Assembly: GCF_024055725.1 (NCBI RefSeq)
Contig: NZ_JAMXMX010000012.1
Location: 62,001-126,000 of the forward strand
Direction of reading: 5' to 3'
Length of the DNA: 64,000 nt
Source of the DNA: Actinoallomurus spadix
Lineage (GTDB): Bacteria > Actinomycetota > Actinomycetes > Streptosporangiales > Streptosporangiaceae
In this document: piece by piece, positions 1 through 64,000 of the stretch
Position numbering within the stretch: position 1 is the stretch's first letter
Layout of the letters: each line of letters begins with the position of its first letter
Position numbers and translations under genes: made by a program
The notes under the pieces: model-generated
Seen by the model: the letters and a program-made list of their open reading frames with translations, nothing else
Told to the model about the DNA's origin: nothing
Databases searched by the model: none

Positions 1-1
1 C

Positions 2-175
2 GCCAAGACGCCGTACCGGAACACCTCCGACGGTGGCACCCAGAAGCTCAACATCTACGTGTTCGCGGCCACGCCGATCGCACTGGACGCGAGCAAGCAG
101 GTGCAGAGTGTGACCCTCAACACGCCGTCCAGCGGAGGCTCCCTGCACGTCTTCGCCTGGGCCTTCTCCTCCTGA
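2..175 (+). CDS. C-terminal end of a secreted protein (partial)
   Basis: Open from the left edge to a TGA stop, giving 57 residues of a C-terminal domain. It is rich in Ser, Thr, Val and Ala with alternating hydrophobic residues, and ends in a beta-strand-like segment LHVFAWAFSS. This pattern resembles the beta-sandwich tail at the end of secreted actinomycete glycosidases and lipases, but too little is present to name a family. It ends just before a perfect hairpin and faces the minus-strand nitrilase gene. The function cannot be assigned without the upstream part. Confidence 0.6.
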   Translation, partial: AKTPYRNTSDGGTQKLNIYVFAATPIALDASKQVQSVTLNTPSSGGSLHVFAWAFSS

Positions 176-181
176 CCCGTC

Positions 182-207
182 CCCGGTGAGCCCAACGGCT
201 CACCGGG
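182..207. terminator. bidirectional terminator hairpin
   Basis: Perfect 11-bp stem (CCCGGTGAGCC with GGCTCACCGGG) around a CAAC loop, between two convergent genes. It lacks a U tract, as is common for actinobacterial hairpin terminators. Confidence 0.7.
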
Positions 208-259
208 AACACGGACCGACGGTGCCGCCTCGTGCTCGTGCGCGGGGCGGCATCGCCGC

Positions 260-1108
260 TCAAAAGCGGCTCTTGTCGGCGCTGCGCGGGTCGTCGACCC
301 GGCGGGCCTCGTACACGTCACCCGCACGGGCCCTCGCCCGCCACGGCCGGGCCTTGTGCAGGGCCACGTCGAGGGCCGGATCGTCCCGATCCAGCTCGAC
401 GCACACCAGCCCGGGCGCACCGTCCGCCGTACGGCTCCCGAGCCGGTACCCGTGCGGCCCGATCACCCCCGACGGCATGGCGGCGCCGCACTGCGCCGGC
501 ACGGACACGGATATCCAGACGGTGCAGGCGGCGGCGTGCGCCCGCGCGAGGACCTCGAAGATCGGGTCGTGTGAGTACGAGGAGAAGAGCACGCAGTCGA
601 CGCCCGAGGCGGCGTAGTCGAGGAAGAGCTCCGGGAAGTTGATCTCGATGCAGAGCGCACAGCCGAACCGGAACCCGTCGACGTCGAAGACACAGGGCTC
701 GAAGCCGGGGGAGTACCACTCGCCGATCTCGGTGTGCGAGCACCGCCTCTTGTCGTACCGCCCGACCGGCTCTCCGCGGTCGGAGATGACGTACAGGCTG
801 TTGTGCGGCCGGTTCGGCGGCGTCAGACGGTGGGCACCCCCGACCACCACCCACAGACCGAGGTCACCCGCCAGCGCCGCGACGCGCCCCAGTTGCTCCC
901 GGATGGCGGCCCAGCCGACGTTCCAGTCGGCCAGGGCCTGCTTCGCCGCCCGATCGCCGGGATAACCGGAGATCGCGCCCTCGGGGAACTGGACGAGCCG
1001 GGCGCCCGCCGAACTCGCCGCCGTCATCATCTCCCGGACGGCCGCGCCGTTCGCCGCTGGATCGCAGCCGACCGGAATCTGCGCGGTGGCGATGGTCAGG
1101 GTGGTCAC
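260..1108 (-). CDS. nitrilase-superfamily carbon-nitrogen hydrolase
   Basis: A 282-residue protein covering the whole nitrilase (CN_hydrolase) fold. The Glu-Lys-Cys triad is visible: E43 in the FPEG motif, K120 in YDKRR and C153 in LCIEINFPE. The family cleaves amides or nitriles through a thioester on the Cys; the substrate cannot be read from the sequence. It has no signal peptide, so it should be cytoplasmic. Its ATG overlaps the stop of the response regulator by four bases (ATGA), so it is the last gene of a kinase-kinase-regulator operon and probably translationally coupled. That context suggests an enzyme made with the sensor system rather than a housekeeping amidase. Confidence 0.88.
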   Translation of the reverse strand: MTTLTIATAQIPVGCDPAANGAAVREMMTAASSAGARLVQFPEGAISGYPGDRAAKQALADWNVGWAAIREQLGRVAALAGDLGLWVVVGGAHRLTPPNRPHNSLYVISDRGEPVGRYDKRRCSHTEIGEWYSPGFEPCVFDVDGFRFGCALCIEINFPELFLDYAASGVDCVLFSSYSHDPIFEVLARAHAAACTVWISVSVPAQCGAAMPSGVIGPHGYRLGSRTADGAPGLVCVELDRDDPALDVALHKARPWRARARAGDVYEARRVDDPRSADKSRF

Positions 1109-1761
1109 TGCGCGGTGGTCACCAGGCCGGTCTCGTAGGCGATGATGACGAGCTGCACCCGGTCGCGGGCGTCCAGCTTGGTCAGCAGCCGGGTCACGTA
1201 GGTCTTGACGGTCGCGATGCTGATGACCAGCTCGGCCGCGATCTCGGCGTTGGACAGGCCGCGCCCGACGAGGGTCAGCACCTCGTGCTCGCGTTCGGTG
1301 ATGCCGTCGAGCGTGCGCCGGGCGGGAACGGGCCCCGGGCGGCCGGCGAACTCCTCGATCAGGCGGCGCGTGACACTCGGCGCGATCAGGCCGTCCCCGG
1401 CGGCGACGACGCGGATGGCGGCGAGGATGTCGTCCAGCGCCATGTCCTTGACGAGGAACCCGGCCGCGCCGGCGCGCAGGGCGCCGTAGACGTAGTCGTC
1501 ATCGTCGAAGGTGGTGAGGACGACGATATGCGTGGAGCCGTGCTCGCCGGTGATCCGCCGGGTCGCCTCGATGCCGTCCATTCCGGGCATGCGGATGTCC
1601 ATCACGACGACATCCGGTTCGAGGCTGCGCGCCAGTTCGACGGCCTCGGCGCCGTTTCCGGCCTCTCCGACGACCTCGATGTCGGGAGCGTCGGTGATGA
1701 CCATCTGCAGTGCGGTGCGCACCAGCGGCTGGTCGTCGGCGAGGACAACGCGGACGGTCAT
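1105..1761 (-). CDS. NarL/LuxR-family response regulator
   Basis: A 218-residue two-domain response regulator. The receiver domain (about residues 1-120) has the acidic pair D9-D10, phospho-acceptor D55 in VVMDIRMPG, and the usual conserved Lys in FLVKD. The C-terminal LuxR helix-turn-helix (about residues 150-215) contains the typical LTEREHEVL-like start and LSNAEIAAEL motif. It overlaps the kinase gene upstream by four bases and the nitrilase downstream by four bases. It is the only regulator in the operon, so both adjacent kinases probably feed into it. The divergent ABC exporter is a plausible target. Confidence 0.95.
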   Translation of the reverse strand: MTVRVVLADDQPLVRTALQMVITDAPDIEVVGEAGNGAEAVELARSLEPDVVVMDIRMPGMDGIEATRRITGEHGSTHIVVLTTFDDDDYVYGALRAGAAGFLVKDMALDDILAAIRVVAAGDGLIAPSVTRRLIEEFAGRPGPVPARRTLDGITEREHEVLTLVGRGLSNAEIAAELVISIATVKTYVTRLLTKLDARDRVQLVIIAYETGLVTTAQ

Positions 1762-2906
1762 CGGACTCCTGTCGGCAGGGGAAGGCGGGCGGTGACGCGG
1801 AAGCCGCCCTCGGGTCGTGGTCCGGCGGTGAGGTCGCCGTGCAGCAGGGCGGCGCGTTCGCGCATGCCGACCAGGCCGTAGCCGGTGCCGGGGGTGAGCC
1901 CGTGGCCGCGGCCGTCGTCGACGACCTCGATCGAGATCTCTTCGTCCCGGTGGTCGATCGAGACGGTGCAGGAGCGGGCGCCGGCGTGGCGTACCACGTT
2001 CGTGACGGCCTCCTGGATGATCCGGTACGCCGACAGGTCGACCTCCGGGGGCAGCGGGCGCCGTTCACCTCGGTGGTGGACGTCGACGCGGACCCCGGCC
2101 GCCGTGGTCGCCTCGGCGAGCCGCTCGACGTCCGCCAGGCCGGGCATCTCGTCGAGCGGCGCGGGCTCGGCTCCCTTCTCCAGCTCGGCCTGCCGGAGGG
2201 CGCCGAGCATCCGGCGCAGGCCGGACAGCGTCTCCCGGCTGGCGGTCTCGACCTCGCCCAGCGCCTCGCGCGCCCGGGCCGGCTGTGTGTCGATCACTCG
2301 CTTGGCCGCGCCCGCCTGCAGCGCCACGATGCCGATCGTGTGCGCGACCATGTCGTGCAGTTCGCGCGCGATCCGGAGCCGCTCGGCGGTGACGGCGTCG
2401 GCCACCGCGCGCGTGCGCAGCGCCTCCCCGTGCTCGCGGCGCTCGCGGATCAGCCTGCCGACCATGTACGTCGTGGCGAGCGCCAGCAGCGCCATCTCGG
2501 CGTTGACGCCCACGTCCGTTCCGTCGGAGAAGACCACGACGGTCCCGGACTGCACGACGAGGCACAGGAGGACGGCGACGGTCGAGACCCGGGTGGTCCG
2601 GGTCGCGACGACGAACGCCAGAGCCAGATCCACCGCCAGGAAGGGGAGGAACGGGGCGCGGCCGGTCCCGTGCCGGGGGCCCGCCAGCACGACCACGGCG
2701 ACGCAGCCGAGGAGCATCATGGGCAGCGCGAGCAGCGGAACCCGCCGGAGCACGCCGATGAGCAGGCTCATCGACAGCATCGCCGCGACGGCCAGGACAG
2801 GGTTGTAGGGGTCGAACGGCCCCGTGCGCGGCGTACCCAGCTGCGACCAGGCCAGCGCGAGAGGGAACAGGGCGGCTCCGCCCCAGACGGCGATCGTCCT
2901 CCTCAT
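1758..2906 (-). CDS. DesK-type sensor histidine kinase (second of a tandem pair)
   Basis: A 382-residue membrane sensor kinase. Several hydrophobic segments in the first 150 residues form the sensor; the HisKA_3 dimerisation segment follows with phospho-acceptor H184 in RELHDMVAH. The C-terminal HATPase_c domain has the N box (EAVTNVVRHA) and G boxes (DDGRGHGL, GYGLVGMRER). I chose the ATG that overlaps the upstream kinase stop (ATGA); a longer open frame extends upstream but is a shadow of that kinase. The last ~93 residues are encoded by DNA identical to the same part of the upstream kinase, while the sensor halves are diverged. Confidence 0.94.
   Translation of the reverse strand: MRRTIAVWGGAALFPLALAWSQLGTPRTGPFDPYNPVLAVAAMLSMSLLIGVLRRVPLLALPMMLLGCVAVVVLAGPRHGTGRAPFLPFLAVDLALAFVVATRTTRVSTVAVLLCLVVQSGTVVVFSDGTDVGVNAEMALLALATTYMVGRLIRERREHGEALRTRAVADAVTAERLRIARELHDMVAHTIGIVALQAGAAKRVIDTQPARAREALGEVETASRETLSGLRRMLGALRQAELEKGAEPAPLDEMPGLADVERLAEATTAAGVRVDVHHRGERRPLPPEVDLSAYRIIQEAVTNVVRHAGARSCTVSIDHRDEEISIEVVDDGRGHGLTPGTGYGLVGMRERAALLHGDLTAGPRPEGGFRVTARLPLPTGVR
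1786..2063. repeat. 278-bp perfect direct repeat, copy 1
   Basis: Base-for-base identical to the second copy 1,148 bp away, with sharp ends. It encodes most of the ATPase domain of the downstream kinase. Confidence 0.97.
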
Positions 2907-4105
2907 CGCCTGACCTCCACCGGCAGGGGGAGACGGGCGGTGACGCGGAAGCCGCCCTCGGGTCGTGGTCCGGCGGTGAGGTCGCCGTGCAGCAGGGCGG
3001 CGCGTTCGCGCATGCCGACCAGGCCGTAGCCGGTGCCGGGGGTGAGCCCGTGGCCGCGGCCGTCGTCGACGACCTCGATCGAGATCTCTTCGTCCCGGTG
3101 GTCGATCGAGACGGTGCAGGAGCGGGCGCCGGCGTGGCGTACCACGTTCGTGACGGCCTCCTGGATGATCCGGTACGCCGACAGGTCGACCTCCGGGGGC
3201 AGCGGGCGCCGCTCGCCTCGCCACTGGACGTCGACGCGGACGCCGGCGGCGGTCGTCGTCGCGGCCAGCCGGTCGACGTCCGCCAGGCCGGGCATCTCAT
3301 CGAACCCAGGGGCCCCGTCCCTCAGCTCCGCCTGCCGGAGGGCGCCGAGCATCCGTCGCAGGCCGGACAGCGTCTCCCGGCTCGCCAGCTCCACCTCCCG
3401 CAGGGCGTCGCGCGCTCCGGTGGGCTGCGTGTCGATGACCCTTCGCGCCGCGCCGGCCTGCAGGGCGACGATGCCGATGCTGTGCGCGACCATGTCGTGC
3501 AGTTCGCGCGCGATGCGGAGCCGTTCTGCGGTGACCGCCTCGGCGGCGGTCCGGGCCCGCCCGGCCTCCGCGTGCTCGCGGGCCTGGTGCGCCGAGTTGC
3601 CGATCAGCCAGGCGACCAGGGCCGTCATCGCCACGGCCAGCTCCGTCGACGTGCCGATGGTCCAGGCATGGGCAAGCCGGACCGACAGGTACGCGGTGAG
3701 CGTGGCGAACACCAGACCGGCGGCGGTGAGGGACACTCCGCGTCGCCCGGTGGCCGCGATGAAGTACAGGGCGACATCGACGGACAGGAACTGCGGCACC
3801 GGAATCGCGTCGACGCTCAGCGGGACCGTCCCGAGGACGGCGCCGGCGAGCACCAGGACGAGAGCCGTGAGCGGCCGCCGGCGCAGCAGGCCGCTGCCGA
3901 CGAGGGTGAGCGCGGTGGCCAGCGCCAGCGTCGTCCGGCCGTCCCACCGGTGGAAGAGGACCCCGGGGTAGGCCGAGTTCATGCTCTCACCGGGCAGTCT
4001 CATCCGGATGAGGAACGTGAAGGCCGTGCCGGCGCACCAGGCCAGGGCTGCCCATGCGCCCGGCGGTACGCGCCTCAGCAGGGGAGAAGGGGGCACGGCG
4101 GACAT
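2903..4105 (-). CDS. DesK-type sensor histidine kinase (first of a tandem pair)
   Basis: A 400-residue paralogue of the next kinase: an N-terminal multi-pass sensor region (about residues 15-150), HisKA_3 with H203 in RELHDMVAH, and an HATPase_c domain ending LPLPVEVRR. The sensor region differs clearly from its neighbour, so the two probably sense different cues. The start is uncertain: an in-frame ATG lies 36 bases upstream (MPRKSRANTIRD extension) and neither has a strong ribosome binding site. It is the first gene of the minus-strand operon and is divergent from the ABC exporter across about 130 bp. Confidence 0.93.
   Translation of the reverse strand: MSAVPPSPLLRRVPPGAWAALAWCAGTAFTFLIRMRLPGESMNSAYPGVLFHRWDGRTTLALATALTLVGSGLLRRRPLTALVLVLAGAVLGTVPLSVDAIPVPQFLSVDVALYFIAATGRRGVSLTAAGLVFATLTAYLSVRLAHAWTIGTSTELAVAMTALVAWLIGNSAHQAREHAEAGRARTAAEAVTAERLRIARELHDMVAHSIGIVALQAGAARRVIDTQPTGARDALREVELASRETLSGLRRMLGALRQAELRDGAPGFDEMPGLADVDRLAATTTAAGVRVDVQWRGERRPLPPEVDLSAYRIIQEAVTNVVRHAGARSCTVSIDHRDEEISIEVVDDGRGHGLTPGTGYGLVGMRERAALLHGDLTAGPRPEGGFRVTARLPLPVEVRR
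2934..3211. repeat. 278-bp perfect direct repeat, copy 2
   Basis: Second copy, in the same position within the upstream kinase gene. Flanking coding sequence is only moderately similar, which points to recent gene conversion rather than a fresh duplication. Confidence 0.97.
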
Positions 4106-4238
4106 GTCCCGAATCGTATTGGCCCGAGACTTCCGGGGCATCGGACCACGGGTGTACGACCACGGTCGGCATCGGCGGCCCGCGAATGCCGACGACGGCC
4201 CGATGTGAGCCGGGCCCGGCCCGCGACACCGTTGCCTC

Positions 4239-5150
4239 GTGATCGAAGTGAGCGGACTGACGAAGCGGTACGGCGCGAAGACGGCCGTCAACGGACTGAC
4301 CTTCAGCGTGCGCCCGGGGCACGTCACCGGGTTCCTCGGCCCCAACGGCGCGGGCAAGAGCACCACCCTGCGGATGATCCTCGGGCTCAACAGGCCCACC
4401 GGCGGCACCGCCACCGTCGCCGGCCGTCCGTTCCGTGACCGCCCGCGCGGACTCCGCCACGTCGGCGCGCTGCTCGACGCCCAGGACGTGCACGGCGGCC
4501 GCACCGCGTACGCGCACCTGTCCGCCCTGGCCCGCGCCAACCGGATCCCGCGCCGCCGGGTGGACGAGGTCCTGGGCGAGGTCGGGCTGACGGAGGCGGC
4601 GCGCCGCCGCGTCGGCGGCTTCTCCCTCGGCATGCGGCAGCGGCTCGGCATCGCGACCGCCCTGCTCGGCGACCCGCCCGTCCTGGTGTTCGACGAGCCG
4701 ATCAACGGCCTCGACCCGGAGGGCGTGCGATGGGTCCGCGGCCTGTTCCGCCGCCTGGCCGCGGAAGGCCGGACCGTGTTCGTCTCCAGCCACCTCATGA
4801 GCGAGATGGAGCACACCGCCGACCATCTCATCGTCATCGGCCGGGGCGAACTGATCGCCGACGAGAGCCTGGCCGAGTTCGCCGCTCGCGGCACACCGCA
4901 GAGCGTGACCGTGCGCACGCCCGACGCCTCAGAGCTGACGCCGATCCTGACCGCCGAGGGCGGATCCGTACGACCGGACGGCGACCAGGCGCTCACGGTC
5001 ACCGGCCTGAGCGCCGCCCGCATCGGCGAACTCGCCTTCCAGCACCGCGTGCTGCTCCACGAGCTCGCCCCCCGTACCGCCTCGCTGGAGGAGGCGTTCA
5101 TGGAACTCACCGCCGACAGCGTCGAATACCTCGCCGGAGACGCCCGATGA
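4239..5150 (+). CDS. ABC transporter ATP-binding protein (exporter type)
   Basis: A 303-residue ATPase starting at a GTG (MIEVSGLTKRYG). It has Walker A GPNGAGKS near residue 35, an ABC signature represented by SLGMRQR, Walker B VLVFDEP, and an H-loop in VSSHLM. The ~85-residue C-terminal extension is typical of drug- or bacitracin-type exporters (BcrA/DrrA group). It overlaps the permease gene by four bases and is divergent from the two-component operon, a layout common for kinase-controlled efflux pumps. Confidence 0.94.
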   Translation: MIEVSGLTKRYGAKTAVNGLTFSVRPGHVTGFLGPNGAGKSTTLRMILGLNRPTGGTATVAGRPFRDRPRGLRHVGALLDAQDVHGGRTAYAHLSALARANRIPRRRVDEVLGEVGLTEAARRRVGGFSLGMRQRLGIATALLGDPPVLVFDEPINGLDPEGVRWVRGLFRRLAAEGRTVFVSSHLMSEMEHTADHLIVIGRGELIADESLAEFAARGTPQSVTVRTPDASELTPILTAEGGSVRPDGDQALTVTGLSAARIGELAFQHRVLLHELAPRTASLEEAFMELTADSVEYLAGDAR

Positions 5151-5998
5151 CCGCACCGACCACCACCGTCCGCCCCGCCGTCACCGAGCCGTCCGCCCGG
5201 TTCCGCGACCTCCTCGCCGCCGAGTGGGCCAAGCTCTGGTCGCTCCGCTCGACCCACTGGACCCTGCTCCTCAGCGGGCTGGTCATCATCGGCATCAACA
5301 TCAACGCGGCCGTCGCCGACCACCACAACTGGCCGCACTACGACGCCGGGATCCGCGCCATCTTCGTCCCAATTTGGGCGATGCGGGACGCGTTCACGCT
5401 GATCAGCGGCATGATCATCATGCTCGTCGCCGGCAGCATCGGCGCCATCACCATCACCGGTGAGTACGGCACGGGACTGATACGTACCACCTTCGCGGCC
5501 GTTCCCGCCCGCCGCTCACTGGTGGCCGCCAAACTGATCGACGTCACGGTCGTCATGCTCGGCTACGGGACGGTCGTCGCCGGTGTCTCCTTCTGGGCCA
5601 CCCAGGCCATCCTGTCGGGCCACCACGTCGGCATGTCGATCGGCTACCCGGGAGCGTTCCAGGCGGTGGCTGCGTCCGCGCTGCTCGCACCGGTCTGCGC
5701 GCTCCTCGGCATGGGCCTCGGCGCGATCATCCGGCACGGCGCGGCGACCATGGCGATCACCACGGCGGTGCTTCTGCTGCTGCCCCCGTGCTTCACCGAC
5801 CACTACCGCTGGACGGCCGACATCAAGCACGCGATGCCCTCCACCGCCTGGCAGCGGCTGGTCGACGTCGGCTACGGCCGCTTCGGCTTCACCGTGCGCC
5901 ACCCCACGACGACCACCGAGGCGTGGATCACCCTCGCGATCTGGGCGGTCGCCGCGGCGGCCGTCGCCGTGACCGTCGTCGACCGCCGCGACGTGTGA
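5147..5998 (+). CDS. ABC-2 type transporter permease
   Basis: A 283-residue integral membrane protein with about six hydrophobic segments. The N-terminal AEWAKLWSLRSTHWTLL stretch, before the first membrane segment, is typical of BcrB-like ABC-2 permeases. The central TGEYGTGLIRTT segment is also characteristic of this group. Its ATG overlaps the ATPase stop (ATGA). The pair should form an exporter; the substrate is unknown, and membrane-active antibiotics or lipids would fit the DesK-type sensors next door. Confidence 0.92.
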   Translation: MTAPTTTVRPAVTEPSARFRDLLAAEWAKLWSLRSTHWTLLLSGLVIIGININAAVADHHNWPHYDAGIRAIFVPIWAMRDAFTLISGMIIMLVAGSIGAITITGEYGTGLIRTTFAAVPARRSLVAAKLIDVTVVMLGYGTVVAGVSFWATQAILSGHHVGMSIGYPGAFQAVAASALLAPVCALLGMGLGAIIRHGAATMAITTAVLLLLPPCFTDHYRWTADIKHAMPSTAWQRLVDVGYGRFGFTVRHPTTTTEAWITLAIWAVAAAAVAVTVVDRRDV

Positions 5999-6001
5999 AC
6001 C

Positions 6002-7099
6002 ATGGCCGCCATGCTCATCATCACGAACGACTTCCCACCACGGCTCGGCGGTATCGAGACGTTCGTCTACGAGATCGCGCGCCGTTTCCCTCCGGACGAG
6101 GTGGTGGTCTACACGTCGCGGGAGCCGGGCGGGGACCGGTTCGACGCCGGACTGCCGTTCACCGTGGTACGCGACCCGGCCCGGACGCTGCTTCCGACGC
6201 GGACGGTGGCCGAGACCGCCGCCGCGCTGGTGAAGGGGTACGGCTGCGACCGGGTGTGGTTCGGCGCGGCCGCGCCGCTCGGGCTGCTCGCCGGACCACT
6301 CGGCCTGCCGTCGGTCGCCACCACGCACGGGCACGAGGTCTGGTGGGCGTCGCTGCCGGGGCCACGGCAGCTGCTGCGCCGGATCGGCGACCACGTGGAC
6401 ACCGTCACCTACCTGACGGGGTACACGCGCCGCCGGATCGCCCGGGCGTTCGGTCCACGGCCGCGTACGACCCGGCTGGTGCCGGGCGTGGACACGTCGG
6501 TGTTCCGCCCGGACGCCGGCGGCGCGGCGATCCGCGAACGCCACGGACTGGGCGACCGGCCCGTCATCCTCAGCGTGTCACGCCTGGTGCCGCGCAAGGG
6601 GCAGGACCGGCTGATCCAGGCGTTGCCGCTCGTACGCCGCTCGGTGCCGGACGCCACCCTGCTCATCGTCGGGGCCGGCCCGTACGAGGGCCGCCTGCGC
6701 CGGCTCGCGGGGGAGGGGGTCGTGTTCGCGGGATCGCGTCCCCACGAGGCGCTGCCGCCCTTCTACGCGGCGGCGGACGTCTTCGCGCTGCCGTGCCGGA
6801 GCCGGCTGGGCGGGCTGGAGGTCGAAGGGCTGGGCATCGTGTTCCTGGAGGCCGCCGCGGCCGGGCTGCCGGTGCTGGCGGGGGACTCCGGCGGTGCCCC
6901 CGAGACCGTACGGGACGGGGAGACCGGGCACGTGGTGGACGGACGCTCGGTGCCGGCCATCGCCGACCGCCTGATCGAACTGCTCACCGATCCCGGGCCG
7001 ATGGGCGAGAAGGGACGCGCGTGGGTGCGCTCCGAGTGGACCTGGGACCGCTCGTACGAACACCTCCGTGACCTGCTGGAGCGCGCGGCCGCGCGGTGA
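6002..7099 (+). CDS. GT4-family glycosyltransferase (PimB-like)
   Basis: A 365-residue GT-B glycosyltransferase. The N-terminal MLIITNDFPPRLGGIE motif and the C-terminal nucleotide-sugar-binding region (ILSVSRLVPRKGQD, then EGLGIVFLEAAAAGLPV with the E-x7-E pattern) are those of GT4 enzymes such as mycobacterial PimB, which mannosylates phosphatidylinositol mannosides. There is no signal peptide; such enzymes act at the cytoplasmic membrane face. It starts three bases after the permease stop, at either of two ATGs nine bases apart. A role in glycolipid synthesis is inference. Confidence 0.88.
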   Translation: MAAMLIITNDFPPRLGGIETFVYEIARRFPPDEVVVYTSREPGGDRFDAGLPFTVVRDPARTLLPTRTVAETAAALVKGYGCDRVWFGAAAPLGLLAGPLGLPSVATTHGHEVWWASLPGPRQLLRRIGDHVDTVTYLTGYTRRRIARAFGPRPRTTRLVPGVDTSVFRPDAGGAAIRERHGLGDRPVILSVSRLVPRKGQDRLIQALPLVRRSVPDATLLIVGAGPYEGRLRRLAGEGVVFAGSRPHEALPPFYAAADVFALPCRSRLGGLEVEGLGIVFLEAAAAGLPVLAGDSGGAPETVRDGETGHVVDGRSVPAIADRLIELLTDPGPMGEKGRAWVRSEWTWDRSYEHLRDLLERAAAR

Positions 7100-7219
7100 G
7101 AGTTGGTCACGCGGACCCGGTGCCGCGACACTCTATGCGTCGCGCGTGGATGCCCTGCGGAGGAGACCGACCGGACACCATGCCGCACCGGAAACCCGCC
7201 CACCACGGCCGGTCACCGG

Positions 7220-7249
7220 TTCGGTGCGGAAGAATTCGGTGCGGAAGAA
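7220..7249. repeat. 15-bp perfect tandem duplication upstream of the LLM gene
   Basis: Two exact copies of TTCGGTGCGGAAGAA abut each other and end beside the ribosome binding site (AAGGAG) of the next gene. Confidence 0.9.
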
Positions 7250-7262
7250 GAAGGAGCCCGTG

Positions 7263-8255
7263 ATGCCCGAGACGGACACCATTCCCGCGCGCGGGCGCGT
7301 CGGTGTCATGCTGCCCCGCGACCTGCCCGTCCGGGACATGGTGCCTTACGCCCGGCGAGCCGAAGAGCTGGGATTCGACCAGGTATGGGTGGTAGAGGAC
7401 CTCGGCTGGCGCGGCGGACTCGCACAGGCCGGCGTCGTCCTCGCCGGCACCGCCGACATCACCGTCGGCATCGGCATCATGCCCGCCGGCGCCCGCAACG
7501 TGTGCTTCGCCGCGATGGAACTGGCCACCCTCGCCCAGCTCTATCCCGGCCGCCTCATCGCCGGGATCGGCCACGGCATGCCCGACTGGATGCGCCAGGC
7601 CGGAGCCTGGCCCGCCAGCCCCCTGACCCTGATCAAGGAGTACACCACCGCGCTCCGCCTCCTCATGCGTGGCGAGCCCGGTCCGGCAGGCGGCCGCTAC
7701 GTGCGCTGTGAAGGCGTCGTCATCACCGAGACCCCCGACATCGTCCCGCCCGTCGTCCTGGGCGTGCGGGGTCCTAAGTCACAGGCCGCCGCAGGCGAGG
7801 TGGCCGACGGGCTCCTCCTGGCCGAACCCGCGGCCCCCGCCTACGTCGCCTCTTCGCTGCGGCATCTGGGCAGCGCCTCCGACGCGAGCGCCCTCGAAGT
7901 CGTCACCTACGATGCCGCCGCCGTCGACCATGACGAGGACGCCGCTCTCGCCCGCGTCCGCGGCGGCCTGACCGTCATCGGCGAACCGGCCTGGGCCGCT
8001 CACATCGATCCCCTGCCGTTCGCCACGCGGCTACGCGAACACCGCGCCGCCTGCGCCGACGCCCGGCGATTCGCCGAGACCATGCCCGACACCTGGGTGC
8101 GCCAGCTGAGCATCGCCGGCACCCCTGACCAGGCACGCGAAGCGATCAAGGCCCGCCACGCGGCAGGCGCGACCAGTGTCGTCCTCGCTCCCACCGGCCC
8201 CGACGCTCTGACCTCCCTGGACTCACTCGCCCGCGCCCTGGCCCCCCGCGACTGA
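7263..8255 (+). CDS. LLM-class flavin/F420-dependent oxidoreductase
   Basis: A 330-residue luciferase-like (bacterial luciferase TIM-barrel) protein. The N-terminal RVGVMLPRDLPVRDMVPYARRAEELGFDQVWV pattern (about residues 10-42) and the TVGIGIMPAGARN strand are typical of F420- or FMNH2-dependent members. The start is set by AAGGAG about nine bases before the ATG. Cofactor choice cannot be read with certainty; F420 is common in actinomycetes. It stands alone between the glycosyltransferase and a decayed region, so its pathway is unknown. Confidence 0.9.
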   Translation: MPETDTIPARGRVGVMLPRDLPVRDMVPYARRAEELGFDQVWVVEDLGWRGGLAQAGVVLAGTADITVGIGIMPAGARNVCFAAMELATLAQLYPGRLIAGIGHGMPDWMRQAGAWPASPLTLIKEYTTALRLLMRGEPGPAGGRYVRCEGVVITETPDIVPPVVLGVRGPKSQAAAGEVADGLLLAEPAAPAYVASSLRHLGSASDASALEVVTYDAAAVDHDEDAALARVRGGLTVIGEPAWAAHIDPLPFATRLREHRAACADARRFAETMPDTWVRQLSIAGTPDQAREAIKARHAAGATSVVLAPTGPDALTSLDSLARALAPRD

Positions 8256-8371
8256 ACCGAAGCCCGTGGGTCCGGAGGAACCCTCAGGTCGAACAGTGGG
8301 GGGAGGCCACCGTTCCCGGAACGCTCGGGCGAGGCCGGGAACGGCAACGCGTGCCTGTACCGGGCATAGTG

Positions 8372-8590
8372 GTCCGCCTCGGTCAGCAGACGGCCGAGGC
8401 CGACGTCCCGGTAGAGGTCGACGACCGGGCCGTGACCACCGGGGAGGACGACCGCGACATAGTCGTTGATGTCGATCTCGTCGAGCTTCAGCAGTGGACC
8501 AAAGTCCCGCAGCGCCTTCTTCGCGTACGCCACGTAGCGGGCGCAGCCGGGTCCGGCGATCTCCGGGTCCGCGCTGTGCTCGTCGAGTGG
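8372..8590 (-). pseudogene. fragment of a DJ-1/PfpI-family gene
   Basis: An internal stretch of about 70 codons reads as a DJ-1/PfpI (Hsp31-like) protein, with DINDYVAVVLPGGHGP and DLYRD motifs. The N-terminal part is missing, the frame leaves the family right after GRLLTEAD, and the nucleophile-elbow Cys (A-x-CHG in the family) is absent. A GTG could open the frame, but no complete domain is present. It ends against an equally truncated aldo/keto reductase on the other strand. Confidence 0.7.
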
Positions 8591-8597
8591 CTGCAGA

Positions 8598-9041
8598 CTG
8601 GTCGAGGAGACCGATGTCGACGCGGTGATGCTCTCCGGCCGCTACACGCTGCTGGACCACAGCGCGCTCGACGACCTCCTGCCGGCCTGCGCCGCACGCG
8701 GCGTGTCGGTGCTCGCCGCCTCGATCTTCTACTCCGGCCTGCTCGCCACGCCCCGCCCTGCCGAGGGAGCGACCTTCGACTATGCCCCCGCCTCGCCGGA
8801 GATCCTGCGGCGGGTACGCCGGATCGTGACCGTGTGTGAGGCACACGGTGTGACCCTCCCTCAGGCGGCGATGGCGTTCCCCCTGCTGCATCCGGCGGTC
8901 GCCGGCATCGTGGTCGGCACGCGCTCACCGGACGAGGTGCGGGACAACGCCGCCGCGTACGGGGCGGAGGTGCCGGATCAGGTATGGGCCGATCTGGTCG
9001 CGGAGGGCCTTCTCGACGAGCGGGTGTCCGTGCGGACTTGA
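8598..9041 (+). pseudogene. 3' remnant of an aldo/keto reductase gene
   Basis: About 147 codons match only the C-terminal half of aldo/keto reductases of the fucose/threo-aldose dehydrogenase type: VMLSGRYTLLDHSALDD, then VTLPQAAMAFPLLHPAVAGIVVGTRS, then WADLVAEGLL. The catalytic tetrad (Asp, Tyr, Lys, His), which lies in the N-terminal half, is missing. Homology starts abruptly at the point where the PfpI fragment ends, consistent with a deletion or inversion junction. A GTG could start a short product, but it should not be an active reductase. Confidence 0.75.
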
Positions 9042-9236
9042 ACGACCACGCCAGAGGCCGCCGGCGCCCGGCTCGGCGGACCCGCCCGGTTGGTCCCGGG
9101 CTGGGCCGGGTGGGGCCACTCTCACCGGCGTCTCGCCGCCGAGGATCTCGGTCGCTCGCACAACCAGAACCCTCGGCGGAAACCGAGGGCGACGAGCAAC
9201 TGGAGGAGCTCAACGCCGCCGAAAGCTTGGTCAGAC

Positions 9237-9290
9237 GATACGAGATGCCCCGCCGTCCTCGTCATGAGGACGACGGGGCATCGTCGTATC
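9237..9290. terminator. strong hairpin terminator
   Basis: Long interrupted inverted repeat: GATACGA and GATGCCCC...GTCCTC pair with GAGGAC...GGGGCATC and TCGTATC around a short GTCAT loop. It separates the aldo/keto reductase remnant from the convergent E2 gene. Confidence 0.8.
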
Positions 9291-9304
9291 TGTCCCGAGC
9301 CGGG

Positions 9305-10588
9305 TCAGGCGATGATGCGGAGGGGGTTCTCCAGGAGCTCGGCCAGTTCGCCGAGGAACTTCGCGCCGGTCGCGCCGTCGCAGGCGCGGTGGTCGACGGA
9401 CAGGGTCAGCGTGAGCCGGTCCCGCGCGGTGAACTCGCCGTCGTCGCCGACGACGACGTCCTTGCGGGTCGCGCCGACGGCGAGGATGCCCGCCTCCGGC
9501 GGGTTGATGACCGCCGTGAAGGAGTCGATGCCGAACATCCCGAGGTTGCTGACCGTGAAGGTGCCGCCGGACATCTCCTGCGGGGTGAGGCGCTGCTCGC
9601 GCGCCCGCCCGGCCAGCTCGCGGGTCTCCGCGCCGATCTGCGACACGGTCTTACGGTCGGCGTCCCGGATGACCGGGACCACGAGGCCGTCCTCGAGCGC
9701 GACGGCGACGCCGACGTTCACCCGCTTGTGCACGAGGAGGCTGTCCTCGGTGAACGAGACGTTCAGCACCGGGTTGGCCCGCAGGGCGGTGGCGCACGCC
9801 TTGACGATGAGGTCGTTGACGCTCACCTTCGCCGGGTTGAGGGCCTCGTTCAGCGTCTTGCGGAAGGCCAGGAGCGCGCCGACGTCGACGACCCGCGTGA
9901 GGTAGAAGTGCGGCGTCGACTGCATGCTCTCGGTGAGCCGGCGGGCGGTGACCTTCCGGATCCGGCTGAGGGGCACCCGCTCGACGTCCGGGTCCTCGGC
10001 GGCCGCGGGAGCGGTCGTCGCGGGGGAGGGCGCCTGCGGGGCCGCGGGCGCCGGGGCCGGGGCGTTCTTCAGCGCGGCCTCGATGTCGGCGCGGACGATC
10101 CGGCCGCCGGGGCCCGAACCGGTGATCGTCGTCAGGTCGAGGTCGTTCTCGCGCGCCAGCCTGCGCGCGAGCGGGGAGGACGGCGGGCGGGACCGGGTGT
10201 CGTTCGAGGCTTCGGCGGGGGCGCCCTGTGCCGGGACGGTGGCGGTCGCGGCGGGGGCCGGCGCGGCGGCGGGCTGCTGCGGGGCGGCCGCCTGGCCGTT
10301 CGCGGCCGGAGCGGCCTCGGGGGCGGCGGGTGCCTTCGGCGGCGCGGACTCGCCCTCGCCCAGGAGGATCGCGATCGGCGCGCCGATGGAGGCGGTCTGG
10401 CCCTCGGCGACCAGGATCTCGCCGAGGACACCGTCCTCGTACGCCTCGTACTCCATCAGGGCCTTGTCGGTCTCGATGTCGACCAGGGCCTCACCGGCGC
10501 TGACCTTGTCGCCGGGCTTCTTGTGCCACGCGCTGATGACGCCTTCCTCCATGGTGTCGGACAGGCGCGGCATGAGGATCTCGGACAT
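9305..10588 (-). CDS. pdhC: dihydrolipoamide acyltransferase (E2) of a 2-oxoacid dehydrogenase complex
   Basis: A 427-residue E2 subunit. A single lipoyl domain (about residues 1-80) carries the lipoylated K42 in DIETDKA; an Ala/Pro-rich linker follows, then a peripheral subunit-binding domain (SSPLARRLARENDLDL region), a second linker, and the catalytic acyltransferase domain with H400 and D404 in DHRACDG. It transfers the acyl group from E1 to CoA. The start is the ATG of MSEILMPRLS; a longer open frame upstream is a shadow of the E1beta gene. It is the last gene of the operon. No E3 (lipoamide dehydrogenase) gene is adjacent, so E3 must come from elsewhere. Confidence 0.93.
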   Translation of the reverse strand: MSEILMPRLSDTMEEGVISAWHKKPGDKVSAGEALVDIETDKALMEYEAYEDGVLGEILVAEGQTASIGAPIAILLGEGESAPPKAPAAPEAAPAANGQAAAPQQPAAAPAPAATATVPAQGAPAEASNDTRSRPPSSPLARRLARENDLDLTTITGSGPGGRIVRADIEAALKNAPAPAPAAPQAPSPATTAPAAAEDPDVERVPLSRIRKVTARRLTESMQSTPHFYLTRVVDVGALLAFRKTLNEALNPAKVSVNDLIVKACATALRANPVLNVSFTEDSLLVHKRVNVGVAVALEDGLVVPVIRDADRKTVSQIGAETRELAGRAREQRLTPQEMSGGTFTVSNLGMFGIDSFTAVINPPEAGILAVGATRKDVVVGDDGEFTARDRLTLTLSVDHRACDGATGAKFLGELAELLENPLRIIA

Positions 10589-10596
10589 GAATCTTC

Positions 10597-11583
10597 CTAA
10601 CGTCCGGTCGCGCGTACGGTGTCGCGAACGGCGGTGACGAGCGACTCGGCCGACGGCAGGGCGGCCAGTTCGAGCGGCTTGGAGTAGGGGAGCGGTACCT
10701 CGGCCATCGCGACCCGGCGCACCGGGGCGTCGAGGTGGTCGAACGCGCCCTCCTGGATCGTCGCGGCGATCTCGGCGCCGATGCCGTAGGTGAGCCAGTC
10801 GTCCTCGGCCACGACGGCGCAGCCCGTGCGGCGGACGGACTCGACGACGGTCTCCCGGTCCAGCGGGCGCAGGCTGCGCAGGTCGACGATCTCGGCGCTG
10901 ATGCCGTCGGTGGCGAGCTTGTCGGCCGCCTCGGCTGCGACGTGGGCCATCCGGGAGTACGCGATGATCGTGACGTCCGTGCCCGGACGGGTCACTGCGG
11001 CCCGGCCGATCTCGGCGGGCTCCAGATCGTCGGGCACCTCGCCGCGCGTGTTGTACAGCGCGAGGTTCTCCAGGAACAGCACCGGGTCGTCGTCGCGGAT
11101 CGCCGCCCGCAGCATCGAGGACGCCTCGGCGGGCGTGCTGGGCGCGAGGACCTTCAGGCCGGGGATGAACGAGTAGAACAGCTCGACGTTCTGCGAGTGC
11201 GTGGCGCCGAGCTGCTGGCCGCCGCCGCCGGGCGTGCGGATCACCATCGGCACGCTGCACTGCCCGCCGAACATGCCGTAGATCTTGGCCGCGTGGTTGA
11301 CGATCTGGTCCAGCGCGAGCAGCGAGAAGTTGATCGTCATGATCTCGACGACGGGGCGCAGGCCGAGCATGGCCGCGCCGATCGCGGCGCCGACGAAGCC
11401 CTCCTCGGCGATCGGGGTGTCGCGGACGCGCTTAGGACCGAACTCCTTGAGCAGCCCCTCAGTGATCTTGTACGAGCCCTCGAAGACGCCGATCTCCTCG
11501 CCCATGACGAAGACGTTCTCGTCGCGCAGCATCTCGTCGCGCAGGGTGTCCCGGAGGGCCTGGCGGTAGGTCATGGTCGCCAT
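10597..11583 (-). CDS. pdhB: pyruvate dehydrogenase E1 component, beta subunit
   Basis: A 328-residue transketolase-like protein beginning MATMTYRQALRD. The segments EEGFVGAAIGAAMLGLRPV and TINFSLLALDQIVNHAAK are typical of the PDH-type beta subunit rather than the branched-chain type. The N-terminal half forms part of the thiamine pyrophosphate site and the C-terminal half is the transketolase C domain. It sits 8 bases from the E2 start and 10 bases from the E1alpha stop, in one operon. The exact 2-oxoacid (pyruvate or acetoin) is not proven. Confidence 0.92.
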   Translation of the reverse strand: MATMTYRQALRDTLRDEMLRDENVFVMGEEIGVFEGSYKITEGLLKEFGPKRVRDTPIAEEGFVGAAIGAAMLGLRPVVEIMTINFSLLALDQIVNHAAKIYGMFGGQCSVPMVIRTPGGGGQQLGATHSQNVELFYSFIPGLKVLAPSTPAEASSMLRAAIRDDDPVLFLENLALYNTRGEVPDDLEPAEIGRAAVTRPGTDVTIIAYSRMAHVAAEAADKLATDGISAEIVDLRSLRPLDRETVVESVRRTGCAVVAEDDWLTYGIGAEIAATIQEGAFDHLDAPVRRVAMAEVPLPYSKPLELAALPSAESLVTAVRDTVRATGR

Positions 11584-11593
11584 GTGAATCTCC

Positions 11594-12652
11594 TCAGAAG
11601 ACCGGGTCGGCCGGCAGGCGGCGGGGCACGCCGCGGACGGGCGTGGCGTAGGTGTAGTCGAACAGCGTCGACACGTCCGGGTGCGGGCTGTCGTCCGCGA
11701 ACGCGGCCGCGTCGTCGACCTCGGCCTTCACCTCGGCGTCCAGCTTCGTGCGCGCCTCGGCGTCGAGGATGCCGGCCTCCTCCAGCGTCAGCCCGAAGTG
11801 GGCGAGCGGGTCGGCCTCCTTGAGCGCCTCCTTCTCCTCCGCCGTGCGGTAACGGGCCGGGTCGACGACCGAGTGGCCGCGCAGGCGCGGGCTCGTCGTC
11901 TCCAGCAGGAAGGGCTTGCTCTCGCGGCGGGCCCGCTCGACGGCCGCCTGCGCGGCGTCACGTACGGCGACGACGTCGGTGCCGTCGACGCGGGCGCTCT
12001 CCATGCGGTACGCCGAGGCCCGGCGGTACAGCTCCGGCTCGGCCGAGGACGCCTCGACGGTCGTGCCCATGCCCAGGCCGTTGTTGATGACGACGAAGAC
12101 GATCGGCAGGTCCCAGAGGGCGGCCATGTTCAGCGACTCGTGGAACGCCCCGATGTTGGTCGTACCGTCGCCCATCTGGCACATGACGACCTCGTCGCCG
12201 CCCTTGTAGTTCACGGCGAGTGCCGCGCCGGTGGCGAGAGGGAGCTGGCCGCCGACGATGCCGTACCCGCCGAGCAGCCGCGACTCCAGGTCGAACATGT
12301 GCATCGACCCGCCCCAGCCCTTGGAGACGCCGGTGCTCCGGCCGTACAGCTCGGCCATGACGCGGCGGGCGTCGATGCCACGGGCGAGGGCGTACCCGTG
12401 CTCCCGGTAGTTCGTGAACAGGTAGTCACGGGGCTGCAGCGCCGCCATCAGCCCGGTGACCGTCGCCTCCTCACCCAGATTCAGGTGACAGTAGCCACCG
12501 ATCTTGGCTTCGGTATACGCCCGGGCGGCGCGCTCTTCGAACCTGCGTATGAGCAGCATCTGCCGGTAGTACGCGACAAGCGTCTCCGGCTCGGGCTGCG
12601 CCGCGCGGGTCTTGGCCCGTCGTGCCGGGGTCCTCGTCTTGGTGTCACCCAT
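11594..12652 (-). CDS. pdhA: pyruvate dehydrogenase E1 component, alpha subunit
   Basis: A 352-residue E1alpha. The thiamine pyrophosphate motif is clear: GDGTTN about 30 residues before VVINN. The phosphorylation-loop region (RGHSVVDPARYR) and the YREHGYALARG and KGWGGSMHMF segments match PDH/acetoin-type enzymes. I chose the ATG of MGDTKTRTPARRA, which has GAAGGGAA upstream; an in-frame ATG lies 57 bases further up. First gene of the operon, reading away from a divergent GntR regulator across a perfect palindrome. Confidence 0.92.
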   Translation of the reverse strand: MGDTKTRTPARRAKTRAAQPEPETLVAYYRQMLLIRRFEERAARAYTEAKIGGYCHLNLGEEATVTGLMAALQPRDYLFTNYREHGYALARGIDARRVMAELYGRSTGVSKGWGGSMHMFDLESRLLGGYGIVGGQLPLATGAALAVNYKGGDEVVMCQMGDGTTNIGAFHESLNMAALWDLPIVFVVINNGLGMGTTVEASSAEPELYRRASAYRMESARVDGTDVVAVRDAAQAAVERARRESKPFLLETTSPRLRGHSVVDPARYRTAEEKEALKEADPLAHFGLTLEEAGILDAEARTKLDAEVKAEVDDAAAFADDSPHPDVSTLFDYTYATPVRGVPRRLPADPVF

Positions 12653-12726
12653 CGAGGTGTTCCCTTCGTGTCCGGGCGCTTCGATGGGGTTCCCACGACC
12701 CACGCCCATACAATCAGGAGGCGATT

Positions 12727-12746
12727 ATCTATGATCGATCATAGAT
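12727..12746. promoter_or_regulatory. perfect 20-bp palindrome, candidate GntR operator
   Basis: ATCTATGATCGATCATAGAT reads the same on both strands. It lies in the divergent spacer between the dehydrogenase operon and the GntR gene and overlaps a possible -10 (TAGATA) on the minus strand, so binding could block the operon promoter. Confidence 0.8.
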
Positions 12747-12796
12747 CAGTGATGAGAACGGTTTTACCACGTAGGGGGCGGCTACCATTGAGTAAC

Positions 12797-13414
12797 ATGA
12801 ACGCGTCTCCCGCGCTGGTGCGCACCGGCCTCGGCGACCAGATCCGCCAGGTCTTGATCGACGGCATCACCTCGGGCCGCTGGGCGCCCGGCGAGCGTAT
12901 CGTCGAGCGACGCATCGCGGCGGAGCTCGGCGTCAGCCAGGCCCCCGTCCGGGAGGCGCTCCGCCACCTCGAGGCGCTTCGCCTGATCGAGACGCTGCCC
13001 AACCGGGGAGCGAGAGTGCGCGACTTCACGGACGAGGACCTCGCCGAGGTCTTCCCGGTCCGCGCCGGCCTGGAGGAGACCGCCGCCGACCTCGCCGTCC
13101 AGCGGCTGGAGGGCCGGGTCGAGGCGCTCGAGGTCCACATCACACGTCTCGCCGCCGCGACCGACCCGGACGAGGAGATGCGGCACAGCATCGCGTTCCA
13201 CCGCGAGATCGTGGAGGCGTCCGGCAACCGCCTGCTGCGCTCGGTGTGGCAGTCCCTGGGCATCGAGGTGTGGACGGCCCTGTCCCTGCGGCGCCGGGGT
13301 ACCGAGCTGTGCGGCAAGGCCGTCGAGCACACCGACATCACCGAGGCGTTCCGCCGCCGCGACCTCGGCGTCGGCCGCATGGTGCACGACCACGTCATGA
13401 GCTACGCCCCCTGA
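12797..13414 (+). CDS. GntR-family transcriptional regulator (FadR/FCD subfamily)
   Basis: A 205-residue regulator. The winged helix (about residues 8-75) has the GntR signature GERIVERRIAAELGVSQAPVREALRHLE; the rest is a helical FCD ligand domain with FHREIVEASGNRLL. The start is the ATG without a ribosome binding site; a TACCAT -10-like hexamer ends eight bases upstream, so the mRNA may be leaderless. An earlier in-frame ATG lies inside the palindrome and is unlikely. The divergent position suggests it controls the dehydrogenase operon in response to a small acid, which is inference. Confidence 0.92.
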   Translation: MNASPALVRTGLGDQIRQVLIDGITSGRWAPGERIVERRIAAELGVSQAPVREALRHLEALRLIETLPNRGARVRDFTDEDLAEVFPVRAGLEETAADLAVQRLEGRVEALEVHITRLAAATDPDEEMRHSIAFHREIVEASGNRLLRSVWQSLGIEVWTALSLRRRGTELCGKAVEHTDITEAFRRRDLGVGRMVHDHVMSYAP

Positions 13415-13434
13415 CCGACTCTAGGATCGGAGGC

Positions 13435-15147
13435 ATGGGGCGCCCTAACGACGACGTCGCGGCTCTGTTCCAGGAGTTCGCCGATCTTCTCTCCATCACC
13501 GGGGAGGCGGCCTACAAGATCCGCGCCTACGAGAAGGCCGCCCGCGCCATCGGCGGTCACCCCGACGACGTCACGGCCCTCGACCTCAAGGGCCTCCGGA
13601 AGATCCCGAACGTCGGCGAGGCGATCGCCAAGAAGATCCTCGACTACCAGCAGACGGGGACGATCCGGCAGCTCGAGGCGCTGCGCGCGCGCATCCCGGC
13701 GGGCGTGCGCGCCCTGACCGCCATCCCGACCCTCGGGCCGAAGAAGGCCATGCTGCTGTACGAGGAGCTCGGCATCTCCTCGGTGGAGCAGCTCGCCGAG
13801 GCCATCCCGGCCGGCCGCCTGACCGGGCTCAAGGGGTTCGGCGCCAAGACCGAGGAGAACATCCTCCACGGCATCGAGCTGCTGCGGAGCCAGGGAGAGC
13901 GGGCGCTGATCGACGTCGCCACCGAACTCGCCACTGAGATCGTCGCCGCGCTTTCCCCGCTCGCCGGCCGCTGCGCGGTCGCCGGATCGCTGCGGCGCCG
14001 CCGGGAGACGATCGGCGACATCGACATCCTCGCCACCGCCGACGACTCGGGCCCGCTCATGGCGGCCTTCACCCCCCTCCCGTTCGTCACCGAGGTGATC
14101 GGGAGCGGTGAGACGAAGACCTCCGTCCGTACGCTCAAGGGCCTCCAGGTCGACCTGCGCGTCGTGCCGCCGGAGTCCTGGGGCGCCGCCCTGCAGTACT
14201 TCACCGGTTCCAAGGCGCACAATGTCCGCACCCGCGAGATCGCCGTACGCGCCGGGCTCAAGCTGTCGGAGTACGGCCTGTTCTCGGTTGAGACGGGCGA
14301 GCTGATCGTCTCCGCCACCGAGGAGGACGTATACGCCCGGCTCGGGCTGCCGTGGATCCCGCCGCCGCTGCGCGAGGACGAGGGGGAGATCGAGGCGGCG
14401 CTGCGCGGCGAGCTGCCCCGCCTGGTCGAGCTCACCGACCTGCGGGGCGACCTGCACACCCACACCGACCTGACCGACGGCGTCGCCTCCCTGGAGGACA
14501 TGGTCGCCGCCGCGGCCGCGCGCGGCAACGAGTACTACGCGATCACCGACCACGCGCCGAACCTCTTCATGCAGCGCATGACGGACGAGAAGATGCTCGC
14601 CCAGCGCGAGGCCGTGCGCGCGCTGCAGGAGCGGTATCCGCACATGGCGCTGCTGCACGGCACCGAGCTGAACATCGACCCCGACGGCGAGGTGGACTGG
14701 CCGGCCGGGTTCCTCGCGGGCTTCGACGTCTGCGTCGCGTCCGTCCACTCCCATTTCACCCAGGACCGGGCGGCGATGACCCGCAGGCTCGTCCGCGCGG
14801 TCGAGAACCCCCACGTCCACATCCTCGGTCACCCGACCGCGCGCAGCATCGGCCGCCGCGCCCCCGTCGACGCCGACTGGGACGCCGTCTTCGCCGCCTG
14901 CGCGCGGGCCCGCACGATCCTGGAGATCGACGCGTTCCCCGACCGGCTGGACCTGCCCGCCGACCTCATCCGGCGTGCCCGGCGGCATGGCGTCAAGTTC
15001 GCCGTCGACAGCGACGCCCACGCCCCCGGCCACTTCGACAACCTCCCGTACGCCGTCGGCACCGCGCAGCGCGGCTGGCTCGCCCCCGAGGACGTCGTCA
15101 ACACCTGGCCGCTCGACCGCCTGCGCGCCTACCTCCGAGGCGACTGA
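13435..15147 (+). CDS. polX: PHP-domain family X DNA polymerase (PolX)
   Basis: A 570-residue protein with the full bacterial PolX architecture: an HhH lyase-like N domain (KIPNVGEAIAKKI near residue 60; second HhH near 105), the family X nucleotidyltransferase with catalytic D195 and D197 in GDIDIL, and a C-terminal PHP domain starting at H341-T-H343 with further His/Asp metal ligands (ITDHAP, HGTELN, SDAHAPG). It fills gaps in base-excision or break repair, and the PHP domain acts as a 3'-5' exonuclease or phosphatase. Start chosen from GGAGGC just before the ATG. It starts 21 bases after the GntR gene, same strand. Confidence 0.95.
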   Translation: MGRPNDDVAALFQEFADLLSITGEAAYKIRAYEKAARAIGGHPDDVTALDLKGLRKIPNVGEAIAKKILDYQQTGTIRQLEALRARIPAGVRALTAIPTLGPKKAMLLYEELGISSVEQLAEAIPAGRLTGLKGFGAKTEENILHGIELLRSQGERALIDVATELATEIVAALSPLAGRCAVAGSLRRRRETIGDIDILATADDSGPLMAAFTPLPFVTEVIGSGETKTSVRTLKGLQVDLRVVPPESWGAALQYFTGSKAHNVRTREIAVRAGLKLSEYGLFSVETGELIVSATEEDVYARLGLPWIPPPLREDEGEIEAALRGELPRLVELTDLRGDLHTHTDLTDGVASLEDMVAAAAARGNEYYAITDHAPNLFMQRMTDEKMLAQREAVRALQERYPHMALLHGTELNIDPDGEVDWPAGFLAGFDVCVASVHSHFTQDRAAMTRRLVRAVENPHVHILGHPTARSIGRRAPVDADWDAVFAACARARTILEIDAFPDRLDLPADLIRRARRHGVKFAVDSDAHAPGHFDNLPYAVGTAQRGWLAPEDVVNTWPLDRLRAYLRGD

Positions 15148-15161
15148 CCGAGAGCGCACGC

Positions 15162-15182
15162 GGGGCGCGGCACCGGCGCCCC
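15162..15182. terminator. hairpin terminator after polX
   Basis: Seven-bp perfect stem GGGGCGC/GCGCCCC with a seven-base loop, 15 bases after the stop. Confidence 0.5.
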
Positions 15183-15368
15183 CCGATCGCGGTGACGAAC
15201 GGCGGCACCTTCACGCCAGGTGAACGCGGAGTACACGCGGCCGACACCTTCCCTCAAGCCGGGGTGAACCCCGGTCCCCCTACGATCGGCCGGCGATGAG
15301 CGCGCCTGGAGCCACCGTTCAGGTGGCGTTGCGGCGACGCTCGGTCAACGCCTTCGGGGAGGCCACGG

Positions 15369-16436
15369 TTGAGTCTGCTGGGCTGGCCACTGCTCGTCCT
15401 GTCGATCGTGCTGGCCCTGGCCGCACCGGTCGGCTGCACGCTGCTGTGGGGACGCGTACGGGGCATGGCGGCCTGGCCGGCCAGGATCGTGCTGATCCTG
15501 CTCTGCCAGGTGACGGCCGTCCTCCTGGCGGGCATCGGCCTCAACGATCATTTTCAGTTCTTCGCCTCCTGGGACGACCTGATCGGCCAGAACGGCGCCG
15601 ACGCGCCCATCCAGCAGCAGAACGGCGGACCCCCGCCCCTGGCCCGTGGCCTGTCCAAGCGGCTCCGCAACGACTTCCGGCCCGACCGCAAGGACCAGGC
15701 GTTGTCCGCCGAACTGGTCGGCGCCAGGTCCGGCATCCGGAGCAGGATCTGGGTGTGGCTGCCGCCGCAGTATCACCGGTACCCGCAGCAGCGATTCCCG
15801 GTCGTCGAGCTGTTCCCCGGCTTCCCCGGCATCCCGATCACCTGGTTCCACACGATGCAGGGGCCGAAGAGACTCCAGGAGGCGATGAAGAAGGGCGCCG
15901 CGCAGCCGTACATCCTCGTCGCGCCCACCATGACCGTCGTCCCCGGACACGACACCGAGTGCACCGACGTGCCGCGCGGCCCGAAGGTCGCCACGTGGCT
16001 GACCGACGACGTCCGGCGGATCGTCACCGAGAACTTCCGCGCCCTGCCCGGCCGCGACGCCTGGGGGACGATGGGCTACTCGACGGGCGGATACTGCGCC
16101 GCCAGGCTCGCCGCGGAACACCCCCGCCTGTTCCGGGCGGGGGTCAGCCTCTCCGGCTACTTCACCGCCTCCAACCCGGCCCTGGCCAGGCTGCCGGGCG
16201 CCGACCTCCCCACCGTGCTCCGGACCAGGCACCCGGCCGTGAACCTGCTGCTGACCGCCAGCAGGCAGGACCCGGGAACCACGGCGGCGGTGACCACCAT
16301 GGCGCAGGCGGCACGCCCGCCCTCGACCGTCTACACGTACATCGTGCCGCGCGGCGGCCACAACACCGGCGTCTGGACGGCCATGCTCCCCAAGTGCTTC
16401 CAGTGGCTCACCACCCAGCTCACCCACGCCGCCTGA
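15369..16436 (+). CDS. membrane-anchored alpha/beta-hydrolase esterase
   Basis: A 355-residue protein with two hydrophobic segments near the N terminus (about residues 5-25 and 38-58), then an extracytoplasmic esterase-D/antigen-85-like domain. The nucleophile elbow is GYSTGG (Ser near residue 238) and a late GGHN supplies the His. Members of this group hydrolyse or transfer acyl esters at the cell surface; the substrate is unknown. The start is TTG, supported by GGGGAGG seven bases upstream. It is convergent with ctaA. Confidence 0.85.
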   Translation: MSLLGWPLLVLSIVLALAAPVGCTLLWGRVRGMAAWPARIVLILLCQVTAVLLAGIGLNDHFQFFASWDDLIGQNGADAPIQQQNGGPPPLARGLSKRLRNDFRPDRKDQALSAELVGARSGIRSRIWVWLPPQYHRYPQQRFPVVELFPGFPGIPITWFHTMQGPKRLQEAMKKGAAQPYILVAPTMTVVPGHDTECTDVPRGPKVATWLTDDVRRIVTENFRALPGRDAWGTMGYSTGGYCAARLAAEHPRLFRAGVSLSGYFTASNPALARLPGADLPTVLRTRHPAVNLLLTASRQDPGTTAAVTTMAQAARPPSTVYTYIVPRGGHNTGVWTAMLPKCFQWLTTQLTHAA

Positions 16437-16502
16437 AGGCCCGGGGCGACCGGGGACCCGGGGAGGACCACCGGGGAGGCCGGACCTCGGTGAGCGGCCG
16501 GG

Positions 16503-17510
16503 TCAGCCGCCGAGGGAGGCGGCCGGGGCGGCGTCGAGCGTCGCCGCCGGAGGCGCGGCGGCCGGGGACGCCGGCATGACGCCGCGGTCGCGGAGGGCGA
16601 ACAGGAGGCGTAGGGTCGCGATCCACACCAGGGCCGCGCCGAGCACGTGGGCGACGACGAGCGCGCCGGGGACGTTGGTGAAGTACTGCACGTAACCGAT
16701 GACGCCCTGCGCGAGCTCGACGACCAGGAGCTCGAGCGCGCGCCGCTGTGCGGGCTTCGGGGCGTTGGTCAGCCGCAGCCCCAGGAGCAGCGCGAAGGTC
16801 AGCCCGACCGTCGCCCAGACGATGTCCGCGTGGAACTGGGCGACCTGCTCGATCTGGAAGTCGTAGCGGCGGGCCTTGGGATCGCCGGCGTGCGGGCCGG
16901 TGCCGGTCACCACGGTGCCCGCCACGAGGAGCAGGAAGACCACGCCGGTGAGCGCGCGGCCCAGCCAGACCAGCTCTTGGCGGACGACGGGCCGGGCGCG
17001 TTCGTCGCCCTCGCCCGCGCGCACCCACAGCACGACGGCCGCGGCCAGGATGGCCGGCGACAGCAGGAAGTGCACGGTCACCGAGACCGGGTGCAGGTCG
17101 GTCAGCACGACGATCCCGCCGACGATCGCCTGCGCCACCACGCTCAGCGGCTGGATCGCGGCCAGCCGCACCAGCCCCCGGCGCCGGGGGCGCAGCCGCA
17201 GCGCCGCGACGAACACCGCCACGCCGAGCGCCAGCACCAGGAAGGTCAGCAGCCGGTTGCCGAACTCGATCGCCATGTTGACGGCCGAGTGCTGCGGGGT
17301 GTGCGTCGGCACGAGGCTCGTGCCGGTGCACTTCGGCCACGTGGGGCAGCCGAGCCCCGAGCCGCTGACGCGCACGGCCGCGCCCGTCGCCATGATCAGG
17401 GCGTTGCCCGCGACGCTCGCGAGGGCGAGCCCGCGCAGGGCGGCGGGCGTCGGACGCCACACGAGGTCACGAAGCCGGATCAGCGGGTTGTCGGATCGCA
17501 CGCCCTTCAT
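16503..17510 (-). CDS. ctaA: heme A synthase (CtaA/COX15)
   Basis: A 335-residue, roughly eight-helix membrane protein. It has GAAVRVSGSGLGCPTWPKC with the paired Cys seen in Gram-positive CtaA, the heme-ligand His in EFGNR-associated and DLHPVSVTVHF helices, and the C-terminal QFHADIVWA and VVAHVLGAALVW helices. It oxidises heme O to heme A for aa3-type cytochrome oxidase. The start is MKGVRSDN; an upstream in-frame start is less likely. It stands alone here, without ctaB. Confidence 0.94.
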   Translation of the reverse strand: MKGVRSDNPLIRLRDLVWRPTPAALRGLALASVAGNALIMATGAAVRVSGSGLGCPTWPKCTGTSLVPTHTPQHSAVNMAIEFGNRLLTFLVLALGVAVFVAALRLRPRRRGLVRLAAIQPLSVVAQAIVGGIVVLTDLHPVSVTVHFLLSPAILAAAVVLWVRAGEGDERARPVVRQELVWLGRALTGVVFLLLVAGTVVTGTGPHAGDPKARRYDFQIEQVAQFHADIVWATVGLTFALLLGLRLTNAPKPAQRRALELLVVELAQGVIGYVQYFTNVPGALVVAHVLGAALVWIATLRLLFALRDRGVMPASPAAAPPAATLDAAPAASLGG

Positions 17511-17551
17511 CGTACGAGCGCCCGGCCATGCCCCGGATCCGGGTCCCGCCG

Positions 17552-18175
17552 TCACCTTCGGTCGACGAGCGAGGCGACGCCGAAGCCGAAGGGGAACGGC
17601 TCGTCGATCTTCAGCGCCGATCCTCGATCGGCCGAGCCGGTGACGTGATACCTTCCCTCATCGCCGAGCCTGCGGATGACGATGCACGGCTCCGGTTCCA
17701 GGTCGACGAGCCAGTACTGCGGAATCCCGGCTCGGGCGTACTCGAAGACCTTGTCCACCCGGTCGTGCTGCTCACTCCCGCTCCGTGGGGAGACGATCTC
17801 CACGACCAGCAGCACGTCCGCGGCGTCGTAGGCCCGAGCCCGGCGAGCGCGCGCCGCCCGCGCAGCCTCACCCCCGACGACCACGATGTCCGGCACACGG
17901 ATCGACGGGCCGGTGTCGATGTCGAGCGGGCCTTTGATGTACACGTCGGCCGCCGCGCCGGCGGCGGCGTCCTCCAGCGCACGCTCCAGCTTCTTGGCCG
18001 CGTGATCATTAAAGGTGCTCGGCCAGGGGGCCACGATGATCCATCCGTTCACGAGCTCTCGACGTACGCCCTCGTCGGGCAGCGCGTCCAGGTCATCGAT
18101 GGTGTACGGGCCGTACGGCCAGTCCGGAACGGCGATCATCTGAGTCCTCGGTAGAGACGTCGTGGCCATGGGCAT
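17552..18175 (-). CDS. Uma2-family (DUF820) putative nuclease
   Basis: A 207-residue PD-(D/E)XK-fold protein. The core is visible: RVPDIVVVG (Asp), then LLVVEIVSPRSGSEQHDRVDKVFEYARAGIPQYWLVDLE with the E-x-V and K. The family is abundant in cyanobacteria and actinomycetes; activity and target are unproven. The start has GAGGGG seven bases upstream. It follows ctaA divergently from nothing obvious and is not in an operon. Confidence 0.87.
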   Translation of the reverse strand: MPMATTSLPRTQMIAVPDWPYGPYTIDDLDALPDEGVRRELVNGWIIVAPWPSTFNDHAAKKLERALEDAAAGAAADVYIKGPLDIDTGPSIRVPDIVVVGGEAARAARARRARAYDAADVLLVVEIVSPRSGSEQHDRVDKVFEYARAGIPQYWLVDLEPEPCIVIRRLGDEGRYHVTGSADRGSALKIDEPFPFGFGVASLVDRR

Positions 18176-18292
18176 GGCATGACCCCTCTTCAGGAGGTCA
18201 GGTCACCGGCCGAACGCCAGAGGACCACCGCAGGCACCGATAGTACACGAGTGATAGCGCTTCGTGATGATGGCAAGTGGTGGCCGAGGTGG

Positions 18293-19234
18293 TCAGGCTT
18301 CGGGGGCTTCGGGTGGGGTGTCCTGGAAGCGGGTGGCGCCGACGCAGGCGGCGATGACGCAGCCGATCGCCAGCCACTCCCGCCACACCAGCACCTCGCC
18401 GAGGAAGACGAGACCGGCCAGGGCGGCCACCGCGGGCTCGACGCTCATGAGGATGCCGAACACCCGGGCGGGCACGCGCCGCAGCGCCTCGAGCTCCAGG
18501 CTGTAGGGAATGACCGACGACAGCAGCCCGACGCCGAGCCCGATCAGCAGGATCTCCGGGTCGAGCAGCCGCGGACCGCCGGTGGCGATCCCGATGGGCA
18601 TGACGGCGAGGGTGCCGACGACGCTCGCGATGGCCAGGCCGGTCGATCCGGAGAACCGCTTGCCCGTCGCGCCGCTCAGCAGGATGTACGCGGCCCACCC
18701 GACGGCCGCGAGCAGCCCGAACACCACGCCGGTCAGGGAGACGTCGCCGCCGCCGCGGGCGAGCATCGCCACCCCGCCCAGCGCCAGGACCGCCCACAGC
18801 AGGTCCAGCCGGCGCCGTGACGCGACGATCGAGACGGTGAGCGGCCCGAGGAACTCGATCGTCACCGCGACGCCGAGCGGGATCCGCGCCATCGCCTGGT
18901 AGAAGCTGAAGTTCATCCCGGCGAGGGTGAGGCCGAACAGCACGGCGACCGCGAGGTCGCGCCGGGAGTGCGAACGCCGGAGGTCGCGCAGCGCGGAGCG
19001 GGCCATCACCGAGAGCACGATGGCCGAGGTGGCCAGGCGCAGCATCACGATGGCGTCCGGTGAGATGCGGTCGAAGAGGTTCTTGGCGAGACCGGCGCCG
19101 ACCTGCACCGAGACGATACCGAGCAGGATCAGGGCGGGCGGCGGGATCGAGCCGAAGGACAGCCGGAGACCCGTGGATCGGGGCGGGAGCGACCCGGCCC
19201 CCTCATATGAGCCGGGGGCGTCGGCGAGCGCCAT
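18293..19234 (-). CDS. EamA-family (DMT superfamily) transporter
   Basis: A 313-residue protein with ten predicted membrane helices in two EamA halves. The second half has the YILLSG and PYSLELEALRRVPARVFGILMSVEPAVAALAG motif typical of RhtA-like amino-acid/threonine exporters. It begins three bases after the ABC permease stop, so it is probably the third gene of that operon. The substrate is unknown. Confidence 0.9.
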   Translation of the reverse strand: MALADAPGSYEGAGSLPPRSTGLRLSFGSIPPPALILLGIVSVQVGAGLAKNLFDRISPDAIVMLRLATSAIVLSVMARSALRDLRRSHSRRDLAVAVLFGLTLAGMNFSFYQAMARIPLGVAVTIEFLGPLTVSIVASRRRLDLLWAVLALGGVAMLARGGGDVSLTGVVFGLLAAVGWAAYILLSGATGKRFSGSTGLAIASVVGTLAVMPIGIATGGPRLLDPEILLIGLGVGLLSSVIPYSLELEALRRVPARVFGILMSVEPAVAALAGLVFLGEVLVWREWLAIGCVIAACVGATRFQDTPPEAPEA

Positions 19235-19237
19235 GCG

Positions 19238-20005
19238 TCACTCCCAGGAGAAGAATCGCGCGGCGAGAGCGAGGCCGAGGACCGCCCACACGGCGAGGAT
19301 CACCAGGTCGCGAGCGGGGAACCCGGCACCGTGCTGCAGTACCTGGCGCAGCCCGTCGGCGAGCGCGGAGATCGGTAGCAGTTCGAGCACCGACCGTACG
19401 CCCCCGGAGAACTTTGTCAACGGGAATATGACGCCGCCGAGGGCCAGCAGGAGGATGTAGACGAGGTTCGCGGCCGCCAGGGTCGCCTCGGCGCGGAGGG
19501 TGCCCGCCATCAGCAGGCCGAACCCGCTGAACGCCGCGGTGCCCAGGAGCAGCAGCAGGATCACGGTGCCCGGGTTCCCGTGCGGGCTCCAGCCGAGCGC
19601 GGCGGCCACCACGCAGATGACCAGCGCCTGCAGGACCTCGACGGCCAGCACGGTCAGCGTCTTGGCGATGATCAGCCCGGATCGGGGGAGCGGCGTGGCG
19701 CCGAGCCGCTTGAGCACGCCGTACCGTCGTTCGAAGCCGGTGCCGATCGCCTGGCCGGTGAACGCGGTGGACATCACCGCCAGGGCCAGCACGCCCGGCG
19801 TCAGGAAGTCGACGCGCCGGCCCGCGCCCAGGTCGAGCAGCGGCGCGCTGCTGAACAACAGCAGCAGGGCGACGGGGATGATCAGGATCAGGAGCAGTTG
19901 CTCGCCGTTGCGCAGCAGCGTGCGCAGTTCGTACGCCGTCTGCGCCCGGATCATGCGGGACCGCGGCGCCGCACCGGGGGAGGGGCTGAACGTCAGGTCC
20001 GTCAC
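19238..20005 (-). CDS. ABC-2 transporter permease
   Basis: A 255-residue membrane protein with about six helices and the ABC-2 pattern RNGEQLLLILIIPVALLL early and GVIFPLTKF late. The GTG start overlaps the ATPase stop (GTGA). With its ATPase it forms an exporter of the DrrAB/Nod type; the substrate is unknown. Confidence 0.92.
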   Translation of the reverse strand: MTDLTFSPSPGAAPRSRMIRAQTAYELRTLLRNGEQLLLILIIPVALLLLFSSAPLLDLGAGRRVDFLTPGVLALAVMSTAFTGQAIGTGFERRYGVLKRLGATPLPRSGLIIAKTLTVLAVEVLQALVICVVAAALGWSPHGNPGTVILLLLLGTAAFSGFGLLMAGTLRAEATLAAANLVYILLLALGGVIFPLTKFSGGVRSVLELLPISALADGLRQVLQHGAGFPARDLVILAVWAVLGLALAARFFSWE

Positions 20006-20913
20006 GAGCGGAGCTCCCGTCCGGTCAGTTCGAGGAACACGTCTTCGAGGGTCCGGCGCTCGATCCGCAGGTCCTCGGTCATGACGCCGTTGGAGGCGCA
20101 CCAGGCGGTCACGGTGGCGAGCAGCTCGGGGACGAGGTCGCCCTCGATGACGTAGTGGCCGGCGGGGGACTCCTTGGCGATCGTCGCGGGCGGCAGCGCG
20201 GACAGCAGTTCGTCCAGGCCGAGCCCGGGACGGGCACGGAAGCGCAGCTGCCGCTCGGCGCCGGTCAGCGAGGACGGCGGGCCCGAGGCGATGACGCTGC
20301 CGTGGTCGACGATGACGACCTCGTCGGCGAGCCGTTCCGCCTCGTCCATGTGGTGCGTGGTCAGGATGACGGCGACGCCTGCGGCCTTCAGGTCCTCGAC
20401 GAGCTCCCAGGTGGCGTGGCGGGCCTGCGGATCGAGGCCCGCGGTGGGCTCGTCGAGGAACACGAGCTCGGGGCGGCCGACGACCGCGGCGGCGAGCGCC
20501 AGCCGCTGCTGCTGACCGCCGGACAGGCGGCGGTAGGAGGTCCGGGCCGAGGCGGTCAGCCCGAGACGCTCGAGCAGCGCGGCGGGGTCGAGGGGGGTGG
20601 CGTAGAAGCTCGCGATGAGGCGCAGGAACTCTCCGGCGCGGGCGTGGGTCGGCACGCCCCCGGACTGCAGCATGACGCCGATGCGCGTCCTGAGCTCCGG
20701 ATCATGGGGGTCACGGCCGAGGACGCGCACGCTGCCGGCGTCGGCGCGGCGGTAGCCCTCGCAGATCTCGACGGTGGTCGTCTTGCCCGCTCCGTTGGGG
20801 CCGAGCAGGGCCGTCACCTCGCCGGATCGGGCCTCGAAGGACAGGCCGTCGGCCGCAGCGGTCATGCCATAGCGTTTGACCAGGCCATTGACTGCGACCG
20901 CGAGGGGCTCCAT
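20002..20913 (-). CDS. ABC transporter ATP-binding protein (DrrA-like)
   Basis: A 303-residue ATPase with Walker A GPNGAGKTTT, signature RLSGGQQQRL, Walker B LVFLDEP and switch His in TTHHMDEAE. The C-terminal ~90 residues are the DrrA-type extension (ending LEDVFLELTGRELRS). It is first in the ATPase-permease-EamA operon, and its start lies divergent from the ornithine carbamoyltransferase promoter. Confidence 0.95.
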   Translation of the reverse strand: MEPLAVAVNGLVKRYGMTAAADGLSFEARSGEVTALLGPNGAGKTTTVEICEGYRRADAGSVRVLGRDPHDPELRTRIGVMLQSGGVPTHARAGEFLRLIASFYATPLDPAALLERLGLTASARTSYRRLSGGQQQRLALAAAVVGRPELVFLDEPTAGLDPQARHATWELVEDLKAAGVAVILTTHHMDEAERLADEVVIVDHGSVIASGPPSSLTGAERQLRFRARPGLGLDELLSALPPATIAKESPAGHYVIEGDLVPELLATVTAWCASNGVMTEDLRIERRTLEDVFLELTGRELRS

Positions 20914-20968
20914 GGACCTGAGTCTAGGAGGGCGTGCTCGGAGGCGAGGTGGCCACCCCTGACATTGA

Positions 20969-20986
20969 TCTGAATATTGATTCATT
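20969..20986. promoter_or_regulatory. ARG-box-like ArgR operator
   Basis: Core TGAATATTGATTCA fits the 18-bp consensus WNTGAATWWWWATTCANW at all but one position. It overlaps the likely -35 of the carbamoyltransferase promoter. Confidence 0.7.
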
Positions 20987-21006
20987 CAAGCGCATGGCGA
21001 TACAGT
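20977..21006 (+). promoter_or_regulatory. promoter of the ornithine carbamoyltransferase gene
   Basis: TTGATT, 18 bp, then TACAGT. A start point about seven bases later would lie at or just before an upstream ATG. Confidence 0.5.
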
Positions 21007-21030
21007 CCTGTCATGTCTCTTGGAGGTCAC

Positions 21031-22029
21031 ATGCTGCGCGGCCGTAGCTTCCTGAAGGAGCTCGACTTCACCGCCGAGGAGTTCCGTTCGCTCATCGACC
21101 TGGCGGGCGAGCTGAAGACGGCACGCCGGGCGGGCGCCGAGCGCCCCCGCCTGACCGGCCGCGCCATCGCGCTGATCTTCGAGAAGACGTCCACGCGCAC
21201 GCGGAGCGCGTTCGAGGTGGCGGCGTACGACCAGGGCGCGCACGTCACCTACCTCGACCCGGCGGGCTCGCAGATCGGGCACAAGGAGTCGGTGAAGGAC
21301 ACCGCGCGGGTGCTGGGCCGGATGTTCCACGGCATCCAGTACCGCGGCCGGCGCCAGGACGACGTCGAGACCCTCGCCGCGTACGCCGGAGTCCCGGTGT
21401 GGAACGGCCTCACCGACGAGTGGCACCCCACGCAGAGCCTCTGCGACGCGTTCACCATGGCCGAGCACGCGGCCCGGCCGCTCGAGGAGATCGCGTTCGC
21501 CTACCTCGGCGACGCGCGCAACAACATGGGCAACTCCCTCCTCGTCATGGGCGCGCTGCTGGGCATGGACGTCCGCCTCGTCGCCCCTGAGGGCCTGCTG
21601 CCGTCCGCGGAGGTCCAGGCCGCCGCCCGCGACCTGGCCGAGCGCAGCGGGGCGCGGATCACGCTGACGGACGACGTCGCGGCGGGCGTGCGCGGCGCCG
21701 ACTTCGTCCACACGGACGTGTGGGTGTCGATGGGCGAGCCCAAGGAGGTCTGGGCCGAGCGGATCGAGCTCCTCGCGCCGTACCAGGTCAACGCCAAGGT
21801 CCTCGAGGCGACGGGGAACCCGTCGGTGCGGTTCATGCACTGCCTGCCGGCCTTCCACGACCGGGCGACGACGGTCGGTGAGGAGATCCACGCGCAGTTC
21901 GGCCTGGACGGGCTGGAGGTCACCGACGAGGTCTTCGAGTCGGAGGCCTCGATCGTCTTCGACCAGGCCGAGAACCGCCTGCACACCATCAAGGCCGTCC
22001 TCGTGGCCACCCTCGCCGGCGAGGACTGA
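21031..22029 (+). CDS. argF: ornithine carbamoyltransferase
   Basis: A 332-residue OTCase. It has the carbamoyl-phosphate motif STRTR at residues 54-58, the HPTQ motif, the ornithine-binding SMG loop (DVWVSMGEP) and HCLP at 270-273. It makes citrulline from ornithine and carbamoyl phosphate. The long form with [13 protein letters not shown] resembles the E. coli ArgF/catabolic ArcB type more than the usual ~307-residue actinobacterial ArgF, so an arginine-deiminase role is possible. The start has GGAGG eight bases upstream; an in-frame ATG 18 bases earlier could be used by a leaderless transcript. No other arg gene is nearby, but an ARG-box-like site precedes it. Confidence 0.93.
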
Positions 22030-22044
22030 CCGGGGGGACGCTTT

Positions 22045-22066
22045 CCGGACCTCCGTGACGGTCCGG
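22045..22066. terminator. hairpin after the carbamoyltransferase gene
   Basis: Seven-bp stem CCGGACC/GGTCCGG, eight-base loop, 16 bases after the stop. Confidence 0.45.
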
Positions 22067-22112
22067 GGACGCTTTGGCGCTCGTCGAAACGATCGCGGGC
22101 GAGCATCGGGGC

Positions 22113-23486
22113 ATGGTCACGCTGAGATCCGACTCCGACATCCGGCCGCGTACCGGAGCGCTGCCGCTGGTCGCCATCTGCCTCGGCTACTTCCTGGTGA
22201 TCATCGACGCCACCGCCGTGAACCTGTCGCTGCCCGCGCTGGGCCGTGACCTCGGTGGCGGGATGGGCGTCCTCCAGTGGGTGGTCGACGGCTACACGCT
22301 CACGTTCGCGACCCTGCTGCTGTCCGCCGGCGCGCTCGGCGACCGGGTGGGGCCGCACCGGGTGTTCTGCGCCGGCCTGTCGCTCTTCACCGTCGCCTCG
22401 GCGGCGTGCGGGCTGGCACCGGACGCGGGCGCGCTGGTCGCGGCCCGGCTGGTCCAGGGCGCCGCGGCCGCCGTGCTTGTCCCGTCCTCGCTGGCGCTGC
22501 TGCAGGCGGCGCACCCCGATGCCCGCGCGCGGGCCCGCGCCGTCGGGGTGTGGGGCGGGGTGGCCGGAGTCGCGGCCGCCTCGGGCCCGGTGCTCGGCGG
22601 GGTGCTGACCGACGCGGCGAGCTGGCGCCTGGTCTTCTTCATCAACGTGCCGATCGGCCTGGCCGGTCTGCTGTTCACCGTCCGGCACGTCGTACGGCCC
22701 GAGGGGCACGGGCGGCGCGGGCTCGACCTCGGGGCGCAGCTCGCGGTGGTCGGCGCGCTCGGCCTGCTGACGTTCGCGCTGATCGAGGCGCGGACCCGCG
22801 GCTGGGTCTCGCCCGTCGTGCTCGGCGGCCTCGCGGTCGCGGCCCTGTCCGCCGCCGCGTTCGTGGCGGCGGAGCGGCGGGCGGCGAACCCGATGCTGCC
22901 CCTCGGTCTCTTCCGCGGCGCGGCGTTCTCCGGCGGTAACGCGGTCGGGTTGCTGATCAACCTCGGCTTCTACGGGCAGTTGTTCGTGCTCAGCCTGTTC
23001 TTCCAGGACGTACGCCGGATGAGCCCCACCCTCGCCGGGCTGGCGCTGGTGCCCGAGGGGATCCTGGTCTCGCTGGCGTCGTACCTGTCCGGGCGGATGA
23101 CGGGCCGGTCCGGCACCCGGACGACCATGCTGATCGGCCTGGTCACGGGGGCGGCCGGGCTCTTCGCGCTGACGGCCGTCGGCCCGGGTACCCCGTATCC
23201 GCTGCTCATGGTCCCGCTGATGGCGGCGGGCTTCGGGATGGCCTTCACGATGCCCGCCGCGACGACCACCGTCATCGAGGCCGCCCCGCCGGAACGGGCG
23301 GGCGTGGCCTCCGGCGCGGTCAACACGGCCCGGCAGATGGGGAGCACGATCGGCGTGGCGCTGCTCGGCACGCTGGGGGCCGGCGGTCACCTGGCCGCGC
23401 CGATGGCGGGCGCGGGCGCGGCGTTCCTGACCGGCGCCCTCGTGGTGGCGGCCATGGTGCGAGGCGGGGGTGCGGGGCCGGCGTAG
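22113..23486 (+). CDS. MFS efflux transporter (DHA2 family)
   Basis: A 457-residue protein with about 14 hydrophobic segments. The first helix has LVIIDATAVNLSLPALGRDL, followed by WVVDGYTL and a motif A-like GALGDRVGPHRV, all typical of DHA2 (QacA/EmrB-type) drug-proton antiporters. The start is the ATG of MVTLRSD; an in-frame TTG lies 39 bases upstream. No dedicated regulator adjoins it, as the next gene belongs to the suf operon. Confidence 0.9.
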   Translation: MVTLRSDSDIRPRTGALPLVAICLGYFLVIIDATAVNLSLPALGRDLGGGMGVLQWVVDGYTLTFATLLLSAGALGDRVGPHRVFCAGLSLFTVASAACGLAPDAGALVAARLVQGAAAAVLVPSSLALLQAAHPDARARARAVGVWGGVAGVAAASGPVLGGVLTDAASWRLVFFINVPIGLAGLLFTVRHVVRPEGHGRRGLDLGAQLAVVGALGLLTFALIEARTRGWVSPVVLGGLAVAALSAAAFVAAERRAANPMLPLGLFRGAAFSGGNAVGLLINLGFYGQLFVLSLFFQDVRRMSPTLAGLALVPEGILVSLASYLSGRMTGRSGTRTTMLIGLVTGAAGLFALTAVGPGTPYPLLMVPLMAAGFGMAFTMPAATTTVIEAAPPERAGVASGAVNTARQMGSTIGVALLGTLGAGGHLAAPMAGAGAAFLTGALVVAAMVRGGGAGPA

Positions 23487-23491
23487 GGCGC

Positions 23492-23538
23492 CGTCCACGG
23501 GCATCGTCCACGGGCGTCGTCCACGGGCGTCGTCCACG
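23492..23538. repeat. 13-nt tandem repeat, about 3.6 copies
   Basis: CGTCCACGGGCGT repeated with one base change in the first copy, directly after the MFS stop and before the iron-box-like site. Confidence 0.85.
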
Positions 23539-23542
23539 CAGG

Positions 23543-23561
23543 TGAGGCAAGGCTCACCTAA
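23543..23561. promoter_or_regulatory. iron-box-like site (DmdR/IdeR) upstream of the suf operon
   Basis: TGAGGCAAGGCTCACCTAA matches the Streptomyces iron-box form TTAGGTTAGGCTCACCTAA at 16 of 19 positions, including the whole right half. Iron-dependent control of the suf operon is the inference. Confidence 0.6.
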
Positions 23562-23609
23562 GTGAGCCAGATTACCGAGGACGGTTTGTGTCGGGGGAAG
23601 GAATTAGGC

Positions 23610-23624
23610 CACACTGATGTTGTG
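23610..23624. promoter_or_regulatory. candidate SufR operator
   Basis: Imperfect dyad CACAC-TGATG-TTGTG overlapping the likely sufR start codon. It resembles CAAC-N6-GTTG and ACACT-type sites reported for actinobacterial SufR; autoregulation is inferred. Confidence 0.45.
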
Positions 23625-24389
23625 AAAAACGTGACCGAGACGACGAGCGACGACCTGGCGGCCGCCGGCGTGCCCGCGCTCGGTCCAAATCACGCCGAGC
23701 GCACGACCCGCGCTCGAGTGGCACGGCTGATTCTTGAACATGGTCCCATCAGCGCCTCGGCGCTCGGACAGCGGCTCGGGCTCACGCCCGCGGCCGTGCG
23801 CCGCCACCTCGAGACCCTCCTCGCCGAGGAGATGATCGAGGAGCGGCGGAGCCGTCCGCAGTCGAGGCGCGGGCGCGGCCGCCCGGCGAAGCTGTTCGCC
23901 ATCACCGACGCCGGGCGCAGCGCCTTCGTGCACGCCTACGACGATCTGGCGGCCAACGCCCTGCGGTTCCTGGCCGACAAGCTCGGCGAGGAGGCCGTCG
24001 TGGAGTTCGCCCTGCGGCAGGTGGGCGACCTGGAGGCGCGCTACGGCGCGTCCATCCGGGTCGTGCCGCCGCAGCAGCGGGTCCGCGCCCTGGCGGAGGC
24101 GCTGTCCGCGGACGGCTACGCCGCCTCGGCCAGCACGGCGCCGGCGGGCGGGCAGCAGCTCTGCCAGCACCACTGCCCGGTCGCGCACGTCGCGGCACGG
24201 TTCCCGCAGTTGTGCGAGGCGGAGACGGCGGCGTTCGGGCGGCTGCTCGGCGTCCCCGTGCAACGGCTGGCCACGATCGCGCACGGCGATGGAATATGTA
24301 CGACCCACGTGACGTCACGTGAACTGACCGAAAAACCCGATAAGACCGTCAAGTTCGACAAGCAGGAGTCCGGAGGCACCTCCGTATGA
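23622..24389 (+). CDS. sufR: SufR, Fe-S cluster-sensing transcriptional regulator
   Basis: About 255 residues. An N-terminal winged helix ([30 protein letters not shown]) is followed by a dimer region and a C-terminal Cys cluster, [18 protein letters not shown], plus a later Cys, the 4Fe-4S ligands of SufR. The family represses suf when the cluster is present. Start candidates are GTG here, a GTG nine bases later, or one 60 bases upstream inside the iron box (least likely). The stop overlaps the sufB ATG by four bases, so it is the first gene of the operon. Confidence 0.92.
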
Positions 24390-25798
24390 CCACGGCAGCC
24401 CACCCCGAGCTCGAGGGGCTCGGCAAGTACAAGTTCGGCTGGGCCGACCCCGACGTGGCCGGCGCCTCGGCCCGTCGCGGGCTGTCCGAAGAGGTCGTCC
24501 GCGACATCTCGGGGAAGAAGAACGAGCCCGATTGGATGCTCGACCTTCGCCTGAAGGGCCTGCGCCTGTTCGGCAAGAAGCCGATGCCGACGTGGGGCGC
24601 CGACCTCTCCGACATCGACTTCGACAACATCAAGTACTTCGTCCGGTCGACGGAGAAGCAGGCCGCGTCGTGGGACGAGCTCCCGGCCGACATCAAGAAC
24701 ACCTATGACAAGCTCGGCATCCCCGAGGCGGAGAAGCAGCGCCTCATCGCCGGCGTCGCGGCCCAGTACGAGTCCGAGGTCGTGTACCACCAGATTCGCG
24801 AGGACCTGGAGAAGCAGGGCGTCATCTTCCTCGACACCGACACCGGCCTCAAGGAGTACCCGGAGATCTTCCAGGAGTACTTCGGCTCGGTGATCCCGGT
24901 CGGCGACAACAAGTTCGCCGCGCTGAACTCCGCCGTGTGGTCGGGCGGGTCCTTCATCTACGTGCCGCCGGGCGTGCACGTCGAGATCCCGCTGCAGGCC
25001 TACTTCCGGATCAACACCGAGAACATGGGCCAGTTCGAGCGGACGCTGATCATCGTCGACGAGGGCGCGTACGTCCACTACGTCGAGGGCTGCACCGCGC
25101 CGATCTACAAGTCCGACTCGCTCCACTCCGCGGTCGTCGAGATCGTCGTGAAGAAGAACGCGCGCTGCCGCTACACGACCATCCAGAACTGGTCGAACAA
25201 CGTCTACAACCTCGTCACCAAGCGCGCCGTCTGCTATGAGGGCGGCACGATGGAGTGGATCGACGGCAACATCGGCTCCAAGGTGACGATGAAGTACCCG
25301 GCGGTCTACCTCATGGGCGAGCACGCCAAGGGTGAGACGCTGTCCATCGCCTTCGCCGGTGAGGGCCAGCACCAGGACGCCGGCGCCAAGATGGTGCACG
25401 CCGCGCCGAACACCTCCTCGACCATCATCTCCAAGTCCGTGGCGCGCGGCGGCGGCCGTACGAGCTACCGCGGCCTGGTCCAGGTGCAGGAGGGCGCCGA
25501 GCACTCCAAGTCGACCGTCAAGTGCGACGCGCTGCTGGTCGACCAGATCAGCCGCTCCGACACCTACCCCTACGTCGACGTCCGCGAGGACGACGTCGAG
25601 ATGGGCCACGAGGCCACCGTCTCGAAGGTCTCGGAGAACCAGCTGTTCTACCTCATGAGCCGTGGCCTCACCGAGGACGAGGCGATGGCGATGATCGTGC
25701 GCGGGTTCGTCGAGCCGATCGCGCGCGAGCTGCCGATGGAGTACGCGCTCGAGCTCAACCGCCTGATCGAGCTGCAGATGGAAGGAGCGGTGGGCTGA
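24386..25798 (+). CDS. sufB: Fe-S cluster assembly protein SufB
   Basis: A 470-residue SufB, the usual length. Typical segments are [55 protein letters not shown] and the conserved C-terminal [18 protein letters not shown]. With SufC and SufD it forms the SufBC2D scaffold on which clusters are built. There is no intein, unlike mycobacterial SufB. It starts in overlap with sufR and shares a base with sufD. Confidence 0.98.
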
Positions 25799-26913
25799 TG
25801 GGCATCGAGACCAAGCAGCTGACCACGCTCCACGAGCACGCCTCGTACGACGTCGCCGACTTCCCGGTGCCGACCGGCCGCGAGGAGGAGTGGCGGTTCA
25901 CCCCGCTGCGCCGCCTGCGCGACCTGCACAAGGGCGCGGCGGCCGACGGCAAGGTGATCGTGGACGTGGCCGCGGCGCCCGAGGTCACCGTGGAGACGGT
26001 GGGCCGCGACGACGAGCGGATCGGCAAGGCGTACGTCCCCGCCGACCGCGTCAGCGCGCAGGCGTACGCCTCGTACGCCCACGCGACCGTCGTGACCGTG
26101 CGCAAGGAGGTCGTGGCCACCGAGCCGACCGTCCTCACACTGCGCGGCGAGGGTGGCGTCGCGTACGGCCACACCACCATCATCCTCGAGCCGTTCGCAC
26201 AGGCCACGGTCGTGCTGGACCACATCGGCTCGGCCGCCTACGCCGACAACGTCGAGTTCGTCGTCGGCGACGGCGCCGCGCTCACGGTGTTCAGCCTGCA
26301 GAACTGGGCCTCCGACGCCGTTCACCTGTCGCACCAGCACGCGAAGCTGGGCCGGGACGCGCGGTTCAAGAGCTTCACCGTCAGCCTGGGCGGCGACGTG
26401 GTGCGCGTCGCCCCCTCCGTCGCGTACGACGCGCCGGGCGGCGACGCGGAGCTGTACGGCGTCTACTTCGCCGACGGCGGCCAGCACCTGGAGCACCGCC
26501 TGCTCGTCGACCACACCCAGCCGAACTGCCGCAGCCGCGTCGACTACCGCGGCGCGCTGCAGGACGAGGACGCGCACGCCGTCTGGATCGGCGACGTGAT
26601 CATCCGGGCCGAGGCCGAGGGCACCGACACGTACGAGCTGAACCGCAACCTCGTGCTCACCGACGGCACGCGGGTCGACTCGGTGCCGAACCTCGAGATC
26701 CTCACCGGCGAGGTCGCCGGTGCGGGGCACGCCTCGGCGTCCGGCCGCCTCGACGACCAGCACCTGTTCTACCTCCAGGCACGGGGCATCCCGTACGACA
26801 CCGCCCGGCGGATGGTCGTGCGCGGCTTCCTGGGACAGCTCATCGACAGGATCGACCTGCCGGAGCTGAAGGAGCGGGTCATGGCCGCCATCGACGAGGA
26901 GATCGACCGATGA
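25798..26913 (+). CDS. sufD: Fe-S cluster assembly protein SufD
   Basis: A 371-residue SufB/SufD-fold protein. It has the right-handed beta-helix core with DYRGALQDEDAHAVWIGDV and NLVLTDGTRVDSVPNLEI and the C-terminal DDQHLFYLQARGIPYDTARRMVVRGF. It is the scaffold partner of SufB and binds SufC. The ATG overlaps the sufB stop by one base (TGATG), and its stop overlaps the ferredoxin start. Confidence 0.97.
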   Translation: MGIETKQLTTLHEHASYDVADFPVPTGREEEWRFTPLRRLRDLHKGAAADGKVIVDVAAAPEVTVETVGRDDERIGKAYVPADRVSAQAYASYAHATVVTVRKEVVATEPTVLTLRGEGGVAYGHTTIILEPFAQATVVLDHIGSAAYADNVEFVVGDGAALTVFSLQNWASDAVHLSHQHAKLGRDARFKSFTVSLGGDVVRVAPSVAYDAPGGDAELYGVYFADGGQHLEHRLLVDHTQPNCRSRVDYRGALQDEDAHAVWIGDVIIRAEAEGTDTYELNRNLVLTDGTRVDSVPNLEILTGEVAGAGHASASGRLDDQHLFYLQARGIPYDTARRMVVRGFLGQLIDRIDLPELKERVMAAIDEEIDR

Positions 26914-27224
26914 GCTTCACCCGCGCCTGCGGCCTGTCCGAGCTGCCCGCCGAGGGCGCCCTCGCCGTCGAGATCGACGGCACCCCGGTGGCGGTCGTCC
27001 GCGTCGACGGCGAGGTCTACGCGCTGCGCGACGTCTGCTCGCACGCCGAGGTGGCCCTCAGCGAGGGCGAGGTCTACAACAACACCATCGAGTGCTGGCT
27101 GCACGGCTCGTGCTTCGACGTGCGCACCGGTAAGCCCACCAACCCGCCGGCCACGCAGCCGGTCCCCACGTACCCAGTGAAGATCGAGGGCGACGACGTG
27201 TACGTGTCGCTCAAGGAGTCCTGA
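26910..27224 (+). CDS. Rieske-type 2Fe-2S ferredoxin of the suf operon
   Basis: A 104-residue single-domain Rieske protein. The ligand motifs are C-S-H in VCSHAE and C-x2-H in CWLHG. It is the size of the biphenyl-dioxygenase-type ferredoxins, but no oxygenase is nearby; its place between sufD and sufC is conserved in actinobacteria. A role as electron donor in cluster assembly is the likely inference. Confidence 0.95.
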   Translation: MSFTRACGLSELPAEGALAVEIDGTPVAVVRVDGEVYALRDVCSHAEVALSEGEVYNNTIECWLHGSCFDVRTGKPTNPPATQPVPTYPVKIEGDDVYVSLKES

Positions 27225-27231
27225 AACCACC

Positions 27232-27984
27232 ATGGCCACGCTTGAGATCCGCGACCTGCACGTCTCCGTCGAGGACAAGGAGATCCTCCGGGGCGTCGAC
27301 CTGACCGTGAAGGCGGGCGAGACCCACGCCATCATGGGGCCGAACGGCTCCGGCAAGTCCACCCTCGCCTACGCCATCGCCGGTCACCCGAAGTACACCG
27401 TCACGAGCGGCGAGGTCCTCCTGGACGGCGAGAGCGTCCTGGACATGGCCGTCGACGAGCGGGCCCGCGCCGGCCTGTTCCTCGCCATGCAGTACCCCGT
27501 CGAGGTGCCGGGCGTGTCGGTGTCGAACTTCCTGCGCACGGCGGTCACCGCGGTGCGCGGCGAGGCGCCGAAGCTGCGGGAGTTCTCCAAGGAGATGCGC
27601 TCGGCCATGGCCGAGCTGCAGATCGACCCGGCGTTCGCCCAGCGCAACCTGAACGAGGGCTTCTCCGGCGGTGAGAAGAAGCGCCACGAGATCCTCCAGC
27701 TCGAGATGCTCAAGCCGAAGGTCGCGGTGCTCGACGAGACCGACTCCGGCCTCGACATCGACGCGCTGAAGATCGTCTCCGAGGGCGTGAACCGGTTCCG
27801 CTCCGGCGGCGAGACCGGCGTGCTGCTGATCACGCACTACACCCGCATCCTCCGCTACGTGAAGCCGGACTTCGTGCACGTCTTCGCGGCCGGCCGCGTC
27901 GTCGAGGAGGGCGGCCCGGAGCTGGCCGAGCTGCTGGAGAACGAAGGCTACGAGCGGTTCACGAAGGCAGGCGCTTCCGCGTGA
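27232..27984 (+). CDS. sufC: SufC, ATPase of the Fe-S assembly complex
   Basis: A 250-residue ABC ATPase. Walker A is GPNGSGKST, the signature is FSGGEKKRHEI, and Walker B VAVLDETDSGLDID has the SufC-specific form. It powers conformational changes of SufBD. It begins seven bases after the ferredoxin stop and its stop overlaps sufS (GTGA). Confidence 0.98.
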   Translation: MATLEIRDLHVSVEDKEILRGVDLTVKAGETHAIMGPNGSGKSTLAYAIAGHPKYTVTSGEVLLDGESVLDMAVDERARAGLFLAMQYPVEVPGVSVSNFLRTAVTAVRGEAPKLREFSKEMRSAMAELQIDPAFAQRNLNEGFSGGEKKRHEILQLEMLKPKVAVLDETDSGLDIDALKIVSEGVNRFRSGGETGVLLITHYTRILRYVKPDFVHVFAAGRVVEEGGPELAELLENEGYERFTKAGASA

Positions 27985-29261
27985 GCATCGACGTCGAGCG
28001 GATCCGGGCGGACTTCCCGATCCTGACCAGGACCGTCCGTGACGGGCGGCCCCTGGTCTACCTCGACAGCGCGAACACCTCGCAGAAGCCCCGCCAGGTG
28101 ATCGACGCGATCGAGGACTACTACGCCCGGCACAACGCCAACATCCACCGGGCGACGCACCAGCTCGGCGAAGAGGCGACCGAGGCGTACGAAGGCGCCC
28201 GGATCAAGGTCGCGAACTTCATCGGCGCGGGCAGCGAGTCCGAGGTGGTGTTCACCAAGAACATCTCCGAGGGCATCAACCTCGTCGCCTACGCCATGGG
28301 CAACGCGGCGACGGCCGGGCCGGAGGCCGAGCGGTTCCGCGTCGGCCCCGGTGACGAGATCGTCATCACCGAGATGGAGCACCACTCCAACATCGTGCCG
28401 TGGCAGCTGCTCGCCCAGCGCACCGGCGCGACGCTCCGCTGGTTCCGGGTGACCGACGACGGCCGCCTCGACCTGAGCGACATCGACGAGCTCATCAACG
28501 AGCGTACGAAGATCGTCGCGGTCGCGCACCAGTCGAACGTCCTCGGCACCATCAACCCGATCCGCCTCATCGCGGACCGGGCGCACGCGGTCGGCGCGCT
28601 CGTGCTCGCCGACGGCGCGCAGGCCGTGCCGCACATGCGGGTGAACGTCCAGGAGCTCGGCGTCGACTTCTACGGGTTCACGGCGCACAAGCTGTGCGGC
28701 CCGACCGGCATCGGGGTGCTGTGGGGCCGCCTCGAGCTGCTCGAGACGCTGCCGCCGTTCCTCGGCGGCGGCGAGATGATCGAGACGGTCGCGATGGAGG
28801 GCTCGACGTTCGCGCCGCCGCCGCACAAGTTCGAGGCCGGCACGATGCCGATCGCCGAGGCCGCCGGGCTCGGCGCCGCGATCGACTACCTCACCGCCGT
28901 GGGCATCGACGACATCGCGGACCAGCAACACGAACTGCTGGCGTACGCCCTCAAGTCGCTCACCGCGGTCGAGGGCGTGCGGATCCTCGGGCCCACCGAG
29001 GCCGAGGACCGCGGCACCGCGATCTCCTTCACCCTGGAGGGACCGGACGGCCGCGAGATCCACCCGCACGACGTCAGCCAGGTGCTGGACGCCCACGGCA
29101 TCGCCGTACGCGCCGGTCACCACTGCGCGCGCCCGCTGCACCGGCGCTTCGGGGTGACCGCGAGCACCCGCGCGTCGCTGTACTTCTACAACACCCCGGC
29201 CGACGTCGACGCGCTCGTCGAGGGCCTGCGGGAGACGCAGAAATTCTTCGGCAGCGCCTGA
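27981..29261 (+). CDS. sufS: SufS cysteine desulfurase
   Basis: A 426-residue class V PLP enzyme. The PLP Lys lies in FTAHKLCGPTGIG and the catalytic Cys in AGHHCARPLHRRF, in the short-loop form of group II desulfurases. It strips sulfur from cysteine and passes it to SufU, encoded next. The GTG start overlaps sufC by four bases. Confidence 0.98.
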   Translation: MSIDVERIRADFPILTRTVRDGRPLVYLDSANTSQKPRQVIDAIEDYYARHNANIHRATHQLGEEATEAYEGARIKVANFIGAGSESEVVFTKNISEGINLVAYAMGNAATAGPEAERFRVGPGDEIVITEMEHHSNIVPWQLLAQRTGATLRWFRVTDDGRLDLSDIDELINERTKIVAVAHQSNVLGTINPIRLIADRAHAVGALVLADGAQAVPHMRVNVQELGVDFYGFTAHKLCGPTGIGVLWGRLELLETLPPFLGGGEMIETVAMEGSTFAPPPHKFEAGTMPIAEAAGLGAAIDYLTAVGIDDIADQQHELLAYALKSLTAVEGVRILGPTEAEDRGTAISFTLEGPDGREIHPHDVSQVLDAHGIAVRAGHHCARPLHRRFGVTASTRASLYFYNTPADVDALVEGLRETQKFFGSA

Positions 29262-29301
29262 CGTTGCACCCCCCATCGGCCGCTGTGGAGAAGGGAAGCA
29301 G

Positions 29302-29748
29302 ATGCAGCTCGAGTCGATGTACCAGGACATCATCCTGGACCACTACCGGAATCCCCATCACAAGGGCCTCCGGGAGCCGTACGACGCCGAGGTGCACCAT
29401 GTGAACCCGACCTGCGGTGACGAGGTGACCCTGCGCGTCCGCCTCGACGGCGACGAGGTCGCCGACGTGTCCTACGACGCGATGGGGTGTTCGATCAGCC
29501 AGGCCAGCGCCTCGGTGATGACCGACCTCGTCATCGGCAGGCCGGTGAAGGACGCGATGGTGACCGGCGACGAGTTCCTCAAGCTGATGCAGTCGCGCGG
29601 GCAGGTCGAGCCCGACGAGGACATCCTCGAGGACGCCGTCGCCTTCACCGGGGTGTCGAAGTACCCCGCCCGTATCAAGTGCGCCCTGCTCGCCTGGATG
29701 GCGTGGAAGGACGCGACCGCGAAAGCCATGGAAGGCAGCGACTCATGA
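29302..29748 (+). CDS. sufU: SufU, sulfur relay protein for SufS
   Basis: A 148-residue IscU-like SUF protein. Ligand Cys are in NPTCGDE, MGCSISQAS and IKCALLAWMAWKDA; the extra loop typical of SufU is present. In Gram-positive bacteria it is a zinc-dependent sulfurtransferase that activates SufS. It is 40 bases from sufS with an AAGGGAAG ribosome binding site. Confidence 0.97.
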   Translation: MQLESMYQDIILDHYRNPHHKGLREPYDAEVHHVNPTCGDEVTLRVRLDGDEVADVSYDAMGCSISQASASVMTDLVIGRPVKDAMVTGDEFLKLMQSRGQVEPDEDILEDAVAFTGVSKYPARIKCALLAWMAWKDATAKAMEGSDS

Positions 29749-30065
29749 GCGACACGAAGGTCGCCGAGGACGACGTCCTCGAGGCGATGAGGGACGTCGT
29801 CGACCCCGAACTCGGGATCAACGTGGTCGACCTGGGACTGGTCTACGGCGTCAACATCGACGACGGCAACGTCGTCACCCTCGACATGACGCTCACCAGT
29901 GCGGCCTGCCCGCTCACCGACGTGATCGAGGACCAGACGGCGAGCGCCCTGGAGGGCCTGGTCGAGAAGGTCACGATCAACTGGGTGTGGCTGCCGCCGT
30001 GGGGCCCGGACAAGATCACCGAGGACGGCCGCGAGCAGCTGCGCGCCCTCGGCTTCAACGTCTGA
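29745..30065 (+). CDS. sufT: SufT-like DUF59/MIP18-family protein
   Basis: A 106-residue DUF59 (FeS_assembly_P) protein with VVDPELGINVVDLGLVYGV and the conserved Cys in TSAACPLTD. The family helps cluster maturation or delivery. It overlaps sufU by four bases and closes the suf operon. Confidence 0.95.
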   Translation: MSDTKVAEDDVLEAMRDVVDPELGINVVDLGLVYGVNIDDGNVVTLDMTLTSAACPLTDVIEDQTASALEGLVEKVTINWVWLPPWGPDKITEDGREQLRALGFNV

Positions 30066-30084
30066 GCCCGTTCGGTCCCCGCCG

Positions 30085-30633
30085 TCAGTCCAGCCCGGCG
30101 TGCCGGCGCCAGCCCGCCGGCTGCTGGGAGTTGGCGATCCACTGGTCGGTGTAGCGCAGCACCGCGGTCAGCGCGTCGAGCGCACCGGCGGGTCCGCCGG
30201 TGCGCCACGAGGTCTCCACGATCGTGTGATGACCGGGGTGCGGGATCTCGCAGCGGCAGGCGATGGTCAGGCTGGCTCCGAGCCGGCAGTGGTCCGGGTA
30301 GAAGTCGACCGACTCCATCCGGATCGCCACCTCGAGCCAGTCGTCCCCGGCCTCGTACGTGTGACAGTCATAGATGCGGCGGGCGGGCGGATGCCACATC
30401 CACTGCCCGGGCCGTGGCCCGCCCGCCCGGCCCACGGCCGACGGCGCCGGATGGCGGGCCTGCCACTGGCCGGTCAGGGTGAGGAAACGGGCGCGGACCT
30501 CCGCGCCGTCCCACGCCGGCCCGAAGATCGCGGCGAGCGGGAGCGCCCTGGGCCATATCCACACCGCGACGGCGTGATCGTCGGGCGGATTTCTCACCGT
30601 GCGATCATCTCGCGACGGTACGGTTCGGCGCAC
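30085..30633 (-). CDS. hypothetical protein
   Basis: A 182-residue open frame, convergent with the suf operon. I do not recognise a family. It is rich in Trp, His, Arg and Cys, has no signal peptide or membrane helix, and contains a Trp-rich central part (WQARHPAP, QWMWHPPARRIYDCH) and IACRCEIPHPGHH. The reading frame has the third-position GC bias of real genes here, and no better frame exists opposite. A GTG about 13 codons in is an alternative start. Confidence 0.65.
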   Translation of the reverse strand: MRRTVPSRDDRTVRNPPDDHAVAVWIWPRALPLAAIFGPAWDGAEVRARFLTLTGQWQARHPAPSAVGRAGGPRPGQWMWHPPARRIYDCHTYEAGDDWLEVAIRMESVDFYPDHCRLGASLTIACRCEIPHPGHHTIVETSWRTGGPAGALDALTAVLRYTDQWIANSQQPAGWRRHAGLD

Positions 30634-30693
30634 GCTCAGAGGCGATTGAGACGACCTCGTGACGGTGCCCGGTCAGCTAGAGGAGATGACAGC

Positions 30694-31278
30694 GTGGAGA
30701 CCTTCACGAACTGGCGGACCTGGGAGCAGGCCCGCGCCGCCCTGGCGGCGCATCCCGTCGACGTGGCGGCCCTGGACCGCGCGGCCGAGGCCGCGCTGCG
30801 CTGGCACGGCGAGCAGCGGCGGCCCACCGGCGCGCCGTACGCCGAGCACCTGTTCGAGGCCCTCGAGGTCCTGGTCCGCGGCGCCGGCGTCACCGACACG
30901 GACGTGCTCGTGACGGCCCTGCTGCACGATACGGTCGAGGACACCGGAGCGACGCTCGCCGACGTCGAGGCCGCGTTCGGCCCGGAGGTCGGGGAGCTGG
31001 TGGACTGGGTCACCAAGCCGCCGGTGGAGGGCAAGGCCGCCAAGCGCGCCGCGAAGGTCTCCTACCTGCGGCGCCTGCGCGACGCGCCCCGTGAGGCGAT
31101 CCTCGTGAAGCTCGCCGACCGGGTCAGCAACGTCCAGACGCTGGACCGCATGCCGCCGGACTTCCAGCGCCGCTACCACGCCGAGACGGTCACCTACATC
31201 GTGCCGCTGGCCGCGACAGAGCCCTGGTTCGCCGGCTGGTTCGCCGCCTGGCAGGAGCGCTTCGCCCACCTGCGCTGA
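30694..31278 (+). CDS. HD-domain protein, small alarmone hydrolase-like (MESH1/RelA-hydrolase fold)
   Basis: A 194-residue protein matching only the hydrolase part of Rel/SpoT: R and Y/H near the start (RRPTGAPYAEH), the metal-binding HDTVED, the LADVEAAFGPEVGELVDWVTK helix and KLADRVSNVQTL. No synthetase or TGS domain follows. Such stand-alone proteins degrade (p)ppGpp or related nucleotides; here this is inferred from motifs. GTG start with GAGGAG about ten bases upstream. Confidence 0.85.
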   Translation: METFTNWRTWEQARAALAAHPVDVAALDRAAEAALRWHGEQRRPTGAPYAEHLFEALEVLVRGAGVTDTDVLVTALLHDTVEDTGATLADVEAAFGPEVGELVDWVTKPPVEGKAAKRAAKVSYLRRLRDAPREAILVKLADRVSNVQTLDRMPPDFQRRYHAETVTYIVPLAATEPWFAGWFAAWQERFAHLR

Positions 31279-31301
31279 CCGTCGTGCGAGATGATCGTCC
31301 G

Positions 31302-31787
31302 ATGGGACGCCAGTGGACGATCGAGGAGAGCGTCGTCATCGACGCGGAGCCGGAGCGCGTGTACGCGGCGGTCGCCGACCCGCGCCGGATGGGGGAGTGG
31401 AGCCCGGAGGTCTTCGCGGTCCGGGTGCGCGGCCGCCGGGTGGTCCCCGGCCTGGCCTTCGTCGGGTTCAACCGGGTCGGCGCCCGCGTGTGGTTCACGA
31501 ACTGCCGGGTCACCGAGGCCGTGCCGGGCAGGGCGTTCGCGTTCCGGGTGACGACCTTCGGCATACCGGTCGCCGTGTGGGGTTACCGGGTCGAACCGGC
31601 CGGGGACGGCTCGACCCGGTTGACCGAGCGCTGGGAGGACCTGCGGCGGGCGGGCCGGGGCGCGGCGTTCGCCTCGCTCCTCGGCAGGGTCTTCACCGGC
31701 GTCCCCGCCGACGGGCGCGCCGAGGTGAACCGGCAGGGCATGCGCACGACCCTCGCCCGCATCAAGGCCGCTCTGGAGGTCTCATGA
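31302..31787 (+). CDS. SRPBCC (START/Bet v1-like) family protein
   Basis: A 161-residue protein beginning with ESVVIDAEPERVYAAVADPRRMGEWSPEV, the polyketide-cyclase/dehydrase-2 form of the SRPBCC fold, followed by alternating strands and a long C-terminal helix. It binds a hydrophobic ligand in its cavity; the role is unknown. It ends six bases inside the convergent SDR gene. Confidence 0.88.
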   Translation: MGRQWTIEESVVIDAEPERVYAAVADPRRMGEWSPEVFAVRVRGRRVVPGLAFVGFNRVGARVWFTNCRVTEAVPGRAFAFRVTTFGIPVAVWGYRVEPAGDGSTRLTERWEDLRRAGRGAAFASLLGRVFTGVPADGRAEVNRQGMRTTLARIKAALEVS

Positions 31788-32543
31788 CCGGTGGACCTGG
31801 AACGCCGCGAAGCTCTGCGCGACGGGCATCAGCTCGATGACGTTGATGTTGACGTGGGCCGGCAGTGACGACGCCCATGACACCGCCTCGGCGATGTCGG
31901 CGGGGCCGAGCGGCCGCATCCCCGCGTAGACGGCGCCGGCCTTCTCCCGATCCCCGCCGAAGCGTACGGCGGAGAACTCGGTGCCGCCGCACATGCCGGG
32001 TTCGACACAGGTGACGCGGACGCCCGTGCCGTGCAGGTCGCTGCGCAGGTTCTGGCTGAACTGGTGGACGAATGCCTTGGTCGCGCCGTAGACATTGCCT
32101 CCGGGATAGGGGTAGGTCCCGGCGACCGAGCCCACGTTGATCACGTGACCCCGGCCGCGCGCCACCATGCCGGGCAGGATCGCGCGCGTGCAGTACATGA
32201 GGCCCCTGCAGTTGGTGTCGAGCATCTGGTCCCAGTCGTCCAGGTCGGCGTCCTGCGCGGGCTCGAGGCCCTTGGCGAGGCCGGCGTTGTTGACCAGGAG
32301 GTCGATGTCCGCGAACCGCGCCGGGAGACCGGCGATCGCGTCCTCGACGGCCGCTCGGTCCCGGACGTCCAGCTCGAGCGGGTGCACCAGGCCGGGATGG
32401 TCGGCCGCCACGTCGGCGAGCAGGCCCGCCCTCCGAGCCGACGCGACGACGCGGGTGCCGCCGGCGGCGAGGCGGCGGGTGATCGCGGCACCGAACCCGG
32501 TGCTCGCGCCGGTGACGAACGCGGTCGTGACCATCGGGCTCAT
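31782..32543 (-). CDS. short-chain dehydrogenase/reductase (YdfG-like)
   Basis: A 253-residue classical SDR. Cofactor motif TGASTGFGAAI, NNAG, and the catalytic Ser-Tyr-Lys in NVGSVAGTYPYPGGNVYGATK. The sequence resembles YdfG-type 3-hydroxy acid/serine dehydrogenases; the substrate is unproven. The ATG overlaps the hydrolase stop by four bases, so the two form an operon. Confidence 0.92.
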   Translation of the reverse strand: MSPMVTTAFVTGASTGFGAAITRRLAAGGTRVVASARRAGLLADVAADHPGLVHPLELDVRDRAAVEDAIAGLPARFADIDLLVNNAGLAKGLEPAQDADLDDWDQMLDTNCRGLMYCTRAILPGMVARGRGHVINVGSVAGTYPYPGGNVYGATKAFVHQFSQNLRSDLHGTGVRVTCVEPGMCGGTEFSAVRFGGDREKAGAVYAGMRPLGPADIAEAVSWASSLPAHVNINVIELMPVAQSFAAFQVHRS

Positions 32544-33355
32544 CGCTCCCCGGGAATCGCGTCGAGGAACGTGCTCAGCGCCTCGTTGAACACGGCGGGC
32601 CGTTCGAGGTTGGGCATGTGCGCGGCGCCCTCGACCACCACGAGCGTGGAACCGGGGATGAGCTCGTGCATGAGCCGCGCGTCGGCGATCGGGGTGAACT
32701 CGTCCTCGTCGCCGACGACGATGAGCGCGGGCACGCGGACGCGTGCCAGTGACGCGACGTAGTCGGGGCGCTCGGCGCGGCCGAGCTGCGCGGCGGCGGC
32801 CCCGTCCGGAGGGGTCCCGCGCATCATCCCGAGGACGTGCTCGGCCACCGCGGGATACCGCCGGAGGTTGGCCGGCGCGACCATCTTGGGCAGGACCTCC
32901 TTCGCGTAGCCGTCCATGCCCTCCCGGAGCAGCCGGTCGGCCATCGCCTCCCGCGCCCGCCTGCTCTCCTCGGTCTCCGCCTGGGGAGTCGTGTCGGCGA
33001 GCACGAGGCCGCGCAGCCGGTCGGGGAACAGACGGTGGAACTCCATCACGATCTGGCCGCCCATGGACAGCCCGCCGAGCACGATCTCATCCACGCCGAG
33101 ACGGTCGAGGAGATCGGCGATGTCCTGAGCGAAGACCTGGAGCGGCGTCCTGCCCGGGACGACCGTGCTCCGGCCGTAGCCGCGCAGGTCCGAGGCGATC
33201 ACTCGCCGCCCGGTCCGGCCGACGTGCTCCACCTGAGGCGCCCACATCGAGCGGTCGAAGGGGTGGCCGTGCACGAGCACCAGGGGCGGCCCGGTGCCGT
33301 CGGGACGGTGATCGTCGTACGCGATGGTGACCGGACCATTGGTGAATGTGCCCAC
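32540..33355 (-). CDS. alpha/beta-fold hydrolase
   Basis: A 271-residue hydrolase. HGHPFDRSMW provides the oxyanion region, the nucleophile elbow is GLSMGG, the acid lies near VVGDEDEFTP and the His in GAAHMPNLE, as in 3-oxoadipate enol-lactonase-like enzymes. GTG start with AAGGAG upstream; the longer frame upstream is a shadow of the divergent regulator. It is divergent from a MocR regulator across a short repeat-rich spacer, which may control it. Confidence 0.9.
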   Translation of the reverse strand: MGTFTNGPVTIAYDDHRPDGTGPPLVLVHGHPFDRSMWAPQVEHVGRTGRRVIASDLRGYGRSTVVPGRTPLQVFAQDIADLLDRLGVDEIVLGGLSMGGQIVMEFHRLFPDRLRGLVLADTTPQAETEESRRAREAMADRLLREGMDGYAKEVLPKMVAPANLRRYPAVAEHVLGMMRGTPPDGAAAAQLGRAERPDYVASLARVRVPALIVVGDEDEFTPIADARLMHELIPGSTLVVVEGAAHMPNLERPAVFNEALSTFLDAIPGER

Positions 33356-33402
33356 GTCGGAGCTCTCCTTCACGTGCGGGGCTTGACGGCTCGATGCTAT
33401 GA

Positions 33403-33448
33403 GGAGCAATATCTCGGAGCAATAGAGAGAATTGCTCTCGGAGCAAAG
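33403..33448. promoter_or_regulatory. GGAGCAAT repeat array, candidate MocR operator
   Basis: GGAGCAATA occurs twice 13 bp apart, then an inverted ATTGCTC and a third GGAGCAAAG. The pair GAGCAAT-N7-ATTGCTC is a perfect dyad. The array fills the spacer between the hydrolase and the MocR gene. Confidence 0.7.
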
Positions 33449-33450
33449 TC

Positions 33451-34797
33451 GTGAGCGGGGACGTGATGGACGACTACCGGCGGCTCGCCGACGCGGTGGC
33501 GGCACAGATCGCCTCCGGGCGGCTCCGGCCCGGCGACCGGCTCCCGCCGCAGCGGCAGTTCGCCCGCCGGCATCGCATCGCCGGTTCCACGGCGGCACGG
33601 GTCTACGGGGAGCTGATCCGCCGCGGCCTCGCGGTCGGGGAGGTGGGGCGCGGCACGTTCATCCGTGCCGCGGCGCCGCCGAGCGAGCCCGCCCTCGCCG
33701 AGCCGGCCCGGGCACGGGTGGATCTGGAGCTGAACTTCTCCGTGCCGCCCGAGCAGCCGGCGCTCCTCGCGCAGAGCCTGGACGGGATGTTGCGCCCCGA
33801 CGTGCTGGCGGGCGCGCTGGCCCCCATGGGGGCGGCCGGCACGTCCGCCATGCGCGAGGCGGCGGCCGCGATGCTGTCCCGTCCGGGCTGGTCGCCCGAC
33901 CCGGGACACCTGCGGCTCGCGGGCAACGGGCGGCAGGCGATCGCCGCCGCGCTCGCGGCCCTGGCTCCGGCCGGTGACCGCGTCGGCGTCGAAGAGCTGA
34001 CCTACCCGCTGGTCAAGGGCATCGCCGCCCGCCTCGGCATCAGGCTGGTCCCGCTCGCGATGGACGAGTGCGGCGTGCTGCCGGAGGCCATCCGGTCGGC
34101 CGGGCCGCTGCGGGCCGTCTACCTCCAGCCGACGCTGCACAACCCGCTCGGCGTCACCATGCCCGAACGCCGGCGCTCCGAGATCGCGGACGCTCTGCGG
34201 GACCTCGGGATCTACGCGGTGGAGGACGGCATCTACACGTTCCTCCGCGACGACGGGCCCGCGCCGCTGGCCGCGTTCGCGCCGGACCACGTCATCGTCG
34301 TCGACAGCCTGTCCAAGCGGGTGGCCCCGGGCCTGACCGTCGGGTTCGCGGTGACACCGGAGGTGATCGGCGACCGGGTCGCCTCGGCGCTGCGCTCAGG
34401 CGGCTGGACCGCGCCGCGGTTCGCCGTCGAGGCCGCGACGCGGTGGCTCACCGACGGCACGGTCACGGCCCTCCAGGAGCTGAAACGCCGCGATGCGGTG
34501 GCCCGCCAGCGCCTCGTACGCGAGCATCTCGCCGAGTTCGCCGTCGACGCCGATCCGCGGGCATTCCACTGCTGGTGGCGGCTGCCGGAACCCTGGCGGG
34601 CCGACACGTTCGTCGCGGCCGCCGCTCGCCGTGGCATCGCGGTCACCCCCGGCGCGGCCTTCACCGTGGTCACCGCTCAGGCGCCCAACGCCGTACGGCT
34701 CGCCCTGTCGGCACCGCCGATCGGCACTCTCGCCGCGGCCCTGGAGACCCTGGCGGCGCTGGCCGGGAGCGCTCCCGACGATGCCGAGATCGAGTAG
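33451..34797 (+). CDS. MocR-family regulator (GntR HTH plus aminotransferase-like domain)
   Basis: A 448-residue protein. The winged helix (about residues 1-70) has SGRLRPGDRLPPQRQFARRHRIAGSTAARVYGELIRRGL; a linker leads to a fold type I aminotransferase-like domain with PLP Lys289 in VDSLSKRVAPGL and the LQPTLHNPLG motif. MocR proteins use PLP as effector and often act on the divergent gene, here the hydrolase-SDR pair. GTG start; an ATG follows five codons later. Confidence 0.93.
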   Translation: MSGDVMDDYRRLADAVAAQIASGRLRPGDRLPPQRQFARRHRIAGSTAARVYGELIRRGLAVGEVGRGTFIRAAAPPSEPALAEPARARVDLELNFSVPPEQPALLAQSLDGMLRPDVLAGALAPMGAAGTSAMREAAAAMLSRPGWSPDPGHLRLAGNGRQAIAAALAALAPAGDRVGVEELTYPLVKGIAARLGIRLVPLAMDECGVLPEAIRSAGPLRAVYLQPTLHNPLGVTMPERRRSEIADALRDLGIYAVEDGIYTFLRDDGPAPLAAFAPDHVIVVDSLSKRVAPGLTVGFAVTPEVIGDRVASALRSGGWTAPRFAVEAATRWLTDGTVTALQELKRRDAVARQRLVREHLAEFAVDADPRAFHCWWRLPEPWRADTFVAAAARRGIAVTPGAAFTVVTAQAPNAVRLALSAPPIGTLAAALETLAALAGSAPDDAEIE

Positions 34798-34805
34798 AGC
34801 CTGGG

Positions 34806-34909
34806 GCCTTCAGGGGCTGAGTGCCTTCAGGGCGGAGCGCCTCCGGACCGAGAGCCTTCAGGGCAGGGAGCGGCCGGGCCCCGAGCGGCCGGTCCCAGAG
34901 CCTTCGGGC
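34806..34909. repeat. dispersed GCCTTCAGGG repeats
   Basis: Three close copies and one degenerate copy of GCCTTCAGGG in the tail-to-tail spacer after the MocR gene. No gene or clear terminator was seen in the same 170 bp. Confidence 0.6.
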
Positions 34910-34972
34910 CCGGATGATGTGCCGGGCCGGCGGCCCCGTCCGGCCCGCCGGACGCGGCCGCGTGGCCGGGCC

Positions 34973-36112
34973 TCAGTGGTCGAGGGCGGACAGGCTGCGG
35001 ATGAGGTCGCCGACCCGGGCGACGCCCAGGCAGCGGCCGAGCTCGTCGGTCACCACGAGATCGTCGTAGACACGCTCGGCGTCATCTCCCGCCGCGCGGA
35101 GGGCCGCGATCGCGGGCACCGTCCGGGGCACGGAGCGGGGCGGGTCGGCCAGCCGGGCGGCGGGTTTCTGCGCGTGCAGGGCATGGCCGTACGCGCCGGC
35201 CAGGCGGAGCAGGAAACGCGTGCGGTCGACCGTGTGCCGTGGGCGTTCGGTCCGGTCGACGAGGACGACGCTGCTGGTGGCCGGCTGCGCGTTGAACACC
35301 GAGAGCACCTCCTCGGCGGTGGCCGTGTCGGGCATCACCGTGGCCGGCATCATGAACTCCGTGACGCGCGGGCCGAGCCGGTCGCGCTCCAGGCCGCGGG
35401 AGCCCACCGGGACGGTCACCGGCATGCCGGGCCGCCAGTCCCGGGGTGCCAGCAGCGGTCCCTGCGCCAGCCGCACGCCGCGTCCCCGCAGGTGCGTGAG
35501 CTGGTCGTCGGAGACGACGCCCGGCGCGAGCACGTGCCCGCCGATGCGGCGGCCCAGCGCCACGAACGCCTCCGCGACCGCCGAGCGCCGGGGGTCGGCC
35601 GCGGACCGCCGGGTCACCGCGGGGTCCAGGACCAGCACCGTCGGGGCCATGTCGGCGACGAACCGGGTCGGCAGGTCGCCCGCCTCCAGGGCGAGGAGGT
35701 AGCCGGCCGAGCGAAGTCCGCCGAGCCGCGCGGCGGCCTCGTCCAGCGACATCCCGGCGGAGTCGCCCGTCACCGAGACGATGACGCCGCCGGGACGGCG
35801 GCCCAGGCCGGCGAGCGTCCGGTGGAGGCGTTCCATCGGCCGGTCGTAGGCGAGGGTGCTCATCCGCAGGACCAGCTGGAGGGGGAGCAGCGTCTCCGTG
35901 CTGGACAGGGCCCGGGCGGCCTCGATCGCGCGGTCGACCTCGCCGTCCGGATCGGGAACCGGGGCTCCGGGCACCGAGGGGGCCACGGCCACGACGGTGC
36001 CCGCCTCGAGGTCGACGATCGGATGGAACGTGACATGGGTCCGGGGCGGAACGTCCGAACGTCCCGCGAACGCGGACTCCGGGCCACCAGGGGCGGCGGC
36101 GAAAGCGGTCAC
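34973..36112 (-). CDS. degenerate EAL domain protein with C-terminal CBS pair
   Basis: A 379-residue protein. The first ~240 residues follow an EAL phosphodiesterase fold: FHPIVDLEAGTVV at the start and VRLAQGPLLAPRDW at the end. The catalytic EAL/V-L-R motif is replaced by VVAVAPSV and other metal ligands are absent, so it is probably not an active enzyme. The last ~130 residues look like two CBS domains (TEFMMPATVMPDTATAEEVLSVF; VYDDLVVTDELGRCLGVARVGDLI). It may bind cyclic or adenine nucleotides. GTG start without a clear ribosome binding site. Confidence 0.8.
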   Translation of the reverse strand: MTAFAAAPGGPESAFAGRSDVPPRTHVTFHPIVDLEAGTVVAVAPSVPGAPVPDPDGEVDRAIEAARALSSTETLLPLQLVLRMSTLAYDRPMERLHRTLAGLGRRPGGVIVSVTGDSAGMSLDEAAARLGGLRSAGYLLALEAGDLPTRFVADMAPTVLVLDPAVTRRSAADPRRSAVAEAFVALGRRIGGHVLAPGVVSDDQLTHLRGRGVRLAQGPLLAPRDWRPGMPVTVPVGSRGLERDRLGPRVTEFMMPATVMPDTATAEEVLSVFNAQPATSSVVLVDRTERPRHTVDRTRFLLRLAGAYGHALHAQKPAARLADPPRSVPRTVPAIAALRAAGDDAERVYDDLVVTDELGRCLGVARVGDLIRSLSALDH

Positions 36113-36133
36113 GGAACGATTCTGCGACGTTCC
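36113..36133. promoter_or_regulatory. dyad next to the EAL-CBS start codon
   Basis: GGAACG-N9-CGTTCC, perfect six-base arms, touching the GTG start. A regulator site or 5' hairpin; no match to a known box. Confidence 0.45.
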
Positions 36134-36296
36134 TAACGCTCCAGCATGCCGCTGACCTCAGTATTCATCGGGAATTCCCCCGATTGCCGCACTTGTGATA
36201 TCGGGCGGTCCCTGCCGCGGCCGACGGGGCTTCCGTAACCTGCCGAATCCGAGGCGGTTCCGGCGCGCCGCCCGGCCGGCCGGCACGACGCGAGGG

Positions 36297-36692
36297 TCAG
36301 TAGGTGCGGTTCAGCATCAGGACGGACAGGAAGTACGTCACTCCGGCGACGGCGGCCAGGCCGGCGAGCAGCCCGATCTCGGCGCCGCGCAGCGCCTGGA
36401 CCAGCATCGCCGCCACGAGCACGCCCACGAGCACGTCACCGGTCATGGCGGCGGCTCGCAGGTGGATCCCGGAGCGCCGTCCGAACCCGAACGCCTCATG
36501 GAGCGTGAGGACCGCCTCACCCCGGCGGTACCCGAGCAGCGCGCCGTAACCGAGGAGCACGGCCAGGCCCACCAGACCCGTCGCCACGTGCCCTCGGGCG
36601 GTCTCGGTTGCCCCGATCGCCACGCCGGCGGTCACGGCCAGCGCCGGCGCGATCCACCGGCCCGCGCGCCGGCGTTCGGGAGCGATCCACAT
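36297..36692 (-). CDS. small four-helix membrane protein of unknown function
   Basis: A 131-residue protein with a basic N terminus (MWIAPERRRAGRW) and about four hydrophobic segments. A central polar stretch AFGFGRRSGIHLRAAAMTGDV separates two pairs of helices. I do not recognise a family. It lies 56 bases after the DUF2330 gene on the same strand, so they may be co-transcribed. Confidence 0.75.
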   Translation of the reverse strand: MWIAPERRRAGRWIAPALAVTAGVAIGATETARGHVATGLVGLAVLLGYGALLGYRRGEAVLTLHEAFGFGRRSGIHLRAAAMTGDVLVGVLVAAMLVQALRGAEIGLLAGLAAVAGVTYFLSVLMLNRTY

Positions 36693-36748
36693 GCGGGCAT
36701 CCTTCCGCCGCGTGGCCGTTCCCAAACCGAGGGTGACGGAGATATCGA

Positions 36749-37807
36749 TCAGGGGGCAGGCCGGAGGGAGCGCCGTGCCCGGCGTCTCCGCAGCCGGGTC
36801 AGGAGGATCGCCCCCAGGGCCGCCGCCACCGCGACGGGTACCGCGAGGAACCACAGGAAGGCGGGGAGGCCGAGGAACGTCACCAGGCCGCCCTCCTCGT
36901 ACCGCACCTGCCGGTACGGCGTGTCGGCGGTGTAAGCGAAGCCCAGGTCGTCGGTGAAGTCGGCCGGCGGGATCCCCTGGCGCACGAACTCGGTCAGGAA
37001 CGCGCCGCCGCCCAGGAGCGAGCGCAACCCGGGAGAGGCGACCTGCGCGGGACTCACCCGGCCCGCGTAGGTGGTGAACAGGCCGAGGCCGCGGACGCCG
37101 ACCCGGTGCGGCGCGAGGACGTACAGGTGCACGGCCTGGGGCGTGCTCGCCAGCCGGGACAGTCGTATCGGGTAGACCGGGGCGTCCGCGGTGAACCTGA
37201 TGCGCAACGGGTCGAGCTCGCCCGAGAGGGGTCCGCTCTCGGGCGCCAGTCTGATCGCCGTGTACGTCCACCGCTTCGCCACGTACGGTGCGAGCGCCTG
37301 GCCCAGGCGGCCCTTCAGGTGGTAGCCGTGTGCGGTGAGCCACGCCGCGAGGGCGCGGGAGTCGGCCGCCGAGAGGGTCGTCACCTCGAAGGGGCCGAGC
37401 CGCTGCCGGGCGAGCACCCCGACCCCGCCGCCCGCCGGCGCCGGAGCGCCCGCCACGCGGTCGCCGCCATCGCGCTCCGGGAACCAGTGCCTGCGCCGGA
37501 CGACCTTCGGCTCGGTGAGCCGGTCCAGCTGGTCGAACCAGCCGTGCTCGCCGAGCGTCACCGTGGCACGGGACGGGGTCGGCATCAGCCAGGCGGCGTC
37601 GCGGGCACGCGACCGCACCGACAGCCGCATGACGATCTCCTCCGACGCGCCGTCGTAGCGGACGATCGAGGTCTCCGCGGCGACGTTCACCCCCGAATCC
37701 CTGGAGGTGATCAGGGCTCCGCAGCCGCAGGCCCAGGACGGCCGGACGGCTCCGAGCGCCGCCGCGGCCACCACGAGGGGAACCAGGATCCGGGTGAGCA
37801 TGCGCAT
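36749..37807 (-). CDS. DUF2330 domain protein, secreted and membrane-anchored
   Basis: A 352-residue protein with a Sec signal peptide ending near SWACGCGALI; the Cys-rich start of the mature part is the DUF2330 hallmark. A large extracytoplasmic domain follows, then one membrane helix (about residues 315-340) and a very basic tail (RLRRRRARRS). The function of DUF2330 is unknown. The start is MRMLTRILVP; an upstream in-frame extension is not supported. Confidence 0.88.
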   Translation of the reverse strand: MRMLTRILVPLVVAAAALGAVRPSWACGCGALITSRDSGVNVAAETSIVRYDGASEEIVMRLSVRSRARDAAWLMPTPSRATVTLGEHGWFDQLDRLTEPKVVRRRHWFPERDGGDRVAGAPAPAGGGVGVLARQRLGPFEVTTLSAADSRALAAWLTAHGYHLKGRLGQALAPYVAKRWTYTAIRLAPESGPLSGELDPLRIRFTADAPVYPIRLSRLASTPQAVHLYVLAPHRVGVRGLGLFTTYAGRVSPAQVASPGLRSLLGGGAFLTEFVRQGIPPADFTDDLGFAYTADTPYRQVRYEEGGLVTFLGLPAFLWFLAVPVAVAAALGAILLTRLRRRRARRSLRPAP

Positions 37808-37891
37808 GCCGCTCAGACGGGGGCGGTGGCACCGCGGTTGCGCCCCGTTGATCACGATCGGGTCACCCTGGGCCAACGGCCGGAGCCGGGT

Positions 37892-37987
37892 CTAGTACGG
37901 GAGCTGGCGGCCGGAGGGAGTGCGCAGGTCCAGGTCGGTGGCCGGAGTCGGACGCGGGCGTTTGACCTTGATCCGGATACGACGCAT
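37892..37987 (-). CDS. 31-residue basic peptide, third gene of a small-protein micro-operon
   Basis: Starts MRRIRIKVKRPRP and ends GRQLPY. The first 13 residues hold seven Arg/Lys; the rest is polar with Thr-Pro and Asp-Leu repeats. Its ATG overlaps the stop of the preceding small ORF in the arrangement TGATG, which supports translation by re-initiation. It has no signal peptide or membrane helix. I do not recognise it. Confidence 0.5.
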   Translation of the reverse strand: MRRIRIKVKRPRPTPATDLDLRTPSGRQLPY

Positions 37988-38124
37988 CAGAAGACCTCAT
38001 CCTCGATGGGGAGCGGGGCGGAACGGTCGGCTTCCACTCTCGTCTCCGAGCGGGCGCGCGACCACGGGGAGACTCCCCGTTCGGGTACCTGAATCGGACC
38101 GGGACGAGGGCGTTGAGGGGTCAC
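37987..38124 (-). CDS. 45-residue Pro/Arg-rich small protein, second gene of the micro-operon
   Basis: GTG start overlapping the stop of the coiled-coil gene (GTGA) and TGA overlapping the next ATG. The N-terminal half is Pro/Arg-rich (QRPRPGPIQVPERG) and the C terminus acidic (LPIEDEVF). Its third-position GC is lower than in neighbouring genes, so it is either fast-evolving or not a conserved protein. No family recognised. Confidence 0.5.
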   Translation of the reverse strand: MTPQRPRPGPIQVPERGVSPWSRARSETRVEADRSAPLPIEDEVF

Positions 38125-38360
38125 TCCTTGCCCAGCCGCCGGAGCAGTTCCACGCGCCTGTCCTCCATCCGCCGCAGGATCGCCTCCTGCTCCTCGACGT
38201 TCTGCAGCTGGACGGACCGCTCCTCCGGGTCGGTGGGGCCGTCCTCCTGCTGGCCGATCGTGCGGCGCAGGTCCTCCAGCGTCGGCCGCAGGGACGCGAT
38301 GTCGTCCTCGACCACCTGGAGCTCCTCCTCCAGCTCCTCTCTGGACCGTGCCTCGGCCAT
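38121..38360 (-). CDS. 79-residue coiled-coil protein, first gene of the micro-operon
   Basis: Almost entirely charged heptads: REELEEELQVVEDDIASLR, then QNVEEQEAILRRMEDRRVELLRRLGKE, separated by a short EDGPTDPEE turn, so probably a helical hairpin or dimer. ATG with AGGGAGG about eight bases upstream. No signal peptide. It resembles small hypothetical coiled coils common in actinomycetes; the function is unknown. Confidence 0.75.
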   Translation of the reverse strand: MAEARSREELEEELQVVEDDIASLRPTLEDLRRTIGQQEDGPTDPEERSVQLQNVEEQEAILRRMEDRRVELLRRLGKE

Positions 38361-38512
38361 CACGCGCCTCCCTCTCGTCGTGGGTGACGGCCCGTCCGTC
38401 GGCGGGCCGGCTCGCCGTACACGCTTCCCCTGATCCCGGCCGCCACACGTGTCCAAGATCACCGAGCCGGGCCGCCCGCGCGATGATGTCAAGATCCATG
38501 GGCGGCGTCCCC

Positions 38513-38518
38513 TACACT
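38513..38518 (+). promoter_or_regulatory. -10 element of the ABC-F transcript
   Basis: TACACT, with no strong -35. A start point seven bases downstream would be the A of the leader ATG, giving a leaderless leader ORF. Confidence 0.45.
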
Positions 38519-38524
38519 GAAGGC

Positions 38525-38539
38525 ATGCTTGCGAGCTGA
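38525..38539 (+). CDS. five-codon leader ORF before the ABC-F gene
   Basis: ATG CTT GCG AGC TGA encodes MLAS. It sits at the expected transcript 5' end and 11 bases before an attenuator-like hairpin. Translation is inferred. Confidence 0.4.
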   Translation: MLAS

Positions 38540-38550
38540 TCAGGCGCTCC

Positions 38551-38593
38551 AAGGGCGCGGCCGGGCCATCGGGCCTCCGGGCGGCGCCCTTTT
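38551..38593 (+). terminator. attenuator-like hairpin with T tract
   Basis: AAGGGCGC pairs with GCGCCCTT around a GC-rich inner hairpin (CCGG...CCGG), ending in TTTT. It lies upstream of the ABC-F start, not after a gene, so it would act as an attenuator. Confidence 0.6.
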
Positions 38594-38638
38594 CGTCGTC
38601 CCGCCTCTCCCAGCCCGCCCCCCAGGAGCGTTCTCACT

Positions 38639-40237
38639 GTGATCACCGCCCGTGACATCGAACTTCGCGCCGGCTCCCGTCTGCTGCTCGAGGGAGCCTC
38701 GTTCCGCGTCAACCCCGGCGACCGCGTCGGCCTGGTCGGCCGCAACGGCGCCGGCAAGACCACCCTCACCAAGGTTCTCGCCGGTGAGGGCCTGCCGGCC
38801 GCCGGCGAGGTGACGCGGTCCGGCACCGTCGGCTACCTGCCGCAGGATCCGCGCACCGGCGACCTCGACGTCCTCGCCCGCGACCGCATCCTGTCCGCGC
38901 GCGGCCTGGACGAGGTCATCCGGCAGATGCGCGAGGCCGAGGTGAAGATGGCGACGGCCGAGGGCGCCGAGCGCGACAAGGCGGTCCGCAAGTACGGCCG
39001 GCTGGAGGACCGGCTGCACGTGCTCGGCGGGTACGCCGCCGACGCCGAGGCGGCTTCCATCGCCTCCAGCCTCAACCTGCCGGACCGGGTGCTCGGCCAG
39101 CCGCTGCGCACGCTGTCCGGCGGCCAGCGCCGCCGGGTGGAGTTGGCCCGCATCCTGTTCTCGGGCGCCGACACGCTGCTGCTCGATGAGCCGACCAACC
39201 ACCTGGACGCCGACTCGATCTCCTGGCTGCGCGACTACCTCAAGTCGCACCAGGGCGGGCTGATCATGATCAGCCACGATGTCGGCCTGCTCGACGCGGT
39301 GGTGAACAAGGTCATCCACCTCGACGCGAACCGGTGCGTCATCGACATCTACAACGTCGGCTGGAAGACCTACCTCACCCAGCGGGAGACCGACGAGCGG
39401 CGCCGCAAACGGGAGCGCGCGAACGCCGAGCGCCAGGCGGGCACCCTGCAGGCCCAGGCCGACAAGATGCGCGCGAAGGCGACCAAGGCGAAGGCCGCCC
39501 AGCAGATGGAACGCCGTGCGCAGCGGCTCCTGGCCGGGGTCGAAGAGGAGCGCCAAGCTGACAAAGTGGCCAAGATTCGGTTCCCCGCGCCGGCCCCGTG
39601 CGGCAAAACGCCGCTCATGGCACGAGCTTTGTCCAAATCGTACGGTTCGTTGGAAGTCTTCGCGGATGTCGACCTAGCGGTTGATAGGGGCAGTCGGGTC
39701 GTCATCCTGGGCCTCAACGGAGCGGGCAAGACGACCCTGCTGCGCCTGCTCGCGGGCGTCGAAAAGCCCGACACGGGCGAGCGTGTCGACGGGCACGGCC
39801 TGCGCCTGGGGTACTACGCGCAGGAGCACGAGACCCTCGACGTCGGCCGTACGGTCCTGGAGAACATGCGCTCGGCCGCCCCGGACCTCCCGGAGACGGA
39901 GGTGCGCAAGATCCTGGGCTCGTTCCTGTTCACCGGCGACGACGTCGACAAGCCCGCCGGCGTGCTGTCCGGAGGCGAGAAGACCCGCCTCGCACTCGCC
40001 ACTCTCGTCGTGTCCAGCGCCAATGTGCTGCTGCTGGACGAGCCGACGAACAACCTCGACCCGGCGAGCCGGGAGGAGATCCTGGCGGCCCTCCGGACGT
40101 ACACCGGAGCGATCGTTCTGGTCACTCACGACGAGGGTGCGGTGGAGGCGCTGCAACCGGAAAGAGTGATCTTGCTCCCGGATGGTGTTGAGGACATCTG
40201 GAGTGACGAATTTTCCGATCTCGTGGCACTTGCCTGA
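38639..40237 (+). CDS. ABC-F family ATP-binding protein
   Basis: A 532-residue soluble protein with two ABC domains and no membrane part. Domain 1: Walker A GRNGAGKT, signature LSGGQRRRVEL, Walker B LLLDEPTNHLD. Domain 2: Walker A GLNGAGKT, LSGGEKTRL, LLLDEPTNNLD. Between them is the charged linker (about residues 240-300) rich in Arg, Lys and Ala that reaches the ribosome in ABC-F proteins. It is of the translation-factor or ribosome-protection type. GTG start with CAGGAG upstream. The leader ORF and hairpin suggest control by ribosome stalling. Confidence 0.95.
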   Translation: MITARDIELRAGSRLLLEGASFRVNPGDRVGLVGRNGAGKTTLTKVLAGEGLPAAGEVTRSGTVGYLPQDPRTGDLDVLARDRILSARGLDEVIRQMREAEVKMATAEGAERDKAVRKYGRLEDRLHVLGGYAADAEAASIASSLNLPDRVLGQPLRTLSGGQRRRVELARILFSGADTLLLDEPTNHLDADSISWLRDYLKSHQGGLIMISHDVGLLDAVVNKVIHLDANRCVIDIYNVGWKTYLTQRETDERRRKRERANAERQAGTLQAQADKMRAKATKAKAAQQMERRAQRLLAGVEEERQADKVAKIRFPAPAPCGKTPLMARALSKSYGSLEVFADVDLAVDRGSRVVILGLNGAGKTTLLRLLAGVEKPDTGERVDGHGLRLGYYAQEHETLDVGRTVLENMRSAAPDLPETEVRKILGSFLFTGDDVDKPAGVLSGGEKTRLALATLVVSSANVLLLDEPTNNLDPASREEILAALRTYTGAIVLVTHDEGAVEALQPERVILLPDGVEDIWSDEFSDLVALA

Positions 40238-40363
40238 CCTGCAGCGCAACCTTGACACAACGAAGCAGATCTTTTCTGGCGTAGTGGGTAGCCGATCGCG
40301 CTCAGATGTCTGATCATGGCTGGGGATAACGCAGCGGTCACCGCATCACTACGGGAGGTACTC

Positions 40364-40576
40364 GTGGCCGAGACCCTAAAGAAGGGCACCCGCGTGACCG
40401 GTGCCGAGCGAGACAAGTTGGCGGAGCAGTTGAAGAAGCGCTACGACTCCGGCGAGAGCATCCGTGCCCTGGCTGCCGCAACCGGACGGTCGTACGGCTT
40501 CATCCACCGCATCCTCACCGAGTCCGGCGTGAACCTGCGCGGACGCGGCGGGGCTACCCGCGGTAAGAAGTCCTGA
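40364..40576 (+). CDS. small HTH nucleoid-associated protein (Gbn-like)
   Basis: A 70-residue basic protein with one helix-turn-helix (SIRALAAATGRSYGFIHRILTESG) and a basic tail RGRGGATRGKKS. It closely follows the conserved actinobacterial protein typified by Streptomyces Gbn (SCO1839), reported to bind GATC. The GTG has GGGAGG six bases upstream; an ATG 48 bases earlier in frame lacks one. A TTGACA lies about 110 bases upstream. The order ABC-F, this gene, enoyl-CoA hydratase appears conserved from memory of Streptomyces, which would need checking. Confidence 0.85.
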   Translation: MAETLKKGTRVTGAERDKLAEQLKKRYDSGESIRALAAATGRSYGFIHRILTESGVNLRGRGGATRGKKS

Positions 40577-40620
40577 CGGACACTACTCCCCCCAGCTCTC
40601 GGCGCCGGACCGCATGAGAG

Positions 40621-40658
40621 GCCACCGTGCCCGACCCGCTAGGGTCGGGCACGGTGGC
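40621..40658. terminator. 17-bp perfect hairpin
   Basis: GCCACCGTGCCCGACCC pairs perfectly with its complement around GCTA. It lies after the small HTH gene and 38 bases before the enoyl-CoA hydratase start. Confidence 0.85.
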
Positions 40659-40696
40659 GGGCCCGTCCGCCACGACGCACACGCGGAAGGAGCGTC

Positions 40697-41482
40697 ATGG
40701 CGGACTCACCGCTCGACCCTGCCGAGCTTCAGCGAGCAGGCCTGCGCCTCGACGTCGACGGCGCCGTGGCGACGATCAGTCTCGCACGGCCGGAGCGGCG
40801 CAACGCCCTGACCTTCAGCACGTGGCACACGCTCGCCCGCATCGGCGAGACGCTGCCCGGCACCGTCCGCGTCGTCGTCGTACGCGGCGACGGCCCGTCC
40901 TTCTCCGCCGGCATCGACCTGCGTCTCTTCAGCCCCGAGGGCGTGCCCGGCGAGGACACCTCCGGCCCGCGCGACGAGGCCTTCATCGCCGGACTGCAGG
41001 CCGGCTACCTCTGGCTGCGCCGTCCCGACATCGTCTCGATCGCCGCCGTGCGGGGGCACGCGATCGGCGGCGGCTTCCAGCTCGCCCTCGCCTGCGACCT
41101 GCGCGTGGTGGCCGACGACGTGAAGTTCGCCATGAAGGAGCCCGCGCTCGGCATCGTCCCGGATCTCACCGGCACCAAGCCGCTCGTCGACATCGTCGGA
41201 GTGCCACGGGCCCTGGAGCTCTGCCTGACGACGCGCACCGTCTTCGCCGAGGAGGCCGCGCGCCTCGGCCTGGCCGAGCTGGTCGTGCCCGCCGCCGAGC
41301 TCGACTCCGCGGTCGCCGACCTCGTCGCGGCGATCCTGCAGGTCCGGCCGGAGACCGCGGCGGCGACCAAGCGGCTCATCCGGCAGGCGCCGCACAACAC
41401 CCTCGAGGAGCAGGCGGCGGCCGAGCGCCGCGAGCAGGTGCCCCTCCTCGGCGGCCCGGCCGCCGCGCCGGCGGCCTCCTGA
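40697..41482 (+). CDS. enoyl-CoA hydratase/isomerase family protein
   Basis: A 261-residue crotonase-fold protein. The oxyanion-hole segments are [10 protein letters not shown] and [14 protein letters not shown]; a Glu in [17 protein letters not shown] is at the catalytic-Glu region. Members hydrate or isomerise enoyl-CoA; the specific substrate is not evident. AAGGAG ribosome binding site. Downstream is a 12-nt tandem repeat. Confidence 0.92.
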
Positions 41483-41485
41483 GCC

Positions 41486-41541
41486 CGGCGGCCCGCCCGG
41501 CGGCCCGCCCGGCGGCCCGCCCGGCGGCCCGCCCGGCGGCC
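41486..41541. repeat. 12-nt tandem repeat, about 4.5 copies
   Basis: CGGCGGCCCGCC repeated perfectly, starting four bases after the enoyl-CoA hydratase stop. Confidence 0.95.
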
Positions 41542-41675
41542 TTCCCGGTGCCCGCCCGCGACGGCGTCTCCCCGGAGCACGGCCGGTCAAGTGGACCGCG
41601 CCTACAAGCCACGGTCCGCCCTGTTGTGCCGGTGGCTCCTCCGCGCGCCGGCCGGGACACGGCAGACTCGCCCTC

Positions 41676-42734
41676 ATGGACGATCTCGTGGATCCGATCG
41701 TGGCCAAGGCGATGCGCCGGGAGGCGCCGACCCGCGATGAGGCCCGTACGGTGCTCGCCGTCTCCGACGAGGACACGCTGGACCTGGTCGCGGCCGTCGG
41801 CCGGGTGCGCCGGGCGTTCTTCGGCAACCGGGTGAAGCTCAACTACCTGGTCAACATGAAGAGCGGCCTGTGCCCGGAGGACTGCTTCTACTGCTCCCAG
41901 CGCAAGGGGTCCGACGCCGACATCCTTAAGTACTCCTGGCAGGACACCGAAGAGATGGTCCGCGCCGCCGACCAGGCGGTCGCGCGCGGCGCACGCCGGG
42001 TCTGCCTGGTCGCCAGCGGCCGGGGCCCCGCCCAGCGGGACATCGACCGGGTCAGCGCGGCCGTGCGGGAGATCGCCGCACGTGACGTCGAGGTCTGCGT
42101 GTGCCTCGGCCTGCTGAAGCCGGGCCAGGCCGAGCAGCTCCGCGAGGCCGGGGCGTTCGCCTACAACCACAACCTCAACACCAGCGCCGGCCGCTACGGC
42201 GACATCTGCACGACGCACGGGTTCCAGGACCGGGTCGACACGGTCAACGAGGCGGCGGCGGCCGGGCTGTCGCCGTGCTCGGGAGCGATCTTCGGCATGG
42301 GGGAGAGCGACGACGACGTCATCGACGTCGCGTTCGCGCTCCGGGAGCTGAGCCCGGACTCGGTCCCGGTGAACTTCCTCATCCCGTTCGAGGGCACGCC
42401 GCTGGCCGGGAAGTGGGAGCTGACGCCGCTGCGCTGCCTGCGCGTCCTCGCGCTGTTCCGGCTGGTCTTCCCCGACGTGGAGGTGCGGCTGGCCGGCGGG
42501 CGGGAGATCCACCTGCGCGGCCTGCAGCCGCTCGCGCTGCACGTCGTGAACTCGATCTTCCTCGGCGACTATCTCACGAGCGAGGGCCAGGCGGGCGACG
42601 ACGACCTGCGCATGATCGCGGACGCGGGCTTCGTCGTCGAGGGCGCCGAACGGCCGTCCGGCCCGGAGGCGCGGCACGATCTCGTCGTCCTCCGGGATCG
42701 AGGCATAGGTACCGACATAGAGGGCAATACGTGA
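41676..42734 (+). CDS. bioB: biotin synthase
   Basis: A 352-residue radical SAM enzyme. The 4Fe-4S motif [10 protein letters not shown] has the C-x3-C-x2-C spacing; NHNLNTS and the [14 protein letters not shown] segment hold residues for dethiobiotin and the second cluster. It inserts sulfur into dethiobiotin. No bioA, bioD or bioF lies next to it, so the pathway is split. Its Fe-S clusters would depend on the suf system encoded earlier in this window. The end is followed by two hairpins. Confidence 0.96.
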
Positions 42735-42758
42735 TGGTCCGCCCCCTCGGCGGCTAAT

Positions 42759-42773
42759 CCGCCCTCTGGGCGG
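42759..42773. terminator. short hairpin after bioB
   Basis: CCGCCC-TCT-GGGCGG followed by TAAAA, 24 bases past the stop. Confidence 0.6.
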
Positions 42774-42777
42774 TAAA

Positions 42778-42814
42778 ACGGACCCGGCTGGAGGCGCGTT
42801 CCGGCCGGGTCCGT
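42778..42814. terminator. second hairpin between bioB and the reductase
   Basis: Perfect 11-bp stem ACGGACCCGGC/GCCGGGTCCGT with a 15-base loop, 43 bases before the next start. Terminator or 5' leader structure. Confidence 0.6.
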
Positions 42815-42857
42815 ACCCTGCGGAGGCGATAACCCCGACGACAACGGAAGGACACTC

Positions 42858-43694
42858 GTGCCAACCGTCCCGAACTTCACCCTGAACACCGGCGCCCCCA
42901 TGCCCCAGCTGGGCTTCGGCGTCTGGCAGGTCCCCGACGAGGAGGCCGTCCCGGCGGTCGCCACCGCCATCGAGGCGGGCTACCGCAGCATCGACACCGC
43001 GTCGGCGTACGGGAACGAGGAGGGCGTCGGCAAGGCCATCGCCGCCGCCGGCGTGCCCCGCGACCGGCTCTTCGTGACCACGAAGCTGTGGAACAACGAT
43101 CAGGGGTACGACTCCGCGCTGCGGGCCTTCGACCTCAGCCTCGGCAAGCTCGGGCTCGACTACGTCGACCTCTACCTGATCCACTGGCCCGTTCCGGCCA
43201 AGGACGCCTACGTCGACACCTGGAAGGCGTTCGAGAAGATCTACAAGGAGGGCCGGGCGAAGGCGATCGGCGTCTCGAACTTCCACATCCCGCACCTGCG
43301 GCGGCTGTTCGAGGAGACCGACGTCGTTCCCGCGCTCAACCAGATCGAGCTGCACCCGTACCTCCAGCAGGAGGAGCTGCGGGCGTTCCACGCCGAGCAT
43401 GGCATCGCCACGGAGGCGTGGAGCCCGCTCGGCAGCGGTGGCGACCTGCTCAAGGACGACACGATCGCCCGGATCGCGGCCGCGCACGGCAGGACGCCGG
43501 CGCAGGTCATCCTGCGCTGGCACCTGCAGATCGGCAACGTGGTGATCCCCAAGTCGGTCACGCCGCCCCGCATCAAGGAGAACATCGAGGTCTTCGACTT
43601 CGACCTGAGCGAGGACGACCTGGCCGCCATCGCGGGCCTGGACCGCGGTGAGCGCACCGGACCGAACCCGGACGAGTTCAACCTCGGCGCGTGA
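42858..43694 (+). CDS. aldo/keto reductase
   Basis: A 278-residue AKR5-like reductase with the complete tetrad D46, Y51, K76 and H109 (RSIDTASAYGNEEGVG; TTKLWN; LYLIHWP). The C-terminal IPKSVTPPRIKENIEVFDF segment binds NADPH. It resembles 2,5-diketo-D-gluconate reductases; the physiological substrate is unknown. GTG start with AAGGA upstream. Confidence 0.95.
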   Translation: MPTVPNFTLNTGAPMPQLGFGVWQVPDEEAVPAVATAIEAGYRSIDTASAYGNEEGVGKAIAAAGVPRDRLFVTTKLWNNDQGYDSALRAFDLSLGKLGLDYVDLYLIHWPVPAKDAYVDTWKAFEKIYKEGRAKAIGVSNFHIPHLRRLFEETDVVPALNQIELHPYLQQEELRAFHAEHGIATEAWSPLGSGGDLLKDDTIARIAAAHGRTPAQVILRWHLQIGNVVIPKSVTPPRIKENIEVFDFDLSEDDLAAIAGLDRGERTGPNPDEFNLGA

Positions 43695-43703
43695 GCGGAC
43701 GCC

Positions 43704-43740
43704 CGGCGGGCGGGCGGCGTCGTACGCCACCCGCCCGCCG
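43704..43740. terminator. bidirectional terminator
   Basis: Eleven-bp perfect stem CGGCGGGCGGG/CCCGCCCGCCG with a further GGCGT/ACGCC inner stem, in the 51-bp space between convergent genes. Confidence 0.85.
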
Positions 43741-43745
43741 TCGTC

Positions 43746-45614
43746 TCAGCGCGGGGCGACCGGCAGGTGCAGGGCGCTCACGCCGGTCCGCACGGTCAGC
43801 CTCGTGCCGGCCGGATAACGCAGCGTGTAGTCGTAGTCGGTGGACAGCAGGACGACACCCAGCCGGTGACCGGCCTTGAAGACGTAGTCGTTCGGCTGGA
43901 GGTCCCAGGTGAAGTCGTACGTCCTCCCGGCCTTGACCGGCTCGGTGCGGGCAGGGTCGTGCCGGTTGCGGGCGTCCAGCCAGCCACGGGTCACGATCTT
44001 GAACGGCTTGGTCTCCGTGACGTGCGCGGTCCGGGTGGTGCAGCCGTCGTCGCCCGGCACCCCCTGGCCGTAGCAGACCTGTTCGCCGGTGCTCGCCACC
44101 GCGCCGGTCGGCCGGGTGTCGGTGCCGTAGTCGACCAGCAGCGCGGTGAGGTACGGCGAACGGCCGTCGAGGGAGGCGCGCAGCGAGATGCGCGGCGTGC
44201 CGCCCATCCGCACCGGCTCGGTGAGCTCAGGCGTGAGGTAGGCGAGCCGGTTCAGGTCCGCGGTCGCCGGGTCGGCCGCGAGCTCCTCGGCCGTCCGGGT
44301 GCGGCCCGCGTCGACCATCGACTGCGCCGCGCCGCGCCGTCCCTTCGTGGCCAGGTCGCCGGAGGCGTTCAGGTGCAGGTCGACGGTGCGAGTGCCGGGT
44401 TCCGGCCAGTCCGCGTGCTGCTCCCACCGCCCGGGCGCCCGTTCGATGTCGACGCGCGGCTCCCGCATGATGCCGTTGTCGATCCCGTATAGCCAGTGGT
44501 CGAACCAGTGGTGCGTCTGGCGCAGCCACTCCTCGACCCGCCAGCGGAACGGCGTGTTGTGGTTCGCCTGGTGCAGCCACAGCTTCCGGGGCACGCCGGC
44601 GCGGGCGAGCGCGTTCCACCACTGCACCGACTGCTTGGTCTTGACGTTCCAGTCGTTGAGGCCGTGCACGACGAACACGGCGGCGCGCACCTTCCGGGCG
44701 TCCTGGACGTAGTTCCGCTCGTCCCAGAACCGGCTGTAGTCGCCGGTGTCGCGGTCCTGCCTCGCCTCGATGTCGGCGATGACCTTCTTGCAGATCTCCT
44801 GGTCGGCTCGCGTGTAGACGTACTTGGCCAGGACGTCGAGGTCCTCGCCCTGGAAGCCGCCGGGCGCGAGCACCCCGCCGTTGGCGCGGTAGTAGTCGTA
44901 CCAGGAGGAGATGCCGGCGATCGGCACGATCGCCTTGAGCCCCGGCACGCCGGTGGCGGCCGCCATGTTCGGCAGTGTCCCGTCGTAGGACTGGCCGATC
45001 ATGCCGACCTTCCCGGTCGACCAGGTCGCCTTGACGGGCGTGCCGTCGGGGGCCCAGCCGCGGGCCCGGCCGGTCAGCCAGTCGACGGCGGCGCGGGCAC
45101 CGGCCTGCTCGTTGCGCGCGCCGGACGTCGGGCAGCCGGTCGAGCCGCCGGTGCCCAGGCTGTCGAGGTCGGCGACGGCGTAGCCGCGCGGCAGGAAGTA
45201 GTTGTCGTAGTAGCCGGGAAAGGCGCCGGCGAGGACGCCGGCCGACCGGTTCTTCCGCAGTCCGCGGGCGCTCAGGCCGTCGATGTCGACGTCGTGGTTC
45301 GGGACGTCGTTGCCGCCGGCCCAGTACGGGCTGGGCTCGACGATGGTCGGGACCTTGAGACCCTGGTCGGTCTCCTTGGGGCGCATGATCCGCATCTGCA
45401 CCCGGTCCCGGACGCCGTCGTGGTCGCTGTCGACCGGGACCTCGATGTTCACCGTCTGGGTGACGGCGTCGGCGCGGGAGAACACCGGCTGGGTCTCGCC
45501 GCCGGACACGGTGACGTGGGGGGACGGTGCGGCGTGGGCCGGTCCCGCCGTGACGGCGGGCGCGGCCGCGATGGCGCTGATCGCGAGGATCACGCCGAGC
45601 GTGCGTTGTCGCAT
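43746..45614 (-). CDS. secreted S15/CocE-family Xaa-Pro dipeptidyl-peptidase-like hydrolase
   Basis: A 622-residue protein. A Sec signal peptide (MRQRTLGVILAISAIAAAPAV, cleavage near AHA-AP) precedes an alpha/beta hydrolase domain with GQSYDG, an Asp region near HGLNDWNV and His in HQANHNT. The C-terminal jelly-roll domain (LHLNASGD to the end) is the PepX_C type. An early Asp-rich DSDHDGVRD segment may bind calcium. It should act outside the cell on peptides or esters. GGAG lies upstream of the chosen ATG; a longer start exists but would bury the signal peptide. Confidence 0.92.
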   Translation of the reverse strand: MRQRTLGVILAISAIAAAPAVTAGPAHAAPSPHVTVSGGETQPVFSRADAVTQTVNIEVPVDSDHDGVRDRVQMRIMRPKETDQGLKVPTIVEPSPYWAGGNDVPNHDVDIDGLSARGLRKNRSAGVLAGAFPGYYDNYFLPRGYAVADLDSLGTGGSTGCPTSGARNEQAGARAAVDWLTGRARGWAPDGTPVKATWSTGKVGMIGQSYDGTLPNMAAATGVPGLKAIVPIAGISSWYDYYRANGGVLAPGGFQGEDLDVLAKYVYTRADQEICKKVIADIEARQDRDTGDYSRFWDERNYVQDARKVRAAVFVVHGLNDWNVKTKQSVQWWNALARAGVPRKLWLHQANHNTPFRWRVEEWLRQTHHWFDHWLYGIDNGIMREPRVDIERAPGRWEQHADWPEPGTRTVDLHLNASGDLATKGRRGAAQSMVDAGRTRTAEELAADPATADLNRLAYLTPELTEPVRMGGTPRISLRASLDGRSPYLTALLVDYGTDTRPTGAVASTGEQVCYGQGVPGDDGCTTRTAHVTETKPFKIVTRGWLDARNRHDPARTEPVKAGRTYDFTWDLQPNDYVFKAGHRLGVVLLSTDYDYTLRYPAGTRLTVRTGVSALHLPVAPR

Positions 45615-45886
45615 GGGGGCTCCGTAGGGGGGCGATCGGGGCTCTGACATTCCACGCAAGATCGACATCTGGCACAAGCCCCTTTGGAAGAGGACTAGGT
45701 AGGACTAGGACTCCGGGCCGGGGCGGGCTCGGCCGGACGGCGGATGGCGGAGACCCGTGCGGATGGCGCAGGCTGGGAACGACGGCGAGCGACGAACCGG
45801 GACCTCGAAGGAATCAACCAACGATCCGGTACGTTCTTGCCGACGCGCTTACATGATTACGCCGATGAATCGTCGGGAGGACCGCC

Positions 45887-47827
45887 GTGGGGATGCCGGA
45901 CAACGGCTGGATGATGATGGCGTCGTTCCGCCGCGACAGGTCGGTGGTCAAGGAGAGACTCAAGGCCGGCACGGTGCGCCGCATCGCCGGCTACGCCCGC
46001 CCGTACGTCCGGGAGCTGGTGCTCTTCCTGGCGCTGAACGCCGTGGCCGCCGTCATCGTCGTGGCCAACCCGCTGCTCCTGAAGAGCATCATCGATCGCG
46101 GGATCGTGCCGCACCGGACCGGGATCGTGATCACGCTGGCCTCCGCCGTGGCGGGCCTCGCCCTCGTGGAGGCGCTGATCGGGCTCGGCCAGCGGTGGTA
46201 CTCCGCGCGCATCGGCGAGGGGCTGATCTACGACCTGCGCACCCAGGTGTTCGACCACGTGCAGCGCATGCCGGTCGCCTTCTTCATGCGCGCCCAGACC
46301 GGCTCGCTGGTCAGCCGCCTCAACAGTGACGTCATCGGCGCGCAGCGCGCCCTGACCACCACCCTGTCCTCCGTCGTCTCCAACGTGATCAGCCTGATCC
46401 TCGTGCTCGTCACGATGTTCGTGCTGTCGTGGCAGGTCACGCTGGTCGCGCTGGTGCTGCTACCGATCTTCATCTTCCCGGCCAAGTGGGTGGGCCGGCG
46501 GCTGCAGAAGATCAGCCGGGAGCAGATGCAGCTCGACGCGGAGATGAGCTCGCTGATGACCGAGCGCTTCAACGTCGCCGGCGCGATGCTCGCCAAGCTC
46601 TACGGCCGCCCCGAGGAGGAGTCGGCGGGCTTCGCCGACCGGGCCCGGCGGGTGCGCGACATCGGGGTGACGTCCGCGATGTACGGGCGGGTCTTCTTCA
46701 CCGCGCTCACGCTGGTGGCGTCGCTGGCGACCGCCATGGTGTACGGCGTCGGCGGCTCGCTCGTCGTGGACGGGAGTTTCCAGCTCGGCACGCTCGTCGC
46801 GCTGGCGACGCTCCTCACCCGCATGTACGGCCCGCTGACCGCGCTGTCCAACGTGCACGTCGACGTGATGACCGCGCTGGTCAGCTTCGACCGTGTCTTC
46901 GAGGTCCTCGACCTGGCGCCGATGGTCGACGAGAAGCCCGGCGCCCGGCCCTTGCCGGAGCGCCCGGCCCCCGAGCCGGCCTCGCCCGGGGGCCCGGCCG
47001 ATCCCGACCTGTCCGGCGCGCCGGCGATCGAGTTCGACGACGTGGTCTTCAGCTATCCGGCGGCCGCCGAGGTCTCGCTGGCCTCCCTGGAGTCGATCGC
47101 GCGGACCGACACCGCGCCGAGCCGCGAGGTCCTGCACGGGGTGAGCTTCCGGGCGGCTCCGGGGACGATGACCGCTCTGGTCGGGCCCTCCGGCGCCGGC
47201 AAGACGACCATCACCCAACTCGTGTCCCGGCTGTACGACGTCACGGAGGGCGCCGTCCGCATCGGCGGGCAGGACGTACGGGACACGACCCTCGCCTCAC
47301 TGCGCGACACGGTCGGCGTCGTCACCCAGGACGCGCACCTGTTCCACGACTCGATCCGCGCCAACCTCGTGTACGCCCGGCCCGGGGCCACCGACGAGGA
47401 ACTGGCCGAGGCGCTCCGGGCCGCGCAGATCTGGGACCTCGTCGAGAGCATGCCCGACGGGCTCGACACCGTCGTCGGGGACCGGGGCTACCGGCTGTCC
47501 GGCGGTGAGAAACAGCGCCTGGCCATCGCCCGGCTGCTGCTCAAGGCCCCCTCGGTGGTCGTGCTCGACGAGGCGACCGCCCACCTGGATTCGGAGTCCG
47601 AGGCGGCGGTGCAGCGGGCGCTGCGCACGGCGCTGGCGGGACGCACGTCGATCGTCATCGCCCACCGGCTGTCGACGATCCGCGAGGCCGACCAGATCCT
47701 CGTGATCGACGACGGCCGCGTCGCCGAGCGGGGCCGGCACGACGAACTCCTCGCCCACGACGGGCTGTACAGCGAGCTGTACCACACGCAGTTCGCCCGG
47801 CAGGACGTGCCCGACGCGGTGCGCTGA
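45887..47827 (+). CDS. ABC exporter, fused membrane and ATPase domains
   Basis: A 646-residue half-transporter. Six membrane helices (about residues 40-330) and, after a Pro-rich linker of about 40 residues, an ATPase domain with Walker A GPSGAGKTT, signature LSGGEKQRLA, Walker B VVVLDEAT and IAHRLSTI. The arrangement is that of the MsbA/LmrA type; it should work as a dimer exporting lipids or drugs. GTG start with GGGAGG six bases upstream. Confidence 0.95.
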   Translation: MGMPDNGWMMMASFRRDRSVVKERLKAGTVRRIAGYARPYVRELVLFLALNAVAAVIVVANPLLLKSIIDRGIVPHRTGIVITLASAVAGLALVEALIGLGQRWYSARIGEGLIYDLRTQVFDHVQRMPVAFFMRAQTGSLVSRLNSDVIGAQRALTTTLSSVVSNVISLILVLVTMFVLSWQVTLVALVLLPIFIFPAKWVGRRLQKISREQMQLDAEMSSLMTERFNVAGAMLAKLYGRPEEESAGFADRARRVRDIGVTSAMYGRVFFTALTLVASLATAMVYGVGGSLVVDGSFQLGTLVALATLLTRMYGPLTALSNVHVDVMTALVSFDRVFEVLDLAPMVDEKPGARPLPERPAPEPASPGGPADPDLSGAPAIEFDDVVFSYPAAAEVSLASLESIARTDTAPSREVLHGVSFRAAPGTMTALVGPSGAGKTTITQLVSRLYDVTEGAVRIGGQDVRDTTLASLRDTVGVVTQDAHLFHDSIRANLVYARPGATDEELAEALRAAQIWDLVESMPDGLDTVVGDRGYRLSGGEKQRLAIARLLLKAPSVVVLDEATAHLDSESEAAVQRALRTALAGRTSIVIAHRLSTIREADQILVIDDGRVAERGRHDELLAHDGLYSELYHTQFARQDVPDAVR

Positions 47828-47872
47828 GGGCTTCGGACGGCCGGCGCGGCCCTCGGGGCGAGCCGCTCCGGT

Positions 47873-47889
47873 CCGCCCCGCCGGGGCGG
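47873..47889. terminator. hairpin after the ABC exporter
   Basis: CCGCCCC-GCC-GGGGCGG, 45 bases after the stop. Confidence 0.5.
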
Positions 47890-48055
47890 CCGCGGGTCCT
47901 GCCGGAGCAGGGCGGGCCGATGATGGGCAGGGAGGTGCGGCATCACCTGCACCGCGACCGTCCAGGCCGCGCCGGTCCTCTGTCCGGTTCCGCGTACTAC
48001 GGCCGTTCGCGGGTAGACGGACACATCATCCGTCCACGAAGGAAGGGAACGGTCG

Positions 48056-48238
48056 ATGGCGACGCCGGGTGACCGCGCCCGTACCCACATTCCGCCGCCG
48101 CGTGAGATCTGGCCGAGCAGCGAGCTGGTCCGGGAGGTCGGCCGGCTCGTCGCCGAGGGACTCGAACGCCCGGCGTCCCACGCCCGAGGGCGGGACCCCG
48201 AGAACCCCGCCGCGGAGCAGGACCCCGACCGCCCGTGA
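48056..48238 (+). CDS. 60-residue hypothetical protein
   Basis: ATG with an AAGGAAGGG ribosome binding site. The protein is polar with one amphipathic helix (SSELVREVGRLVAEGLE) and Pro-rich ends. No signal peptide or membrane helix. I do not recognise it; the ribosome binding site is the main support. Confidence 0.55.
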   Translation: MATPGDRARTHIPPPREIWPSSELVREVGRLVAEGLERPASHARGRDPENPAAEQDPDRP

Positions 48239-48365
48239 CCTCCGATGCCCGCGACTTCGTGGTGGCTGAATCGGGCGCAATGGACCTTTTGCTATTTGTG
48301 GCGACTTGCCGTTGCTCGGTCAGCGCAGAGGAATGACCTGGTGAGGAGCCGGGTAGATCCACCGC

Positions 48366-48893
48366 GTGAGCGTTGCGTATACCAGGCGAGTACCCTGGGT
48401 TACCGTCGTCGCGTTGATCGCCTGCGCGGGAGCACTGCTGCTCACCGGCGCGCGTACCGACGAGCGGACCGACCCGCCCGGACCCGACGTCCCGTCGGCG
48501 GCCCCGGACACGGGCGCCCCGGGCGCGGCGTACGCCGGCCGGTCCCGCGTCTTCGGGCTCGTCATGGCCGGTCCGAAGGCGGACACCGTGCTGTTCGCGC
48601 CGGCGCGCAAGGTCCAGCCCGGAGGACCGGAGACGGTCCGCCCGGCGGATGTGGGGCGCTATGTCCCGCTGCGGCTGGCGCCCGGTGCGGTGATCCGGGC
48701 GTCCGCCCCGATCGCCAACGACGGCATCACCGACTGGGTGCGCGGGATCCGGCTCACACCGGAGGAGTTCCACGCGCTGATGGTCAGGCTGCAGACGCGG
48801 CTCCACCCCTTGCTGGACCGGGCGCACATGTTCGAGCTGTGGTTCGACGGCCGGGGCCGGATCACCCGGATGCAGCATTACTTCAGTCCCTGA
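48366..48893 (+). CDS. membrane-anchored hypothetical protein
   Basis: A 175-residue protein with one N-terminal membrane helix (WVTVVALIACAGALLL), a Pro/Asp/Thr-rich linker, then an extracytoplasmic domain of about 120 residues ending LWFDGRGRITRMQHYFSP. Family not recognised. GTG start with a weak ribosome binding site. It reads 26 bases before the lipoprotein gene and may share a transcript. Confidence 0.75.
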   Translation: MSVAYTRRVPWVTVVALIACAGALLLTGARTDERTDPPGPDVPSAAPDTGAPGAAYAGRSRVFGLVMAGPKADTVLFAPARKVQPGGPETVRPADVGRYVPLRLAPGAVIRASAPIANDGITDWVRGIRLTPEEFHALMVRLQTRLHPLLDRAHMFELWFDGRGRITRMQHYFSP

Positions 48894-48919
48894 GCGGGAC
48901 GCGAATCGGGGGAGACGAG

Positions 48920-49342
48920 ATGAGACGTTCGATCGTCATGGTGGGCGCGGTCTTAGGAGCCGCGGTGGCGGCGACCGGCTGCCGTCAGAGAATCGAGCCG
49001 GTGGACCGGGACGTGAACGTCTCCCACCACCAGACCGTCCACGCCGGTCTCGCCCAGCACGAGCTGACGCGCGAGGGGCGGCACCACCGGCGCTGGATGG
49101 CGGCGCTCAGGGCGAGGGCCACTCCCGTCCCGGCGCCGGCGCCCGCTCGCGGGGAACGGCGGCCGCCGGTGCGCGTCCCCAACGGATGCGCCACCAGCCA
49201 CGAGCCCGGCCACGGCGTCGTCGTGCGCTGCGTGCGCGGCTCCGGAGACGACATCGACCGCACGCACGAGGCGTTCCTGAGCGGGAGCGATCCCGGCGAC
49301 GGGGACGGAGGCGACGGGGACGACGGGGAGGACGAGGACTGA
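48920..49342 (+). CDS. putative lipoprotein with acidic tail
   Basis: A 140-residue protein with a lipobox (VAATGC, Cys near residue 21) after a short signal. A basic, His-rich middle (HHQTVHAG, REGRHHRRW), two later Cys that could form a disulfide, and a C-terminal run of Asp/Gly. The tail could bind calcium; this is inference. GGGGGAGA ribosome binding site. Confidence 0.75.
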   Translation: MRRSIVMVGAVLGAAVAATGCRQRIEPVDRDVNVSHHQTVHAGLAQHELTREGRHHRRWMAALRARATPVPAPAPARGERRPPVRVPNGCATSHEPGHGVVVRCVRGSGDDIDRTHEAFLSGSDPGDGDGGDGDDGEDED

Positions 49343-49351
49343 GACGCGCGT

Positions 49352-49385
49352 CGGGCGTTCCGGGGCCGAGGTTCCCGAACGCCCG
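49352..49385. terminator. hairpin after the lipoprotein gene
   Basis: Nine-bp stem CGGGCGTTC/GAACGCCCG with a 16-base loop. Confidence 0.65.
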
Positions 49386-49517
49386 GCCCGCGCGGTGCCT
49401 TCCCGGGGCCGGACGCACGCCGCGGATCGGCGGGTTTCACCTGAGCGCATCCTCATCGCAACGCCGCCGTCGCGCGCTCGGGCCAGAGTGGGACGAGCGG
49501 CGGATCGTCATTGCGGA

Positions 49518-49655
49518 GTGAGTGCGATGGTGAGGAACAGGCGCGGGATGCGGCGGATCACGGCGCTCCTGGTCGGGTGCGGTGCGGCCGGACTGGCGAT
49601 CGGCTGGCGCTACGCCGAACGCGGGAGTCCGGCGCGGGCTATACCCGATCGCTGA
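49518..49655 (+). CDS. 45-residue possible small membrane protein
   Basis: Basic N terminus (MVRNRRGMRR), one hydrophobic helix (ITALLVGCGAAGLAIGW) and a short tail. GTG start with GGAG-like sequence close by; an ATG follows three codons later. It overlaps the convergent sulfotransferase by 17 bases, which weakens the case. Confidence 0.4.
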   Translation: MSAMVRNRRGMRRITALLVGCGAAGLAIGWRYAERGSPARAIPDR

Positions 49656-50550
49656 GCCGGTAGCCGAGACGGCCGAGCTCGGCTCCGGCGATCTTCTCCA
49701 CCTGGGTCACCTGCTTGGGCGTCAGATCCTCCTGCCACCGGCCGACGCCTCCGTCGTGGATGCCGTATAGCGCGGTGCGGGGTAGCCGCTGGCCGAGGTA
49801 GTCCGACAGCGCGGACACGACCTCGCGGGGCCGGGCGACGAGCTCCTCGTAGCGGATCGTGAGCAGCTGCTCCTCGGGCGTCTGCGCCCGGAGCCGGGCG
49901 CTGAGCCGGATCGACCCCCGCCAGCGCAGCGCGCACTTGACCGCGACCCCCGCCTGTGGCCAGCGGGCGCGCTCGGTGACGTCCTCGACCCCGAAGAAGG
50001 GATTCGGGAAGACCTCGTCGAGGTTGGCGAACCCGGGCCGGAACCACGCCAGGCAGCGCTCGTCGGTGAGCATCCCGGCCACGGCGTCCCGGCCGTCCCG
50101 GATGATCTGGATGAGCTGCGCGTCCGGGAAGGCGTCGAGGATCACGTCGGTGCTGTAGATCAGGTCCGGGGTCGCGTCGGCGAAGCGCTGGACGCCGCGC
50201 GGGTCCGCGCACGTGCCGTCGGCTCCGATCCGGCCCAGCTCGCGGCAGTCCGCCGGGCACTCGCCGCAGCCCTCGCGCGTGACCTGCCAGGTGTGGGCGT
50301 ACGCGTCGCGCAGGACCCGGGCCGCGCCCTGGCCGCGCTCCGTGGCGATCGAGGGACGCCGGGCGAAGGCGTACACCGTGCGGACGACGCCGGGGCGCCC
50401 CATCGTGATGTGGAACGCGGCCGAGCGTCTGAGAACGCGGGCGAGGAGGTCCGTCCCCGAGTGGGGCGCGCCCAGGATGAAGACCGGGCGGCGGACCTTG
50501 GTGCCGTTGACCACCAGGATGTGGGGGGACGTCGTGCGCATGGGTCCCAT
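49639..50550 (-). CDS. sulfotransferase family protein
   Basis: A 303-residue PAPS-dependent sulfotransferase-fold protein. The 5'-phosphosulfate loop is FILGAPHSGTDLLARVL and the 3'-phosphate site IIRDGRDAVAG. It has an insert with four Cys (GCGECPADCRELGRIGADGTC) that could bind zinc or form disulfides. The acceptor is unknown. The start is MGPMRTTS with GGGATGG upstream; a second ATG lies nine bases later. Confidence 0.88.
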   Translation of the reverse strand: MGPMRTTSPHILVVNGTKVRRPVFILGAPHSGTDLLARVLRRSAAFHITMGRPGVVRTVYAFARRPSIATERGQGAARVLRDAYAHTWQVTREGCGECPADCRELGRIGADGTCADPRGVQRFADATPDLIYSTDVILDAFPDAQLIQIIRDGRDAVAGMLTDERCLAWFRPGFANLDEVFPNPFFGVEDVTERARWPQAGVAVKCALRWRGSIRLSARLRAQTPEEQLLTIRYEELVARPREVVSALSDYLGQRLPRTALYGIHDGGVGRWQEDLTPKQVTQVEKIAGAELGRLGYRLSDRV

Positions 50551-50709
50551 CAGTCTGCCATCCCGGTCAGGTCGACATCGCCCTGATCGCCGCTCATGGG
50601 GCCTCTCTCCGGATGCGTCGGCCGTGCCCACGACCGGTTGACGGACACATCGGATGGTAATGCCAGGAACCCGAATCTTGCCGTAGGAGCGTGTCCGAAA
50701 CACGGAGTT

Positions 50710-51819
50710 TCAACCGGAGCCGCGGCGCAGGTTCGCGACCCGGGCCCGCGCCGCGTCGAAGCCACGCCGGTCCAGCCGCCCGGTCCGCAGGGCCTCGGCG
50801 AGACCGGAGACCACCGCCTGCCCGTCGCTCACCCGTTGAGAGCAGACGAGGATGAGGTCCATCCCGGCCCGCGCGGCCGCGACGGCCCGCTCCGGATACG
50901 TGCCGAACCCCTCCAGCCCTCCCGCGTTGATCGCGTCGCTCACGGTCACGCCCCGGAAGCCGAGGCGGCCGCGGAGGTCCTCGAACACGACCGGGGACAG
51001 GCCCGCCGGCCGCGCCGGATCCAGCGCCGGATAGACGGCCCAGGACGGCATCACGAGCCGGACCCCGGCCGCGATCGCCGGGACGTACGGCGGCTCGTCG
51101 ACGCTCCGCAGCGCCGAACGTGAGACGTGCAGCGTCACCGGGCGAAGGTCGGTGTTCTCATCCCGTCCGGCCGCGCCCAGCCCGGGGAAGTGCTTGACGG
51201 TCGCCGCGACCCCGGCCCGCTGCTGCGCCGTGACGAACGCGGCGCCCAGCCGGCCGCACACGGCCGGATCCGTGCTGTACGAGCGCCTCAGCCGGTCGGC
51301 GAAGTCGCCCTCCGCCCGATGGACGTCCAGGACCGGCGCGAGGTTGACGTTCAGCCCGGCGCCCGCGAGCAGCCGCCCGGCCTCGGTGCCGGCCCGGGCC
51401 GCCGCCCCGACGGGATCGGGCGCCTGACCGATCTCCTTCTGCGACTCGTCCGGACCGCCCGGCAGCCGCCGGACGCGGCCGCCCTCCTGATCGGTCATCA
51501 GCAGCAGCGGAGCCGTCACGGGCCCCTCTCTCCGCGCGGCCTCCAGCCGCCGCGTCACCGCGGCGATCTGGTCCAGGCCGGAGACGTTGTCCGCGAAGAA
51601 GATCACGCCCGCCGTGGTACCGGCCTTGATCTGCGCCAGCAGCGCGGGCGGCACGGCCGTCCCGGAGTAGGAGAAGATCACGCGCTGCCCGGCCTGCTGT
51701 TCTGGCGTCAGGCCGGCCGGTGAGCGCAGCACGGCGGCGGGCACCGGCGCGAGCGCCGCGATGGTCAGGCCGGCGCGGATGGCCTCCCGCCGGGTCGGTG
51801 GCAGGCTCCGGTATCCCAT
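50710..51819 (-). CDS. glycoside hydrolase family 3, beta-N-acetylhexosaminidase-like
   Basis: A 369-residue single-domain GH3 protein. A Tat-like signal (TRREAIRAGLTIAALAPVPAA) is followed by LLMTDQEGGRVRRLPG, the KHFPGLG motif of NagZ-type enzymes, and the nucleophile Asp in VTVSDAINAGGL. NagZ-type enzymes remove N-acetylglucosamine from peptidoglycan fragments; a Tat-exported form would act outside. Ribosome binding site GGGGGGA. Confidence 0.9.
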   Translation of the reverse strand: MGYRSLPPTRREAIRAGLTIAALAPVPAAVLRSPAGLTPEQQAGQRVIFSYSGTAVPPALLAQIKAGTTAGVIFFADNVSGLDQIAAVTRRLEAARREGPVTAPLLLMTDQEGGRVRRLPGGPDESQKEIGQAPDPVGAAARAGTEAGRLLAGAGLNVNLAPVLDVHRAEGDFADRLRRSYSTDPAVCGRLGAAFVTAQQRAGVAATVKHFPGLGAAGRDENTDLRPVTLHVSRSALRSVDEPPYVPAIAAGVRLVMPSWAVYPALDPARPAGLSPVVFEDLRGRLGFRGVTVSDAINAGGLEGFGTYPERAVAAARAGMDLILVCSQRVSDGQAVVSGLAEALRTGRLDRRGFDAARARVANLRRGSG

Positions 51820-51937
51820 CAGGTCCCCCCGTCGGAGGCTCGCCTCCCCGTTCGGGCGGGCGGTCGTGCGGCCGTCCGCCGCCCGCCCGCCCGCGGGCTC
51901 CTCCTCCGATTGTGGAACGCCGCCGCGCCGAGGACCG

Positions 51938-52024
51938 GACCGGGGCCGGTGAAGACGACCGGGCCGGTCGAAACGACCATGTCGGTGAAGACGACCGGGC
52001 CGGTGGAGACGACCGGGCCGGCTC
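51938..52024. repeat. 18-nt tandem repeat, about 4.5 copies
   Basis: ACCGGGCCGGTGAAGACG with point changes, lying in the spacer and ending at the SDR stop codon. Confidence 0.9.
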
Positions 52025-52778
52025 ACCCGCCCATGATGTCGTCGGTCATCCACTGGTTGCCCGCCAGCAGCCCGCCGTCCACGGGCAGCGTCGCGCCGCT
52101 GATCCACGCGGCCTCGTCCGAGGCGAGGAAGAGCACGGCGGCGGCGACGTCGTCCGGAGTGCCGACCCGGCGCAGCGGATACCAGCCGGCGACACGGTCG
52201 AGGACGCCCGGGCTGTGGCGTTCACGCTCGTCCCAGGCGTTCGTGCGGATCGTGCCCGGCGCGACCGCGTTGCAGCGGATCCCGGCCGGGCCGTAGCGCG
52301 CCGCGACGCTGCGGGTGAGGCTGAGGACACCCGCCTTGGCCGCGCTGTAGGCCTCGTTCCCGAGATGGGTGATCCCGTTGACCGAGGCGACGTTGACGAT
52401 GGCGCCGCCGCCCCGCCGCAGCATCGCCGGCAGGACGGCCTGGGTGCACAGGAACGTTCCCTTCAGGCACAGGTTCACGTCACGGTCCCAGGCGTCCTCG
52501 GGCAGCGTCTCGAACGCGGCGTCGGTCGCGCCGCCCGCGTTGTTGACCAGGACGTCGACGGACAGGTCCGCCAGCGCCGCCCGTACGCTCTCCCGGTCGG
52601 TGACGTCGACGGCGACCGGGAGAGCGCCGGGGACCTCGCCGGCCGTGCGCCCGGCGCTCGCGGCGTCCACGTCGGCGACGACGACCCGCGCGCCCTCCGC
52701 GCCGAAGCGCAGGGCGATCGCCCGACCGATCCCGGCGCCGCCGCCGGTCACCACCACCGAACGTCCTGAGAATCGCAT
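52023..52778 (-). CDS. short-chain dehydrogenase/reductase
   Basis: A 251-residue SDR. Cofactor loop TGGGAGIGRAI, DVTD, NNAGG and Ser-Tyr-Lys in NVASVNGITHLGNEAYSAAK; the C terminus has PVDGGLLA. It resembles FabG/gluconate dehydrogenase-type enzymes; substrate unknown. The start is MRFSGRSV with GGGGA upstream; a start 15 codons earlier is possible. Confidence 0.92.
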   Translation of the reverse strand: MRFSGRSVVVTGGGAGIGRAIALRFGAEGARVVVADVDAASAGRTAGEVPGALPVAVDVTDRESVRAALADLSVDVLVNNAGGATDAAFETLPEDAWDRDVNLCLKGTFLCTQAVLPAMLRRGGGAIVNVASVNGITHLGNEAYSAAKAGVLSLTRSVAARYGPAGIRCNAVAPGTIRTNAWDERERHSPGVLDRVAGWYPLRRVGTPDDVAAAVLFLASDEAAWISGATLPVDGGLLAGNQWMTDDIMGG

Positions 52779-53097
52779 TCCCCGATGATGCATCACCGGC
52801 ACATCCCCCCGGCCGAGCAGGTCAGCGGCCCGGAAGGAGGCCGGCGGCACCGCCTGGCCCCGGCCCTCTCGGACCGGGCCCGCCGGGGAGTGACCGGCGG
52901 GTTCCGAATCGTTAGGAAGACGGCGAACACCGTATGATCGCCTTGCCGCGTGATCCGCGAGCCGATCGGGGACGTTCTGACCGCAGAGTGTCAGGGGTGA
53001 GCTGACAACGCGGGCTCGGTCGCGCGACACCCGACCTCTTCCGCTGCGGGGGTTGTTGGTGCCATGCTCTGACGCAGCACATAACAAGGAGGGGCGG
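52779..53097. other. divergent intergenic region, about 320 bp
   Basis: No gene seen. It holds a six-base perfect dyad TGTCAG-N7-CTGACA (52989-53007), and AAGGAGGGG just before the next ATG. Promoters for both divergent genes should lie here, but I cannot place them with confidence. Confidence 0.6.
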
Positions 53098-54054
53098 ATG
53101 CGCGACCCCGGGGGCGGTCAGCCATCGTCGCTGCGCGCCGGGGATCGAGTCGCCGTCGTCGCCCCCAGCGGTCCGGTCGATTCCGGCCGCCTCGATCGCG
53201 GCGCCACGGTGCTGCGGAGCCTCGGCCTCGAGGTGACGTTCGGGCGGCACGTCCTCGACGTCGCTCCCGGGCTGCCCCACCTCGCCGGCGCCGACGCCGA
53301 CCGCGCGGCCGACCTGCAGGCGGCCTGGTGCGACCCGGAGATCGCGGCCGTCCTGTGCGCTCGTGGCGGATACGGCGCCGCGCGGGTCCTCGACCACCTC
53401 GACTGGGCCGCGCTCGGCCGCGCGACGCCGAAGCCGCTGCACGGATCCAGCGACATCACCGCCCTGCACGTGGCGTTCGGCCGGCGGCTCGGGGTGACCA
53501 CCTCGTTCGGGCCGATGGTCGCCTCCCTCATCGCCGACGGCGAGCCGGAGGCGCTCGACCACCTGCGGGCCGCGCTCTGCGGCCGGGGTGCTCCGGTCGC
53601 CGGCACGCACGCGCTGCGCGGAGGTCACGCGACCGCCCCCCTGACCGGGGGGAACCTCTCACTCCTGACCTCCCTGCTGGCCACGCCGTACGCCCCGGAG
53701 CCGGCCACCGGCCGCATCGCGTTCCTCGAGGACGTCGGCGAGGCGCCTTACCGCGTCGACCGCATGCTCACCCAGCTCCGCCAGGCGGGCTGGTTCGACG
53801 GTGTCGCCGGGATCGTGCTCGGGACCTGGACCGGCTGCGGTGACCTCGACGCGGTGTTCGCCGACCGCCTGGTCCCGCTCGGCGTGCCGATCCTCGCGGG
53901 GGTGCCCGTCGGGCACGGCCCCCGGCAGCTGACCATCCGGCTGGGCGCTCCGGTCCTGCTCGACGCGGGCGCGCTCGTACTTCACCCGGGCGTGCCGGAC
54001 GCCCGGGGGTGGCGGTCCGGGCTCCCGGGCGCCTTCGCGGGGGAGACACCATGA
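53098..54054 (+). CDS. S66-family LD-carboxypeptidase
   Basis: A 318-residue S66 (LdcA/MccF) peptidase. The nucleophile Ser is in HGSSDITALH (GxSD form), with Glu in FLEDVGEAPYRVDRML and His in GVPVGHGP completing the triad. LdcA trims murein tetrapeptides; MccF cleaves microcin C-like nucleotides and gives immunity. Lack of a signal peptide fits either. AAGGAGGGG ribosome binding site. The stop overlaps the next ATG by four bases. Confidence 0.92.
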   Translation: MRDPGGGQPSSLRAGDRVAVVAPSGPVDSGRLDRGATVLRSLGLEVTFGRHVLDVAPGLPHLAGADADRAADLQAAWCDPEIAAVLCARGGYGAARVLDHLDWAALGRATPKPLHGSSDITALHVAFGRRLGVTTSFGPMVASLIADGEPEALDHLRAALCGRGAPVAGTHALRGGHATAPLTGGNLSLLTSLLATPYAPEPATGRIAFLEDVGEAPYRVDRMLTQLRQAGWFDGVAGIVLGTWTGCGDLDAVFADRLVPLGVPILAGVPVGHGPRQLTIRLGAPVLLDAGALVLHPGVPDARGWRSGLPGAFAGETP

Positions 54055-54914
54055 CGACCTTCGAACGCCGGGACCACCGGCCCGCCCCGGCCGGCGGTGA
54101 CGACCGTGCCCTCGACTCGCTCGTCGTGCTGGTCGCCGAGAGCCACGGCTACGGCTGCCGCCCCGTCCAGAACGACGCGATGCTCCTGGACGGCCCGCAG
54201 CGCCTCCACATCGGCATGCGCAACCTGCGCCAGCTCGCTCGCCAGGTGCCGCGCGACGACTGGCCCGCGCTGGTCGCCGACCACGTCGGCACGATCATCA
54301 CCGCGATCGAGGAGCCGCTCGACCTGCGCGACTTCCCGCTGGTGCGCGGGCTGCTGCGGGCCCGCGTCTATCCGGCCGAGGCCCGCACGGGCCGCCTCAT
54401 CTGCCGGCCGTTCGCGCCCGGGCTCATCGAGGCGATCGTCGCCGACACCCCCACGACCGTGCGCACGATCGTCACCGACGACGCCATGACGTGGCCGGTG
54501 ACGGCCGACGAGCTGTTCGCGGTCGGCCGTGAGGGCGTGCGCGCCGACGGCCCGCTGGAGTGCGACGTCATCGACGACACCGGCATCCGCGTCCTGGAGG
54601 GGCAGACGTTCTACGCCGCGACGCATCTGCTCTGGCTGGACGCCTACCTCGACCCCGGGCCGTACGGCGCGCTGGCCGTCGCCCCCACCCGGAGCGCGAT
54701 CGCCGCCTGCGCCATCCGCAAGAACACCGCGCTGATCACGGCCGAGCGCCTGCACGCCTTCGCCAGGAACGCCTACGACGAGGGCCCCGGCTCGCTCACG
54801 CCGGAGCTGTTCTGGAGCCGGAACGGCACGCTCACCCTCCTGGAGACCCGCATGATCGGCGGCCGCCTCGTGCTGCCCGCCGACTTCACGCGGTTCCTCG
54901 ACAGCCTGCCCTGA
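54051..54914 (+). CDS. DUF1444-like hypothetical protein
   Basis: A 287-residue cytoplasmic protein. Segments RLHIGMRNLRQLARQVP and GTIITAIEEP, and IRKNTALITAERLHAF resemble DUF1444/YtpQ-type proteins of unknown function; the assignment is tentative. It is translationally coupled to the S66 peptidase, so the two probably serve one process. Followed by a convergent GH15 gene. Confidence 0.65.
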   Translation: MTTFERRDHRPAPAGGDDRALDSLVVLVAESHGYGCRPVQNDAMLLDGPQRLHIGMRNLRQLARQVPRDDWPALVADHVGTIITAIEEPLDLRDFPLVRGLLRARVYPAEARTGRLICRPFAPGLIEAIVADTPTTVRTIVTDDAMTWPVTADELFAVGREGVRADGPLECDVIDDTGIRVLEGQTFYAATHLLWLDAYLDPGPYGALAVAPTRSAIAACAIRKNTALITAERLHAFARNAYDEGPGSLTPELFWSRNGTLTLLETRMIGGRLVLPADFTRFLDSLP

Positions 54915-54964
54915 CCCGGCCGCCGTCCCGGCCCGATCCACGTTCCGACACGGGCGGCCGGAGG

Positions 54965-56767
54965 TCAGGAGGCAGCGCGGGCGCGGCGGACGCCGTCGTG
55001 GCCGTCGAGGTCGTAGGCGGTGAGGACGAGCGGCACGTGGCTGAACGCCTGCGGGAAGTTGCCGACCTGACGGCGCAGCCGCGGGTCGTACTCCTCGGCC
55101 AGCAGGCCGACGTCGTTGCGCAGGTCCAGCAGCCGCTCGAACAGCTCGCGGGCCTCGCCGGCCCGGCCGATCTGCCGCAGCGCCCCGGCCAGCCAGAAGC
55201 TGCAGGCCAGGAACGCGCCCTCACGGCCGGGCAGCCCGTCGACCCCCTGGTCCTGCTCGCCGGTCTCGTACCGCTGGACGAAGCCGTCGACGGTGAGCTC
55301 CCGCTGGATCGCCTCGACCGTGCCGACGACGCGCGGGTCGTCGGGAGGCAGGAAGCCGACGCGGGGGATGAGCAGCAGGGCGGCGTCGAGCTCCTTGGAA
55401 CCGTACGACTGGGTGAACGTGCCCCGGTCGGAGTCGAACCCCTTGGCGCACACCTCGCGGTGGATCTCGTCGCGCAGCGCCCGCCACTTGTCGAGCGGGC
55501 CCTGCCGGTCGAACGTCTCGATCATGCGGACGGCGCGGTCGACCGCCACCCACGTCATGACCTTCGAGTGCACGAAGTGCCGCCGGGGACCGCGGACCTC
55601 CCAGAGCCCCTCGTCCGGGTCGTTCCAGTGCCCCTCGAGGAACTCGGTCAGCGCGCGCTGCAGCGACCAGGCGTGCCGCTCGGGCTGGATGCCGGTGTTC
55701 AGCGCGAGGTACAGCGAGTCGGCGACCTCGCCGAAGACGTCGAGTTGCAGCTGCGTGGACGCGGAGTTGCCGACGCGGACCGGCCGGGAGTCCTCATACC
55801 CGGGCAGCCAGGGCAGTTCGTACTCCGCGAGCCGGCGCTCGCCCGCGACGCCGTACATGATCTGCAGGTCCTGAGGGGTGCCGGCCACGGCGCGCATCAG
55901 CCAGGCCCGCCAGGCCTTGGCCTCGTCGCGGTAGCCGCTGCGCAGCAGGGCCTCCAGGGTCATCGTCGCGTCGCGCAGCCAGCAGAAGCGGTAGTCCCAG
56001 TTGCGCACGCCGCCGACGTCCTCGGGCAGCGAGGTGGTCGCGGCGGCGACGATGCCGCCGGTGGGCTCGTACGTCATCGCCTTCAGCGTGGCCAGCGAGC
56101 GGACGACCGCGTCGCGGTACCGGCCGTCGTAGGTGCACTGCCGGGCCCAGCCGGTCCAGAAGCGCTCCGTGCCGTCGAGCGCGTCGTACGGGTCGACGTC
56201 ACGCGGCGTGGGCAGGTGGGAGGGGTGCCAGGTGCAGACGAACGGCAGCGAGTCGCCCTCGCACACCACGAACGTCGCGCGGTGCGCGAAGTCGCGGCCC
56301 TCCAGCTCGATCGGGCTGCGCAGCCACACCGAGTCGGGCCCGGCGGTGGCGGTGAGGTGGTCGCCGATGCGGCGCATCCAGGGGACGACCCGCCCGTAGT
56401 CGAACCGGAGCCGCAGATCGAGGCGCATGGGCACCCGGCCGGACACGCCCTCGATGATGCGGACGACGTCGGCCGCGTCGCCGCGCTCGGGCATGAAGTC
56501 GATGACCCGGACGGTGCCGTCCGGGGTGTCCCACTCGGTCTCCAGGATCAGCGTGTCGCCGCGGTAGCGGCGGCGCGTCGCCCGGCCGCCGGAGACGGGC
56601 GCGATCTGCCAGCGGCCGTTGTCGGGCGTCCCGAGCAGGCCGGCGAAGCAGGCGGGGGAGTCGAACCGGGGCAGGCACAGCCAGTCGATGGAGCCGTCCA
56701 GGCCGACGAGCGCGCAGCTGAACAGGTCGCCGATGAGCGCGTAATCCTCGATGCGTCCGGGCACCAT
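54965..56767 (-). CDS. glycoside hydrolase family 15 (trehalase/glucoamylase-like)
   Basis: A 600-residue GH15 protein of the mycobacterial trehalase type. The N-terminal beta-sandwich starts IEDYALIGDLFSCALVGLDGSIDWLCLPRFDSPACFAGLLG. The (alpha/alpha)6 barrel has VRNWDYRFCWLRDAT and the catalytic Glu region GLLAEEYDP, with the conserved GNFPQAFSH. It hydrolyses alpha-glucosidic bonds, with trehalose the likely substrate. No signal peptide, so cytoplasmic. GAGGGG sits six bases before the ATG; a longer upstream frame is not needed. Confidence 0.92.
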   Translation of the reverse strand: MVPGRIEDYALIGDLFSCALVGLDGSIDWLCLPRFDSPACFAGLLGTPDNGRWQIAPVSGGRATRRRYRGDTLILETEWDTPDGTVRVIDFMPERGDAADVVRIIEGVSGRVPMRLDLRLRFDYGRVVPWMRRIGDHLTATAGPDSVWLRSPIELEGRDFAHRATFVVCEGDSLPFVCTWHPSHLPTPRDVDPYDALDGTERFWTGWARQCTYDGRYRDAVVRSLATLKAMTYEPTGGIVAAATTSLPEDVGGVRNWDYRFCWLRDATMTLEALLRSGYRDEAKAWRAWLMRAVAGTPQDLQIMYGVAGERRLAEYELPWLPGYEDSRPVRVGNSASTQLQLDVFGEVADSLYLALNTGIQPERHAWSLQRALTEFLEGHWNDPDEGLWEVRGPRRHFVHSKVMTWVAVDRAVRMIETFDRQGPLDKWRALRDEIHREVCAKGFDSDRGTFTQSYGSKELDAALLLIPRVGFLPPDDPRVVGTVEAIQRELTVDGFVQRYETGEQDQGVDGLPGREGAFLACSFWLAGALRQIGRAGEARELFERLLDLRNDVGLLAEEYDPRLRRQVGNFPQAFSHVPLVLTAYDLDGHDGVRRARAAS

Positions 56768-56917
56768 CGTCCCCTCATGTCGCGGATCCCCGTCGTACCG
56801 TAGCGCGGCACGGGCCCGGCGGGACCACAAGGCCGGTACCACGTGGTTGTTTATCGCCTGATCGGCCGGTTACGTCTCCCCCGTTCCTCGCGGCGGTGCG
56901 CGGACCAAGGAGATGAC

Positions 56918-58462
56918 ATGCACGAGACCGGTGACGCGGCGGCCCCGCCGGGCGTCGTCCGCAGCCTGGTACCCGCCCGGATCGACCGGCTGCCCTGGTC
57001 GCGGTTCCACACCCGGATGATCGTCGCGCTCGGCGTCGCCTGGGTGCTGGACGGGCTGGAGATCCAGATCGCGAGCATTGTCGGGCCGGTCCTGCAGCAT
57101 CACGGCACGCTCGGGCTGAGTTCCCGGGCCGTCGGGTTCGCCGCGACGGTCTACCTGCTCGGTGAGGTGGCGGGCGCGCTGATCTTCGGCCGGCTGTCCG
57201 ACAGGCTCGGCCGCCGCAAGCTGTTCATCGCCACGCTCGGGCTGTACCTGGCCGCGAACGCCCTCACCGCCCTGTCGTTCAACTACGGCATCTTCCTGCT
57301 GTTCCGGTTCATCGCGGGGATGGGGATCGGCGGGGAGTACGCCGCGATCCACTCGGCGATCGACGAGCTGATCCCCGCGCGGTACCGGGGGCGGGTGGAC
57401 CTGGCCGTCAGCGGCACGTACTGGTTCGGCGCGATCCTCGCGTCCCTGGGGGAGTACGTCCTGCTGAACCCGCAGCTGCTGCCCCAGAACCTCGGCTGGC
57501 GGATCGGCTTCTTCATCGGACCGGTGATCGGCGTCGGGATCTGGACACTGCGCAGGACGCTGCCGGAGAGCCCCCGCTGGCAGCTCATGCACGGGCGCGC
57601 CGAAGAGGCGGAGGAGACGGTCGCGCGGATCGAGCGCGAGGTGGCGGCGACGGGCCACCGGCTGCCGCCCGTGGACGAGAGCCGGTACCTCGACGTCCAC
57701 CCGCACAAGTCCGTGTCGTTCCTGACCGTCGGGCGCACGCTGTTCCGGGAGTACCCGTCGCGGTCGCTGCTCGGTGCCACGCTGATGATCAGCCAGTCGT
57801 TCCTCTACAACGCGATCTTCTTCACGTACGGCCTGGTGCTCAGCCACTTCTACGGGGTGGCCGACCACGACGTGCCGAAGTACTTCTTCGCCTTCGCGGC
57901 CGGGAACCTGCTCGGGCCGCTGGTGCTGGGGCCGCTGTTCGACACGGTCGGCCGCAAGCGCATGATCGCCGGGACGTACCTGTTCTCCGGCACGTTGCTG
58001 GCGGTCAGCGGCTACCTGTTCAAGCTCGGCGAGCTGTCCGCCCTGACCCAGACGATCCTGTGGTCGGTGATCTTCTTCGTCGCGTCGGCGGCGGCGAGCT
58101 CCGGCTACCTGACCGTCAGCGAGATCTTCCCGCTGGAGCTGCGCGCCCAGGCGATCGCGCTCTTCTTCGCGGTCGCCCAGGTGTTCGGCGCCCTCGGCCC
58201 GACGATCTTCGGCGCGCTGATCGGCGACAAGGGCCACCCGGACCCCGGCCGGCTGTTCATCGCCTACCTGATCGCGGCGGGGATCATGCTCGTCGCCGGG
58301 GTGGTGGAGGCGGTCTACGGGGTCAAGGCCGAGCGGGCGTCGCTGGAGGACGTCGCGACGCCGCTGTCGGCGGCGCGCCGGGTCACCGAGCAGGTCGGCC
58401 GGCGGCTCGACCCTGGCGCGGGGCCGACCGGCCCGGGGCCCGCCGGAGCGGGGACGGCCTGA
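56918..58462 (+). CDS. MFS sugar/metabolite transporter
   Basis: A 514-residue 12-helix MFS protein of the sugar porter/SV2-like group. GRLSDRLGRRK is the loop 2-3 motif, RFIAGMGIGGEYAAIHSAIDELIP the helix 4 motif, and PESPRWQLMHGR marks the central loop. Ligand unknown. AAGGAGATGAC ribosome binding site. Its 3' end runs into a 15-nt tandem repeat that includes its stop codon. Confidence 0.92.
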   Translation: MHETGDAAAPPGVVRSLVPARIDRLPWSRFHTRMIVALGVAWVLDGLEIQIASIVGPVLQHHGTLGLSSRAVGFAATVYLLGEVAGALIFGRLSDRLGRRKLFIATLGLYLAANALTALSFNYGIFLLFRFIAGMGIGGEYAAIHSAIDELIPARYRGRVDLAVSGTYWFGAILASLGEYVLLNPQLLPQNLGWRIGFFIGPVIGVGIWTLRRTLPESPRWQLMHGRAEEAEETVARIEREVAATGHRLPPVDESRYLDVHPHKSVSFLTVGRTLFREYPSRSLLGATLMISQSFLYNAIFFTYGLVLSHFYGVADHDVPKYFFAFAAGNLLGPLVLGPLFDTVGRKRMIAGTYLFSGTLLAVSGYLFKLGELSALTQTILWSVIFFVASAAASSGYLTVSEIFPLELRAQAIALFFAVAQVFGALGPTIFGALIGDKGHPDPGRLFIAYLIAAGIMLVAGVVEAVYGVKAERASLEDVATPLSAARRVTEQVGRRLDPGAGPTGPGPAGAGTA

Positions 58463-58505
58463 GCGGGGACGGCTTGAGCGGGGATGGCCTGAGCGGGGAC
58501 GGCCT
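58446..58505. repeat. 15-nt tandem repeat, four copies
   Basis: GAGCGGGGACGGCCT with two base changes, covering the last codons and stop of the MFS gene. It ends nine bases before the convergent yczE-like stop. Confidence 0.95.
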
Positions 58506-58513
58506 GAGCCCGG

Positions 58514-59179
58514 TCAGGCGGCGTCGCCGCATTCGGCGGGCACCGCCGGGACGGGGAGGGCTCCCTCCTGGTCGTCCGGCCGCCCGGGCGTCTCCGCGCG
58601 CGGCGCCGTCTTGATCTCCAGCCTCGGGATGAAGACGTGGGTCAGCGGGCCGATCGTGACCGCGTAGAGGAGCGTGCCGAGGCCGACGGTGCCGCCCAGC
58701 AGCCAGCCCGCGGCGAGCACCGTCAGCTCGATGCCGGTGCGGACGACGCGGATCGAGTGACCGCGGGCGGCCAGGCCGGTGGTCAGACCGTCGCGGGGGC
58801 CCGGCCCCAGCCCGGCCCCGATGTAGCACCCGGTGGCGAACCCGCCGACGAGGATCGCCGCGACGAGGTAGCCCCACTGCACGGCGACCGTATGGGGGTG
58901 GGGGAGCGCCCAGAGGAAGAGGTCGGCGAACGCGCCGACGAGGAGCGCGTTGCTGATCGTCCCGATGCCGGGCCGCTGGCGGAGCGGGATCCACAGAGCC
59001 ATCACGGCGACGGCCGCGATGATGATCCAGGTGCCGATCGACAGGCCGGTCTGGCGGGCGAGTCCCTGGTGGAGGACGTCCCACGGGTCGTTGCCGAGCC
59101 TTGAGGCCACCTGGAGGGCGATCCCAAGCCCATAGAGGGCCAATCCAACGTACAACTGGGCCAATCGGCGGGCGATCAA
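58514..59179 (-). CDS. YczE-family membrane protein
   Basis: A 221-residue protein with five or six helices, typical of YczE/YitT-like proteins: GLGIALQVASRLGNDPWDVLHQGLA, GTISNALLVGAFADLFLW and GAGLGPGPRDGLTTGLA. The function is unknown. It is divergent from a MocR regulator, the pairing known for yczE/yczR, which supports both calls. Start at ATG (MIARRLAQLY). Confidence 0.85.
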   Translation of the reverse strand: MIARRLAQLYVGLALYGLGIALQVASRLGNDPWDVLHQGLARQTGLSIGTWIIIAAVAVMALWIPLRQRPGIGTISNALLVGAFADLFLWALPHPHTVAVQWGYLVAAILVGGFATGCYIGAGLGPGPRDGLTTGLAARGHSIRVVRTGIELTVLAAGWLLGGTVGLGTLLYAVTIGPLTHVFIPRLEIKTAPRAETPGRPDDQEGALPVPAVPAECGDAA

Positions 59180-59267
59180 CGGTCTCCTCCGCTCCTGCGT
59201 GACTCCTGAGGCCGGATGGCGGCTGATCGATGCCCGCGCCGGTCTCTCCGCGGATCATTCACCCATG

Positions 59268-59307
59268 AAGTGGCTTGCGACTTAATGGCCAATCAGGAAA
59301 AGTGGCC
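59268..59307. promoter_or_regulatory. three direct repeats, 16-bp phase, candidate MocR operator
   Basis: AAGTGGC, AATGGCC and AAGTGGCC start exactly 16 bp apart, ending just before the ATG of the MocR gene. Similar TGGCCAAT and GGGCCAAT lie at the yczE start. Confidence 0.65.
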
Positions 59308-59309
59308 AT

Positions 59310-60728
59310 ATGACCTCCCGGATGATCAACGCCGCGAGCCTCGCCCGGTTGCTCGGCGGCACCCCGGAGGGCAGGCCCCTGTACGCGGTGCTGGCCCGGG
59401 ACCTGCGGAGCCTCGTCCTCGACGGCCGTCTTCCCCTGCGCACGCGGCTGCCCGCCGAACGCGACCTCGCGGCCGCGCTGGGGGTGAGCCGGACCACGGT
59501 GACCGCCGCGTACGACGCCCTGCGCGCCGAGGGGTACGTCGAGAGCCGCCAGGGAGCGGGCAGCTGGACCGCGCTGCCGGCCGGCAGCCCGAAGGCGGCC
59601 CGTCACGAGCCCGCAGGGGACCGCTCGCTCATCGACCTGGCCCGCGTCGCGCCGCCCGCCCCCCGGGGCTTCGAGGACGACGTCGCCGCCGCCGTGGCCG
59701 ACCTCCCGGCGTACGCCTGCGGGCCCGGCTACGAGCCGCTCGGTCTGTGGGCGCTGCGCGAGGCCGTCGCCGCGCGCTACGGCGCGCGCGGTGTGCCGAC
59801 GCTGCCCGAGCAGATTCTCATCACGACCGGGGCGCAGCACGGGCTGTGGCTGGTCCTCCAGGCGCTCGTCCATCCGGGCGATCCCGTGCTCGTCGAGTCG
59901 CCGACGTACCCGCACGCCCTCGACGCGCTGCGCCGGGCGGGAGCCCGCCTGGTGCCCGCGGGGGTCAACGCCGGCTGGGACGCCGAACTCATCACGAGCG
60001 GCCTGCGCCAGTCCGCCGCCCGCCTCGCGTACCTCATCCCGGACTTCCAGAATCCCACCGGCCTGCTGATGGACGACGAGGTGCGCGCCGCGCTGGTCGC
60101 CGCCGCGCGCGCCACCGGCACGTACGTCATCGGCGACGAGACCTTCACCGAACTCGCCGTGGACGACGTCACCCGGCCGCGTCCCCTCGCCGCCCACGAC
60201 ACCGACGGACGTGTGATCACCATCGGGTCGGCGTCGAAGGTGTTGTGGGGCGGTCTGCGCATCGGCTGGATCCGGGGCACGCAGGCGCTCGTCCGGAGGC
60301 TGGCCGAGGTCCGCGAGGCGGTCGACCTGGCCAGCCCGGTGTTCGAGCAGCTCATCGTGGCCCGGCTGCTCGGCCGCATGGGCGCGGTGACCGGCGAGCG
60401 GCGCGCGATGCTGCGAGAGCGCCGCGCGGTCCTCGTCGAGGCCCTGCGCCGCGAGTGCCCCGGCTGGACGTTCACCCTCCCGCCCGGGGGCCTGTCGCTG
60501 TGGGTCCGGCTGCAGGGGACGTCGAGCACCGCGCTCGCGGCCACCGCGGCCCGGTACGGCCTGCACGTCGTGCCCGGCACGGCCTTCGGCGTGGACGGTG
60601 TCCTGGACGACCACCTCCGCGTGCCCTACGTGCTCCCGCCGGAGGTGCTGCGCGACGCCGTCTCCCGGCTCGCCGCGGCCTCCCGGGAGGCCGCCCGCGC
60701 GCCGCGGCCCCCGATGGCCTTCGTCTAA
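59310..60728 (+). CDS. MocR-family regulator (YczR-like)
   Basis: A 472-residue GntR-HTH/aminotransferase fusion. HTH: GRLPLRTRLPAERDLAAALGVSRTTVTAAYDALRAEGY (about residues 38-75). Aminotransferase-like part has ITTGAQHGL, DFQNPTG and PLP Lys310 in GSASKVLWGGLRIG. It should bind PLP and control the divergent yczE-like gene. Start ATG adjoins the repeat array. The TAA overlaps the convergent hydrolase stop. Confidence 0.93.
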   Translation: MTSRMINAASLARLLGGTPEGRPLYAVLARDLRSLVLDGRLPLRTRLPAERDLAAALGVSRTTVTAAYDALRAEGYVESRQGAGSWTALPAGSPKAARHEPAGDRSLIDLARVAPPAPRGFEDDVAAAVADLPAYACGPGYEPLGLWALREAVAARYGARGVPTLPEQILITTGAQHGLWLVLQALVHPGDPVLVESPTYPHALDALRRAGARLVPAGVNAGWDAELITSGLRQSAARLAYLIPDFQNPTGLLMDDEVRAALVAAARATGTYVIGDETFTELAVDDVTRPRPLAAHDTDGRVITIGSASKVLWGGLRIGWIRGTQALVRRLAEVREAVDLASPVFEQLIVARLLGRMGAVTGERRAMLRERRAVLVEALRRECPGWTFTLPPGGLSLWVRLQGTSSTALAATAARYGLHVVPGTAFGVDGVLDDHLRVPYVLPPEVLRDAVSRLAAASREAARAPRPPMAFV

Positions 60729-61618
60729 GTCCTCGGCACCTGGTCGATGTGGTCCGCGATGAGCCCGGCGAACTCCTCCGGCCGGGTCAGGAGCCCCCAG
60801 TGCGACGCGGCGACGGGCCGTACGCGCAGGTGCTCGGTGAACGGGCGGGGCGCCTCGGCCACCAGCGCCGGCGTCGCGTACGCGTCGCGGGTCGGCACGA
60901 TCACCTGCGTCGGCACGGTCACCCGGAGGGGGACGCCGGCCCGGCGGGCGGTACGGCTCCGGCCGAGCATGTTCGCCCGGTAGAGGTTCAGCCCGGCCAC
61001 GGCATCCTGGAGAAGGGTGGGCGCGGGGTGCCCGCCGCCGCGCGGCACGCCTTCGGCCCGCTCCAGGAGGCGGCTCCACCGGGCGGCCAGCCCTCGCCGC
61101 CAGACGAGTTCCGGCACCACCGGGACCTGGAACGCCGCGAGGTACCAGGACCGCAGCAGCTGCCGGGCGACGGCCGGGACTCCGGAGAGCCGTCGCGGGC
61201 GCGTCCGGAACCAGTGCGAGGCGTGGTCCAGGCAGGGCCCCGAGATGGAGGTGAAGGAGGCGAACCGGCCGGGCATGGCCCGGACGGCCTCCCAGCACTG
61301 GATCGACCCCCAGTCGTGCCCGACCAGGTGCGCGGGCGCGCCGGGGGAGACGGCGTCGAGCACGGCACGCAGGTCGGCCATCAGGTGCTCGAAGCCGTAC
61401 GCCGCGCGCCCCGGCGGGCGCGAGGACGCGCCGGCGCCCCGCACGTCGTACGCCACGACGTGGAAGCGCTCCGCCAGCCGCGCGGCGACCGCGTCCCACA
61501 CGGCGTGGGTGTCCGGGTAGCCGTGCACGAGCAGCACGGTCGGCCCGGAGCCGCGCTCGTACACCGCCAGTTCGACTCCGTCGCCGTGAACCCGGCGGGT
61601 GCGCGTGTCGTCGGACAT
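60725..61618 (-). CDS. epoxide hydrolase-like alpha/beta-hydrolase
   Basis: A 297-residue hydrolase. HGYPDTHAVW gives the oxyanion loop; the nucleophile is Asp in GHDWGSIQCWE, as in epoxide hydrolases and haloalkane dehalogenases; His is in ASHWGLLTRPEEF. It probably opens small epoxides. Start MSDDTRTRR; a second start nine bases upstream is possible. Convergent with the MocR gene by four bases. Confidence 0.88.
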   Translation of the reverse strand: MSDDTRTRRVHGDGVELAVYERGSGPTVLLVHGYPDTHAVWDAVAARLAERFHVVAYDVRGAGASSRPPGRAAYGFEHLMADLRAVLDAVSPGAPAHLVGHDWGSIQCWEAVRAMPGRFASFTSISGPCLDHASHWFRTRPRRLSGVPAVARQLLRSWYLAAFQVPVVPELVWRRGLAARWSRLLERAEGVPRGGGHPAPTLLQDAVAGLNLYRANMLGRSRTARRAGVPLRVTVPTQVIVPTRDAYATPALVAEAPRPFTEHLRVRPVAASHWGLLTRPEEFAGLIADHIDQVPRT

Positions 61619-61640
61619 GACGCCCACGGTAGGGCCGGCG

Positions 61641-62450
61641 TCAGTCCTTGATCCGCTCGGCCCCCGTGTAGACGTTCATCGACCGCCCGCGCAGGAAGCC
61701 GACGAGGGTCATGCCGGCCTCCTCGGCGAGGTCGGCCGCGAGCGAGGACGGCGCGGACACCGCCGCCAGCGCCGGGATGCCCGCGAGCATCGCCTTCTGG
61801 GTCAGCTCGAACGACGCGCGGCCGCTGACCAGCAGCACGTGCCCGGTGAGCGGGAGCCGCCCGTCCTTCAGCGCCCAGCCGATCACCTTGTCGACCGCGT
61901 TGTGCCGTCCGACGTCCTCGCGGAGCGTGACCAGCGCGCCGCCCGCGTCGAAGAGCCCGGCCGCGTGCAGCCCGCCGGTCCGCTCGAAGACCCGCTGCGC
62001 CTCCCGCAGCGTGTCCGGCAGGGCGGCCAGGACCTCCGGGTCGAGGACGGTCGCGTCCGACCGGATGTCATGGCGTGCCCGCTGCCGGAGCGCGTCGATG
62101 CTCGTCTTCCCGCACACGCCGCAGGCGCTCGTCGTGTAGAAGGAACGCTCCACCGAGACCTCCGGCGGGTCCACGCCCGCGGCGAGGGCGACGTCGACGA
62201 CGTTGAACGTGTCGGTGTCGGCGCAGTAGCGCATCGCGGCGACGTCCTCCGGTGCCCGGATGACGCCCTCGGCGTACAGGAATCCGGTCACCAGATCGAA
62301 GTCGTTCCCGGGCGTCCGCATGGTGACCGACAGCGGGCGCCCGTCCAGGCGGATCTCGAGGGGCTCCTCGACGACGAGCGTGTCCGGCCTCACCCGGCGT
62401 CCCCGTTCGTCGATGTGCGCGATCCGCCGTCGTACGGTCACTCGGCCCAT
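61641..62450 (-). CDS. fdhD: FdhD, formate dehydrogenase sulfurtransferase
   Basis: A 269-residue FdhD. The CxxC sulfur-transfer motif is [23 protein letters not shown] and [18 protein letters not shown] are family hallmarks. It delivers sulfur to the molybdenum cofactor of formate dehydrogenase. It is divergent from the formate dehydrogenase gene, so the partner is adjacent. The start is MGRVTVRRR; a 28-codon extension upstream is unlikely. Confidence 0.97.
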
Positions 62451-62603
62451 GATCCGACCGTACCCGGGACCCCGGTAAAACGTTCCGAACGATCGGGCGG
62501 GCCCGACGCGTCGCCTGAGAAAACCGTGGGCCATGGTGTTATAAAGAGCGCGGAAAGGGAAGTGGAGGACGAGGCCGGAACCGAGAGGGGGCGGAGCGCA
62601 GCC

Positions 62604-64000
62604 GTGGGCATCGATTCCTGGCCGGTGATCCGGCAGCTCACGGGCACCGACCCGCTCGGGCGCGGCCGGGCCGCCCGGACCTCGCGCACGGACGCCCTGC
62701 GGGCGCGGACCGAGAGCGCCGACCGGGTGGTCGATTCCGTCTGCCCCTACTGCGCGGTCGGCTGCGGGCAGAAGGTCTACGTCTCAGGCGAGAAGGTCGT
62801 CCAGATCGAGGGCGACCCGAACTCCCCGATCTCCCGGGGCAGGCTCTGCCCCAAGGGCTCCGCCAGCAAGCAGCTCGTCACCTCGCCGACCCGGCAGACG
62901 AGGGTCCTGTACCGCCGGCCGTACGCCACCGAGTGGGAGCCGCTCGACCTCGACGAGGCGATGGACATGATCGCCGACCGGGTTCTCGCGGCCCGCCGCG
63001 AGGGCTGGCAGGACACCTTCGAGGACAAGCCGGTGCGCCGCACGATGGGCTTCGCGAGCCTCGGCGGCGCCACCCTCGACAACGAGGAGAACTACCTCAT
63101 CAAGAAGCTCTGGACCGCCCTCGGCGCGATCCAGATCGAGAACCAGGCCCGTATTTGACACTCCGCCACCGTCCCCGGTCTGGGGACCAGTTTCGGGCGC
63201 GGCGGCGCGACGACGTTCCAGCAGGACCTCGCGAACTCCGACTGCATCGTCATCCAGGGCTCGAACATGGCCGAGTGCCATCCGGTCGGGTTCCAGTGGG
63301 TGATGGAGGCGAAGGCGCGCGGGGCGCGGATCTTCCACATCGACCCGCGCTTCACCCGTACGAGCGCGATGGCACACCGGCACCTGCCGATCCGTGCGGG
63401 CAGTGACATCGTCCTGCTCGGCGCGCTGATCAACCATGTGCTGAGCGGCGGGCACGACTTCCGTGAGTACGTCCTGCGCTACACCAACGCCTCGGTCATC
63501 CTGAGCGAGGACTTCCAGGACACCGAGGACCTCGACGGGCTGTTCTCCGGCTACGACGCCGAGAGCTCGTCGTACGACCCGGAGACCTGGGCGTACGCCG
63601 GAGGAGAGCAGGAGGCGCCGGCCGCCGGGGCGCGCGACGAGCAGCAGAAGGGCGACGACCCGGACAAGGGCACCGGCCGGCCGCCGGGCCCGATCCGGCA
63701 GGAGCACGGGCCGGGCGCGACGTACGAGGCCACCTCGTCGCAGACCGGCCACGCCGACGAGCGCGACGAGACGCTGCGGCACCCGCGCTGCGTCTACCAG
63801 GTGCTGAAGCGGCACTTCGCGCGCTACACCCCGGAGCTGGTCGAGCAGGTCTGCGGCATCGCGCCGGAGGACTTCGCCGAGCTCGCCGACGCGGTCGTGG
63901 CGAACTCCGGGCGCGACCGCACCACCGCGTGGGTCTACAGCGTGGGCTGGACGCAGCACACCGTCGGCGCGCAGTACATCCGCACCGCGTCGATCCTGCA
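62604..64000 (+). CDS. fdhA: formate dehydrogenase alpha subunit, selenocysteine-containing (partial at 3' end)
   Basis: The catalytic molybdopterin subunit. The N terminus ([14 protein letters not shown]) has no Tat signal; a 4Fe-4S site follows (CPYCAVGC, then CPKGS). At codon 185 an in-frame TGA at 63156-63158 sits in NQARI-U-HSATV, the exact place of the active-site Sec in FdnG-type enzymes. After it the frame continues with strong homology ([37 protein letters not shown]) to the window edge. The GTG start is supported by GGAG upstream and homology. It oxidises formate to CO2. Read as a stop, the TGA would truncate it; the hairpin after it argues against this. Confidence 0.93.
63171..63187 (+). 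promoter_or_regulatory. SECIS-like hairpin
   Basis: GTCCCC-GGTCT-GGGGAC: a six-bp stem with a GGTCT loop. The loop starts 18 bases after the TGA, the same spacing as in E. coli fdhF, whose apical loop also carries GGUCU for SelB. Confidence 0.85.

Follow-up and report, generated by a model that had tools for sequence, protein, structure and literature searches.

The formate dehydrogenase N (FDH-N) of Escherichia coli is a periplasmic enzyme with a twin-arginine export signal, and its third subunit is a cytochrome b. In the available part of a survey of bacterial selenoprotein families, the formate dehydrogenase alpha subunit heads the table (PMC5029168). Among actinomycetes, the accessible text on Actinomycetospora chiangmaiensis describes three deduced selenocysteine (Sec) formate dehydrogenases (PMC7176365). 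The same text gives FDH1 a subunit of 1,078 aa, which we read as FdhA1, together with FdhB and FdhC, and lists SelA and SelB under FDH1; it also reports that formate removal by Actinomycetospora was selenite dependent and that the Sec-FDH, SelA, SelB, and SelD proteins were found at low abundance. Streptomyces incarnatus, likewise an actinomycete but of another genus, carries a Sec FDH-O gene in which the UGA is followed by a SECIS element, with a selABCD cluster in the vicinity; its announcement comes without a comparative test of the hairpin (PMC4498112).

We examined a formate dehydrogenase alpha gene at the end of a 64,000-nt stretch of Actinoallomurus spadix DNA (here called the window), which corresponds to bases 62001 to 126000 of contig C3 in a genome of 8.0 Mb and 71 contigs. 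The gene starts with GTG at 62604 and runs past the end of the window to a natural stop, for a full length of 1,077 aa (positions 2605 to 5838 of locus L009, whose position p is window position 59999 + p). Its frame contains a single in-frame stop, a TGA in the context NQARI-U-HSATV, after which it stays open for the 280 codons up to the window end. An earlier note on this DNA had described this TGA at the Sec/Cys position and had counted more than 270 open codons behind it. The observation is confirmed, and the Sec interpretation attached to it is supported by the results below. Coordinates of all features are given in Table 1.

Table 1. Features of the formate dehydrogenase locus and of the Sec decoding genes on contig C3 (window positions unless prefixed by C3 or L009)
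Feature	Position	Strand	Remarks
FdhD, sulfurtransferase for formate dehydrogenase	61641..62450	-	NF001943, 372 bits (cut-off 269); PF02634
Formate dehydrogenase alpha subunit (FdnG-like, predicted Sec-containing)	62604..64000	+	First 465 of 1,077 codons; continues past the window to C3:127837
ATT codon, candidate 5' extension of the Sec signal	63153..63155	+	Directly 5' of the Sec TGA
Sec codon (TGA, codon 185)	63156..63158	+	Aligned with X (Sec) of E. coli FDH-N, 1kqf
Putative SECIS hairpin	63171..63187	+	Stem 63171-63176 / 63182-63187 (6 bp); loop GGTCT, 63177-63181
4Fe-4S protein, 278 aa	Downstream of the alpha gene, outside the window		Best match FDH-beta, 185 bits, below cut-off 335
NrfD-family membrane protein, 302 aa	Downstream, outside the window		Pfam PF03916
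selD	L009 9361-10371	-	388 bits, above curated cut-off
tRNA-Sec, TCA anticodon	C3:133592-133683		Rfam 76 bits, cut-off 47; anticodon by ARAGORN
selA	Matched C3:149033-150250		420 bits, above curated cut-off
selB	Matched C3:150322-152043		Whole protein 292 bits, above curated cut-off; SelB winged-helix domain

The protein matched the NCBIfam model NF041513 (formate_DH_Act) with 1,967 bits (cut-off, 1,400) over residues 3 to 1070 of 1,077, and TIGR01553 (FDH-N alpha) with 932 bits (cut-off, 814). The Pfam domains PF04879, PF00384, and PF01568 (Fe4S4, molybdopterin, and dinucleotide binding) were all present. The genome holds a second UGA-containing alpha gene on the minus strand (C2:7913-11101, locus L026), which is 68% identical to the first and scored 1,944 bits against NF041513, again above the cut-off of 1,400. 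The 45 bases that follow the UGA are identical in the two copies, and the codon before it is ATC, not ATT, in the second. No protein-level difference between the window gene and the NF041513 family was detected. The name of the model suggests a family of Actinobacteria. Because the score lies far above the NF041513 cut-off and selenium-dependent formate dehydrogenases are documented in Actinomycetospora, the gene is a member of an already known kind.

Compared to E. coli FDH-N (FdnG, 1kqf), the protein is homologous over most of the chain, with the Sec at the same aligned place. The two differ at the N terminus, where inspection of residues 1 to 44 showed no twin-arginine (RR) pair in our protein, and in the third subunit, which here belongs to the NrfD family. 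Given the lack of an RR pair, a cytoplasmic orientation is probable for this enzyme, in contrast to E. coli FDH-N, and we have not filed it as a periplasmic FDH-N. The N-terminal 4Fe-4S cysteines C47, C50, C54, and C82 were invariant across 16 aligned sequences, as were position 185 (with U counted as C) and H186. A larger alignment drew 111 rows from this and related genomes; both of our own copies are among them, and at least one gene is represented twice (by L028 and L086). The codon at the Sec position was TGA in 84 of these rows, TAG in 17, and a Cys codon in 10. An identical TGA was found in all seven other genomes of the genus that were searched (G001 to G007), and Actinoallomurus soli WRP6H-15 also carries the alpha gene.

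Bacterial SECIS elements are stem-loops that lie shortly 3' of the Sec codon and have a G at loop position 1 or 2. The hairpin behind our TGA has this arrangement, with a 12-base spacer (63159 to 63170) before the stem and a loop that reads GGTCT, as the earlier note had stated; this loop begins after 18 nt. That note had also proposed to fold bases 63150 to 63200. The fold of this 51-nt segment was no more stable than those of shuffled sequences (z, −0.01; 96 of 200 shuffles equal or better), a test that the GC-rich background weakens, and thus a single GC-rich sequence is by itself no proof of a hairpin. Support came instead from comparison. All six stem pairs were formed in each of the 71 distinct Sec rows, where compensatory substitutions were seen, and the complete stem was present in none of the 10 distinct Cys rows. 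Counting the U of UGA as position 1, the pair 18-30 occurred as C-G, U-A, G-C, U-G, and G-U. Both positions are third bases of codons (for Val and Gly, respectively), and these two columns had the highest mutual information (1.11 bits; next pair, 0.36) over a 105-nt stretch of 97 distinct rows. The loop read GGTCT in 62 of the 71 distinct Sec rows, AGTCT in 7, and AGTTT in 2. A lower stem or a longer SECIS was not found with RNAalifold and mutual information. The comparison across rows thus shows that the hairpin is real, and we regard it as a putative SelB site.

The earlier note had expected a complete Sec system outside the window and had taken an absence of all sel genes as the outcome that would count against its reading. 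A search of the genome recovered all four genes, selA, selB, selD, and the tRNA-Sec with a UCA anticodon, on contig C3 itself, so that this outcome does not occur. The selA and selB genes overlap and together span C3:149021-152046, about 15 kb from the tRNA-Sec gene, and hence there is no single tight sel cluster. Relative to what the accessible text gives for FDH1 of A. chiangmaiensis, here selD and the tRNA-Sec gene lie near the fdh genes, and selA-selB follows about 19 kb after the last fdh gene. The divergent fdhD gene that had been noticed next door was recovered as well. Of the two subunit genes downstream, the 4Fe-4S protein is described in Table 1, and the best NCBIfam match of the NrfD-family protein reached 25 bits against a cut-off of 348.

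We then compared the distribution of the UGA gene with that of tRNA-Sec across 60 genomes, including our own. The Rfam model RF01852 alone was unspecific, with matches at an E value of 0.001 in all 60 genomes and in 14 of 14 control genomes, and 46 of the 60 exceeded Rfam's own cut-off among the matches listed. For this reason we drew our own line at 65 bits, in a gap of the scores between 67.8 and 55.2 bits. Among the matches listed, 37 of the 60 genomes had a tRNA-Sec of at least 65 bits and 30 had the UGA alpha gene. All 30 of the latter had such a tRNA-Sec, and the UGA gene occurred in none of the 23 genomes lacking one among the matches listed. Among the matches listed, there was likewise no such tRNA-Sec in any of the six genomes where the gene appeared solely in a full-length Cys form (G013, G017, G023, G030, G032, and G043). 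The description of selenoproteins as patchy in actinobacteria therefore needs qualifying, since 37 of the 60 genomes in this sample, our own included, carry a tRNA-Sec by this measure. The distance from the tRNA-Sec to the UGA gene was below 20 kb in 19 of the 30 genomes, and in the other 11 the two lay on different contigs (matches listed).

Seven genomes had a tRNA-Sec of at least 65 bits and no UGA gene among the matches listed (G008, G021, G034, G036, G039, G045, and G055). G036 is accounted for by a Sec gene of a third formate dehydrogenase class, described below, and the other six may hold other selenoproteins. Two tRNA-Sec genes, each above 65 bits, were present in G002, G006, G008, G016, and G027, and one of those in G006 (L064) adjoins a Sec gene of this third class.

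The 17 rows with TAG at the Sec position (L092, L093, L094, L098, L106, L112 to L114, L116, L117, L124, L129, L139, L141, L142, L161, and L163) come from Modestobacter, Blastococcus, Klenkia, Geodermatophilus, and one Frankiales MAG, and ATA precedes the TAG in all 17. The accessible text of a previous report attributes a tRNA-Sec(CUA), and hence UAG for Sec, to Geodermatophilaceae (PMC5330540). A formate dehydrogenase on contig C195 of G404 had TGA in its N-terminal match and TAG in its C-terminal match; this TAG may be an assembly or sequencing error.

The codon directly before the Sec codon is the part of the locus that looked new. In the window gene it is ATT, which is used for just this one of the gene's 45 Ile residues and nowhere else among the 95 Ile codons of seven fdh and sel genes checked. 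In 156 actinobacterial Sec genes of the same family, counted after rows with identical 180-nt stretches had been merged and comprising 143 distinct sequences over 78 nt, this codon ended in A or T in 153, compared with 5.2 expected from the use of codons for the same amino acid in the same genes. An earlier, smaller count had given 98 of 101 against 2.6 expected. Because homologues share ancestry, the z-scores are inflated, and the 61-sigma figure from the earlier count is not a probability. The codons were ATT (89 genes), ATA (53), GTT (11), and ATC (3), with T as the last base in 100 genes and A in 53. The three ATC exceptions, counted within the 156, are L105, L155, and the second copy of our own genome. 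Cys homologues of the family had an A/T-ending codon at this place in 0 of 13 cases.

The same pattern appeared in other actinobacterial Sec genes. In a second class of formate dehydrogenases the codon was GTT in 3 of 3 Sec genes. A third class of Sec formate dehydrogenase-like genes, with the motif SCNRT-U-HAPS, occurs in actinobacteria, and other genomes contain Cys homologues of it; here the codon was ACT in all 5 Sec genes (L064, L169, L170, L173, and L230) and ended in A or T in 0 of 23 Cys homologues (ACC in 20, ACG in 3). UGSC-motif proteins, a family other than formate dehydrogenase, had GAT in all 4 cases, and the Sec codon was UAG in two of these. (A TAG after TCG in L270, a chance motif in another frame, was excluded, and a UGSC-like match in L141, with GAC before TGA and a 32-codon span, fell below the length filter and was taken as chance.) Locus L150 holds a UGSC-motif gene with GAT TGA (minus strand, near position 704) along with a Sec formate dehydrogenase. 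Together, these other Sec genes were A/T-ending in 12 of 12 cases, and all Cys homologues in 0 of 36. What counts is that ATT, ATA, GTT, ACT, and GAT all occur, in four gene groups and with two Sec codons. It is important to note that the three formate dehydrogenase classes are mutually homologous, and thus the truly independent families number two.

Two broader forms of the pattern were rejected. It is not universal in bacteria. Among 12 non-actinobacterial loci, two of which had no motif match (L193 and L194), all eight proteobacterial UGA genes had GTC, one locus was a Cys form, and Thermomicrobium had ATA. The GTC of the E. coli record (L199) thus stands against the ATT of the window gene, and the Thermomicrobium codon hints that the pattern extends beyond Actinobacteria. 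Nor is it a general context of stop codons. Of 127 terminal stops in genes of the window-gene family, 4 were preceded by T and 32 by A; of 683 stops of control ORFs, which were chosen for their length and GC pattern rather than taken from annotated genes, 38 were preceded by T and 119 by A. Since the share of A at natural stops is not small, the U part of the pattern is the strongly specific one. No description of the pattern was found in the literature passages available, mostly from non-subscription sources (including PMC4513850 and PMC12013277).

We read these comparisons of genes to mean that the Sec signal of actinobacteria extends upstream to include this preceding codon. Specifically, we propose that in Actinobacteria the base directly 5' of a Sec UGA or UAG would have to be U or A irrespective of the encoded residue, since the final base of the codon in the P site would bias the competition between Sec-tRNA delivered by SelB and release factor; we place middling confidence in this proposal. 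The base may act on this competition, on pairing in the P site, or on local structure. A rival account, rather less probable in our estimation but live, holds that the A/T-ending codon lies outside the recoding signal and either keeps the region around the UGA unstructured or is an accident of ancestry. A C at this base would hide the UGA, lowering its predicted chance of being unpaired, in six of seven 100-nt segments from the genus, and the shared ancestry already mentioned, as well as the ATC of our own second copy, fits this account. However, four groups of Sec genes follow the pattern, with different residues at this place (Ile, Val, Thr, and Asp), and a single family switches among ATT, ATA, and GTT in genes whose codons elsewhere mostly end in C or G. 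Moreover, no partner for the base was found with RNAalifold or mutual information, so that no covariation ties it to a pairing, and a translating ribosome would presumably have melted upstream pairings by the time it reached the UGA.

With regard to the gene itself, the conserved UGA, the covariation in the hairpin, the selABCD set, and the subunit genes were directly observed, and the window gene is almost certainly a genuine selenoprotein gene, whose product is the catalytic alpha chain of a formate dehydrogenase that contains molybdenum (or tungsten) liganded by Sec185. Judging by known relatives, the ribosome would meet the UGA with the ATT-encoded Ile codon in its P site, SelB with GTP and Sec-tRNA-Sec would bind the 6-bp hairpin starting 12 nt past the UGA, and Sec would be delivered instead of termination by RF2. 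In the active enzyme, FdhD would sulfurate the cofactor, and the alpha subunit, together with the downstream 4Fe-4S and NrfD-family subunits, would pass the electrons of formate to the membrane; because both downstream subunits fall below their NCBIfam cut-offs, this electron path is one that we infer.

It is very improbable that the gene is instead a pseudogene or the product of a sequencing error, in which case the TGA would either terminate translation or be a misread TGC, and the enzyme would be dead or use Cys. The Cys codon in 10 of the 111 homologue rows would fit such an error, but the same TGA recurs throughout the genus genomes searched, the hairpin has been kept by compensatory and mostly silent changes, and the sel machinery co-occurs with the UGA gene. 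We can likewise all but dismiss a reading of the UGA as Trp or another ordinary residue, through near-cognate suppression or a reassigned code, under which the frame would look identical, given that six of the seven fdh and sel genes have no internal stop and the seventh has only this UGA, that residue 185 is a metal ligand and Cys in some homologues, that tRNA-Sec and SelB are present, and that TAG takes the place of TGA in the Frankiales MAG and in the Geodermatophilaceae, for which the accessible text reports the matching tRNA.

The locus contributes a further actinobacterial selenoprotein with good support, encoded on one contig together with its decoding genes, and gene callers that take the TGA as a stop would split the gene in two. 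If the proposed U/A rule is true, it would help to separate Sec codons from real stops and to find selenoprotein genes, since U before a real stop is uncommon in Actinobacteria. If the base is functional, the rule would add a new, testable element to the ways in which bacteria distinguish a Sec stop from a true one.
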